Shown in pieces: positions 1 to 39,744 of a DNA stretch of 39,744 nucleotides; the stretch's first letter is position 1; each line of letters starts with the position of its first letter. The position numbers and the translations under genes were made by a program. The stretch comes from Gemmatimonadota bacterium (lineage in GTDB: Bacteria > Gemmatimonadota > Gemmatimonadetes > Longimicrobiales > Gaopeijiaceae). The notes under the pieces were generated by a model, which was given only the letters and a program-made list of their open reading frames with translations, searched no databases and was not told where the DNA came from. The DNA is taken from assembly GCA_007121455.1 (NCBI GenBank), contig SKKN01000067.1, forward strand, positions 1 through 39,744, in the 5' to 3' direction.

Positions 1-134
<134 letters not shown>

Positions 135-151
135 TCACTTTTGGTCGTGCA

Positions 152-223
152 AGCTCTGGGAGGGAATTGAACCCTCGACCTCTTCCTTACCAAGGAAGCG
201 CTCTACCACTGAGCTACCAGAGC
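152..223 (-). tRNA. tRNA-Thr (anticodon GGT)
   Basis: Cloverleaf on the minus strand with a 7-bp acceptor stem (GCTCTGG / CCAGAGC, plus positions 217-223 and 153-159), a GTTCAA-type T-loop and anticodon GGT (plus ACC at 189-191). The 3' CCA is not encoded, so it must be added by a nucleotidyltransferase. It is the last tRNA before tuf. Confidence 0.95.
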
Positions 224-262
224 GCAACTCCCCGAGAGCACCTGCGCCCCGGAGAGCCGTGA

Positions 263-336
263 AGCGGGAGACGGGACTCGAACCCGCGACCCTCAGCTTG
301 GAAGGCTGACGCTCTAGCCAACTGAGCTACTCCCGC
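263..336 (-). tRNA. tRNA-Gly (anticodon TCC)
   Basis: Cloverleaf on the minus strand with acceptor stem GCGGGAG / CTCCCGC (330-336 with 264-270), T-loop GGTTCGAGTCC and anticodon TCC (plus GGA at 300-302). CCA is not encoded. It is the third tRNA of the Thr-Tyr-Gly-Thr-tuf unit. Confidence 0.95.
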
Positions 337-406
337 AACCGGTGCCATTCTGCAAAAACGCTGCCGCTTGTCGCTGTCGCGCGGCGGGGCTCCCGGGGCG
401 CCTCAG

Positions 407-489
407 TGGTGGGGGTAGGATTCGAACCTACGAAGGCATAAGCCAGCAGATTTACAGTCTGCCCCCGTTGACCGCTTGGGTACCCCACC
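407..489 (-). tRNA. tRNA-Tyr (anticodon GTA)
   Basis: An 83-nt class II tRNA with a long variable arm, acceptor stem GGTGGGG / CCCCACC (483-489 with 408-414), anticodon GTA within ACTGTAAAT, and T-arm GTAGGTTCGAATCCTAC. CCA is not encoded. It is the second tRNA of the cluster. Confidence 0.95.
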
Positions 490-554
490 TCGATCCCACC
501 CGTCCATCACGCAAAAAATGGCTTCGCCCTGCCCCTTCCATGGCCGGGCGAAGG

Positions 555-627
555 AGCTGACGGAGGGATTCGAACCCTCAACCTGCCGCTTACAAGGCGG
601 CTGCTCTGCCAGTTGAGCTACGTCAGC
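555..627 (-). tRNA. tRNA-Thr (anticodon TGT)
   Basis: Cloverleaf on the minus strand with acceptor stem GCTGACG / CGTCAGC (621-627 with 556-562), anticodon TGT flanked by CCT and AAG, and T-loop GGTTCGAATCC. CCA is not encoded. It is the first gene of the tRNA-tuf unit and starts about nine bases after the predicted transcription start. Confidence 0.95.
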
Positions 628-642
628 GAAACAGAGCCTTAC

Positions 643-671
643 ATTATATTCCAGGCCCCGGAGGGTGTCAA
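643..671 (-). promoter_or_regulatory. Perfect consensus sigma-70 promoter for the tRNA-tuf unit
   Basis: On the minus strand the -35 box TTGACA (666-671) and the -10 box TATAAT (643-648) are both exact and are separated by exactly 17 bp. Transcription would start near 636, just ahead of tRNA-Thr(TGT) at 627. This shows that the tRNA-tuf unit can be transcribed independently of the upstream cysS gene. Confidence 0.9.
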
Positions 672-730
672 CGGCCTCCACAACCCTTTCGAATGATTCC
701 ACTCCCGGGACTCCCCGCGCACTCCAGCGC

Positions 731-2185
731 CTACCCCACGAGGGGCCTCGTGCCCACATGCTTCCATCGCGTTCCCCGGGAGGAATCCTCCAGCACGATC
801 CCGCGCTCAGCGAGCTCGTCCCGGATCGCATCGGCCCGGCTGAAATCTTTCGACCGCCTTGCTTCTTCACGCTCTCCGATCCGGTCCTCGATCCAGTGCC
901 GGGTCTCCGCATCGACGGTCCGGCTCTGCCCTGCCACCTCGAGGAGACCCAACACCTCGTCCATGGAACCCAGCACCTCCAGGACGCGCTCCGCCTCCTC
1001 GGGTGGAACGCGATCCCCTTTCCGGTCCAGGATTCCGTTTCCCTCGGATACGAACGAGAAGAGGGCGCCCAACCCGCCAGGGACGTTGAGGTCGTCGGCG
1101 AGCGCCCCCTCGAAGCGCTCGAGCGCCTCTTCGGCCTTCCCACCGATCCCCGAGATCGCCGCAGAGGGATCCGTGTGCACCTCCTCGACCCGGTCGCGGA
1201 AATCGATCAAGCGCTGGACCGCTCGGCCCGACCCTTCGAGCCCCTCGCGCCCGAAGGCCAGCTCGCTTCGGTAGTGGGCGGAGAGGAGTTGGTGTCTCAG
1301 CGCCGCGGGGTCGACCCCCTGCTCGAGCAGATCCTGGACGGTGACGGTGTTCCCGCGGGACTTGGACATCTTCTCGTCGGCGAAGCGGAGGTGCCTCACA
1401 TGGAGCCAGTACCGTACGAAGGGCTTGCCGGTGGCGCCTTCGGACTGAGCGATCTCATCCTCGTGATGAGGAAAGACGAGGTCCTCCCCGCCGAGGTGGA
1501 TGTCCAGAGTCTCCCCTACCTCGGCAAGGCTCATCGCAGAGCATTCGAGGTGCCATCCCGGGCGTCCCTCTCCCCAGGGCGCCGGCCACGCGGCCCCCGC
1601 CTCCCGATCCTCCGGTTTCGAGGCCTTCCACAGAGCGAAGTCCCGGACATCGTCCTTGCCGTACTCGTCCTCCGACACGCGCTCGCCCCGACGGGCCTCG
1701 TCCAGGTTCTTGCGCGACAGCTTTCCGTATTCCGGAAAGCTCGTGATATCGAAGAAAACCGAGCCGTCGTCGGTTCGGTATGCGTGCCCCTTCTCGAGCA
1801 ACCTTTCCACGAGAGCGATCATCTCGTCGACGTAGGCGGTCGCGCGGGGATATCGGTCCGCTCGCCGAATCCCGAGCGCATCCGCCTCCTCGAGGATCGC
1901 CTGGGCGAAAGGCTCCGTATACTCCGAAATCGTCTTCCCCTCGGCCACAGCCGCACGGATCGTCTTGTCGTCCACATCGGTGAGGTTCATCACGAAGCGG
2001 ACGTCGTATCCCTTCCACTCCAGGTACCGATGGACGAGGTCGTAGAAGACGAAGCTGCGGAAGTTGCCGACGTGCGCGTGGTCGTAGATGGTGGGGCCGC
2101 AGGCGTAGACGCCGGCCCGGCCATGTTCCAGCGGCTCGAAGGGCTCGAGGCTGCGCGTGAGTGTGTTGAAGAGACGTAGACGCAT
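731..2185 (-). CDS. cysS: Cysteine--tRNA ligase
   Basis: A 484-residue class I aminoacyl-tRNA synthetase that charges tRNA(Cys) in the cytoplasm. The translation shows the zinc-binding Cys29 in YACGPTIYDHAHVGNF, whose HVGN (residues 38-41) is the HIGH-type ATP motif. EKMSKSRGN near residue 272 is the KMSKS loop, and HLGGEDLVFPHHEDEIAQ matches the conserved zinc/cysteine-recognition region. Length is normal for the family. The ATG at 2185 has only a weak upstream purine stretch. It follows the small secreted protein gene by 12 bp, so it is probably in the pyrD-pyrF operon. Downstream is the tRNA-tuf promoter. Confidence 0.97.
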   Translation of the reverse strand: MRLRLFNTLTRSLEPFEPLEHGRAGVYACGPTIYDHAHVGNFRSFVFYDLVHRYLEWKGYDVRFVMNLTDVDDKTIRAAVAEGKTISEYTEPFAQAILEEADALGIRRADRYPRATAYVDEMIALVERLLEKGHAYRTDDGSVFFDITSFPEYGKLSRKNLDEARRGERVSEDEYGKDDVRDFALWKASKPEDREAGAAWPAPWGEGRPGWHLECSAMSLAEVGETLDIHLGGEDLVFPHHEDEIAQSEGATGKPFVRYWLHVRHLRFADEKMSKSRGNTVTVQDLLEQGVDPAALRHQLLSAHYRSELAFGREGLEGSGRAVQRLIDFRDRVEEVHTDPSAAISGIGGKAEEALERFEGALADDLNVPGGLGALFSFVSEGNGILDRKGDRVPPEEAERVLEVLGSMDEVLGLLEVAGQSRTVDAETRHWIEDRIGEREEARRSKDFSRADAIRDELAERGIVLEDSSRGTRWKHVGTRPLVG

Positions 2186-2197
2186 AGCCTGAAAAAG

Positions 2198-2656
2198 CTA
2201 ACGAAGAAGGCGGAGCTCGGACACCCGCCACCCTGCCTCTTCCTGCTCAAATCCCACGAACACTGCTGCGGCGACCGGTTGAGAGGTCCCGGCGGGGACC
2301 GCGACCCACCGGATCTCGGCAAACCCCTTGGGCGGAATTCCGCCCGTTTCGACCACCCGGTTCACTTCCACCTCCATCGTGCGGAAGCCCCGGAGGAAAT
2401 CCCGAAGGGCCGCGACGGCACGGCGGCGGGGGAGGGGCATGCCTCCCGGCCGCTCGGCGAGATGGAGAACCACCCCAGACGAGGCGAGGAGGGCGCTGAC
2501 CTCCTCCACACGTCCATCCGCCCAATACCCCGCGAATCGAGCGGCGGTCTCGGCGAGCACCTGACGAGCCTCGGGGTCCATGTCGGGAGGCACCACGGGG
2601 GAAGGAACCGTCGTCGCAAGCACGCCGAGGGAGAGAACGGTCCAGAGGAGGGTCAT
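2198..2656 (-). CDS. Small secreted NTF2-like protein of unknown function
   Basis: A 152-residue protein with a hydrophobic N-terminus (residues 1-20, LLWTVLSLGVLATTVPSP) that looks like a signal peptide. The rest has the pattern of a small SnoaL/NTF2-like alpha+beta barrel: a helix with FAGYWADGRVEEVSALL, then strands including VVLHLAERPGG, a helix at RRRAVAALRDFLRGF, and a C-terminal GWRVSELRLLR strand. It resembles DUF4783-type proteins, but I cannot confirm the family. The ATG overlaps the pyrF stop by 4 bp, which implies translational coupling. No catalytic residues can be named. Confidence 0.72.
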   Translation of the reverse strand: MTLLWTVLSLGVLATTVPSPVVPPDMDPEARQVLAETAARFAGYWADGRVEEVSALLASSGVVLHLAERPGGMPLPRRRAVAALRDFLRGFRTMEVEVNRVVETGGIPPKGFAEIRWVAVPAGTSQPVAAAVFVGFEQEEAGWRVSELRLLR

Positions 2657-3363
2657 CGAACCTCAACCCCACGTGCCGCATCCACCTCCTGGAGAATCCC
2701 CTCGAGGGCGTGCGCCGGCTCGGCCGACCCGGTGACGGCGCGACCGACCACGAGAAAATTCGCGCCCGCCCGAACGGCCTCCGACGGCGTCGCAGTGCGC
2801 ACCTGGTCTCCGCTTGCCACCCCTTCCGGCCGGATGCCCGGCGTGACGAGGAGGAATCCCTCTCCGAGCTCGGCCCGAAGCCGCGCCACCTCCCTCGGTG
2901 AAGAGACGATCCCGTCGAGTCCGGCGTCCTGAGCGCTGCGCGCGAGGCGAAGGACCTCATCGTCCACCTGGACCTTCGAGCGATCCCACACCCGTCCAAG
3001 CTCCGCGCCATCGAGCGACGTCAGGACCGTCACGGCGAGAATCCTGGGGCCGCCCTGACCCTTCGCCTCGCGCGCGGCGTCGAGCATCGCCCGACCCCCG
3101 GTCGCGTGGACCGTCAGAAGGTCCACTCCCAGCTCACCGGCGGCGCGCACCGCTGCCCCTACCGTCTTCGGGATGTCGTGGAGCTTGAGATCCAGGAAGA
3201 CCTTCTTCCCAAGATCCCGGAGCACCTCCACGAGATCGGGCCCTTCCCGGGTGAAGAGCTCGAAGCCGACCTTGAAGAACCCCGCACGGTCCCCCAGTTC
3301 GTCGACCAACCGCAGAGCTTGCTCCCGTCTCGGCATGTCCAGGGCGATGATCACCTCAGCCAT
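2653..3363 (-). CDS. pyrF: Orotidine 5'-phosphate decarboxylase
   Basis: A 236-residue TIM barrel that decarboxylates OMP to UMP, the last step of de novo pyrimidine synthesis. The translation has the active-site tetrad in FKVG (Lys32) and FLDLKLHDIPKTV (Asp58, Lys60, Asp63), and the phosphate-binding region VTPGIRP followed by GANFLVVGRAVT near the C-terminus. I chose the ATG at 3363, which follows AGGAGAAGG; a GTG at 3369 is the alternative. The gene overlaps the end of pyrD, so the two pyrimidine genes are coupled. Confidence 0.96.
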   Translation of the reverse strand: MAEVIIALDMPRREQALRLVDELGDRAGFFKVGFELFTREGPDLVEVLRDLGKKVFLDLKLHDIPKTVGAAVRAAGELGVDLLTVHATGGRAMLDAAREAKGQGGPRILAVTVLTSLDGAELGRVWDRSKVQVDDEVLRLARSAQDAGLDGIVSSPREVARLRAELGEGFLLVTPGIRPEGVASGDQVRTATPSEAVRAGANFLVVGRAVTGSAEPAHALEGILQEVDAARGVEVR

Positions 3364-4300
3364 CCACACCCTTCTCCTGATTCATCGCCACCTCCGGAAA
3401 CACCGCGGTCGGGACGTCCCGTTCGGGAAGCCCCCCGATCCGGTCGAGACCTCTGATAACCCGGAGCGCGGCACGCGGGTCCGCGAAGGTCGCGGTGCCG
3501 ACCTGGACAAGGGAGGCTCCGGCTGCGAGGTACTCGAGCACGTGCTCGGGTCGGGACACACCCCCCACACCCACGACCGGGAGCGGGACGGACGCCACGA
3601 CAGAGCGAACGGCATGAACGCCCACTGGGCGGAGGAGCGGCCCGCTCACGCCGCCGGACCCCGCTCCGAGCGCCGACGCGCCCCCCTCCGGGCGGGAGAG
3701 GTACCCGGGGATGGTGTTCACCACCGTGATTCCATCCGCTCCCGACTGGTGAGCGAGGCCGGCCATGCGTGGAAAATCCGGGGTGTTCGGAGCGAGTTTC
3801 GCCACGAGGGGACGATCCGTCCGTTCCCGGACCCGACCCAGGACCTCGACGAGAGCCTCCGGGTCGAGGGCGAAGGGGAGGCTCGAGCGGCGGGCGTCGT
3901 TCGGACAGGAAAGGTTCAACTCGTAGCCCACGAAGCCGGCCTCACCATCCAGGCGGAGCACGATCTCCTCGAACTCCTCGGGCGAGTGGCCGGCCACGCT
4001 GACGAACACCTTCGCCCGCCGAACCCGCTCCCGGATCCACGGAAGCTTCTCCTTCCTCACCACCTCCACACCGGGGTTCGCGAGGCCGATCGAGTTGAGC
4101 ATCCCGCCGGGGAACTCCGAAACCCTCGGAGCCGGATTCCCCCAGCGAGGCTCGAGCGTGACGGACTTCGTCACGAAGCCGCCCAGGACGTCCAGATCCA
4201 GGACCTCGGACAGTTCCCGACCGAAGCCGCACGTCCCCGCTGCGAGGAGTACCGGGTTCGCGAAGGAGACGCCGAAGATCTCACGCACGAGCGGGGTCAT
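3356..4300 (-). CDS. pyrD: Dihydroorotate dehydrogenase, class 1 (probably 1B catalytic subunit)
   Basis: A 314-residue FMN flavoprotein that oxidises dihydroorotate to orotate. Class 1 is shown by the catalytic cysteine in ELNLSCPN (Cys132) where class 2 enzymes carry serine. Lys45 in GFVTKSVT and the FMN-binding VVGVGGV and GASLVQVGTA segments are also present. Length and the lack of an N-terminal membrane helix fit a soluble class 1B PyrD. Such enzymes usually work with the PyrK electron-transfer subunit, but no pyrK lies nearby. The gene is overlapped by pyrF downstream and lies 40 bp after smpB. Confidence 0.95.
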   Translation of the reverse strand: MTPLVREIFGVSFANPVLLAAGTCGFGRELSEVLDLDVLGGFVTKSVTLEPRWGNPAPRVSEFPGGMLNSIGLANPGVEVVRKEKLPWIRERVRRAKVFVSVAGHSPEEFEEIVLRLDGEAGFVGYELNLSCPNDARRSSLPFALDPEALVEVLGRVRERTDRPLVAKLAPNTPDFPRMAGLAHQSGADGITVVNTIPGYLSRPEGGASALGAGSGGVSGPLLRPVGVHAVRSVVASVPLPVVGVGGVSRPEHVLEYLAAGASLVQVGTATFADPRAALRVIRGLDRIGGLPERDVPTAVFPEVAMNQEKGVDG

Positions 4301-4340
4301 CGGGGACCAGGCCGACCTTCGACCCCGGTGGAGCTCGACC

Positions 4341-4808
4341 TCATCCCCCGTGATCCCTTATGGCCCGCCGGGCCTCCATCTCCTGGGTTTTCCGCTTCAG
4401 CTTCTCACGCTTGTCGTGCAGCTTCTTCCCCCGTCCGAGGGCCAGCGTTACCTTCGCCTTCCCACGGCGGAAGTAGATGTCGAGAGGGACGAGGGTGAGG
4501 CCCTTTTCCTCCACCTTGCCGATGAGCCGCCGGATCTCGTCCCCGCGGAGGAGGAGCTTGCGGGTCCGGGTCGGATCTCCGTTCCACCGGTTCGCCTGCT
4601 CATAGGGAGCGATGTAGAGGCTGTAGAGCCAGACCTCCCCGCCCTCGACCCGACCGAACGCGTCCTGGAAGCTGACCTTGCCCTCCCGGAGCGACTTCAC
4701 CTCGGGTCCCTTCAACACGAGCCCGGCCTCCATGGTCTCGAGCACCTCGTACTCGTGCCGCGCCTTCCGGTTGCGGGCTACGACCCGTCTGCCCCCTTCC
4801 TCGGCCAT
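4341..4808 (-). CDS. smpB: SsrA-binding protein SmpB
   Basis: A 155-residue protein that binds tmRNA and brings it to stalled ribosomes for trans-translation. Conserved segments are NRKARHEYEV at residues 13-22, GLVLKGPEVKSLREGK, LYIAPYEQAN and LVPLDIYFRRGKAKV, followed by a basic tail (GRGKKLHDKREKLKRK) that inserts into the ribosome. Length is normal. It lies 12 bp after the BrkB-transpeptidase gene. I saw no tmRNA gene (ssrA) in the window. Confidence 0.97.
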   Translation of the reverse strand: MAEEGGRRVVARNRKARHEYEVLETMEAGLVLKGPEVKSLREGKVSFQDAFGRVEGGEVWLYSLYIAPYEQANRWNGDPTRTRKLLLRGDEIRRLIGKVEEKGLTLVPLDIYFRRGKAKVTLALGRGKKLHDKREKLKRKTQEMEARRAIRDHGG

Positions 4809-4820
4809 CCGATCCCGGCC

Positions 4821-5492
4821 TCAGTAGAGGAGGACGGGGGTCCCCACCTCGACGAGGTGGTAGAGCTCCCGGGCCGCCTCGTTCGTGAGGCGAATGCAGC
4901 CATGGGAGATCCGGCGGGCCTCCGGATCCGGATCGAGGAGCAACTCCGGCCGATCCGTCCCGTGGATTGCGATGCCGTCTCCGAGATAGAGGGCCGTGGT
5001 GCCGAGAGTGCCGGGAATCCGACGCGAGGAATGGTTCCTCGCCGGGACGGGAATCCCGCGCTGCACGAAGTACCAATCGGGGGCGACCCACACCGGGTCC
5101 TTCTCCATCCGATGGACGCGCATCACGCCGACGGGGGTCGTGAAGGTCCACTCCTGCCCGGCTCCGGCGAGCTGGAACCCGTGCCCCGTCCCGGCGGGCG
5201 CAGACCAGATGATCCGATCTTCCTTCGCGACGAAGACCCGATTCTCCGCCAGATGGACGATCACGTACACGCCCTCGTAGTCGATCAGGGGACGATCGAG
5301 CGTGAGTTCGCGCTCCAGAACCCGATCGGAAAAAACCACCTCGCCGTTTCCGTTCGTTCCGTTCGTGGAGTAGCTCTGCCCGTTGGTGGAGAGACCCTGG
5401 GCAACGGCAGCACCCGGGGAGAGGAGAAACGCCAGGAGGATCATCGAGATCGGTCCGGCCTTCAGGCCGGCGCCCCTTTCATTCACTCCCAT
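4821..5492 (-). other. Possible nested reading frame: free L,D-transpeptidase from an internal start
   Basis: The ATG at 5490-5492 is codon 306 of the fusion and begins a 223-residue in-frame product. Its N-terminus is a textbook signal peptide: basic n-region, hydrophobic ISMILLAFLL core and AVA cleavage site. It is preceded by AAGGAGA (5499-5505) with 7 bp to the ATG. The cell may therefore make both a membrane-tethered and a released periplasmic enzyme. This is inference from the start signals only. Confidence 0.5.
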
Positions 5493-6407
5493 TCGCCGTC
5501 TCCTTCGCTTGCCGTAGACGTGGCCGATCAGGCCGCCGAGGATGAACACCAGTGAACCATAATAGATCCAGAAGAAGAGCACCGCGAACGTGGTCAGATT
5601 CCCGTACGCGGTGGAGAAGTCGGCGATCTCCGTCGCATACCACGCAAAAGCCGCCTTCATGATCTCGAAGGTGATCGCGGTGACCGTCGCGGCCACGATC
5701 GAGGTACGGATCCCGGTCCGCTTCACCGGGAGGTACCGGTAGACGAGGAAGAAGAGGACCCAGGCGGAGCCGAGCTCCAGACTGCTCGCTACGAGCCGCT
5801 GTGTGACCGCGGCCCCCCACCCCTCGAGCCCGAGGAGGTCGACACCAAGGTCCCGGACGGCACGCACGCCCACGGTGATCCCGAGGTTGAGAAGCACGAG
5901 GACGCCGCCGACGAGCACGATGAGCGCGTCGAAGAGCTTGCCCTGGACGATCCCCCGGTCCTCGTCCAACTCGAAGACCTGGCGGAGGACGACTCGGATC
6001 GTACCCGAGAGCCGTGTGGAGATCCAGAGGAAGAAGAGGGCCCCCACCACGCTGAAGTTCGCGCTCTCCGCCAGCACCCCTTCGATGAGTCCCCGCACCG
6101 TCTCCTGGAGCTCGATGTCCCCCTCGATCGCGGGCAGGTACTCCAAGAGAAGGGCGAGGAGCACCTCGGAAGGCTCGCCGAGCCTCGCTCGAAGAAGCAC
6201 ACCCGCCAGGCCCACGACGAGAAGGAAGAGCGGGACGACGGCGATCACCACGTTGAAGGTGATCGCCCCGGCCATGAAGAAGAGCTCCGACTTCTCTACC
6301 GCCCGGACGAACTCCCGGATGAACGCCCATGCTCGCTCACGCCAGCTCCCGTCGACGACCTCCTCGGGTGGGGGTCGCCGGCCGCTTCGCATCTCCGCCC
6401 CGGTCAC
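4821..6407 (-). CDS. BrkB/YihY membrane protein fused to a YkuD L,D-transpeptidase
   Basis: One open frame of 528 residues with two modules. Residues about 30-300 form a YihY/BrkB multi-spanning membrane protein: FFMAGAITFNVVIAVVPL, GALFFLWISTRLSGTIR and TFAVLFFWIYYGSLVFILGG are typical. A basic stretch GKRRRRR then meets Met306, followed by a hydrophobic segment ending in AAVAQ that looks exactly like a signal peptide. Residues about 350-528 are a YkuD L,D-transpeptidase domain with the catalytic motif HGT (His482) and ISHGCIRL (Cys504), which would crosslink peptidoglycan or attach proteins to it. The topology works: the extra helix would place the catalytic domain in the periplasm. The GTG start directly abuts the YtxH gene stop; an ATG at 6392 is the alternative. 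A frame-joining deletion or sequencing error is possible but not required. Confidence 0.9.
   Translation of the reverse strand: MTGAEMRSGRRPPPEEVVDGSWRERAWAFIREFVRAVEKSELFFMAGAITFNVVIAVVPLFLLVVGLAGVLLRARLGEPSEVLLALLLEYLPAIEGDIELQETVRGLIEGVLAESANFSVVGALFFLWISTRLSGTIRVVLRQVFELDEDRGIVQGKLFDALIVLVGGVLVLLNLGITVGVRAVRDLGVDLLGLEGWGAAVTQRLVASSLELGSAWVLFFLVYRYLPVKRTGIRTSIVAATVTAITFEIMKAAFAWYATEIADFSTAYGNLTTFAVLFFWIYYGSLVFILGGLIGHVYGKRRRRRMGVNERGAGLKAGPISMILLAFLLSPGAAVAQGLSTNGQSYSTNGTNGNGEVVFSDRVLERELTLDRPLIDYEGVYVIVHLAENRVFVAKEDRIIWSAPAGTGHGFQLAGAGQEWTFTTPVGVMRVHRMEKDPVWVAPDWYFVQRGIPVPARNHSSRRIPGTLGTTALYLGDGIAIHGTDRPELLLDPDPEARRISHGCIRLTNEAARELYHLVEVGTPVLLY
5490..5505 (-). promoter_or_regulatory. Internal Shine-Dalgarno site and start codon inside the fusion gene
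   Basis: Reading the minus strand, AAGGAGA is followed after CGGCGA by ATG. The purine run is made by adjacent AGG and AGA arginine codons, which are uncommon in such a GC-rich gene where CGN codons dominate. The spacing of 7 bp from GGAG is ideal. Confidence 0.55.
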
Positions 6408-6827
6408 CTACGCTTCGGCTTCCCCCTCTGCTCCTTCCTTCTCCACCTCTTCCTTGGCAGCGTCCACGCCCGCCCGGTATGCCGACTTGGACCGCTCCAG
6501 CTTCTCTTCGAGCTCGTCGCGCGCCTCGACCGCGGCGCGGCGCCCCGATTCGACGGCGCCCCGAACCGAGTCGACCCGCTCCCGAACTCCGGCTCGCGCA
6601 TGGTCGATTCGGTCCTCCAGGTCCTCCTGAACCTCCCGGACCCGCTCCCCCGCAGCCTCCCTCAGCTTCGTGGCCCGCTCTTCGATCTCGCGGCGGGTTT
6701 CTTCTCCCGACCGGGGCGCGAAGAGCAGGGCGGCTCCCGCGCCGAGGAGCGCTCCGATCAGGAAGGGACCTACCCCGCTTCCCTGCCGTTCCACCACGAT
6801 GTACGCACCGTCTTCCCGTTCACGCAT
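6408..6827 (-). CDS. YtxH-domain membrane protein
   Basis: A 139-residue protein with one hydrophobic segment, GPFLIGALLGAGAALLFAP (about residues 18-36), followed by RSGEETRREIEE. This is the hallmark YtxH arrangement (gas-vesicle/stress-type small membrane protein). The rest is a long charged coiled coil rich in Glu, Arg and Ala. Function is unknown; family members are often linked to envelope or general stress. I chose the ATG at 6827, which has GAGGAG upstream; an upstream in-frame extension lacks such support. Its stop is immediately followed by the GTG of the BrkB-transpeptidase gene, so the two are probably coupled and both envelope-related. Confidence 0.85.
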   Translation of the reverse strand: MREREDGAYIVVERQGSGVGPFLIGALLGAGAALLFAPRSGEETRREIEERATKLREAAGERVREVQEDLEDRIDHARAGVRERVDSVRGAVESGRRAAVEARDELEEKLERSKSAYRAGVDAAKEEVEKEGAEGEAEA

Positions 6828-6942
6828 AGTCCGGCTCCTCTGTGTTCCCCCGATTGTGGGGGACGTGCACATCTGTCGCCCGAAACCTAAGGTAGTCCAG
6901 GCGTAAACCGGGTACAAGCGATGAGGCGGCCCGGACAGGCTC

Positions 6943-8346
6943 TTAGAGCGTCCAGCGGGGATCGGGAGGCTCGAGCTGCGGAGCTTCGAAGCCCTCCCTC
7001 CCGAGAAGGCCGTAGGTCAGCTCCTTCCCGAGTTCCACGCCCGGTTGATCGAGGGGGTCGACGCCGTAGAGCATCCCTGCATACACGGTCGCGATCTGGA
7101 AGAGCATGAAGAGCTCGCCCATCGCGCGGGCATCCAACCGCTCGACCTCGATCGTGAGGTTGGGGCGGCTCCTGCGCCGAAGGGCCTCGGCGGTGGCGGC
7201 CCGTTCCGAGTCGAGGAGGGTCTTGAGCGTCTGCCCACCCAGGTATCCCAGGCCCGGACGATCGTCATGAAGCCGGGGAACCGAAATCGGGTCCCCCATG
7301 TCGCGGACACCGAGAAAGGCGACGACCTTGTCGCGAGGTCCTTCCATGAAGAGCTGAACGAGTGAATGCTGATCGACGGCGCCCACAGCCCCGACCGGGG
7401 TAGGTCCGACTTCGACCTCCTCGCCCGCGCGGTTCCTGGCCTTGCCGAGTGATTCCGCCCAGAGTTGCTGGAACCAGAGTCGGAAGGAGCGGAGCCCCTC
7501 CGCGTACGCCATGAGCACGTGGATCGGATGGCCGAGGTCCCGGTCCGCGTGGTGAAGGAGGACGGCGAGGAGCCCGGCAGGATTTTCCGCCAGCTCGGTC
7601 GCGGTGCAGCGCTGCTCCATCGCCGCGGCCCCTTCCAGCAGGCCGTCGACATCCATCCCCGTGACGGCGGCCGGCAGAAGTCCGACCGACGAGAGGACGG
7701 AAAAGCGCCCCCCCACGTTCGGGGGCACGGCCAGGGACGGGACGCCGTAGGTCGTCGCGAGGTGCCGCAGGTCACCCCGTTCGGGATCGGTGGTGAAGAG
7801 GAAGTGCCCTCGGGCCCGCTCCTCTCCGACGAGCTCGCGAAGCCGGCCCTCCACGACGAGGAACTGAGCCATCGTCTCGGCGGTCGACCCGGATTTGCTC
7901 ACCACGTTGCAGAGCGTGCGCCGCAGGTCGAGGTGGTCGAGCACCGCATGGACGGCTGCGGGATCGGGATTCTCGAGGACGTGGAGGCGGGGGAAGTGCT
8001 CCCGGGCTTCTCCGGAGCGCTCGTTCCAGACTGGACCCAACAGAGCGTCCCGAAGCGCAAGCGTACCGAGCGTCGACCCCCCGATTCCCAGAACCAGGAT
8101 GTCCTCGAACCACTGGCCGAACGAGTCCGCGACGTCCTTGACGGACTGGATGGACTCCGCCTGGCGGGGCAGGTCGAAGAAGCCCATCTCCCCGGCCTCC
8201 CGCCGCCGGGCGACCTCCTCGTGGGCTTCCCGAAACCGCTCGGACAGCTCCCCCCCGAGGGCGTCCGGATCGACACCTCCCGTCGGGAGCCGCGGAGCCA
8301 TCATGTTGCCGAAGTCGAGCGTCAGAGCACCTGGAACCGCCGTCAT
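6943..8346 (-). CDS. pgi: Glucose-6-phosphate isomerase
   Basis: A 467-residue SIS-fold enzyme interconverting glucose-6-phosphate and fructose-6-phosphate. Diagnostic segments are LVLGIGGSTLG near residue 85, the sugar-phosphate loop VVSKSGSTAET near residue 150, NVGGRFSVLSSVGLLP, and the C-terminal GVELGKELTYGLLG, which ends with the catalytic-lysine helix region. It is of the shorter bacterial type. The start overlaps the stop of the upstream metallo-hydrolase by 4 bp, and pyruvate kinase is the gene before that, so this is a glycolysis operon. Confidence 0.96.
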   Translation of the reverse strand: MTAVPGALTLDFGNMMAPRLPTGGVDPDALGGELSERFREAHEEVARRREAGEMGFFDLPRQAESIQSVKDVADSFGQWFEDILVLGIGGSTLGTLALRDALLGPVWNERSGEAREHFPRLHVLENPDPAAVHAVLDHLDLRRTLCNVVSKSGSTAETMAQFLVVEGRLRELVGEERARGHFLFTTDPERGDLRHLATTYGVPSLAVPPNVGGRFSVLSSVGLLPAAVTGMDVDGLLEGAAAMEQRCTATELAENPAGLLAVLLHHADRDLGHPIHVLMAYAEGLRSFRLWFQQLWAESLGKARNRAGEEVEVGPTPVGAVGAVDQHSLVQLFMEGPRDKVVAFLGVRDMGDPISVPRLHDDRPGLGYLGGQTLKTLLDSERAATAEALRRRSRPNLTIEVERLDARAMGELFMLFQIATVYAGMLYGVDPLDQPGVELGKELTYGLLGREGFEAPQLEPPDPRWTL

Positions 8347-9173
8347 CGCTCCTCCTCGTCGAGTTCCACGGTAAGGCCGTCGAATGCCGCCTCCACACCC
8401 GGAGGAAGCCGTGCCGCCAACTCCTCGTGCCGCACCCGATGGGTGAGGTGGGTGAGGAACGTTCGCTCCGCCCCGACCACTCGTGCCGCCTCCACCGCCT
8501 CCTCCACGTTGAAATGGGTGGGATGCGGATTTCCGAACCAGAGGGCGTTGAGCACGAGAACCCGGACCCCTCGCAGCGTGGCGAGGGCGGCATCCGGGAG
8601 TCGCTTTCCATCCGTCACGTACCCCAGCGGACCGACGCGGAAGCCATAGACGGTGACGGGTCCATGCGGGACGGTCACCGGCATGAACGACCGGCCGAGA
8701 ATCTCCACCGGCTCGTCGGGCCGGATGCCATGAAGCTCGATCGTGGGCTTCGAGGTCCCCCGGGGTGGCTGGATCGACTGATCGAAGATATAGGCGAACC
8801 GCTGCTCGAGACTCGCCTGCTCCCCATGGGGAACATACGCCGGAAAAGGCGGGGCGCCACGAACCGTGAACGCCCGGAGGTCATCGATCCCGTGCACGTG
8901 GTCCGCATGGAGGTGCGTATACCAGACGGCGTCTACCCGGTCGATGGAGTTTTGAACGAGTTGGAGCCGGAGCTCCGGCGGGGTGTCGACGAGAAGGCGC
9001 GCTCCGTCGTCGAACGTGACGACCGCCCCGTGCTGGCTTCGCTTGTCGTGCGGGTCCGCCGAGGTGCAGGTGGAGCAATCGCACCCCACGACCGGGATTC
9101 CGAAGGAGGTTCCGGTTCCGAGAAAGGTGACCTTCACCGTACCGGACGACCCGCCGACGCCGACCTCGCCCAA
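8343..9173 (-). CDS. Metallo-beta-lactamase-fold hydrolase, PhnP-like
   Basis: A protein of up to 276 residues with the metal-binding motif THLHADH (His87, His89, Asp91, His92) and the family opening VKVTFLGTGTSFGIPVVGC. The cysteine cluster GCDCSTC (31, 33, 36) matches the extra zinc site of PhnP-type phosphodiesterases. Later ligands are likely in VTVPHG, YVTDG and FLTHLTH. PhnP cleaves cyclic ribose phosphates, but this gene lies between pyk and pgi with no phn genes, so its substrate is unknown. The start is uncertain: the frame opens with TTG at 9173 and a GTG lies at 9137, neither with a good ribosome-binding site. Confidence 0.85.
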   Translation of the reverse strand: MGEVGVGGSSGTVKVTFLGTGTSFGIPVVGCDCSTCTSADPHDKRSQHGAVVTFDDGARLLVDTPPELRLQLVQNSIDRVDAVWYTHLHADHVHGIDDLRAFTVRGAPPFPAYVPHGEQASLEQRFAYIFDQSIQPPRGTSKPTIELHGIRPDEPVEILGRSFMPVTVPHGPVTVYGFRVGPLGYVTDGKRLPDAALATLRGVRVLVLNALWFGNPHPTHFNVEEAVEAARVVGAERTFLTHLTHRVRHEELAARLPPGVEAAFDGLTVELDEEER

Positions 9174-9207
9174 CCTCTCGATTCCCCGTTTCCGACGCTC
9201 CCTCGAC

Positions 9208-10626
9208 TCACAGGTGCTCCACCCTCATCGTGTTCGTCGTCCCCTTCTGATGGAAGGGGTAACCCGCGGTCACCACGACGGAGTCTCCACCTTTCCCATA
9301 GCCCAGGTCGATCACGCACCGCTTCCCGAACTCGGTGAGGGACTCGTAGCTCACTTCCTCGCGAACGGAGAGGAGGGGCCAGACCCCCCATACCGCGGTG
9401 AGCTGGCGATAGGTGACCGGATCCGTGCAGACGGCGAAGATGGGCACGGGCGGCCGGTAGCTGGAGACGAGCCGGGCCGAGAATCCGCTCCGGGTGATCA
9501 CGAGGAGGGCCGGGGCGCCGAGCTGGCGCACGGCGTTCACCGTCGCGGCCGCCACCGCGTGCTCTCGGGGCGACGCCCCTGCACGGACCCCGTCGACGAG
9601 CTGACCGAGATAGCGCGGGCCACCCTCCAGGATTCCGCTGGCTTCGATCTCGCGGCTGATCCGGACGATCGCCTGTACGGCGCGCTCGGGGTACTTCCCC
9701 ATGGCCGTCTCTCCGGAGAGCATCACGGCATCCGTCCCATCGAGGATCGCATTCGCCACGTCCGACGCCTCCGCACGCGTCGGGCGCGGGTGCTCGATCA
9801 TCGATTCGAGCATCTGAGTGGCCGTGATCACCGGCCGGCCGTAGAAGTTCGCGAGTTGGATGATCCTCTTCTGGGCCATGGGGACCTTCTCGAACGGGAG
9901 CTCGACCCCCAGATCCCCTCGGGCGACCATCACCGCGTCGGTCTCTGCCAGGATCTCGTCGATCACGGCGAGGGCCCGGGCCATCTCGACCTTTGCGACG
10001 ACAAGCGCGCGGCCCCCGATCCGCTGCTTGACCATGCGGACGTCCTCTGCGCTTCGGATGAAGGAGAGGCCGATGAACTCGACGCCTTCCTCCAGGAGGA
10101 ACTCGAGATCGCGCAGGTCCTTTTCGGTCACGCTGGGGGCACGGACGTGCGCGCTCGGAAGGTTCATCCCCTTGTGGCTCTTCAGCATCCCTCCCCGCAG
10201 GATCCGGTACCGGGAGCGGCGCCCTTCCGTCACCGTGCACTCGAGCTCCAGGTGGCCGTCGTCCAGAAGGAGCCGGTCTCCCTCCTCCACATCCTCGGCG
10301 AGTTCCGCATATGTGGTCGGCAGCTCACCCGACTCCGTTTCACCTTCCGGCGCGAACACGATCTCATCTCCCTCTCGCAGCTCGACCGGAGCGGCCAACT
10401 CCCCGACCCGGATGCGAGGGCCCTGGAGGTCCGCGAGGATCGCGACCGGACGTCGGCTCTTCTTCGCCGCATCACGGACGAGACGGATCTTCTCCTGGTG
10501 CGACGGGTGATCGCCGTGCGAGAGGTTGAGCCGGGCCACGTCCATCCCCTCCCGAAGGAGCCCTTCCACGGCCTCCCTGGAGGAAGTGGCGGGGCCGAGG
10601 GTGCAGACCACCTTCGTTCGAAGCAT
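9208..10626 (-). CDS. pyk: Pyruvate kinase
   Basis: A 472-residue enzyme that converts phosphoenolpyruvate and ADP to pyruvate and ATP. It shows the N-terminal RTKVVCTLGPATSS, ARLNLSHG, ILADLQGPRIRVG, the catalytic-lysine/metal segment VVAKVEM, MVARGDLGVELP, and the K+/substrate motif ITATQMLESMI followed by PTRAEASDVANAI. A C-terminal allosteric-type domain is present. The ATG is preceded by AGGAGG. It heads the pyk-hydrolase-pgi operon, with 34 bp to the next gene, and is divergent from the ribonuclease D gene. Confidence 0.97.
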   Translation of the reverse strand: MLRTKVVCTLGPATSSREAVEGLLREGMDVARLNLSHGDHPSHQEKIRLVRDAAKKSRRPVAILADLQGPRIRVGELAAPVELREGDEIVFAPEGETESGELPTTYAELAEDVEEGDRLLLDDGHLELECTVTEGRRSRYRILRGGMLKSHKGMNLPSAHVRAPSVTEKDLRDLEFLLEEGVEFIGLSFIRSAEDVRMVKQRIGGRALVVAKVEMARALAVIDEILAETDAVMVARGDLGVELPFEKVPMAQKRIIQLANFYGRPVITATQMLESMIEHPRPTRAEASDVANAILDGTDAVMLSGETAMGKYPERAVQAIVRISREIEASGILEGGPRYLGQLVDGVRAGASPREHAVAAATVNAVRQLGAPALLVITRSGFSARLVSSYRPPVPIFAVCTDPVTYRQLTAVWGVWPLLSVREEVSYESLTEFGKRCVIDLGYGKGGDSVVVTAGYPFHQKGTTNTMRVEHL

Positions 10627-10832
10627 TCACTCCTCCTATCGTGGGCATCCGACCGAGTCGGGTCGACACCGGTCTCGAGTGGCAGGCTCTTGTGAGAGAT
10701 AAGGAACCTGCGGGGGATCACTGCTCCCTGGCAAGCGAGTGCGCGGCCAGGGGGAATCCAAAGGGCCGATGCTCAAGAAAGGCCGGAACTTGATGGACTC
10801 CGTGGAGTATCATTCATGTCTGAAAAATTCTT

Positions 10833-10852
10833 TTGTTTCCAATTGTTTCCAA
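10833..10852. repeat. Two tandem copies of TTGTTTCCAA in an AT-rich island
   Basis: The 10-bp unit TTGTTTCCAA occurs twice in direct succession at 10833-10842 and 10843-10852, one DNA helical turn apart. The patch (about 10805-10855) is unusually AT-rich for this genome. It lies in the space between pyk and rnd, about 40 bp before the rnd start. It could be an operator or a promoter-proximal element; function is not known. Confidence 0.6.
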
Positions 10853-10889
10853 ATGCGTTCCGCTCTGCCTGGAACGGGAGGCCCCGGAG

Positions 10890-12020
10890 TTGGGGATCCG
10901 CTACGTAACGAATCACGACGATGCCGCGGAGGTCACCCGAGCCCTCGAGGGTGTGGACTCCATCGCGTTGGACTGTGAAGCCGCCGGCTTTCATCGGTAC
11001 TCGGACCGGTTGTGTCTGATCCAGCTCACGACCCCGTCCGCGACGTTTCTCCTCGACACGCTCGCGTTCGATCCCGCGGAGATTCTGGCTCCGGTTCTCA
11101 CCCCTACCGGACGAGAGGTGGTGATGCACGGCGCGGACTTCGACGTCCGCCTTCTCGACCGGGATCTCGGGCTCCGAATCCGAGGCCTTTTCGATACCCA
11201 GATCGCCGCTTCGCTCCTCGGCGTTTCATCCCCCGGGCTCTCGAATCTGCTGAAGAAATTCCTCGGGGTCGAGCTATCGAAGAAATACCAGCGTGCGGAC
11301 TGGGCGGAAAGGCCTCTTCCAGAGGAGATGCTCCGGTACGCCGCGGACGATACCCACCACCTCCACGAATTGCGGGGGATCCTCGCCGAGCGGTTGCAGG
11401 AGGCAGGACGCACGGACTGGGCGGAGGAGGAGTTCCGACTTCAGGAGGAGATCCGTTTCGAGGACAATACGCCGGCCGATCCGGTACTGCGCGTTCGTGC
11501 CGCTCGGGACCTCTCCACCCGTGACGTCGCGCTTCTCAGGACGGCCCTCGAATGGCGGGACGCAACCGCCCAGAAGCTCGACCGCGCCCCCTTTCGAGTT
11601 GCGGGAGACGACGTCCTCCTCCGCGTCGTGGAGGCACGCCCCCGCTCCGTGGATGAACTGAGCGAGATCCGAGGTTTTTCCGGAAGCGTAGCCGGACGGG
11701 AAGGGGCGGATCTCGTGCGGCGAATCGGGGAGATCGCTCGGGCCCCCGAGGAGGACCTGCTCCCCTATCCTCCCACTCCGAGCAATGGAAGGGGGGAACG
11801 GCCGAGCCCGGAGGAGGAGGACCGGATGCGGAGACTCAAGGGCGTGCGCAATCGGGCGGCAGGAGAGCTCGGGATCGAGAAGGGTGTGCTCCTGCCGAAC
11901 CACCTTCTGCAGGAAATCGCAGCAAGGGCCCCCGGTGACCGGAGCTCTCTCCTCGACGTACCCGGAGTGCGGAAGTGGCAGGTGGAGGTGCTCGGTCGAA
12001 CCCTTCTCGCTGAAGTCTGA
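10890..12020 (+). CDS. rnd: Ribonuclease D (3'-5' exonuclease with HRDC region)
   Basis: A 376-residue exoribonuclease of the DEDD superfamily that trims tRNA and other structured RNA 3' ends. Catalytic residues are Asp28 and Glu30 (ALDCEAAG), Asp85 (HGADFDVRLL) and Asp154 (RYAADDTHHLHEL). The position that is tyrosine in E. coli RNase D is histidine here. The C-terminal half (about residues 205-376) contains HRDC-type helical repeats, including LRTALEWRDATAQKLDRAPF and RNRAAGELGIEKGVLLPN. I place the start at TTG 10890 because GGGAGG sits 8 bp upstream and the exonuclease fold begins there; an ATG at 10833 would add 19 atypical residues. The next gene follows after 44 bp. Confidence 0.93.
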   Translation: MGIRYVTNHDDAAEVTRALEGVDSIALDCEAAGFHRYSDRLCLIQLTTPSATFLLDTLAFDPAEILAPVLTPTGREVVMHGADFDVRLLDRDLGLRIRGLFDTQIAASLLGVSSPGLSNLLKKFLGVELSKKYQRADWAERPLPEEMLRYAADDTHHLHELRGILAERLQEAGRTDWAEEEFRLQEEIRFEDNTPADPVLRVRAARDLSTRDVALLRTALEWRDATAQKLDRAPFRVAGDDVLLRVVEARPRSVDELSEIRGFSGSVAGREGADLVRRIGEIARAPEEDLLPYPPTPSNGRGERPSPEEEDRMRRLKGVRNRAAGELGIEKGVLLPNHLLQEIAARAPGDRSSLLDVPGVRKWQVEVLGRTLLAEV

Positions 12021-12064
12021 ACGAAGTCGTCAGAGCGGTTCACACACTCAGATATGGAGGTCGC

Positions 12065-12460
12065 ATGGCAGCCGAAATGCTTCAGAGGGAGGATCTCTCC
12101 GTCTACGTCGTGGCGGGGGTACCGAAGAGCTTCAAGAAGAAGCTTCAGAAATTCGTGGATCAGGAATCGAAGTCGGACGGAGACGTGATGCTCCTGGACG
12201 AGGAGATGACCGACTGGGTGCTCGCACGGGTTCGTGGTCAGAAGCGGAGAAGCCACGAGCAGACTCCTGCATCATCCGCTCTGTGGCGTGCATACCGCGC
12301 GCTCAGCGCTGCCCGCTACCACCTGCAGGATCAACCCGTCGAAGAGCGGATCCGGGACATCCGGAATCAGATCGAGGAGCTGTGGCGCGACACGAGCCCC
12401 CTGCACCAGGAACAGGAAGAGGAAGAGCCCGTGGTGGAGGAAGAGGAGAAGGTGAGCTGA
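12065..12460 (+). CDS. Unknown 131-residue protein with acidic tail
   Basis: I do not recognise this protein. The ATG has GGAGG 5 bp upstream, so it is well translated. The N-terminal half has a predicted alpha/beta pattern (DLSVYVVAGVPKSFKKKLQKF, then DGDVMLLDEEMTDWVLARV). The middle is helical (SALWRAYRALSAARYHLQ and a second helix IRDIRNQIEELWRD). The C-terminus is a strongly acidic low-complexity tail rich in Glu. There is no signal peptide or membrane segment. It follows rnd by 44 bp on the same strand and ends 10 bp from the converging DksA-type gene. A role in RNA handling would be a guess based only on the neighbour. Confidence 0.75.
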   Translation: MAAEMLQREDLSVYVVAGVPKSFKKKLQKFVDQESKSDGDVMLLDEEMTDWVLARVRGQKRRSHEQTPASSALWRAYRALSAARYHLQDQPVEERIRDIRNQIEELWRDTSPLHQEQEEEEPVVEEEEKVS

Positions 12461-12465
12461 AGCCG

Positions 12466-12483
12466 GGAGCTCAGACGAGCTCC
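12466..12483. terminator. Hairpin between convergent genes
   Basis: GGAGCTC (12466-12472) and GAGCTCC (12477-12483) form a 7-bp perfect stem with an AGAC loop just after the stop of the unknown protein and overlapping the last codons of the DksA-type gene. On the plus strand it is followed by a pyrimidine-rich stretch. It is a plausible bidirectional terminator but has no long T run. Confidence 0.5.
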
Positions 12484-12848
12484 TCCTTCTTCTTGCATTC
12501 GATGCAGTACCGAGCGTGGGGCAGCGCATCGAGGCGTTCGAATCCCACCTCCGCGCTACAGGTGTGACACGCGCCAAACTTCTCCGGGTCGTTGTAGAGC
12601 CTCCGGAGCGCCTCCTCGATGCGGTAGAGATAGCGGCCCTCCTTCGTCGCGAAGAGGGCCGCTTTTTCGCGTTCCATCGCCTCCGTGCCCTGGTCCGCCA
12701 TGTGGTCCGTGTAGGCAGAGAGGTCCGAATCCCCGGACTCCCGGTCGGCCTTCGCCATCTGGTCCCAGAGGCCCAGCGACCGCAGCGCGCGCTTGCGCTC
12801 CTGGTGGAGTCTGGCTTCGATATGCTCGAGCTGCTTCTCGTTCAGCAT
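12471..12848 (-). CDS. DksA/TraR-family C4 zinc-finger protein
   Basis: A 125-residue protein with a helical N-terminal coiled coil (MLNEKQLEHIEARLHQERKR), a conserved tip region DSDLSAYTDHMADQGTE, and a C4 zinc finger formed by CHTC and CIEC near the C-terminus. DksA-type proteins bind RNA polymerase through the secondary channel and act with ppGpp; whether this shorter paralogue does so is unknown. I chose the ATG at 12848; an in-frame ATG at 12890 would add 14 basic residues without a good ribosome-binding site. It is transcribed divergently from the YggX-like gene. Confidence 0.87.
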   Translation of the reverse strand: MLNEKQLEHIEARLHQERKRALRSLGLWDQMAKADRESGDSDLSAYTDHMADQGTEAMEREKAALFATKEGRYLYRIEEALRRLYNDPEKFGACHTCSAEVGFERLDALPHARYCIECKKKEELV

Positions 12849-13096
12849 TCTCTTTCGTCTCTCTCGGGCCTTGTAGGAAACCACCCGCATCCGGGTGGGT
12901 AGGTCGTAGAGCGCCTTCCCCTATCACCGGAATCACCTGATCGCGATTCAAGAGGCCGAATATACGGCCCCGCCGGGGCGTGGCGCCCCAAACTTATAGA
13001 ACCTCGAGAGCCGAGTCTACCCTGGACCTCGTCGCCGTGAGATGCCCGAAACGGCCCGGGATGACGGTTCTTTCAGCTGATGGGAGTGAGCAGTCG

Positions 13097-13375
13097 ATGA
13101 CCACGATCCAATGCCGTCGTTGCAAGGACGATGCCCCGGCCCTGGACAGGCCTCCATTCCGAGACGATCGGGGCGAAAAGATCCAGCGGGAGATATGCAA
13201 GGACTGCTGGGGCGATTGGCTTCAGCACCAGACCCTTCTGATCAACCATTACGGCCTCGATCCACGGGACCGGAAGTCGCAGGAGTTTCTCTACAGCCAG
13301 ATCGACGAGGTCCTGCTGGGCGATGGAGAGGCACAGCAGGTGGACACCTCGAAACAGGGGGATATCGAGTGGTGA
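13097..13375 (+). CDS. YggX-like Fe(II)-trafficking protein with zinc-ribbon-type cysteines
   Basis: A 92-residue protein matching the YggX family along its length: an N-terminal Cys segment, LDRPPFRDDRGEKIQREIC, then WGDWLQHQTLLINHYGLDPRD, which is the conserved W..W...Q..LINE-like core. YggX helps protect iron-sulfur proteins from oxidative damage and is proposed to traffic Fe(II). Unlike E. coli YggX, with a single N-terminal cysteine, this protein has two CxxC pairs (Cys6/Cys9 and Cys34/Cys37) that could bind zinc or iron. The ATG at 13097 follows GGGAG. It converges on the ornithine aminotransferase gene. Confidence 0.82.
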   Translation: MTTIQCRRCKDDAPALDRPPFRDDRGEKIQREICKDCWGDWLQHQTLLINHYGLDPRDRKSQEFLYSQIDEVLLGDGEAQQVDTSKQGDIEW

Positions 13376-13394
13376 GGAGGGCAGGAAACGCCGA

Positions 13395-13431
13395 GGGGCG
13401 CGACTCACGAGCGTGAAGTGAGCCGTGCCCC
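13395..13431. terminator. Strong stem-loop between convergent yggX-like gene and rocD
   Basis: Positions 13395-13408 pair with 13418-13431 (14 bp with one G-U pair and one mismatch) around a 9-nt loop. It sits in the 85-bp gap between two converging stop codons. No T run follows, so it may act as a bidirectional or factor-assisted terminator. Confidence 0.6.
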
Positions 13432-13460
13432 CAGGTCCTTCCCGGATGCCCGCGTCGGGA

Positions 13461-14681
13461 TCAGCCGCCCTCGAGCACCTCGGCAATGTTCTCGAGTGCA
13501 TCCCGCAGCACTTCCTGCGAAATCACCAGCGGCGGGGTGAAGCGGATCACCTGGTGGTGGGTCTCCTTCGCGAGAATGCCTCGGTCCTGGAGCCGCTCGC
13601 AGAAGGGACGTGCGGGCCCCGAGCTGTCCTTGATCACCACTCCGATCATCAGCCCCCGCCCCCGGACATGGTCGACGTGCGGAGACCCGATGTTGCGGAG
13701 CTCCTCCATGAACCATTCGCCCAACTCGGCGGACCGGCGGGGAAGGTCCTCTTCCAGCATCACCTTGAGCGACGCCCTTCCGATCGCCGCCCCGAGGGGG
13801 TTCCCCCCGAAGGTGGAGCCGTGGTCTCCCGGCTGGAAAACCTGCATGAACTCGTCGTCCGCGAGCGTGGCGGAAACGGGGTAGATCCCGCCTCCGAGCG
13901 CCTTCCCCAGGATTATCACGTCGGGCCGCACATCCTCCCACTCCGAACAAAAGAGGCGCCCCGTCCGGCCGAGTCCCGTCTGGATCTCGTCGGCGATGAA
14001 CGCCACCCCCTTCTCCGCACAGATCTCGCGGGTTTCCTGAAGGTATCCATCACGCGGCACGACGACCCCACCCTCGCCCTGGATCGGCTCGACCAGAAAG
14101 CCGACCGTGTTCGGAGTCACGGCGGCTCGGAACGCATCGACGTCCCCATACGGCACGACCCGGAAGCCGGGCGCGAAGGGGCCGAATCCCTTGCGGTACG
14201 CCTCCTCGGAGGAGAACCCGACGACCGTGGTGGTCCGTCCGTGGAAGTTTCCGCTGCAGACGAGGATCTCCGCCTGGTCCCGGGGGACTCCCTTGATGTC
14301 GTACCCCCACTTCCGCACCATCTTGATCGCAGTCTCGACCGCTTCCGCGCCCGTGTTCATGAGGAGGGCTTTCTCGTAGCCCGATGTCTCACACAGTTCG
14401 CGAAGGAAGGGGCCCATCTGGTCGTTGTGGAACGCCCGTGAGGTGAGGGTGATCCGGTCGAGCTGATCGCGCGCGGCCTGGACGATCGCCGGGTGGCGAT
14501 GCCCCTGGTTCAATGCCGAGTACGCGGCGAGCATGTCCAGGTACTTCCGGCCGTCAACATCCCATACCCAGACGCCTTCGCCCCGGTCGAGCACGACCGG
14601 GAGAGGCTTGTAGTTGTGGGCTCCGTAGAGGTCGACCTCCTCGAGATACTCGTGGGTGTCCTTCCGCATCACCTCTGCCAT
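13461..14681 (-). CDS. rocD: Ornithine aminotransferase (class III PLP aminotransferase)
   Basis: A 406-residue PLP enzyme. It shows NYKPLPVVLDRGEGVWVWDVDG near the N-terminus, LMNTGAEAVETAIK, GNFHGRTTT, VEPIQGEGGV, the PLP-binding Asp231 in FIADEIQTGLGRTG and the Schiff-base lysine Lys260 in LGKALGGG. The overall pattern, especially HNYKPLPVV and YSALNQGHRHP, is that of ornithine--oxo-acid transaminase, which links ornithine/arginine with glutamate semialdehyde and proline. I chose the ATG at 14681 with GGGAG upstream; an in-frame start at 14732 adds an unsupported extension. No other arginine or proline genes are adjacent. Confidence 0.9.
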   Translation of the reverse strand: MAEVMRKDTHEYLEEVDLYGAHNYKPLPVVLDRGEGVWVWDVDGRKYLDMLAAYSALNQGHRHPAIVQAARDQLDRITLTSRAFHNDQMGPFLRELCETSGYEKALLMNTGAEAVETAIKMVRKWGYDIKGVPRDQAEILVCSGNFHGRTTTVVGFSSEEAYRKGFGPFAPGFRVVPYGDVDAFRAAVTPNTVGFLVEPIQGEGGVVVPRDGYLQETREICAEKGVAFIADEIQTGLGRTGRLFCSEWEDVRPDVIILGKALGGGIYPVSATLADDEFMQVFQPGDHGSTFGGNPLGAAIGRASLKVMLEEDLPRRSAELGEWFMEELRNIGSPHVDHVRGRGLMIGVVIKDSSGPARPFCERLQDRGILAKETHHQVIRFTPPLVISQEVLRDALENIAEVLEGG

Positions 14682-14748
14682 AAAAACTCCCGCATCGTGT
14701 AGAAGGGTGGTGTGGACTGCGCGGCGAAGCACCTCGGGGAGGTGGAGC

Positions 14749-14781
14749 GAAGGAGCGCTCCTTCCGCCGCCGCGACGGCGG
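14749..14781. repeat. Perfect 16-bp palindrome followed by a GC hairpin upstream of rocD
   Basis: GAAGGAGCGCTCCTTC (14749-14764) is a perfect palindrome, followed by a CCGCCG-CGA-CGGCGG hairpin. Both lie in the 150-bp gap between the amidohydrolase stop and the rocD start. They could terminate the nrdJ-amidohydrolase transcript or be an operator for rocD; the sequence does not decide. Confidence 0.5.
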
Positions 14782-14831
14782 GAACCTAGTGGCGGCCTCT
14801 GGTGGGGAGCAAGGGACGGATCACGGCGCCC

Positions 14832-16424
14832 TCAGGGCTGTAGCCTCAGCGTCCGTCCCGCCCGCTCACCGGTGAACTCGCCGTCCCTGATCGCGAAGCT
14901 GCCGTTCACCAGGACGTGCGTCATCCCTTCCGAGAGATGGTGCGGATCGAGGTAGCTCGTCGCTTCGTGGACCCGGTCGAGATCGAACACGACGACATCG
15001 GCAGCGTATCCTTCCTCGAGGACCCCACGGTCCCGGATTGGGAAGGCCTCCCCGTAGAGGGAAGTCATCCTCCGGATGGCCTCCTCCAACTCGAGTACCC
15101 CGCGCTCCATCACGTACGTTTCGATGACCCGCGTGAACGCTCCATAATTCCTCGGATGGGGAACACCCTCGCCCATCCGGGAGAGTCCACCATCGGAGGC
15201 GATCATCGTCCAGGGCCGCGCCATGAAGGCCTCGATGTCGTCCTCCAACATCCCGAAGGTGATGAAGCCGGCCCCTCCCGCCAGCTCGAGGTCGAGCGCG
15301 AGGATCGCCGGATCGGTTCCCCGCTCCTCCGCGGCTTCCGCCAGCGTCATCCCCTCCAACTCAGGCGCGTGTGCGATTCTCCGGAACTGGATCCGGTCGG
15401 CCCCTCCTTCGAGCTCGATGCTGTGTCGGATCCCATTGATGATCCGCTCGCGCTCCTCCGGATCCCCTTCGACACGGTCGAGGAGGGCTTCCCTCCCCCC
15501 GGCGAGCTCCTCGCGCGGGATGAGGATCCCGGCCACGCTTCCGCCGGCGGCCTCATACGGATACAGATCCGCAAAGATCTCGAGACCCTCGCTCCGCGCC
15601 GCCTCGATCCGGGTGGAGAGCTCCTCCGAGAGTCCCCATTCCCGGGGGCCGAAGGCCTTGATGTGGCTGTGGATCGCCGGGAGATCGGCTTCCCGGGCGA
15701 TCCGGATGAGCTCCTCGTTGGAGGCAAGCACTCCCACGCTGTAGCCGCCTTCGTCACGTACGTGGCTGTGGTAGACGCCGCCGTACTCCGAGGCGACCCG
15801 CGCGAGCTCGATGAGCTCGTCCGTCTCCGCGTAGTTCCCGGGGACGTAGAAGAGGCCCGTGGAGAGTCCGAGCGCCCCCGCCTCCATTCCCTCGCGCACG
15901 GCGGCCCTCATCGCCTCCAGCTCCTCGGCCGTGGGCGCTCGGTCCTCGTCGCCCATTACCTCCCGGCGGAGCGATCCGTGCGGGACGAGCTGAAAGACGT
16001 TGACCCCGATCCCGTCGGCGAGGAACGCCTCCTGCTGGGCCGCGAGGTCCACCTGCCCTCCGCCGTCCGGGTTCACGATGACGGACGTGACTCCCTGGGC
16101 GAGGAGAGCACGGGCGTCGCTCAGCTCCGGGTCGGAAAGCCCCTGCGCCGCATGGGAGTGCCCGTCCAGGAACCCGGGCGCGACGTGGAGCCCGGTGGCA
16201 TCCACGACCTCGAGGGCCTCCGCCTCCTCCACCTCCCCTACGAAGTCGATCTCCGTGCCCCGGATCAGGACGTCCGCCACCCTCGCGGGGACGCCCGTTC
16301 CATCCACGACCGTACCGCCCCGGATCCAGATGTCATACGGCTCCTCCTCCACCACTTCGCACGCGGCAGCCGCGAGGATCCACCCCGCGAGGAGGAAGAG
16401 GAAGGACAGCCTTGCCGTCATCAT
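14832..16424 (-). CDS. D-aminoacylase-like amidohydrolase lipoprotein
   Basis: A 530-residue metal-dependent amidohydrolase. The N-terminus is a lipoprotein signal (hydrophobic SFLFLLAGWILAAAAC) with a cysteine lipobox, so the enzyme is probably anchored in the envelope. The amidohydrolase start DIWIRGGTVVDGTG and the metal ligands in PGFLDGHSHAA, YHSHVRDEGG, IHSHIKAFG and IASDGG match the N-acyl-D-amino-acid deacylase group. LSTGLFYVPGNYA is also typical. Likely substrates are N-acylated D-amino acids or D-residue-containing peptides; the exact substrate is not visible. ATG at 16424 (GTG at 16430 possible) overlaps the nrdJ stop codon, so it is translated from the nrdJ message. Confidence 0.88.
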   Translation of the reverse strand: MMTARLSFLFLLAGWILAAAACEVVEEEPYDIWIRGGTVVDGTGVPARVADVLIRGTEIDFVGEVEEAEALEVVDATGLHVAPGFLDGHSHAAQGLSDPELSDARALLAQGVTSVIVNPDGGGQVDLAAQQEAFLADGIGVNVFQLVPHGSLRREVMGDEDRAPTAEELEAMRAAVREGMEAGALGLSTGLFYVPGNYAETDELIELARVASEYGGVYHSHVRDEGGYSVGVLASNEELIRIAREADLPAIHSHIKAFGPREWGLSEELSTRIEAARSEGLEIFADLYPYEAAGGSVAGILIPREELAGGREALLDRVEGDPEERERIINGIRHSIELEGGADRIQFRRIAHAPELEGMTLAEAAEERGTDPAILALDLELAGGAGFITFGMLEDDIEAFMARPWTMIASDGGLSRMGEGVPHPRNYGAFTRVIETYVMERGVLELEEAIRRMTSLYGEAFPIRDRGVLEEGYAADVVVFDLDRVHEATSYLDPHHLSEGMTHVLVNGSFAIRDGEFTGERAGRTLRLQP

Positions 16425-18964
16425 CCGCACTCACTGTATCCGCAGACATGGCACTTCATGCACCCTTCCTCGTAGGCGAGCTGTCCGGTGCCGCAATCGG
16501 GACAGCTTCCGAGGAAGCTCTCCTCGACGACCGGAGAGGTGGAGGCGACGCTCTGCCGCGTACCGCTGGGACTCGATCCACTCAGGATGGGAAGCTCTTC
16601 CTGGACCCCCTCCTTCTCCTCCAGATAGTGATCGATCGCCTGGGCGACCGCATCCGGGGCGGAGAGGACCTTGTTCGGTCCAATCCCGACCGCCCGGTCG
16701 CAGGAGATTCCACGGAGCTGATCGCGAACCGCCGTGATCGGGATCCCAGAGCGCAGGGAGAGAGACACCAGCCTCCCGATCGCCTCCGAATCGGCCATCG
16801 CCGCACCCCCGGCCTTCCCGAGCGTGCAAAAAACCTCGAAGGCTCGGCCGGTCTGATCCTCGTTGATCGTCACGTACAGATCCCCCAGCGGGGAATTCAT
16901 CTTGATCGTCCGCCCCTTCAGGATCGACGGGCGCTGACGCTTGTTTCGACCGGCTCGCGCCACCGCATCCTCGACCTGTCGCGCCTCCGCCACTCCGTCC
17001 AGCTCGACCCGAAGCCGGTGCGCCTCCTCCCGGGCATCGGCCAGTGCCTGCTCCAACGCCGCTTCCTTCTCCTCCCAGCCCGGGGGCGGCGCGGGGGTCT
17101 CCTCCTTCCCCGTCTTCCCCGTGGAGAGGACCTGATGGGGCCTCGATCCGTCGCGGTAGACCGTCACCCCCTTGCAGTCGAGCGAGTACGCGAGCTCGTA
17201 GATCTCGCGTACGTCCGCTTCCCTCGCCTCCTGGGGAAAGTTCGTGGTCTTCGAGATCGCGGAGTCCGTATGGGCCTGAAACGCCGCCTGCATCCGGACG
17301 TGCCACTCGGGCGTGATGTCATGGGCGGTCACGAAAATGTCCTGCACGTCCCTGGGCACCTCGTCGAAGTGGATGTGCCCCTCCTCGGCGATCCGCTCCA
17401 TCAACTCTTCCGCGTACCAGCCCTCCTCTTTCGCAACCTCCACGAAGTCGGGATTGACATCGGGCATCAGGACCCCGGCCTGATTCCGCATGAACGCGAC
17501 CGCAAAGAGGGGCTCGATGCCGCTCGAGCACCCGGCGATGATCGAGATCGTCCCCGTCGGAGCGACGGTGGTGAGATTGCAGTTTCGGAGCATCCGCTCG
17601 GGGCGGATCCGGGACCCGTCCGGCCGGCGGGCGCACGTCTCGTCCGGACCCCAGATCGAACGCTCCCATTCGGGAAAGGCTCCCCGGGCCGCCGCGAGCT
17701 TCTCCGAAGCCACCTTGGACTCCTCGTCGACGAACGCCATGAGCTTCCGGCCGAGCTCGACGCCTTCCTCACTGCTGTACCGGACGCGAAGCCGCACGAG
17801 CAGGTCGGCCCAGCCCATGACGCCGAGACCGATCCGCCGGATCTTCTGTGCCAGATCGTGGATGTCCCGCAGGGGATACCGGTTCGCATCGATCACGTTG
17901 TCGAGGAAGTGCGTCGAGAGGTGCACCACCTGCCGAAGCCCCTCCCAGTCGACCGCTTCGGTCGCCGGCCCCTTCCCCACCCGGTCCTCCTTCACGAACC
18001 CACCGACGTTCACGCTGCCCAGGTTGCAGACGTCGTATGGGAGGAGCGGCTGCTCCCCGCACGGGTTCGTCGCTTCGTAGGAGCCGAGCGCGGGGACGGG
18101 ATTGTACTCGTTCGCGCGGTCGATGAAGAAGACGCCGGGCTCTCCGGTCTTCCATGCACCCTGAACGACCATCTCGAACACCTCACGGGCGTCCTCCTGA
18201 CCGATCACCTCACCCGTGCGCGGGCTGAGGAGATCGTAGGAAGCTCCCTCGGCCACCGCATCCATGAAGGCGTCCGTCACGCCGACGGAAATGTTGAAGT
18301 TCGTCACCTGTGACGTGTCGTCCTTGCAGGCGATGAACTCGCGAATGTCCGGGTGATCGACGCGGAGGATCCCCATGTTCGCCCCCCGTCGGGTCCCTCC
18401 CTGCTTCACGACCTCCGTGCTCGCATCATACAGGCGCATGAAGGACACGGGCCCCGACGCCACACCCATGGTGGACCGAACGGTATCTCCCGTGGGACGG
18501 AGCCGGGAGAACGAGAAGCCCGTGCCACCCCCGGACTGGTGCACGAGGGCCATCCCCTTGAGCGTGTCGTAGATCCCGCTTTTTCCGTTGGAGAGCGCAT
18601 CATCGACCGGGAGCACGAAGCAGGCGGAAAGCTGCCCGAGAGGGCGCCCCGCGTTCATGAGCGTCGGCGAGTTGGGTTCGAATTGGCCCGTCGTCATCAA
18701 CTCGTAGAACTGCCGGGCCAGCTCCTCCACCGCCGCCTCGGAGGCTCCATATCGTCGATCCTCATCCGCGATCACCCGTGCCACGCGCCAGAACATCACC
18801 TCCGGGGTCTCCACCGGCTCTCCCTCCTCGTTCTTCTTGAGGTAGCGACGGGAGAGAACGGTCCGCGCATTCTCCGAGAGCCGGGCCTCCGGCAGATCCT
18901 CGGGAATACGGTCGTCGAAGAGGGAGACTTCCCGGTCGAAGCTGGGGGCGGGGCGAGATGGCAT
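16421..18964 (-). CDS. nrdJ: Class II (B12-dependent) ribonucleoside-diphosphate reductase
   Basis: An 847-residue reductase that makes deoxyribonucleotides using adenosylcobalamin, needing no oxygen. It shows the active-site cysteine segment LSACFVLPVDD, the HQSGGGTGFSFSRLRP loop, ATNPCGEQPLLPYDVCNLGS with the second key cysteine, and VAPTGTISIIAGCSSGIEP. Near the C-terminus are a TSCPD domain (GRTIKMNSPLGDLYV...LRGISCDR) and a cysteine-rich tail (CPDCGTGQ...CMKCHVCGYSECG) for redox recycling. I chose the ATG at 18964 with GGGAG 9 bp upstream. The promoter about 140 bp upstream carries two NrdR boxes. The downstream lipoprotein gene overlaps its stop. Confidence 0.97.
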   Translation of the reverse strand: MPSRPAPSFDREVSLFDDRIPEDLPEARLSENARTVLSRRYLKKNEEGEPVETPEVMFWRVARVIADEDRRYGASEAAVEELARQFYELMTTGQFEPNSPTLMNAGRPLGQLSACFVLPVDDALSNGKSGIYDTLKGMALVHQSGGGTGFSFSRLRPTGDTVRSTMGVASGPVSFMRLYDASTEVVKQGGTRRGANMGILRVDHPDIREFIACKDDTSQVTNFNISVGVTDAFMDAVAEGASYDLLSPRTGEVIGQEDAREVFEMVVQGAWKTGEPGVFFIDRANEYNPVPALGSYEATNPCGEQPLLPYDVCNLGSVNVGGFVKEDRVGKGPATEAVDWEGLRQVVHLSTHFLDNVIDANRYPLRDIHDLAQKIRRIGLGVMGWADLLVRLRVRYSSEEGVELGRKLMAFVDEESKVASEKLAAARGAFPEWERSIWGPDETCARRPDGSRIRPERMLRNCNLTTVAPTGTISIIAGCSSGIEPLFAVAFMRNQAGVLMPDVNPDFVEVAKEEGWYAEELMERIAEEGHIHFDEVPRDVQDIFVTAHDITPEWHVRMQAAFQAHTDSAISKTTNFPQEAREADVREIYELAYSLDCKGVTVYRDGSRPHQVLSTGKTGKEETPAPPPGWEEKEAALEQALADAREEAHRLRVELDGVAEARQVEDAVARAGRNKRQRPSILKGRTIKMNSPLGDLYVTINEDQTGRAFEVFCTLGKAGGAAMADSEAIGRLVSLSLRSGIPITAVRDQLRGISCDRAVGIGPNKVLSAPDAVAQAIDHYLEEKEGVQEELPILSGSSPSGTRQSVASTSPVVEESFLGSCPDCGTGQLAYEEGCMKCHVCGYSECG

Positions 18965-19083
18965 TGCGATGGACTCCCTTGGACTGGGTGTGGAAATGGG
19001 GTGGAAAAGCGGTCCCGTGATCGTGGAGAAGCCGGGAAACCACAAGTCCCGGGCGACCTTTCATGTGGGAAAGGACGCCCGCA

Positions 19084-19099
19084 CCACAAAATATAGCGG
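19084..19099. promoter_or_regulatory. NrdR box 1 (proximal to nrdJ)
   Basis: Sequence CCACAAAATATAGCGG matches 12 of 16 positions of the known NrdR consensus (acaCwAtATaTwGtgt), including the ATATAG core. It covers about +2 to +17 of the predicted nrdJ transcript, where bound repressor would block initiation. Confidence 0.72.
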
Positions 19100-19107
19100 C
19101 AGATGCC

Positions 19108-19136
19108 AGTATATGCCCCCAGATATAGTGGGTCAA
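19108..19136 (-). promoter_or_regulatory. Sigma-70 promoter of nrdJ
   Basis: Minus-strand -35 TTGACC (19131-19136), 17-bp spacer, -10 TATACT (19108-19113). Both boxes match five of six consensus bases. The start would be near 19101, giving a leader of about 137 nt. The NrdR boxes lie in the spacer and at the start site. Confidence 0.85.
19116..19131. promoter_or_regulatory. NrdR box 2 (between -35 and -10 of the nrdJ promoter)
   Basis: Sequence CCCCCAGATATAGTGG matches 11 of 16 NrdR consensus positions with a full ATATAGTG half. Its core is 32 bp from that of box 1, about three helical turns, the spacing known for functional NrdR box pairs. Confidence 0.72.
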
Positions 19137-19391
19137 GCCGATCGTTCCGCCGCACCCACTCTGTACTACACTCCGGCCGGCTTCGGGGTCACGCCGGTCG
19201 ACGTCCGAGACTTCGAAACCCGAGCCGGATTCTTTTCGTAGGGGGTGACATCGCTCGGTCCGTGTCGGCGACCCACGGGGCAGGAATTCCGATTTCAACT
19301 CTGATCCCCGGCGCGCCGTCCTAATGGACGAGGACCGATTCAGACACCCGGTGCCGCGCGGCGGCCCCCGAACGAGTGAGAGACCCGATCC
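19137..19391. other. Intergenic leader region between nrdJ promoter and the DUF5916 gene
   Basis: About 255 bp with no convincing gene. It must hold the plus-strand promoter of the DUF5916 gene, but I see no good -35/-10 pair; TACTACAC near 19170 is a weak -10-like candidate. No riboswitch or strong hairpin was recognised. Confidence 0.5.
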
Positions 19392-22139
19392 ATGCACCAG
19401 ACGAATCCTCCCCCTCCCCAGCCGAGCCACGGGCTCGTTCCGTTCATCCTTCTCGCCCTTTTGTCGTTTGCCGGCGCGCTTCCGGGCGCCGCCCATGCGG
19501 CCGACAGAGGCGATGGCGAAGGTTCGACGTTCCAGACTCCGGTTCAGGACTCGGGCCAGGCCGAGGCGGAGGATCGGCTGGAGGACGGGGGGCCTTCGTC
19601 GGCGAGGCGGGCACTGGAGTTCGTACGGCTCGAGGGCGACGCGCCGTCGCTCGACGGAACGCTCACCGACCCGGCGTGGGAGCAGGTCTCGACCGCAACC
19701 GGTTTCGTCCAGTGGAGGCCGGACGAGGGAGCCTCCCCTTCCGAGTGGTCCGAGGCACGCGTCCTCTTCGGCGACGAAGCCTTGTACGTCGGCATTCGGG
19801 CATGGGACTCGACTCCGGATTCGATCGTCGGAATTCTCACGCGAAGAGACGCGATCTCCCCCTCCGATTGGGTGGGAGTGCTCGTGGACAGCTATCACGA
19901 CCGCCGCACCGGATTCCTTTTTCTGGTGAACCCGGCCGGGGTGAAGCGGGACGTGCTCATCTCCGATGACTACCGGGAAGACGACGGCTGGCAGGCGGTC
20001 TGGGAGGTGGCAGTGAACGTGGACGACGATGGGTGGACCGCAGAATTTCGGATTCCCTACTCGCAGCTCCGGTTCGGCGCGGAGGGAGAGCGGACGTGGG
20101 GGATCAACTTCGCCCGCGAGATCGGCCGATACCAGGAGATATCCACCTGGGCACCCCTTTCCCAACAGCAGAGGGCGATGGTGTCCCCCTCGGGCGTCGT
20201 CGAGGGCGTACGGGATCTCACCCCTCCCCGGAGGCTCGAGGTCCAGCCCTACTCGGTCGCCCGGGTTCGCCGGGCCCCCGGGGACGCGGCCAACCCGTTC
20301 CATGAGAAGACGGCCCTCGGTGCCGAGTTCGGCGGAGACGTGAAGCTGGGGGTCGGGAGCAACCTGACACTCGACCTCACCGTCAACCCGGACTTCGGCC
20401 AGGTCGAAGCCGACCCGGGGGAGGTGAACCTCACCGCGTTCGAATCCTTCTTCCCGGAAAGGCGCCCCTTCTTCACAGAGGGCGCCAATATCTTCCGATT
20501 CGGAATCGGGCTAGGGGACGGTCCCGGCCAGCTCTTCCACTCCCGGCGGATCGGTCGCTCACCACAGGGTGCCGTGACCGGTGCCCGGGAATGGGTCGAC
20601 CGGCCGAGCCACACGCGGATCCTTTCGGCCGGGAAGCTCTCCGGTCGAACGGAGGACGGATGGTCCGTGGGCATCCTCGGAGCCCTGACGGGGGAAGAGG
20701 AGGCTCGCATCGCCACGGCCGACGGCACGCTCCGCTCCCAACCGGTCGAGCCCCTCACCGGATATTTCGTCGGACGGGTCCAGCGGGACCTGAACGAAGG
20801 ACGTACCACGTTCGGATCGGTCCTCACCTCGACGAACCGGGCGGGGGATACGGCAGATGAGCTCGAGCTGCGGCGGAATGCCTTCGCCGGCGGCGTCGAC
20901 GTGAGCCACCGATTCTGGGACGACCGATTCGAGCTGCGGGGCTATCTCCTCGGCTCCCACGTCACCGGCTCCGATGAGGCGATCCTCCGGACCCAGCGGT
21001 CCGCTGTGCGCTACTTCCAGCGCCCGGACGCGTCCCATGTGGAGCTCGATGCCGGCAGGACGAGTCTCACGGGTCATTCGGGTGCCCTCGAGATCCTGAA
21101 GCTCGGAGGAGGTGGATGGAGGGGCGGGACCATGGGGCAGTGGCGCTCCCCCGGGTTCGAAGCGAACGACCTCGGGTTCATGAACTCGACCGATCACCTC
21201 TCCCAGATCGGGTTCGTGGGATACGAGCACACGCGTCCCGGCGATCGGCTGCGGCGGTGGTCCCTCTACACGAACGCATGGAGCAGCTGGACGTTCGGGG
21301 GGGAGCACACGGACTTCGGGCACAACGTGAACGGCAACTTCGAGCTCCGGAACGGGTGGGGAGGGTGGGCAGGTGTCATACGGAATGCCTCCACTCTGTC
21401 CCCCACACTCCTGCGAGGTGGGCCTGCGCTCATCGAAGAGGAGCGGTTCGGGGGCTGGATGGGATTCTATTCGGACTCGCGTAGCGACCTGCAGCTCAAC
21501 TGGTCCGCCAACTGGGGAATTCGGCCCGAGAGCGACTCCTGGGATTTCCGAACCTCCCCCAACGTTCGTTGGCGACCTTCCCCTGCGACCCAGATCCGCA
21601 TCGGGCCGTTCGTGAGCCGCAACGTGAACGACCGACAGTGGGTCACCCGGATCGACGCCGACGGTGAAGCCCATTACCTCTTCGGCCGCATGGATCAGAC
21701 GACGGTCGGGATGGACATCCGGGCCGATCTGGCCCTCACGCCCGAGCTCTCTTTGCAGCTCTACGCTCAGCCCTTCCTGAGTGGGGGCGAGTTCGATGGA
21801 TTCAGCAGAGTCGACGCCCCACGAGCGCGCACCTACGAAGATCGCTTCGAGCCGCTCGACGTAGAGAACCTCGACTCGGACCGGCTCGGAGTGGACCTCG
21901 GGGGCGGGTCGCTCCACTCCTTCGATCGTCCCGACTTCAACGTACGGCAGCTTCGCTCGAACGTCGTGCTGAGGTGGGAGTATCTGCCCGGCTCGACGAT
22001 CTTTCTCGTCTGGGCCCAGGCCCGGGACCACCACTCCGACGAAGGTGCCTTCCGCCTTCGCGACGGTCTCGGACAGCTTTTCTCCGAGCGAGCCGACAAC
22101 ACCTTCATGGTCAAGGTGAACTACTGGCTGAACCCCTGA
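19392..22139 (+). CDS. DUF5916 outer-membrane protein with N-terminal CBM9-like domain
   Basis: A 915-residue exported protein. Residues about 15-37 form a signal peptide (VPFILLALLSFAGALPGAAHA). A CBM9-like beta-sandwich follows (LDGTLTDPAWEQ, ARVLFGDEALYVGIRAWD, DGWTAEFRIPYSQLRF). The DUF5916 signature is NLTLDLTVNPDFGQVEADP followed by NLTAFESFFPERRPFF. The rest is rich in alternating amphipathic strands and ends in VKVNYWLNP, as expected for an outer-membrane beta-barrel. Function is unknown; the sugar-binding-type domain suggests glycan binding or uptake. It is a single-gene unit, with nrdJ divergent upstream and the riboswitch-controlled metH downstream. Confidence 0.88.
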   Translation: MHQTNPPPPQPSHGLVPFILLALLSFAGALPGAAHAADRGDGEGSTFQTPVQDSGQAEAEDRLEDGGPSSARRALEFVRLEGDAPSLDGTLTDPAWEQVSTATGFVQWRPDEGASPSEWSEARVLFGDEALYVGIRAWDSTPDSIVGILTRRDAISPSDWVGVLVDSYHDRRTGFLFLVNPAGVKRDVLISDDYREDDGWQAVWEVAVNVDDDGWTAEFRIPYSQLRFGAEGERTWGINFAREIGRYQEISTWAPLSQQQRAMVSPSGVVEGVRDLTPPRRLEVQPYSVARVRRAPGDAANPFHEKTALGAEFGGDVKLGVGSNLTLDLTVNPDFGQVEADPGEVNLTAFESFFPERRPFFTEGANIFRFGIGLGDGPGQLFHSRRIGRSPQGAVTGAREWVDRPSHTRILSAGKLSGRTEDGWSVGILGALTGEEEARIATADGTLRSQPVEPLTGYFVGRVQRDLNEGRTTFGSVLTSTNRAGDTADELELRRNAFAGGVDVSHRFWDDRFELRGYLLGSHVTGSDEAILRTQRSAVRYFQRPDASHVELDAGRTSLTGHSGALEILKLGGGGWRGGTMGQWRSPGFEANDLGFMNSTDHLSQIGFVGYEHTRPGDRLRRWSLYTNAWSSWTFGGEHTDFGHNVNGNFELRNGWGGWAGVIRNASTLSPTLLRGGPALIEEERFGGWMGFYSDSRSDLQLNWSANWGIRPESDSWDFRTSPNVRWRPSPATQIRIGPFVSRNVNDRQWVTRIDADGEAHYLFGRMDQTTVGMDIRADLALTPELSLQLYAQPFLSGGEFDGFSRVDAPRARTYEDRFEPLDVENLDSDRLGVDLGGGSLHSFDRPDFNVRQLRSNVVLRWEYLPGSTIFLVWAQARDHHSDEGAFRLRDGLGQLFSERADNTFMVKVNYWLNP

Positions 22140-22174
22140 GGTCGTGGAACGGGGCCGCCCGGGATCCGACCTCG

Positions 22175-22190
22175 CCCCCCCCGGGGGGGG
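22175..22190. repeat. C8G8 homopolymeric palindrome
   Basis: Eight C residues (22175-22182) directly followed by eight G residues (22183-22190), 36 bp after the DUF5916 stop. As RNA it folds into a short very stable hairpin and may end the DUF5916 transcript. Such runs are also prone to slippage and sequencing error. Confidence 0.6.
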
Positions 22191-22205
22191 TAGCCAAGCG
22201 GCCAT

Positions 22206-22240
22206 GCTCACCTTAGTCTAAAAGACTGAGCTTGGTGGGC
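22206..22240 (+). other. Large stem-loop just ahead of the SAM-II aptamer
   Basis: GCTCACC (22206-22212) pairs with GGTGGGC (22234-22240), and inside it CTTAGTCT pairs with AGACTGAG around an AAA loop. The helix ends where the riboswitch P1 region begins. An alternative pairing TGAGC (22227-22231) with GCTCA (22239-22243) is mutually exclusive. It may be a terminator of the preceding gene or part of the leader. Confidence 0.55.
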
Positions 22241-22241
22241 T

Positions 22242-22297
22242 CAGGGTGATTTACGGCGTATTGCGACCCGGTGAGAGCCGAACCGCTAAAAAGCCGT
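22242..22297 (+). ncRNA. SAM-II riboswitch aptamer upstream of metH
   Basis: The segment carries the SAM-II landmarks in order: GGTGATTTA at the P1/L1 junction (22245-22253), GTATTGC in loop L1 (22258-22264), and GCTAAAAAG (22285-22293). P1 is formed by GGGT (22244-22247) with ACCC (22266-22269). The pseudoknot is formed by ACGGC in the loop (22253-22257) with GCCGT (22293-22297), a five-pair helix. Known SAM-II RNAs such as metX and metA leaders have the same loop and GCTAAA strand, and they lower expression when S-adenosylmethionine is abundant. The next genes, metH and a homocysteine methyltransferase/MTHFR fusion, make the methionine needed for SAM, so the context fits fully. Confidence 0.88.
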
Positions 22298-22311
22298 GCC
22301 TCCGCGGAGGC
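22298..22311 (+). terminator. GC palindrome abutting the riboswitch pseudoknot strand
   Basis: GCCTCCGCGGAGGC is a perfect 14-bp inverted repeat starting one base after the pseudoknot strand and followed by TCTTCTTC. It may be the expression platform, a weak transcription terminator whose formation depends on SAM binding. The T run is poor, so this is tentative. Confidence 0.4.
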
Positions 22312-22471
22312 TCTTCTTCAGCTCCCTTCGCCACACGTCCGTCATTCACCCGCAACATCACCCCAAAGGTGCGGCCCCTCCCTTGCAAGGAGATCGGCAA
22401 GCCTCTCGAGGTTCGCGCACGGATTTCGTGCGGATCATGCTGTTCATAAAACAAAAAAAGACCGGACCCCT
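22312..22471 (+). other. Long metH leader with hairpin and possible leader peptide
   Basis: After the riboswitch there are about 160 nt before the metH ATG. They contain a 6-bp hairpin (CGCACG 22416-22421 with CGTGCG 22427-22432). A 12-codon frame starts at ATG 22437 and its TGA (22473-22475) overlaps the metH ATG. An A-rich stretch (22448-22459) precedes the metH start, which lacks a clear Shine-Dalgarno site. Confidence 0.4.
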
Positions 22472-26230
<3,759 letters not shown>

Positions 26231-26240
26231 GGAAGAACCG

Positions 26241-28169
26241 ATGACGGATTCACTACGGAAGCTCATCGACGACGACCGCGTGCACGTGCTGGACGGCGCC
26301 ATGGGGACGCTCCTCTACAACCGGGGCGTCTTCATGAACGTCTGCTACGACGAGTTGAGCCTCACCGAGCCGAAGCTCGTGGAGAGCATCCACCGGGAGT
26401 ACCTGGACGCCGGGGCCGAAATCGTGGAGACGAACACCTTCGGCGCGAACCCCGTGAAGCTCTCGAGCTGGGGACTCGAGGAACAGGTCGAAAAGCTCAA
26501 CGAGGCGTCGGCCAGAATCGCGGTCCGTGCTGCGAACGGCCGGGCGTTCGCGCTCGGAGCGATCGGTCCGCTCGGCATCCGGATCGAGCCGTGGGGCCCA
26601 ACTGCGAGGGAAGGCGCCGAGGCGCACTTCCGGCGGCAGGTGGACGGCCTGGTTGAAGGAGGCGTCCACGGCTTCGTCCTCGAGACCTTTTCCGACCTCA
26701 CCGAGCTTCAGCAGGCGCTTAAGGCCATCCGCTCGGCATCCGACCTCCCGGTCTTCGCACAGATGACGGTGGGAGACGACGGAGAGACGTCCTACGGAAC
26801 GGACGTGGAGACGATTGCACGAACGCTCACCGCGTGGGGAGTCGACGTCGTCGGACTCAACTGCTCCGTGGGGCCGGCAGCGATCCTCGACGCTGTGGAG
26901 CGGATGGCGCGGGTGACCGACCTTCCTCTGTCGGCCCAGCCGAACGCAGGTGTTCCCCGTACGGTCGGCGACCGGAAGATGTACCTCGCGAGTCCGGAAT
27001 ACATGGGGCAGTATGCCCGCCGGCTCATCGACGCGGGCGTCCGGTTCCTCGGAGGGTGCTGCGGCACCACACCGGAACACATCCAGGCGATCCGGGGGAC
27101 GGTCGCGAGCCTTCAGCCCCCCCAGGGACCGGTCCGAGTGGGAGTAGCGGACCCGCGCGCTTCCGGCACGTCGTCAGCCGGCGATGCCGTGCCGAAGGAC
27201 GCCGTGCCCCTCGAGCAACGGTCGCGGTGGGGCTCCAGGCTCTCTCGGGGAGAGTTCGTCACCTCCGTCGAGATCGTGCCTCCGCGAGGATGGGACACCG
27301 CCTCGATGGTGCGGGACGCCGAGAGGATCCGGGACGCCGGGGTGGACACCGTCAGCGTCGTGGACTCGGCCCTGGGGCGGCACCGGATCGGGGCGATCCC
27401 GGCGAGCCTTCTCATCGAGCAGCGGGTGGGCATCGAAACCGTCGTGCACTACCCGTGCCGAAACCGCAACATGATGGCGATGATCTCAGACCTGCTCGGG
27501 GCTGCTGCCGGCGGGATCCGAAACCTTCTGCTCGTCAGCGGTGACCTCATTCCGTCGGGGCCCTACCCCGACCCGGGAGACGGAGTCGACATCGATTCGA
27601 TCGGTCTTACGAACGTCGTCCATTACCTGAACCGTGGGATGGATCCGGGGGGAGGAAGCCTCGATCCTCCGACGGAGTTCGTGATCGGGGTGGCAATGAA
27701 TCAGGGGGCACGGGACCTCGATGCGGAGGTCCGTCGCTTCGGGTGGAAGGTGGAGGGGGGAGCAGAGTTCGCGATCACACAGCCCCTCTTCGACGGCGCT
27801 GCCCTGGAACGTTTCCTGGACCGCACGGAGGAATGGTCGATTCCGGTGGTGGCGGGTGTCTGGCCGCTCACCTCTCTTCGAAACGCCGAGTTCCTCGCGA
27901 ATGAGGTCCCGGGGATTCACATGCCGGAGAAAGTGTTGAGCCGGATCCGGGACGCGAACGACCGGGGGCGTGAGGCGACCGAGGAAGAAGGGGTCCGCAT
28001 CGCCCTCGAGGTGCTGGAGACGGTGCGCCACCGAGTCCAAGGGGTGCATGTGAGCGCACCGCAGGGACGGGTGGACCTCGCCCTCCGCGTTCTGGAGGAA
28101 TTGGGCGGCGACCGGGTGGAGGGAGCGGAAGGAGAAGGGCTGGGAGTACGCACCTCCGGAGCCGCCTGA
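26241..28169 (+). CDS. Bifunctional homocysteine S-methyltransferase / methylenetetrahydrofolate reductase
   Basis: A 642-residue fusion like B. subtilis YitJ. Residues 1 to about 290 are a homocysteine methyltransferase barrel ([26 protein letters not shown]) with zinc cysteines in VGLNCSVG (near 207) and GGCCGTTPEHI (near 272). Residues from about 330 on are MTHFR: FVTSVEIVPPRG, the flavin-contact segment LLLVSGDLIPSG, and FAITQPLFD with the catalytic-region Gln. It would make methyl-tetrahydrofolate for MetH and may also methylate homocysteine itself. ATG 26241 has GAGGAAG upstream and lies 10 bp after metH. Confidence 0.94.
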   Translation: MTDSLRKLIDDDRVHVLDGAMGTLLYNRGVFMNVCYDELSLTEPKLVESIHREYLDAGAEIVETNTFGANPVKLSSWGLEEQVEKLNEASARIAVRAANGRAFALGAIGPLGIRIEPWGPTAREGAEAHFRRQVDGLVEGGVHGFVLETFSDLTELQQALKAIRSASDLPVFAQMTVGDDGETSYGTDVETIARTLTAWGVDVVGLNCSVGPAAILDAVERMARVTDLPLSAQPNAGVPRTVGDRKMYLASPEYMGQYARRLIDAGVRFLGGCCGTTPEHIQAIRGTVASLQPPQGPVRVGVADPRASGTSSAGDAVPKDAVPLEQRSRWGSRLSRGEFVTSVEIVPPRGWDTASMVRDAERIRDAGVDTVSVVDSALGRHRIGAIPASLLIEQRVGIETVVHYPCRNRNMMAMISDLLGAAAGGIRNLLLVSGDLIPSGPYPDPGDGVDIDSIGLTNVVHYLNRGMDPGGGSLDPPTEFVIGVAMNQGARDLDAEVRRFGWKVEGGAEFAITQPLFDGAALERFLDRTEEWSIPVVAGVWPLTSLRNAEFLANEVPGIHMPEKVLSRIRDANDRGREATEEEGVRIALEVLETVRHRVQGVHVSAPQGRVDLALRVLEELGGDRVEGAEGEGLGVRTSGAA

Positions 28170-28210
28170 GGAGCGAGCTCGCCGCCCCCGAAGGTCGCGC
28201 GGAAAGCCGC

Positions 28211-28256
28211 AGCTCACGGGGGTCCGGACGGAGAACCCGTCCGGACCCCGCGAGCT
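28211..28256. terminator. Bidirectional terminator, 13-bp perfect stem
   Basis: Positions 28219-28231 and 28237-28249 are perfect reverse complements with an AGAAC loop. AGCTC (28211-28215) and GAGCT (28252-28256) extend the structure. It stands between the converging methionine operon and the archease-rtcB-pepP-MTHFR operon. There is no T tract. Confidence 0.75.
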
Positions 28257-29131
28257 CAATCCACGGGACCCTGCACACCTCCCTCCGCCTCGACGGTTTC
28301 CAGGACGCTGTCGAGGCGGGGGCCCACCTTCCTGACCCCCATGTTGGCAAGATAGATCTTCTTCACGCCGAGGCCCTGGATGGCCCGGACCGTCCGCGCG
28401 CAGATCTCCTCCGCAGTGGCTCCGCTCTCGAACTCTCGCATCAGATCATCCGTCGGAACGGGGAAGAATTCACCGAGCCGGTCGAGCGTGGTTCGATTCG
28501 CACTCCGGTAGAAGAACACTCCGAAGACGAGAGGCATCTCGAGCTTCTGGCGCTCCACCTCCTCGAGAAACCGTTCCACGGGGCCGAGGTCGTGATGGGA
28601 CACGACCTGGGTCAGCGCGAAGTCGGCTCCGAAACGCTCTTCACCCAGCCAGCCGACCTGCTCCGCCGGATCACGGAAGGGGTTCGACCATCCCCCGAGA
28701 AGCAGCTCCGGAACGCGCTCGCGTACGAGTCGCCGAAGGTCTCGCGACCGCGGGACGCACCGCGGCGGACCCACGTTCTGGTCCCCGCCGATCACCACCA
28801 CCCCACCGAACCCGGCAGAGTGGGCTCGCTGTGCGTACATGAGACAGTACTCCAGCGAATGCTTGCAGGTGAGGAAGGGAGCGGCCAGGGAAAGGTCCGC
28901 GTCCTGACCCAGGTTCGCGGTCAGGTGCCGAAGGTTCTCTTCTTCCCGGTCACCCACCGCGTCGTCCGTCAGGAAGAGGGGGTGCCCGCCGCGCGTCAGC
29001 CTGCGCAGGGAGTGGTGCAGGTCGATCCATGAATCCATCGAGTCCCGCGCACGCAACCCGATCCTCGGGGGTCGCAGCTCCACCGAGATGAGCGGATCGG
29101 GGCCCAGAAGCGCCTTCTCCAGTGCAGCCAT
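28256..29131 (-). CDS. Stand-alone methylenetetrahydrofolate reductase-family protein
   Basis: A 291-residue protein with the MTHFR barrel pattern: SVELRPPR at the N-terminus (the Glu of the family FEFFPPR motif is kept), AAPFLTCKHS, VVVIGGDQNVG in place of the usual RGD flavin-contact motif, ADFALTQVVSHHD (Gln of ITQFFFD kept), and KKIYLANMG near the end. It is clearly divergent from the MTHFR module encoded 100 bp away on the other strand, so it may use a different folate, flavin or partner. The start ATG (29129-29131) overlaps the pepP stop as TGATG, with GGAGGA upstream, so it is the last gene of the archease operon. Confidence 0.82.
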   Translation of the reverse strand: MAALEKALLGPDPLISVELRPPRIGLRARDSMDSWIDLHHSLRRLTRGGHPLFLTDDAVGDREEENLRHLTANLGQDADLSLAAPFLTCKHSLEYCLMYAQRAHSAGFGGVVVIGGDQNVGPPRCVPRSRDLRRLVRERVPELLLGGWSNPFRDPAEQVGWLGEERFGADFALTQVVSHHDLGPVERFLEEVERQKLEMPLVFGVFFYRSANRTTLDRLGEFFPVPTDDLMREFESGATAEEICARTVRAIQGLGVKKIYLANMGVRKVGPRLDSVLETVEAEGGVQGPVD

Positions 29132-30471
29132 CAAAGGGTTCCTCCCACCAACGCCTCGACACCATCTACATCCACCGGCAACTCCTCCGTCAGGTTTTCC
29201 ATCCCTTCCTCCGTAACCAGCACATCATCTTCGATACGAATTCCGATTCCCTCGTACTCGGCGGATCGATCCTCGTCGCCGCCGGGAGGAAAATAGAGGC
29301 CGGGCTCCACGGTGAGAACCATTCCCGGTTCCAACACCCGCGGCCGGCCATCCCGCACGTAATCCCCGACATCGTGCACATCGAGGCCGAGCCAGTGCGA
29401 AGTGCGGTGAGGATAGTACGCCTGGTGCGCTTTTCGTTCCAACAAGCCGTCGGTTTCCCCTTCCAGCACCCCGAGTCGGACGAGGCCCTCGACGAGCACT
29501 CGAGTGGCCGCGTCATGCACCCCGGCCAACGTCTTACCGGGCGCGATCGCAGCCAGCGCTGCTCCGTGAGCCTCCAGGACGATCTCGTAGATGGCTCGCT
29601 GCTCGGGAAGGAAGCGACCTGAAGCGGGGAACGTACGGCTCACGTCCCCTGCGTAGAGGCCAACTTCCGCTCCGCCGTCCAGGAGCACGAGGTCGTGCGG
29701 GCCCACGGTGTCGTGATTCTCCACATAGTGGAGGACACATGCATTTCCCCCGGACCCCGCGATCGTGGCGAAGGCGGGACCCCGTGCCCCCCGTCTTCGA
29801 AATGTGCTCTCGAGCGCAGCCTCGATCTCCCATTCCCCGATCCCCGGGCGGGCCTCCACCATCGCGGCGCGGAACCCCGCCACGGTCACGGCAGCGGCCC
29901 GGCGAATCTGCTCCACCTCCTCGTGATCCTTCAGGAGCCGCATTTCATCCAGGATCCTGCCCGGATCCGTGACCCCCCTCGGGCCGGTCCCCTTCCGCGC
30001 CACCCGAGCCCTCCCCCTCTCGAGCTCCGCCAGGACGAGTCGGTCACACCGAGCATCCGACCCCAGGCGGTAGTGGATCTGCTCGGCGTCGGCGACGAGA
30101 CCGGAGAAGCTCGATTCGAGCTCCGCCACGGAATGCGCCTCGGCACCGTGGCGCTCCGCCGCACGGGAAGGCCCCAGACGCGGGCCCGACCATCGCTCCG
30201 CACGTGCGTCCTTCGGTTGCACGAAGAGCAGGAAGTCCGGAGCCTCTTCCCGTCGCCGGAAGACCGCGACGGCGCCGGGCTCCGTAAACCCGGTGAGATA
30301 GAAGAGCTCGGAGGAAGGACGATACCGGTACTCCGAGTCCCCGCTGCGGCGCGCGACGGGAGCGGAAGGAAGGACGAGGACGTCTCCTTCCAGAGCATCG
30401 AGCAGACGCTCGCGCCGCTTCTGAAACAGGTCCGGGGTGAAGCCTTCGAAGGAGTCGGCGTCCGAGATCAT
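29131..30471 (-). CDS. pepP: Xaa-Pro aminopeptidase (M24B family)
   Basis: A 446-residue two-metal aminopeptidase that removes N-terminal residues preceding proline. The N-terminal AMP-N domain (RRERLLDAL, SEYRYRPSSELFYLTGF) is followed by the pita-bread fold from about residue 180. Metal ligands are in LVLLDGGAE (Asp), YAGDVSRTFP (Asp), SHWLGLDVHDVG (His), VLTVEPGLY (Glu) and GIGIRIEDD (Glu). All are present, so it should be active. It overlaps the rtcB stop by 4 bp and the MTHFR-like start by 1 bp, which indicates tight translational coupling. Confidence 0.95.
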   Translation of the reverse strand: MISDADSFEGFTPDLFQKRRERLLDALEGDVLVLPSAPVARRSGDSEYRYRPSSELFYLTGFTEPGAVAVFRRREEAPDFLLFVQPKDARAERWSGPRLGPSRAAERHGAEAHSVAELESSFSGLVADAEQIHYRLGSDARCDRLVLAELERGRARVARKGTGPRGVTDPGRILDEMRLLKDHEEVEQIRRAAAVTVAGFRAAMVEARPGIGEWEIEAALESTFRRRGARGPAFATIAGSGGNACVLHYVENHDTVGPHDLVLLDGGAEVGLYAGDVSRTFPASGRFLPEQRAIYEIVLEAHGAALAAIAPGKTLAGVHDAATRVLVEGLVRLGVLEGETDGLLERKAHQAYYPHRTSHWLGLDVHDVGDYVRDGRPRVLEPGMVLTVEPGLYFPPGGDEDRSAEYEGIGIRIEDDVLVTEEGMENLTEELPVDVDGVEALVGGTL

Positions 30472-31907
30472 CCCTTGAGCACTCCCATCGGTCGGAGACG
30501 CGCCACCTTTCGGCCGATCCCGGCGCGATCGACGACGCCCACGACGTCCGCCACGTCCTTGTACGCCTCCGAGACCTCCTCGGACACGGTCGCCATCGAG
30601 GAGGCCCGGATCTGGATTCCCTTCTCCGCGAGCTCCCTGCGAAGATCGCGGCCCCGGGACGCCCGCTTCGCTTTCCTTCGGCTCATCTTACGCCCCGCTC
30701 CGTGACAGGTGGATCCGAATGTCTCCTGATAGGCACCCTCGGTGCCGAGGAGGACGTACGAGTACCTTCCCATGTCGCCCGGGATGAAGACCGGCTGCCC
30801 CAGGTCCTGGAATCGACCTCCGAGGTCGGGGTGTCCGGGAGGGAACGCGCGTGTCGCGCCCTTCCGGTGCACGCAGACCGTCCGGTCCTCCCCGTTCAAG
30901 GAATGCCGCTCGAACTTCGCGATGTTGTGGGCCACGTCGTAGACCAGGTCCATTCCGAGCTCCGATTCGGACCGCCCGAGGACCTTCCGGAACGTCTCAC
31001 GGACGCGGTGCGCCATCATCTGCCGGTTCACGAAGGCGTAGTTCGCAGCCGCCCTCATCGCCCCGATGTACCTCTCGCCCTCCTCCGACTCGATCGGGGC
31101 GCACGCGAGCTGGGGGTCCGAGAGCTCGATCCCGTACCGGCGCACGGCGCGCTCCATCAGCTCGAGGTAGTCGTCACAGACCTGGTAGCCGAGACCGCGC
31201 GACCCCGAGTGGATGAAGACGGTGACGGTGCCGCTCGGCAGCCCGAGACGCTCCACCGCCTCCTCATCGTAGACCTCATCGACCCACCCCACCTCGATGA
31301 AGTGGTTTCCGCTCCCCACCGTCCCCACCTGATCCGTGCCCCTCTTCACAGCCCTCTCACTCACCTGATCCGGGTCGGCTCCGCGGAGCGCCCCTCGATC
31401 CTCGATCGCGTCGAGATCCGCCTCGGTTCCGAAGCCCTCCCGGACCGCCCACGACGCCCCCTCCTCGAGGATCCGCCGCACATCCTTCTCCGACTGCACG
31501 AACGTGCGGTAGCCCCGTCCCACCCCGGCCGGAACGGCTTCGTGCAACGCATCCATCAGAGGAGAGAGCCGGGGACGGAGCTCCTCCATGTTCACCTCCG
31601 ACCGAAGAAGCCGGACACCGCAGTTGATGTCGTAGCCGACCCCTCCCGGAGAGATCACGCCTCCCGCCTCCGGGTCGAATGCGGCAACGCCCCCGATCGC
31701 GAACCCGTATCCCCAGTGGATGTCGGGCATGCCGATCGACCTCCCGACGATGCCGGGCAACTCGGCGACGTTCGCGACCTGCTGCACCGCCTCGTCGCCC
31801 CGGATGTCCTTCATGAGGGCTTCGTCCGAGAAGATGAGTCCATCGACCCGCATCCTTCCCTGGCGGGGGATCAGCCAGCGGTATTCGTCGAGTTGTCGAA
31901 TCTCCAT
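30468..31907 (-). CDS. rtcB: RNA-splicing ligase RtcB
   Basis: A 479-residue GTP- and Mn-dependent ligase that joins 2',3'-cyclic phosphate or 3'-phosphate RNA ends to 5'-OH ends. It has the metal-binding GYDINCGVRL (Asp93, Cys96), GSGNHFIE, HSGSRGLG, DVAHNIAK and VHRKGATRAF, and the guanylylated histidine in CHGAGRKMSR (His402). Length is normal and no key residue is missing. The ATG follows AGGAGG at ideal spacing and lies 22 bp after the archease gene. It may repair tRNA or rRNA cut by stress nucleases. Confidence 0.97.
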   Translation of the reverse strand: MEIRQLDEYRWLIPRQGRMRVDGLIFSDEALMKDIRGDEAVQQVANVAELPGIVGRSIGMPDIHWGYGFAIGGVAAFDPEAGGVISPGGVGYDINCGVRLLRSEVNMEELRPRLSPLMDALHEAVPAGVGRGYRTFVQSEKDVRRILEEGASWAVREGFGTEADLDAIEDRGALRGADPDQVSERAVKRGTDQVGTVGSGNHFIEVGWVDEVYDEEAVERLGLPSGTVTVFIHSGSRGLGYQVCDDYLELMERAVRRYGIELSDPQLACAPIESEEGERYIGAMRAAANYAFVNRQMMAHRVRETFRKVLGRSESELGMDLVYDVAHNIAKFERHSLNGEDRTVCVHRKGATRAFPPGHPDLGGRFQDLGQPVFIPGDMGRYSYVLLGTEGAYQETFGSTCHGAGRKMSRRKAKRASRGRDLRRELAEKGIQIRASSMATVSEEVSEAYKDVADVVGVVDRAGIGRKVARLRPMGVLKG

Positions 31908-31929
31908 CGGTACCTCCTGCGTTCCCGGA

Positions 31930-32361
31930 TCAGACGTCGAAGATCACGCGGGCGTACCACTCCCCTTCAGGTGTCCTTTCGGTGACCAGGCCGTGAAGGG
32001 TGACGCCTTTGATCTCTCGAGCCGGCTCCGACGGATCGGCTCCTCCGCGGACGACGGCCTCGAGGACTCCGGCGTCGAGGGTCGTGAACTCGGCAGCGGA
32101 GTATGCGAAGCCCTCCGCTTCGTGAAGGTAGAGAAGCTCTCGCAGCCAGTTTCTGAGCAGTTGGGGAGGGTCCGCCCCGACTACGGACACCACGCATTCT
32201 TCCTCACCATCGGGAGGTGACCCCTCCAGGATCAGGTGGGTCATCCCGGCGGCGCTCCGCCGAAGCAGCTCCACGAGGCTCCCTGCCCGCACCTCGAGTC
32301 CCACATCCGCCGTATGATCGAGCGCCTTCACACCCTCGAAGGGAATCTCCGTTCCGCTCAC
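31930..32361 (-). CDS. Archease, RtcB activator
   Basis: A 143-residue protein with the archease hallmark LDHTADVGLEV near the N-terminus (metal-binding Asp15 and Asp19), LRNWLRELLYLHEAEGF in the middle, and EIKGVTLHGL ahead of the terminal ARVIFDV. Archease enables multiple turnovers and guanylylation by RtcB. I chose GTG 32361 because GGAGG lies 5 bp upstream and the length then fits the family; the open frame continues to 32472 with unrelated residues. It is the first gene of the operon. Confidence 0.93.
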   Translation of the reverse strand: MSGTEIPFEGVKALDHTADVGLEVRAGSLVELLRRSAAGMTHLILEGSPPDGEEECVVSVVGADPPQLLRNWLRELLYLHEAEGFAYSAAEFTTLDAGVLEAVVRGGADPSEPAREIKGVTLHGLVTERTPEGEWYARVIFDV

Positions 32362-32490
32362 CGACCCCTCCACGCTCCCAGGATGCCTCGACAGGACCGA
32401 CCCGCCTCGCCTACCTTCAAGAGGTTGTTTCCTGTGGCCCTCGGAACGTTCCCCCCCAACTCCCGCTTCCACCCGGGCGGACGGCAGAAG

Positions 32491-34713
32491 ATGATGCGGC
32501 GAACCCTTTCGATTCGTTTCTTCGGCGGTCTTCCCTACCTCGTGTTCTTCACCCTCGCGGGGTGGCTCCCGGCGGCCGCAGGGGGGCTCGGCGCACAGAC
32601 GCCCGACGAGGAGGTGGAGGAGGAGCGCGACACGGCGGAGGGCCGGCTCGCGGGTGTCCTTCTACTGCGCACCCAGGTCGACACGCTTCCCCGGATCCCG
32701 GTGGATCCGATCGTGGTGACCGTTCTCCGGAGTCCGATCACGATGGACCGTGCGCCCTTCGCCCTCTCCGTACTGGGTGAAGGAGCGACCACGGCGGGCC
32801 GCACGGGCGCCTTTCTCGAGGAAGCGCTCCACGGCCTCCCAGGAGTTCAGGTTCAAAACCGCTTCAACGACGCGGTGGGAGAGAGGCTCTCGATCCGAGG
32901 CTTCGGGGCCCGGTCTCAATTCGGCGTCCGCGGCGTGCGCGTCGTAGTGGACGGGATCCCGGCAACGCTTCCGGACGGCCAGTCGACGCTCGACCATGTG
33001 GACCTCGGCTCGGTTGGGCGGGTCGAGATCCTCCGCGGGCCCGGATCCGCCCTCTACGGCAACTCTGCGGGCGGCGTCCTCACGCTCGAGACCCGCCCGC
33101 CCCCCTCCTCCCCCATCCGCCAGGAGGTGCGTGGCGTGTGGGGAAGCCACGGGCTGTCCCGGCTCCAGAGCACGACGGGCGGCACCGTGTCCAACACGGG
33201 CTACCTGGTGAACGTCGCGCGGTACGAGACGGACGGCTTCCGAATGAACCCGATGGCCGACGGACGACCGTACGGCGCCGGAGCGAGAGATCACGTAAAC
33301 GCCCAGGTCACGCATCCGGTGGCGGGAGGATTCCTGCGCAGCACCTTCAACTATGTGGATCTGTCGGCGGAGAACCCCGGATCGCTCGCGCAAGAGGCAT
33401 TCGATGCTCGCCAGATCGGCGCATTTCCCTTCAACGTGGTCCAGGGAACGAGCAAGGACATGTGGCAGGGCCAGCTCGGGCTCGCCTGGACCGCGCCGGC
33501 GGGGCCGGGTCAGGTCGAGGTGAGCGCCTACGGGATCCGTCGGGACCTCGTGAATCCCATTCCTTCGCACATCATCGACCTGGATCGGTCGGCGGCCGGC
33601 GTCCGGGTCCTCCTCAGGGGAGAGAGTGGCGCGAACCCCGGCTGGGTCGACTGGGCGCTGGGGGTGGAAGCGGACCTCCAGCGCGACGACCGGAAGAACT
33701 TCCAGAACGAGGGGGATGCGACCCGGGGGGAACTCACGCTCGACCAGGCGGAGCGGGTCCTCGGGGGCGCGGTGTTTCTCCAGGCTCTCCTCCCGATCGT
33801 GCCGAACCTCGACGTGATGACGGGGCTTCGCTACGACCGGATCCACTTCCGGGCGCGCGACCGGATGGCCGGGCGGCTCGGCCCCGACGGAGAGTTGATG
33901 CCGGACGGCACCGGGGAGCGATCCCTCGACTCCGCCAGCCCATCGCTCGGAATCCATTTCGGACCGAGCTCGGCCTTCGGCATCTACGCGAACCTCGCCA
34001 CGGCATTCGAGACTCCGAGCACGACCGAGCTGGCGAACCGCCCCGATGGAGCCGGCGGCTTCAACCCCGATCTCGAACCTCAGGTGGGGGTCACGACGGA
34101 GATCGGCGCGAGAGGCGTGCTCGGGAGCACCGTCGCCTACGAGCTGGCGCTCTTCCACACCACGCTCCGCAACGAGCTGATCCCCTTCGAGGTCCCCGAA
34201 AGCCCGGGACGCACGTTCTTCCGTAATGCAGGCACGTCCGAGCGGAACGGCGTCGAAGCATCGGTTCGACTCGCGCCGAGCCCGATTTTCTTCACTCAGC
34301 TCACCTACTCCCTGACGGACGGCCACTTCCGCCGCTTCCAGGTGGGAGACGAGGATTTCAGCGGGAACAGGATTCCGGGGCTCGCTCCACAACGCGCGGA
34401 GGCGGTCTTCCGACTGAGTCCCGGACCGGCATTCCTCGAGCTCCGGACGGAGTGGGTGGACCGGGTGCACGCGGACGATGCGAACACCCCCGAAGGGCGG
34501 GCTCCCGCATACTGGGTCGCGGACCTCCGCGCCGGCGTCGACGAGGCGGTGGCCGGGGGATTCCGGATCGCCCCCCTTCTCGGCGTGACGAACCTCCTGG
34601 ACCGCTTCCACGCGGCCTCCGTGGTTCCGAACGCCTTCGGGGGACGCTACTTCGAGCCGGGTCCGGGGAGAAGCCTCTACCTGGGAGCGGGCATCTCATG
34701 GGAGCGCCGGTGA
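32491..34713 (+). CDS. TonB-dependent outer-membrane receptor
   Basis: A 740-residue receptor. Residues 1-35 form a signal peptide ending GGLGAQ. A plug domain follows, with PIVVTVLRSPITMDRAPF, FLEEALHGLPGVQVQNRFND, LSIRGFGARSQFGVRGVRV and ILRGPGSALYGNSAGGVL, which are standard plug motifs. The rest is a beta-barrel rich in aromatic strands ending in SLYLGAGISWERR. The substrate cannot be told; siderophores, B12 and sugars are all possible. Two adjacent ATG codons (32491, 32494) can start it, and both have weak ribosome-binding sites. It overlaps the start of the next SDR gene, and archease is divergent upstream. Confidence 0.93.
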   Translation: MMRRTLSIRFFGGLPYLVFFTLAGWLPAAAGGLGAQTPDEEVEEERDTAEGRLAGVLLLRTQVDTLPRIPVDPIVVTVLRSPITMDRAPFALSVLGEGATTAGRTGAFLEEALHGLPGVQVQNRFNDAVGERLSIRGFGARSQFGVRGVRVVVDGIPATLPDGQSTLDHVDLGSVGRVEILRGPGSALYGNSAGGVLTLETRPPPSSPIRQEVRGVWGSHGLSRLQSTTGGTVSNTGYLVNVARYETDGFRMNPMADGRPYGAGARDHVNAQVTHPVAGGFLRSTFNYVDLSAENPGSLAQEAFDARQIGAFPFNVVQGTSKDMWQGQLGLAWTAPAGPGQVEVSAYGIRRDLVNPIPSHIIDLDRSAAGVRVLLRGESGANPGWVDWALGVEADLQRDDRKNFQNEGDATRGELTLDQAERVLGGAVFLQALLPIVPNLDVMTGLRYDRIHFRARDRMAGRLGPDGELMPDGTGERSLDSASPSLGIHFGPSSAFGIYANLATAFETPSTTELANRPDGAGGFNPDLEPQVGVTTEIGARGVLGSTVAYELALFHTTLRNELIPFEVPESPGRTFFRNAGTSERNGVEASVRLAPSPIFFTQLTYSLTDGHFRRFQVGDEDFSGNRIPGLAPQRAEAVFRLSPGPAFLELRTEWVDRVHADDANTPEGRAPAYWVADLRAGVDEAVAGGFRIAPLLGVTNLLDRFHAASVVPNAFGGRYFEPGPGRSLYLGAGISWERR

Positions 34714-35582
34714 CCGATCGCCCGTCCCGCACGCTCGCGCCGGACCTCTTTCGCGACCGGCACATCCTGGTCACCGGAGGGGGGTCGGGCCTCGGTCTCG
34801 CGATCACCCGCACGGTTCTCGCCCTCGGAGGCCGGGTCACGATCTGCGGGCGGAGCGAGGCTCGATTGGCGGCCGCATGGGAGGGGCTCGAAGCGGAGGA
34901 GAGGAACCGTACCTTCGTCCACGCCGCGGACGTGCGGGACCCGGGGCAGGTCGAGACATTGATCGCCGCAGCATGGGAGGAGGGCGGTGCCCTCGATGGA
35001 GTGGTGAACAATGCGGCCGGCAACTTTCTCGCCGCCTCCGAGGACCTCTCGCCCAATGGGTTCGACGCTGTGGTCCGCACGGTCCTTCACGGAAGCTTCC
35101 ACGTGAGCAGCGCCGCCGCTCGACGTTGGATCGAAACGGAGCGGCCCGCAGCGATCGTGAACATCCTCGCCACATACGCGTGGACCGGCTCGGCGTTCGT
35201 CGTACCCTCTGCCGTTGCAAAGGCCGGGGTCCTCGCCCTGACCCGCTCCCTCGCCGTCGAGTGGGCAACGTACGGGATCCGGGTGAATGCACTCGCTCCG
35301 GGAACCTTCCCCACGGAGGGTGCGTGGCAGCGCCTCCTTCCTACCGAGGAGATGGAGGAGGAGGCTTTGGGACGGATTCCCCTGGGCCGGTTCGGTGAGC
35401 CGGAAGAGCTCGCGGAGCTCGTCGCCTACCTTCTCACGGAGGGGAGCTCGTACATGACCGGCGAATGCATCACCATGGACGGGGGGGCCTGGCTCGCCGC
35501 GGGGGGGCTCTTCAACCCGCTTACCCGGATGCCGAGAGACGAGCTGAAGGGCTTCCTGGCGGACCTCAAGCCGAAGAAGTAG
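34698..35582 (+). CDS. Short-chain dehydrogenase/reductase, 2,4-dienoyl-CoA reductase type
   Basis: A 294-residue Rossmann-fold oxidoreductase with the NADP-binding ILVTGGGSGLG, CGRSEARL and DGVVNNAAGNFLA. The usual YxxxK active-site motif is replaced by PSAVAKAG, in a context NILATYAWTGSAF that is typical of the peroxisomal/mitochondrial dienoyl-CoA reductase group. It would therefore reduce a double bond in an unsaturated acyl-CoA. The ATG at 34698 overlaps the end of the receptor gene; a GTG at 34710 with GGGAG upstream is the alternative. It converges on the glycosidase gene. Confidence 0.88.
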   Translation: MGAPVTDRPSRTLAPDLFRDRHILVTGGGSGLGLAITRTVLALGGRVTICGRSEARLAAAWEGLEAEERNRTFVHAADVRDPGQVETLIAAAWEEGGALDGVVNNAAGNFLAASEDLSPNGFDAVVRTVLHGSFHVSSAAARRWIETERPAAIVNILATYAWTGSAFVVPSAVAKAGVLALTRSLAVEWATYGIRVNALAPGTFPTEGAWQRLLPTEEMEEEALGRIPLGRFGEPEELAELVAYLLTEGSSYMTGECITMDGGAWLAAGGLFNPLTRMPRDELKGFLADLKPKK

Positions 35583-35597
35583 GCGCCTCGACGATGC

Positions 35598-36560
35598 CTA
35601 CAGTTCCTCCTCCGAGAGCTGCTCGTCGTCAGGGCAGAGCTGGGAATCCCGATGAACCGCCAGGGCGTTCGCCACCTCCCTCTCCCCGCCAGGGGCGGCC
35701 GGACGGTTCACGACCCGGTGCCGCAGCACCATCACCGACGACCCGCCTCCGTCGAGATTCAGGGCATCACGATTCCCGAGTGCGGTCATCAGCTCGGCGA
35801 GCTCCTCGAGGGTCATACCGGATGAAACCCCTTCCCTTCGCCCATCCACCACGACGAACCACAGGTGATTCCTTTCCGGGTCGAATCCGACTGCTGTCCG
35901 CGGGTGACGCTGGCCGGAGAACTGGGGCCGATCCGCGAGCTCCAGATCGCCGACGCGCCCCCCGTTCTGCAGGAGGACCGGAAAGCCTCCGATGATCTCG
36001 GTTCGCCCATCCGGCGTCCCCGAAACGAGCTGCCAGGCGCCGAGCGTCAGGGTGTCCCCTTGCCACTCGACCGGACCGATCCGGGGCGCCTCGCCAGGAC
36101 GCCAGGCGAAGACCGGTCCGCTTCCTCCCGAGCTCAGAGATCCGGCGGTAGCCTCGACGCCGGCCGGCCGGCCCTCTTCGGTGAAGAAGTCCCCGTTGAT
36201 CGCGGCCACGATCCCGTGTTCGGATTCGCGCACGAGCCGGGTCACGGTCCTTCTCCCATCGTCGCTTTCCCGAGCACGGGGGGCAACGACCCGTACACCG
36301 AGGTCGCAGAGGTCGAGGTCCGCCCGCACCAGATGGACATCCCACGGTCCACTCGAGGAGCGAACTCGCCTGTATTCGAGTCCCTCTCCGAGCGCGACGG
36401 CGTCGACCCGAACCGGCTTCAGCAAGTCGAGGGCTTCCTCGGGCAGGGACTCCATCACTCCAGGCGGCACGTCCGGCGGCACGCATGCCAGGACGGCAAG
36501 CCCGGCCGCGCATGCAACCAGAAGCCGGCATCGACTGAAGCGTTCCTGCGTCCGGATCAT
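35598..36560 (-). CDS. Phosphodiester glycosidase-like (NAGPA-domain) lipoprotein
   Basis: A 320-residue envelope protein. The N-terminus (LLVACAAGLAVLAC) is a lipoprotein signal with a lipobox cysteine near residue 26. The rest matches the NAGPA domain of GlcNAc-1-phosphodiester alpha-N-acetylglucosaminidase: VHLVRADLD, VVAPRARES, IVAAINGDFFTEEGRPAG, RTAVGFDPERNHLWFVVVDGR and NALNLDGGGSS-like DALNLDGGGSSVMV. Such domains cleave phosphodiester-linked sugars on polysaccharides. The substrate in this organism is unknown. It is divergent from the small barrel gene, with 140 bp between them. Confidence 0.88.
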   Translation of the reverse strand: MIRTQERFSRCRLLVACAAGLAVLACVPPDVPPGVMESLPEEALDLLKPVRVDAVALGEGLEYRRVRSSSGPWDVHLVRADLDLCDLGVRVVAPRARESDDGRRTVTRLVRESEHGIVAAINGDFFTEEGRPAGVEATAGSLSSGGSGPVFAWRPGEAPRIGPVEWQGDTLTLGAWQLVSGTPDGRTEIIGGFPVLLQNGGRVGDLELADRPQFSGQRHPRTAVGFDPERNHLWFVVVDGRREGVSSGMTLEELAELMTALGNRDALNLDGGGSSVMVLRHRVVNRPAAPGGEREVANALAVHRDSQLCPDDEQLSEEEL

Positions 36561-36700
36561 CCGGGTAACTCCTCCGTACAGGCTCGGCTCACCTTCTCCT
36601 CCGGGAGGATGAGCAGGGCCGCATGGAACCCGCAGTGGACTGGGAGGATCCAGATGTTACTTTACGCCTCTGCGCATGGTTCGTCCCCCAGGGAGGGTTG

Positions 36701-37270
36701 ATGAAGCCCGCACTCCGTCTCAGCCTGGTGTTCGCGTTCGCGGCCGGAGCCCTCTTTTCGGGGCTGCCCGAGGCCGCCGACGCGAGCGTACCTCGTGCGT
36801 CATCTTCCTCATTCCTCCCCGAGACCGACCCGGGAGACGGACCGAACGCGCGCAGGAGCCGGTTCCGTGTGGGGGTGACCTTCGGCGGCACGAACCTGGC
36901 CGGCGTGAGCTTCGAGCTGCGGAGAGGGGGCTGGGCAGCAGAAACCAGCATCGGATCGTTCTCCCTCCGGGACGTCTCGCTCGCGGTGACGGCAAAGCGG
37001 TACTTTTCCGGCCGCACCTTCCAGCCGTACGTGGGAGCGGGGCTCTGGGGCATCGGCGCGTCCACGGAAGAGGGTCGGGGGGCGGCCCTGATCTCTCGCT
37101 TCCCCGTGGGGCTCGATTGGAAATTCGTGCGACAGCACAGTGTCGGCGTGGAGGTCAGCCTGAACCGTGCACTCTGGGTCGACCGAGCGGATCCGACGGA
37201 CACGGACCCCCCGAGCACCACGCTCATCCCGATCCCGAGCCTCTATTACCGGTACGGCGCCACCCCGTGA
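36701..37270 (+). CDS. Small outer-membrane beta-barrel-like protein, unknown function
   Basis: A 189-residue protein with a clear signal peptide (MKPALRLSLVFAFAAGALF, cleavage near residue 28) and a Ser-rich linker. A series of alternating strands follows: RFRVGVTFGGTNLAGVSFEL, AAETSIGSFSL, FQPYVGAGLWGIG, RFPVGLDWKF, SVGVEVSLNRALW. It ends in PSLYYRYGATP. This is the pattern of an 8-stranded OmpW/OmpA-like barrel, but no named family is recognised. ATG 36701 has GGGAGGG upstream. A weak promoter-like TGGACT...TACTTT precedes it. Confidence 0.8.
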   Translation: MKPALRLSLVFAFAAGALFSGLPEAADASVPRASSSSFLPETDPGDGPNARRSRFRVGVTFGGTNLAGVSFELRRGGWAAETSIGSFSLRDVSLAVTAKRYFSGRTFQPYVGAGLWGIGASTEEGRGAALISRFPVGLDWKFVRQHSVGVEVSLNRALWVDRADPTDTDPPSTTLIPIPSLYYRYGATP

Positions 37271-37324
37271 CGTCCCCCCACCCATCGTCGGGTCTCTCCC
37301 GCTCCGCGGCCTGCGGAGCGTCCG

Positions 37325-37507
37325 TCACGGCTGAAAGGGGCCCTCCGGCTCATCCCACGTCTCGTCCCAGAACCGCTCCTCCTCCCTCGCGATCTCATCG
37401 AGGTCGAGCGGCTCATCGTCCTTCGGCTGATCGTGCACCCGCTTCCTCGCCATGAGGCCCGCCAGGAGGACGAGGGCCGCCAGCCCCAGGAACAGATACG
37501 TGATCAT
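37325..37507 (-). CDS. 60-residue single-span membrane protein
   Basis: A 60-residue protein: MITYLFLGLAALVLLAGLMA is one transmembrane segment, followed by a basic stop-transfer RKR and a charged acidic tail (DEIAREEERFWDETWDEPEG). The ATG overlaps the thrC stop (TGATG) with GGAGG upstream, which supports real, coupled expression. The function is unknown. Confidence 0.75.
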   Translation of the reverse strand: MITYLFLGLAALVLLAGLMARKRVHDQPKDDEPLDLDEIAREEERFWDETWDEPEGPFQP

Positions 37508-38691
37508 CAGACCTCCGGCGCCATCCCCACGTACTTGAGGCCGCTGCCGGTGTTGAAGAGGACGACCTCGTCCTCCTCGCTCAACAATCCCGCTTCCAGC
37601 AGCGGCGGGACGGCTGCCGCCGTGGCGCCGCCTTCCGGAGCGGCGAAGATGCCGGTATCCTCGCCGAGAAGCCCGGTCCAGCGCGCGATCTCGACATCGT
37701 CCACCGCGACCGCTCCTCCTCCGGATGCCCGGAGCGCGCGGAGGATCAGGAAGTCGCCTACCGCACCCGGCACACGGATGCCGGCCGCGTAGGTCCGGGC
37801 ACCCTCCCAGGGTCGGCAGCTTTCCGCCCCCTCCTCCCAGGCGCGCACGACGGGTGCGCAGCCCGTCGCCTGCACGGAGAACATCCGCGGACGTTCGGGT
37901 CCGATCCATCCGAGCGCCTCCATCTCGTCGAAAGCCTTCCACATCCCGATCAGGCCCGTGCCCCCTCCGGTGGGGTAGATGATCCCGTCGGGTAGCCGGC
38001 CTCCGAGCTGTTCGAAGAGCTCGTATCCCATCGTCTTCTTTCCCTCGACGCGATAGGGCTCCTTGAGCGTCGACAGGTCCCACCATCCGCTCTCTTCGAC
38101 ACCCTTTCGGACCACCTTCCCACAATCCGAGATGAGGCCGTCGAGGAGGACCAGGTTCGCCCCCAGGATCCGGATCTCCTCCAGGATCGGAAGCGGAGTG
38201 TCCGCGGGGACAACGACGTGGACCGGCATTCCGGCCGCCGCTCCGTATGCCGCTGCGGCGCCGCCGGCATTCCCGGCCGAGGGGAGGGCCAACTCCTCCG
38301 CCCCGAGTTCCAGCGCGCGCGACACGGCGAGAGCCATGCCCCGAGCCTTGAAGGATGCGGTCGGATTCTGTCCCTCGTCCTTGACCAGCACCCGAGCAAG
38401 CCCCAATCGCCGCGCGACCCGAGGAGTGTCCAGGAGGGGCGTCCAGCCCTCGCCCAGCCCGATCCGGCAGGAGGGGTCCCGAACGGGTAGGACCTCCGCG
38501 TACCGCCAGAGGTCAGCGCTCCGACCCCGAAGATCCTCCGGCCGGAATCGGTCGCGCAGGGTGGAGAGAGGATATCGGGCGAAGAGGGGCTTTCCGGAGG
38601 GCGATAGGCCGTGGAGTTCCTCGCTTTCGAACCGCTCGCCCGTTCCCGTGCACTCCAGGTACGCCGCGCCTGTCGACTCCGATCCCTTCAT
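37507..38691 (-). CDS. thrC: Threonine synthase
   Basis: A 394-residue PLP enzyme that converts O-phosphohomoserine to threonine. It has an N-terminal ECTGTGERFESEELHGLSP region (zinc-ribbon-like remnant with a single cysteine), GLGEGWTPLLD, the PLP lysine Lys115 in NPTASFKARG, SAGNAGGAAAAYGAAAG and the phosphate-binding PTGGGTGLIGMW. AAGIRVPGAVGDFLIL near residue 310 is typical of the plant-type/bacterial threonine synthase. The ATG follows GGAGGG. It is 16 bp after the CPBP protease gene and overlaps the small membrane protein. Confidence 0.93.
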   Translation of the reverse strand: MKGSESTGAAYLECTGTGERFESEELHGLSPSGKPLFARYPLSTLRDRFRPEDLRGRSADLWRYAEVLPVRDPSCRIGLGEGWTPLLDTPRVARRLGLARVLVKDEGQNPTASFKARGMALAVSRALELGAEELALPSAGNAGGAAAAYGAAAGMPVHVVVPADTPLPILEEIRILGANLVLLDGLISDCGKVVRKGVEESGWWDLSTLKEPYRVEGKKTMGYELFEQLGGRLPDGIIYPTGGGTGLIGMWKAFDEMEALGWIGPERPRMFSVQATGCAPVVRAWEEGAESCRPWEGARTYAAGIRVPGAVGDFLILRALRASGGGAVAVDDVEIARWTGLLGEDTGIFAAPEGGATAAAVPPLLEAGLLSEEDEVVLFNTGSGLKYVGMAPEV

Positions 38692-38707
38692 CGTCCCTCC
38701 ACAAGGT

Positions 38708-39559
38708 TCACGTCCGGGGCCAGGGGGACTGGCTGTCCTGCTCCTCCACGTACCCCCGTCGCGGCTTCGAATTCCAGAGCAGGTACAGACCCAAGAGAAG
38801 GGTCACTGCCGCAAAGGGAAAGAGGGCGAGCGGTGGGTCCCGCTCCACCTCCGCGAACTGGTCCCGGAACCCCGGTGCGACGGTGAGCAGAAGAACAGTG
38901 GCATTGTTCAGGAAGTGCATTCCCACGGCGAGCCATATCGACCCCGTCCGCCACACCACGAGCGCGAGGAGCAGTCCCAACCAAGCGGTAGGCAGAAAGC
39001 GGAAGGCGGTCTGCGGGGCAAGGTGGAAGGCCCCGAAGACTGCGGCGTTCAACGCCAGGGCCCCGACCGATGAGAAACGGTTCCTGGACCCTGAGAGGAA
39101 GACGCCGCGAAAGAGAACCTCCTCGCACACCGCTGGAGTGACCGCCACCACGAAGAGGAGCCAGAGGATGCGGAGCGGGTCGTCCGTGATGAGGAAGTCC
39201 CGGATCGCCTCGAGGAGCTCGACCGGGACGGGAAGGAAAAAGCTCTGGACCCAGGCGAGGAACCAGGCCAGGGGAAGCCCGCCTGCAATGATCAGGAAGG
39301 CCGCGAGACATTCCTGTGGCAGCGGGCGTCGGAGCGCGAGTGTCGCCCGGAGGTCATACCGGCCGGTGACGACGAAGTACACGGTCCCACCCAACAGGAG
39401 AACCCACTGGGTGAGGAGCAGCCCCACCTCCCCGAGCAGGACCTGGAACGTGGTGCCCACGACGAGGAAGAGGAGCGCAATCGCGAACATGAAGTAGACG
39501 GTCGAACGGAACTCGGGCGTCCGTCCGGCCCCCACCCCGCTTCCCTGGCGATCCATCAC
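38708..39559 (-). CDS. CPBP-family intramembrane glutamic protease
   Basis: A 283-residue multi-spanning membrane protein (about six to eight hydrophobic segments) with the CAAX-protease/bacteriocin-processing motifs: VCEEVLFRG (Glu146, Glu147, Arg151), FGAFHL (His179) and HFLNN (His215, Asn219). Members cleave in the membrane or process prenyl-type or peptide substrates; the target here is unknown. The frame starts with GTG 39559 followed by ATG 39556. It heads the CPBP-thrC-small membrane protein group. Confidence 0.9.
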   Translation of the reverse strand: MMDRQGSGVGAGRTPEFRSTVYFMFAIALLFLVVGTTFQVLLGEVGLLLTQWVLLLGGTVYFVVTGRYDLRATLALRRPLPQECLAAFLIIAGGLPLAWFLAWVQSFFLPVPVELLEAIRDFLITDDPLRILWLLFVVAVTPAVCEEVLFRGVFLSGSRNRFSSVGALALNAAVFGAFHLAPQTAFRFLPTAWLGLLLALVVWRTGSIWLAVGMHFLNNATVLLLTVAPGFRDQFAEVERDPPLALFPFAAVTLLLGLYLLWNSKPRRGYVEEQDSQSPWPRT

Positions 39560-39671
39560 CGTCCCTCCCGCTCGAACTCGCCGCCCGCCGGATCATGCCT
39601 CTCCGCAATACGCTGGCGCGAGGCTAACCCGACTGGGCTCGGGGGGCAAACCTGCCTCCCTTCGATCGGCG

Positions 39672-39744
39672 TCAGGGAGGGTCGGAAGGGGTGTCTCGCT
39701 GGTCGTCCCTCTGCCGGCGCGCCTCCCGAGCCTCCCGAGCCTCC
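39672..39744 (-). CDS. Possible C-terminal fragment of a gene entering from the right edge
   Basis: A minus-strand frame runs from the edge to TGA at 39672-39674. It encodes a charged EAREAREARRQRDD tail ending DTPSDPP. The tail includes an in-frame 9-bp repeat (CCTCCCGAG on the plus strand, 39724-39744). A charged repetitive C-terminus is plausible, but only 23 codons are visible. Confidence 0.35.
   Translation of the reverse strand, partial: EAREAREARRQRDDQRDTPSDPP

Follow-up and report, generated by a model that had tools for sequence, protein, structure and literature searches.

The cytochrome b/c1 precursor FbcH of Bradyrhizobium japonicum combines a polytopic membrane protein with a periplasmic protein, and its internal signal peptide is cut by signal peptidase; we know of no inner translation start in FbcH. 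In-frame alternative starts are established in bacteria, with Ribo-RET sets from E. coli and Salmonella and cases that include mrcB, clpB, yebG and others (PMC11005335), and translational coupling of overlapping gene pairs is likewise established (PMC3711429). Here we analyzed brkB-ykuD, a gene in a window of 39,744 nucleotides (the whole stretch of DNA under analysis), in which a BrkB/YihY protein is followed by a YkuD domain. Like FbcH, it has a signal peptide with a signal peptidase I site between the modules, recognized here by pattern only and found in 17 of 17 loci; the proteins themselves differ. With the in-frame alternative starts (PMC11005335), it would share one frame, two starts, a Shine-Dalgarno (SD)-like context and N-terminal proteoforms that differ in location. 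Relative to these cases, the inner start here is the one that ykuD had when it was still a gene of its own, with a different function, before fusion captured it, and the short form is predicted to be a complete secreted enzyme rather than a truncated version of the same protein. The unfused ancestor resembles the coupled pairs (PMC3711429) in its NTGA start/stop overlap (27 of 34 unfused pairs), whereas the fused clade has no stop at this place, so that the second gene would have no reinitiation after termination.

Both domains pass the Pfam cut-offs of their families, from which the locus differs in its joined architecture. The initial annotation of this DNA knew of no described BrkB-transpeptidase fusion, and our literature search, judged by titles, found no published report of a BrkB-YkuD or YihY-transpeptidase fusion, nor, by title, one on L,D-transpeptidases of Gemmatimonadota. 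Since the component kinds (inner starts, coupling, a cut precursor) are known and the union of BrkB with YkuD was not found in print, their combination is new. We consider it likely that brkB-ykuD arose from two overlapping genes of an operon and is now an in-frame nested gene with two predicted products.

Layout of the fused frame and its operon

The two modules lie, as the initial annotation had it, in one open frame of 528 codons. This frame, its parts and its neighbours are as follows, with coordinates in the window and residues numbered from the GTG start:

6408–6917, minus strand: ytxH-like gene, directly upstream of brkB-ykuD in the operon
4821–6407, minus strand: fused frame of brkB and ykuD, 528 aa from a GTG start; the coordinates include the stop
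5514–6290, minus strand: BrkB/YihY domain PF03631, residues 40–298, Pfam E 1.3e-38
Residues 53–71, 111–129, 161–179, 205–223, 237–255 and 276–294: six hydrophobic segments of BrkB, from hydropathy
5500–5505, minus strand: AAGGAG, SD-like run before Met306, in codons CGA-AGG-AGA, subject of the selection tests
5490–5492, minus strand: internal ATG, Met306, putative start of a free enzyme whose unprocessed form has 223 aa
5400–5492, minus strand: predicted signal peptide, residues 306–336, with putative cleavage at AVA↓Q between 336 and 337
Residues 317–335: seventh hydrophobic segment of the long form, inside the signal peptide, from hydropathy
4830–5270, minus strand: YkuD L,D-transpeptidase domain PF03734, residues 380–526, Pfam E 2.8e-22
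4896–4898, minus strand: Cys504 in S-H-G-C-x-R, a motif that aligns with its counterpart in 4lzh
4341–4808, minus strand: smpB, directly downstream of brkB-ykuD

The BrkB part scored above the cut-offs of both Pfam PF03631 (133.6 bits vs 33.7) and TIGR00765 (94.5 vs 73.15), and its NCBIfam subfamily is YihY, not RNase BN. Six hydrophobic segments precede residue 300, in agreement with the approximately six spans of BrkB/YihY proteins. A structure model built from 13 rows had a mean pLDDT of 60 over the whole protein, too low to use its YkuD half or to search for similar folds; the BrkB helices were visible in this low-confidence model, and only these were used. The YkuD part exceeded the Pfam PF03734 cut-off (80.3 bits vs 23.4), and its motif ISHGCIRL (501–508 region) aligned with VSHGCVRL of 4lzh; relatives with solved structures exist. 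We take S-H-G-C-x-R to be the catalytic motif and Cys504 the catalytic Cys of YkuD. By domain and motif, the YkuD part is a predicted L,D-transpeptidase, whose activity would be 3-3 cross-linking of peptidoglycan.

At the joint of the modules, a run of Arg residues (RRRRR) comes first, then Met306, then a hydrophobic stretch and finally AVA↓Q. The purine run with 7-nt spacing that had been described before Met306 is present, with the correction that it lies on the minus strand and reads AAGGAG (5500–5505), 7 nt (5493–5499) and ATG (5490–5492).

Synteny shows that the whole family keeps the operon in the order pgi-ytxH-brkB-(ykuD)-smpB. In the ykuD-only relative L066 (689–1369), a transaldolase-like frame, TalC-like by eye, sits between ytxH and ykuD in the place of brkB, which suggests a replacement of brkB in an operon that otherwise, ykuD included, persisted. 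The same genome as the window encodes a second, distant BrkB protein without YkuD (L002, G000:C76:45982-46803; 24% identity), and this paralogue was dropped from all comparisons. Elsewhere in the window, at 152–627 on the minus strand, four tRNA genes (Thr-GGT, Gly-TCC, Tyr-GTA and Thr-TGT) lie downstream of cysS.

Distribution and history of the fusion

A search of 121 family genomes, of which 90 had any match to the query, returned 19 loci with a fused open frame covering the whole query. When 395 genomes were sampled evenly across the phylum, at least 13 fused genomes stood among the matches listed, all from the same family; the named records are Gemmatimonadota metagenome bins (the nearest fused ones carry the labels CSSed, PLM and LCM), to a large extent identical with contigs already included, and were not counted a second time. 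The window's genome is the sole genome of its genus in the comparison set. For comparison, 40 + 20 loci were fetched from the list of split or single ones. Among the fetched loci, 34, belonging to the family or to one of two sister families, had brkB and ykuD side by side but unfused.

The initial annotation had named a stop always lying between the two modules in homologous loci as the mark of an erroneous joining. The fused frame is carried by 19 of the 121 family genomes, so the joining is not an assembly error, and comparison of the loci indicates that fused brkB-ykuD is a real architecture for the main clade. An assembly or frameshift error, for which one could cite that the genomes are draft assemblies, has a negligible probability: the same joint recurs in the 17 fused loci of the main clade, which span 11 genera and are mostly only about 50–57% identical to the window protein, and this refutes an error for the clade. 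Two singleton fusions, L019 and L020, may yet reflect an error of this kind.

From sequence comparison, the ancestral state in the order is two adjacent genes, brkB and ykuD. The ykuD frame equals the brkB frame +2 in 32 of the 34 unfused pairs, and 27 of the 34, from all three families, have the 4-base overlap NTGA, in which the start codon precedes the stop by one base. On a tree built from 52 pairs (438 columns, LG+C20 PMSF), well supported branches force four state changes, three fusions and one re-split. The main fused clade, with 17 fused loci including the window, has a support of 100/100. Of the singletons, L019 adjoins the unfused L023, and L020 stands beside the unfused L025, L035, L037 and L041. 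That L019 is merely its unfused sister L023 with a slip of one base in the assembly looked unlikely by eye in this single genome, the linkers being dissimilar.

Inside the main clade, L021 is a re-split pair in the pair tree. Single-gene trees, from a short search and with some branches moderately supported, placed two further loci inside the clade: L026, which has brkB without ykuD, in a frame that closes right at the joint and is followed by smpB, and L039, which has ykuD only and belongs to the genus of the fused L013. L045, in which ykuD is cut by the contig end, was left out of the pair tree and of a single-gene tree, and L068 was left out of the YkuD tree. The modules thus appear to have separated three times in the clade (L021, L026 and L039), and tethering looks dispensable because each module also survives alone inside the fused clade.

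The second start in the main clade

The initial annotation had proposed a second start at Met306, and a test of whether this ATG and the preceding codons are conserved across the main clade had a positive outcome. The ATG equivalent to Met306 was present in 17 of 17 loci, and its distance from the end of the BrkB spans did not vary. The linker behind it is variable: at columns +1 to +15 after the ATG, the commonest residue occurred in at most 9 of the 17 loci. Strength of the SD was measured as anti-SD pairing dG and compared with a synonymous null in which the amino acids were fixed and the codons were redrawn from each gene's own usage. The SD before the ATG was stronger than this null (mean z 1.73 over 17 loci; Fisher combined p 3e-6, p-values here being optimistic because the 17 loci are related). 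Individually, 7 of the 17 loci reached p <0.05, and several did not beat the null, L006 and L018 among them, the SD of L018 being weak.

Relative to all 380 codon positions, the ATG ranked first for SD (mean z 1.68, mean dG -8.7 kcal/mol); its direct neighbours took the next ranks, and the best position outside -2 to +2 had a mean z of 0.94. No SD peak was present at the matching place in 20 brkB-only and 14 unfused control loci, profiles for which loci without the regex anchor (e.g., L024, L031 and L034) were left out. Compared to a mean of -2.5 at 103 other in-frame ATGs, the mean dG at the second start was -8.7 (p 4e-10). The mRNA around the ATG was also open: in openness over 48 nt beyond the synonymous null, the ATG ranked top among 94 windows, with a mean z of 1.50 and a positive z in 16 of the 17 loci. 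These comparisons indicate that the second start in the main clade is kept by natural selection.

The statement that AGG and AGA are uncommon Arg codons in such genes held true, AGR making up 21 of the 37 Arg codons that directly precede the ATG vs 53 of 584 elsewhere, but the feature is not specific: at the matching tail positions, AGR accounted for 14 of 32 in brkB-only relatives, and for 2 of 27 in unfused pairs. Enrichment of these codons was therefore demoted as proof of a second start, and the synonymous-null profile was used instead. That the SD-like run and the Met arose by chance, or as a by-product of an Arg-rich topogenic turn with AGR codons, draws on the same AGR-rich tails of brkB-only relatives; we find it scarcely credible, given that the SD peak at the ATG occurs in fused loci only and under a null with amino acids fixed. 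As a separate observation, the brkB-only relatives (L022, L026–L030, L049, L051–L062 and L069) favour AGG/AGA just after the last BrkB span, with no ykuD following.

In an exploratory comparison of related loci, the starts of the fused genes were set against those of 29 of the 34 unfused pairs (start at -1 or +2 of the stop, frame difference 2; L021 was dropped). The SD at the start was -8.7 in fused loci vs -6.4 and -6.3 in two sets of unfused pairs (p 8e-4 for all), and the start codon was ATG in 17 of 17 fused vs 19 of 29 unfused loci (p 0.008).

The independent fusions behaved differently. In L020 an in-frame ATG is present, but its SD is weak (-3.0) and the mRNA is structured, and in L019 no ATG, GTG or TTG was usable near the joint. 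An internal start as a trait of all fusions was consequently rejected; in L019 and L020 a putative second start is not supported.

Export, cleavage and the predicted products

A cleavage-type site after Met306, noted before as AVAQ, is present in the window protein and has counterparts across the clade. A 14-residue stretch with mean hydropathy of 2.2–2.8, followed by x-[A/G]-Q, was found in 17 of 17 loci, signal peptidase sites being judged by sequence pattern. In the window protein, six Lys/Arg occur in the 15 residues between hydrophobic segments six and seven, in keeping with a turn on the cytoplasmic side and YkuD in the periplasm. In 6 of 17 loci, the net charge of the n-region behind Met306 is zero or below, which speaks against a textbook signal peptide in these loci. 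L019 keeps the hydrophobic stretch and G↓Q; having no usable inner start, it would rely on cleavage alone, if the single assembly is right.

Two readings do without a free product of Met306. All YkuD might derive from the fusion, cut by signal peptidase I, with Met306 unused; the cleavage-type site in 17 of 17 loci would suit this, as would L019, which is fused and has no usable inner start yet keeps its hydrophobic stretch and G↓Q. This reading leaves the strictly kept ATG, the synonymous-level SD and the open mRNA unexplained, and we judge it improbable. Alternatively, the seventh segment might stay uncut, so that YkuD is membrane-anchored at BrkB sites in a stable tethered fusion. The topology would permit it (six spans, an Arg-rich cytoplasmic turn, a seventh span and a periplasmic enzyme), and fusion occurred three times independently, but the cleavage-type site in all 17 loci and the threefold separation of the modules in the clade, without loss of the remaining one, make a stable tether very improbable.

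We therefore return to the nested gene with two predicted products. By comparison of the loci, a frame change in one clade joined adjacent, mostly NTGA-overlapping brkB and ykuD, and within the joined frame selection retained the start codon of ykuD along with its ribosome-binding site, the openness of the mRNA and the signal peptide. Ribosomes starting at brkB would make a precursor of 528 aa, in which the six BrkB spans are followed by an Arg-rich turn in the cytoplasm and by the signal peptide as a seventh span, which would put YkuD in the periplasm; signal peptidase I probably cuts this precursor at AVA↓Q, freeing YkuD. Ribosomes entering at Met306 would make a 223-aa preprotein of a free periplasmic L,D-transpeptidase. 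With the stop at the joint gone, reinitiation after brkB termination is impossible, so that initiation at Met306 would have to be direct, on its own SD, and this fits the stronger SD and strict ATG of fused loci. One gene thus probably makes a joined protein and a free enzyme. The initial annotation had offered an internal start or a split by signal peptidase; internal initiation is strongly supported by the comparison, splitting is only compatible with it, and the two are not exclusive. As a rather doubtful extension, there might be three functional species (an uncut tethered L,D-transpeptidase, BrkB cut free and the free enzyme), with the tethered-to-free ratio set by the inner SD and signal-peptidase efficiency, and NTGA-overlap fusion with an inner start might be a general route from operons to dual-product genes.

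The loci form a natural series of rare completeness: unfused overlapping pair, fusion with the inner start kept, fusion without it (L019), re-split pair (L021) and single modules (L026 and L039). The series allows testing how fusion proceeds without losing the second product, and what becomes of a ribosome-binding site once termination-coupled reinitiation is lost. Automated annotation would list the 528-aa protein only, missing the predicted free secreted enzyme. To our knowledge, the function of BrkB is poorly known; operon, overlap and fusion tie it to peptidoglycan cross-linking. In most fused loci (L003–L018), the N-terminus of the predicted mature YkuD is an Asn-Gly-rich low-complexity linker of GGNGGNG-like sequence.

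Follow-up and report, generated by a model that had tools for sequence, protein, structure and literature searches.

The window, i.e. the whole stretch of 39,744 nucleotides of a Gemmatimonadota contig that was analysed, carries metH, the gene of a cobalamin-dependent methionine synthase of 1252 aa (22472–26230, + strand; Pfam Met_synt_B12, S-methyl_trans, Pterin_bind and B12-binding), whose start at 22472 is supported by alignment with the leaders of the two nearest relatives (L008 and L007). A gene for a homocysteine S-methyltransferase/methylenetetrahydrofolate reductase fusion (26241–28169, + strand; Pfam S-methyl_trans and MTHFR) starts 10 nt past the metH stop, and Pfam analysis thereby bears out the two-gene operon proposed in a preliminary description of this DNA. 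The arrangement appears to be kept in most of the family genomes checked; in most of them a second S-methyltransferase match was found about 3.5–4 kb past the metH start. The host, which had been judged not to look alphaproteobacterial, is indeed a gemmatimonadote. Convergent with the operon lies an MTHFR-like frame just under the Pfam cut-off (28259–29134, − strand), possibly a second methylenetetrahydrofolate reductase, and four tRNA genes are clustered at 152–627 (− strand).

The 5' leader of metH contains the element under study (22242–22311, + strand). Direct reading of the sequence gave a 5' hairpin P0 (UGAGC/GCUCA, 22227–22231/22239–22243), followed immediately by P1 (GGGU/ACCC, 22244–22247/22266–22269), for which pairs were also counted in relatives and which is predicted to enclose the SAM-binding loop. 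The loop holds the core motifs GAUUU (22248–22252) and UAUUGC (22259–22264), kept in the family and in canonical class-mates, and between them the 5' strand ACGGC (22253–22257) of the pseudoknot helix P2, which pairs with GCCGU (22293–22297); all five pairs are standard. P1 is followed by an inserted hairpin P3 (GGU-GAGA-GCC, 22270–22279) in place of the single-stranded SAM-II linker, by the linker GAAC (22280–22283) and by GCUAAA (22285–22290), which is kept in family matches. Directly after P2 stands a terminator-like hairpin (GCCUC-CGCG-GAGGC, 22298–22311) with a weak tail, UCUUCUUC, the whole covering 22298–22319. Further upstream TAGTCT (22214–22219, + strand) may tentatively be regarded as a −10 element by its position, with TATACAT- or TACCTT-like boxes in much the same position in relatives; a sigma-70 consensus site was not detected in this region of the window. 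The pairing, motifs and coordinates of the preliminary description all read as written, and its distance of about 175 nt to metH agrees with the 174 nt between 22297 and the ATG at 22472. It had named the core SAM-II parts correctly and had overlooked the extra hairpins P0 and P3.

Homology and covariation of the metH leader element

An Rfam gathering scan of the window reported the four tRNAs and nothing at the riboswitch site. RF00521 (SAM-II) aligns with the element from end to end at 10.7 bits against a gathering cut-off of 36, which is the curated model's cut-off and not a biological criterion; a plain Rfam scan overlooks the element for this reason. The covariance scan that had been suggested as a check of the assignment thus gave a low score, yet P1 and P2 are kept in the relatives. 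The loose pattern GATTTN{4,16}TTGCNNNCCN{5,25}GCTAAA matched once in the window and not at all in 100 shuffles; of 58 related genomes it matched 15 (reversed control: 0). Within the window's own family 11 further genomes were hit, at sites upstream of metH. A covariance model built from 12 leaders (R1; the window and 11 family relatives) found matches in 95 of the 121 family genomes (32 of 40 genera) and, in a phylum sample, in 232 of 298 genomes (E ≤ 0.1), with up to four matches per phylum genome. Downstream of the family matches inspected, metH follows in 76 of 80 cases and a metX-like gene in two.

Eight of ten class-mate loci tested passed the RF00521 cut-off with 38–58 bits. Since these class-mates are homologous to the window element, its low Rfam score is not decisive against SAM-II. 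A second covariance model (R2), built from 27 class-mate matches only and containing no window sequence, scored the element at 52.5 bits (E 1.9e-10) as the sole match at E ≤ 10 in the 3.5-Mb genome. As R1 had served to gather the R2 members, their choice was not independent of the form seen in the window; a minor impurity among them is one leader (L059), the MetH of which clusters with the window's family.

The core is kept almost without change: among the 80 family matches GAUUU is conserved at 97–100%, UUGC at 100% and GCUAAA at 97–100%, and the core letters of canonical class-mates are the same. Covariation of P1 and P2 among relatives, which had been named beforehand as a check, was found for P1 and for the inner P2 pairs. 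The innermost P1 pair is C-G in 46, U-A in 22 and U-G in 10 of 78 distinct relatives and is never unpaired; the third P2 pair is G-C in 63, G-U in 7, A-U in 4 and C-G in 2 family matches, and the inner P2 pair changes from C-G to U-A in a few. All five covariation summary measures lay above slid controls, and changes on both sides occurred in 51 cells compared with 23.5 in shuffles. Standard pairs at the two outer P2 positions occur in roughly half of the relatives or fewer, and the five-pair helix is therefore partly a local feature of the window: it is real there, as had been described, and only its inner three pairs are kept across relatives. Nor is its length unusual, as the earlier comparison with a shorter metX helix had implied, for a P2a of 5 bp is the usual SAM-II state (60%; PMC6061858).

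Taken at face value, the low RF00521 score and the unremarkable free-folding energy of the leader (z −0.7, obtained with a folding in which a pseudoknot is not representable) would fit a chance resemblance, or a leader conserved for some other reason such as a protein site or a promoter. The probability of such a reading is practically negligible, as it is refuted by the R2 match and the covariation, in addition to the pattern controls and the spread of R1 matches through the family. The SAM-II class that had been assigned earlier is thus upheld by the R2 match, by transitive homology to elements which pass RF00521, by covariation and by a near-universal linkage to metH; the evidence supports a SAM-II element of remodelled form, for which SAM binding is predicted.

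A remodelled SAM-II form with P0 and P3 hairpins

With SAM-II (RF00521) the element shares the GAUUU...UAUUGC...GCUAAA core, P1 and the H-type pseudoknot P2, as well as the position upstream of methionine genes, a putative promoter near P1 and, in many members, terminators on the 3' side. Canonical class-mates possess a P1 of 6 bp (CGUGGY/RCCACG), followed by a single-stranded UUAAACAA-like linker. In the window's subgroup, by contrast, P1 is down to 4 bp and the place of this linker is taken by the hairpin P3 and a conserved GAAC; an extra P0 is present as well. As the element has a P3 helix, while P3 is stated to be absent in SAM-II (PMC6061858), it was filed as a variant. P0 and P3 make it a SAM-II variant and not a standard member, and its novelty is one of form: the 4-bp P1, P3 with GAAC instead of the linker, and the 5' hairpin P0.

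The P3 loop type differs among relatives (GAAA, GUAA, GAGA or UUCG), and long stems occupy the P3 position in 35 other family members (mean z −2.9 against shuffles), one family genus having almost no linker there. The short P3 pairs themselves hardly vary, so that the support for P3 comes from its differing loop types and from relatives with long stems, and not from strong covariation. P0 recurs as GAGC...GCUC in other short-P3 leaders, with one compensated change (GGGCC/GGCCC in L034).

In SAM-V a 4-bp P1 is followed by a 3-bp P3 stem-loop, with A40–A42 facing the P1 minor groove (PMC6061858). The same layout recurs in the window, i.e. a 4-bp P1, a 3-bp P3 after it and an A-containing linker before the second P2 strand, and it is this likeness which could suggest a SAM-V (RF01826) instead of a SAM-II riboswitch; in two close relatives the RF01826 score (21.4 bits) even exceeded that of RF00521 (17–18 bits), both values being below the respective cut-offs (41 for RF01826). 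However, RF01826 gave no match in the window even at E ≤ 10, its cut-off was passed by none of 58 family genomes, and the window is matched strongly by the model of canonical SAM-II elements (R2). Furthermore, the window has a 5-bp P2 and the SAM-II core sequence, and its P2 contains no Shine-Dalgarno sequence, the ATG lying 174 nt downstream, whereas SAM-V acts on translation (PMC6061858). We therefore regard a SAM-V identity as very unlikely. The element is best described, on sequence grounds, as a SAM-II core with a long P2 into which a SAM-V-like P3 has been inserted. Membership in the SAM-II long-loops family (RF01726), which likewise comprises divergent SAM-II with an altered linker, was rejected: its consensus differs by long A-rich loops and lacks P3, the window gave no match, and the cut-off was passed by 0 of 117 family genomes.

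The search also unveiled a group of elements of SAM-V-like layout with the Shine-Dalgarno sequence inside the pseudoknot, for example at 2835–2902 of a Limnohabitans record (L126), which reads GGGG-GAUUU..UCC..UUGCGACCCC-(3-bp hairpin)-CGCUAAA-aGGAG-AUG, and in L122, L123, L132 and L139. The records are labelled beta- or gammaproteobacteria, except for L132 (Actinomycetota). The L126 element scored 27.5 bits with RF01826 (E 0.004), below the cut-off. Related proteins of about 200 aa are encoded after the L126 and L139 elements; Pfam gave no match for the first 110 aa of the one in L126, and the Limnohabitans element found no counterpart when used as query against a phage database. Viral-contig matches of a loose pattern (L144 and L145) were discarded, as on a quick look they resemble unrelated phage sequence and show neither a methionine gene nor a riboswitch context.

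In a MetH tree of 76 sequences the short-P3 leaders form one clade (support 100/96) which adjoins canonical leaders from other families, and the long-P3 and minimal types lie on other branches. The leader-type label changes 6 times on this tree compared with 39 times with shuffled labels; so few changes indicate that the leader type is inherited with the gene, with either repeated gains or repeated losses of P3. One contig assigned to family f7 (L059, genome G251) carries a MetH and a leader which fall inside the window's family, by either transfer or mis-binning. One may picture that a single family rebuilt its metH-leader SAM-II aptamer several times, with short capped P3, long P3 or minimal linkers, so that a SAM-V layout arose from a SAM-II ancestor; on this view P3 would be a module that can be exchanged while the SAM-binding triplex stays fixed, and the two classes, SAM-II and SAM-V, would form one continuum. 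The chances of this scenario seem to us evenly balanced. Within the family nature has provided a series of P1/P3 variants around a constant binding core, by which the relation of SAM-II to SAM-V can be put to the test.

Predicted ligand and regulatory output

In view of its sequence, pairing, covariation, homology and gene linkage, the element in the 5' leader of the metH-(BHMT/MTHFR) operon is very probably a Gemmatimonadota-specific form of the SAM-II aptamer, predicted to work as a SAM OFF switch that likely acts via termination. At high levels of S-adenosylmethionine the ligand would occupy a major-groove triplex of GAUUU, UAUUGC and GCUAAA and lock P1 and the P2 pseudoknot; the short P3 would cap P1 and set the GAA(C) linker along the P1 minor groove, as P3 does in SAM-V. 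The operon would then be OFF, most likely because the hairpin directly after P2 is left free to terminate transcription.

The choice of SAM as ligand is supported indirectly by analogy within the family, where SAM-I and SAM-II are both employed ahead of genes of one kind: of the 14 SAM-I loci detected, most lie in front of a metX-like gene, and canonical SAM-II stands ahead of metX-like genes as well (metX identity being a reading of the protein sequence and not the result of a family search). This suggests that SAM sensing is habitual in this pathway. SAH riboswitches elsewhere also control methionine-cycle genes, and P1 and the linker are remodelled in the window element, so that a SAM-II fold with a switched ligand, e.g. 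SAH or methionine, has to be considered. Such a switch is most unlikely, however, as its conserved core nucleotides do not differ from those of canonical class-mates and SAM-II strongly rejects SAH (PMC1273637).

Some genomes contain both classes. In G024 (L082 and L173) SAM-I occurs together with the SAM-II variant before metH, and both were also found in G003, G008, G013, G019, G072 and G090, SAM-I being placed mostly before a metX-like gene. A survey of 2007 had seen SAM-I and SAM-II together in no species (PMC2258182).

With respect to the output, the long distance to metH had been set against classic cases in which SAM-II hides the ribosome-binding site. This contrast does not hold: SAM-II acts most often on transcription, and the translational metX example is a rare one (PMC6061858, PMC2258182). 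Terminators commonly follow P2 in SAM-II (PMC1273637), and in the family P2 is usually followed, after a few bases at most, by a hairpin. At least five T within 10 nt after the hairpin were counted in 44 of 80 family matches and in 20 of 27 class-mates. A terminator scan found 36 of 80 compared with 14.5 expected in shuffles, a sizeable background which makes this result supportive only. Transcription attenuation by termination is predicted from such sequence features as the most likely output.

For S. meliloti both models exist, attenuation (predicted) for metZ and translational control dependent on leader distance for metA, and both were weighed for the window; these SAM-II leaders differ from ours in being alphaproteobacterial and in their target genes (PMC9373788). 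In metA SAM-II acts on translation with the Shine-Dalgarno sequence 74 nt upstream of the start (PMC9373788), and in the window the same aptamer could act at a distance on translation, or through Rho-dependent termination, via the 174-nt leader. The window terminator is weak, with a stem of 5 bp and a broken U-tract; an obvious terminator is absent in L007 and L008, which also have long leaders; and antiterminator pairing of the 5' strand of P1 with the terminator arm did not exceed that of mismatched pairs (permutation p 0.12). Owing to these three observations a translational or Rho-dependent output stays a serious rival. We nevertheless rate it as rather unlikely with regard to the terminator-like hairpins found so frequently directly after P2 in the wider family and the class-mates, and attenuation by termination is the output we prefer.

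Distribution in Gemmatimonadota

Descriptions of SAM-II usually place it in Proteobacteria and some Bacteroidetes. The matches described above place it widely through the phylum Gemmatimonadota. Literature searches, with most subscription journals and the Rfam species lists outside their scope and hence no proof of novelty, returned no description of SAM-II in this phylum. As the metH-leader form of the window's family is under the standard database detection limit, annotation overlooks most of its members.

The metH leaders of genus g12 (L180 and L181) showed no detectable SAM-II, and R1 had no match in the 11 genomes listed; in two g12 genomes (G011 and G058) a metX-like gene is preceded by SAM-I. 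In L187 (1260–1360) and the equivalent region of L188, metH leaders hold another divergent SAM-II-like sequence, GATTTGTGGCCGCTTGC ... GTCTAAAGTGCC, the latter in place of GCTAAA, and their MetH proteins are about 38% identical to that of the window. In L102, L114, L119 and other class-mates canonical SAM-II stands before genes other than metH, which by sequence apparently encode homoserine dehydrogenase and threonine-synthase-like proteins.
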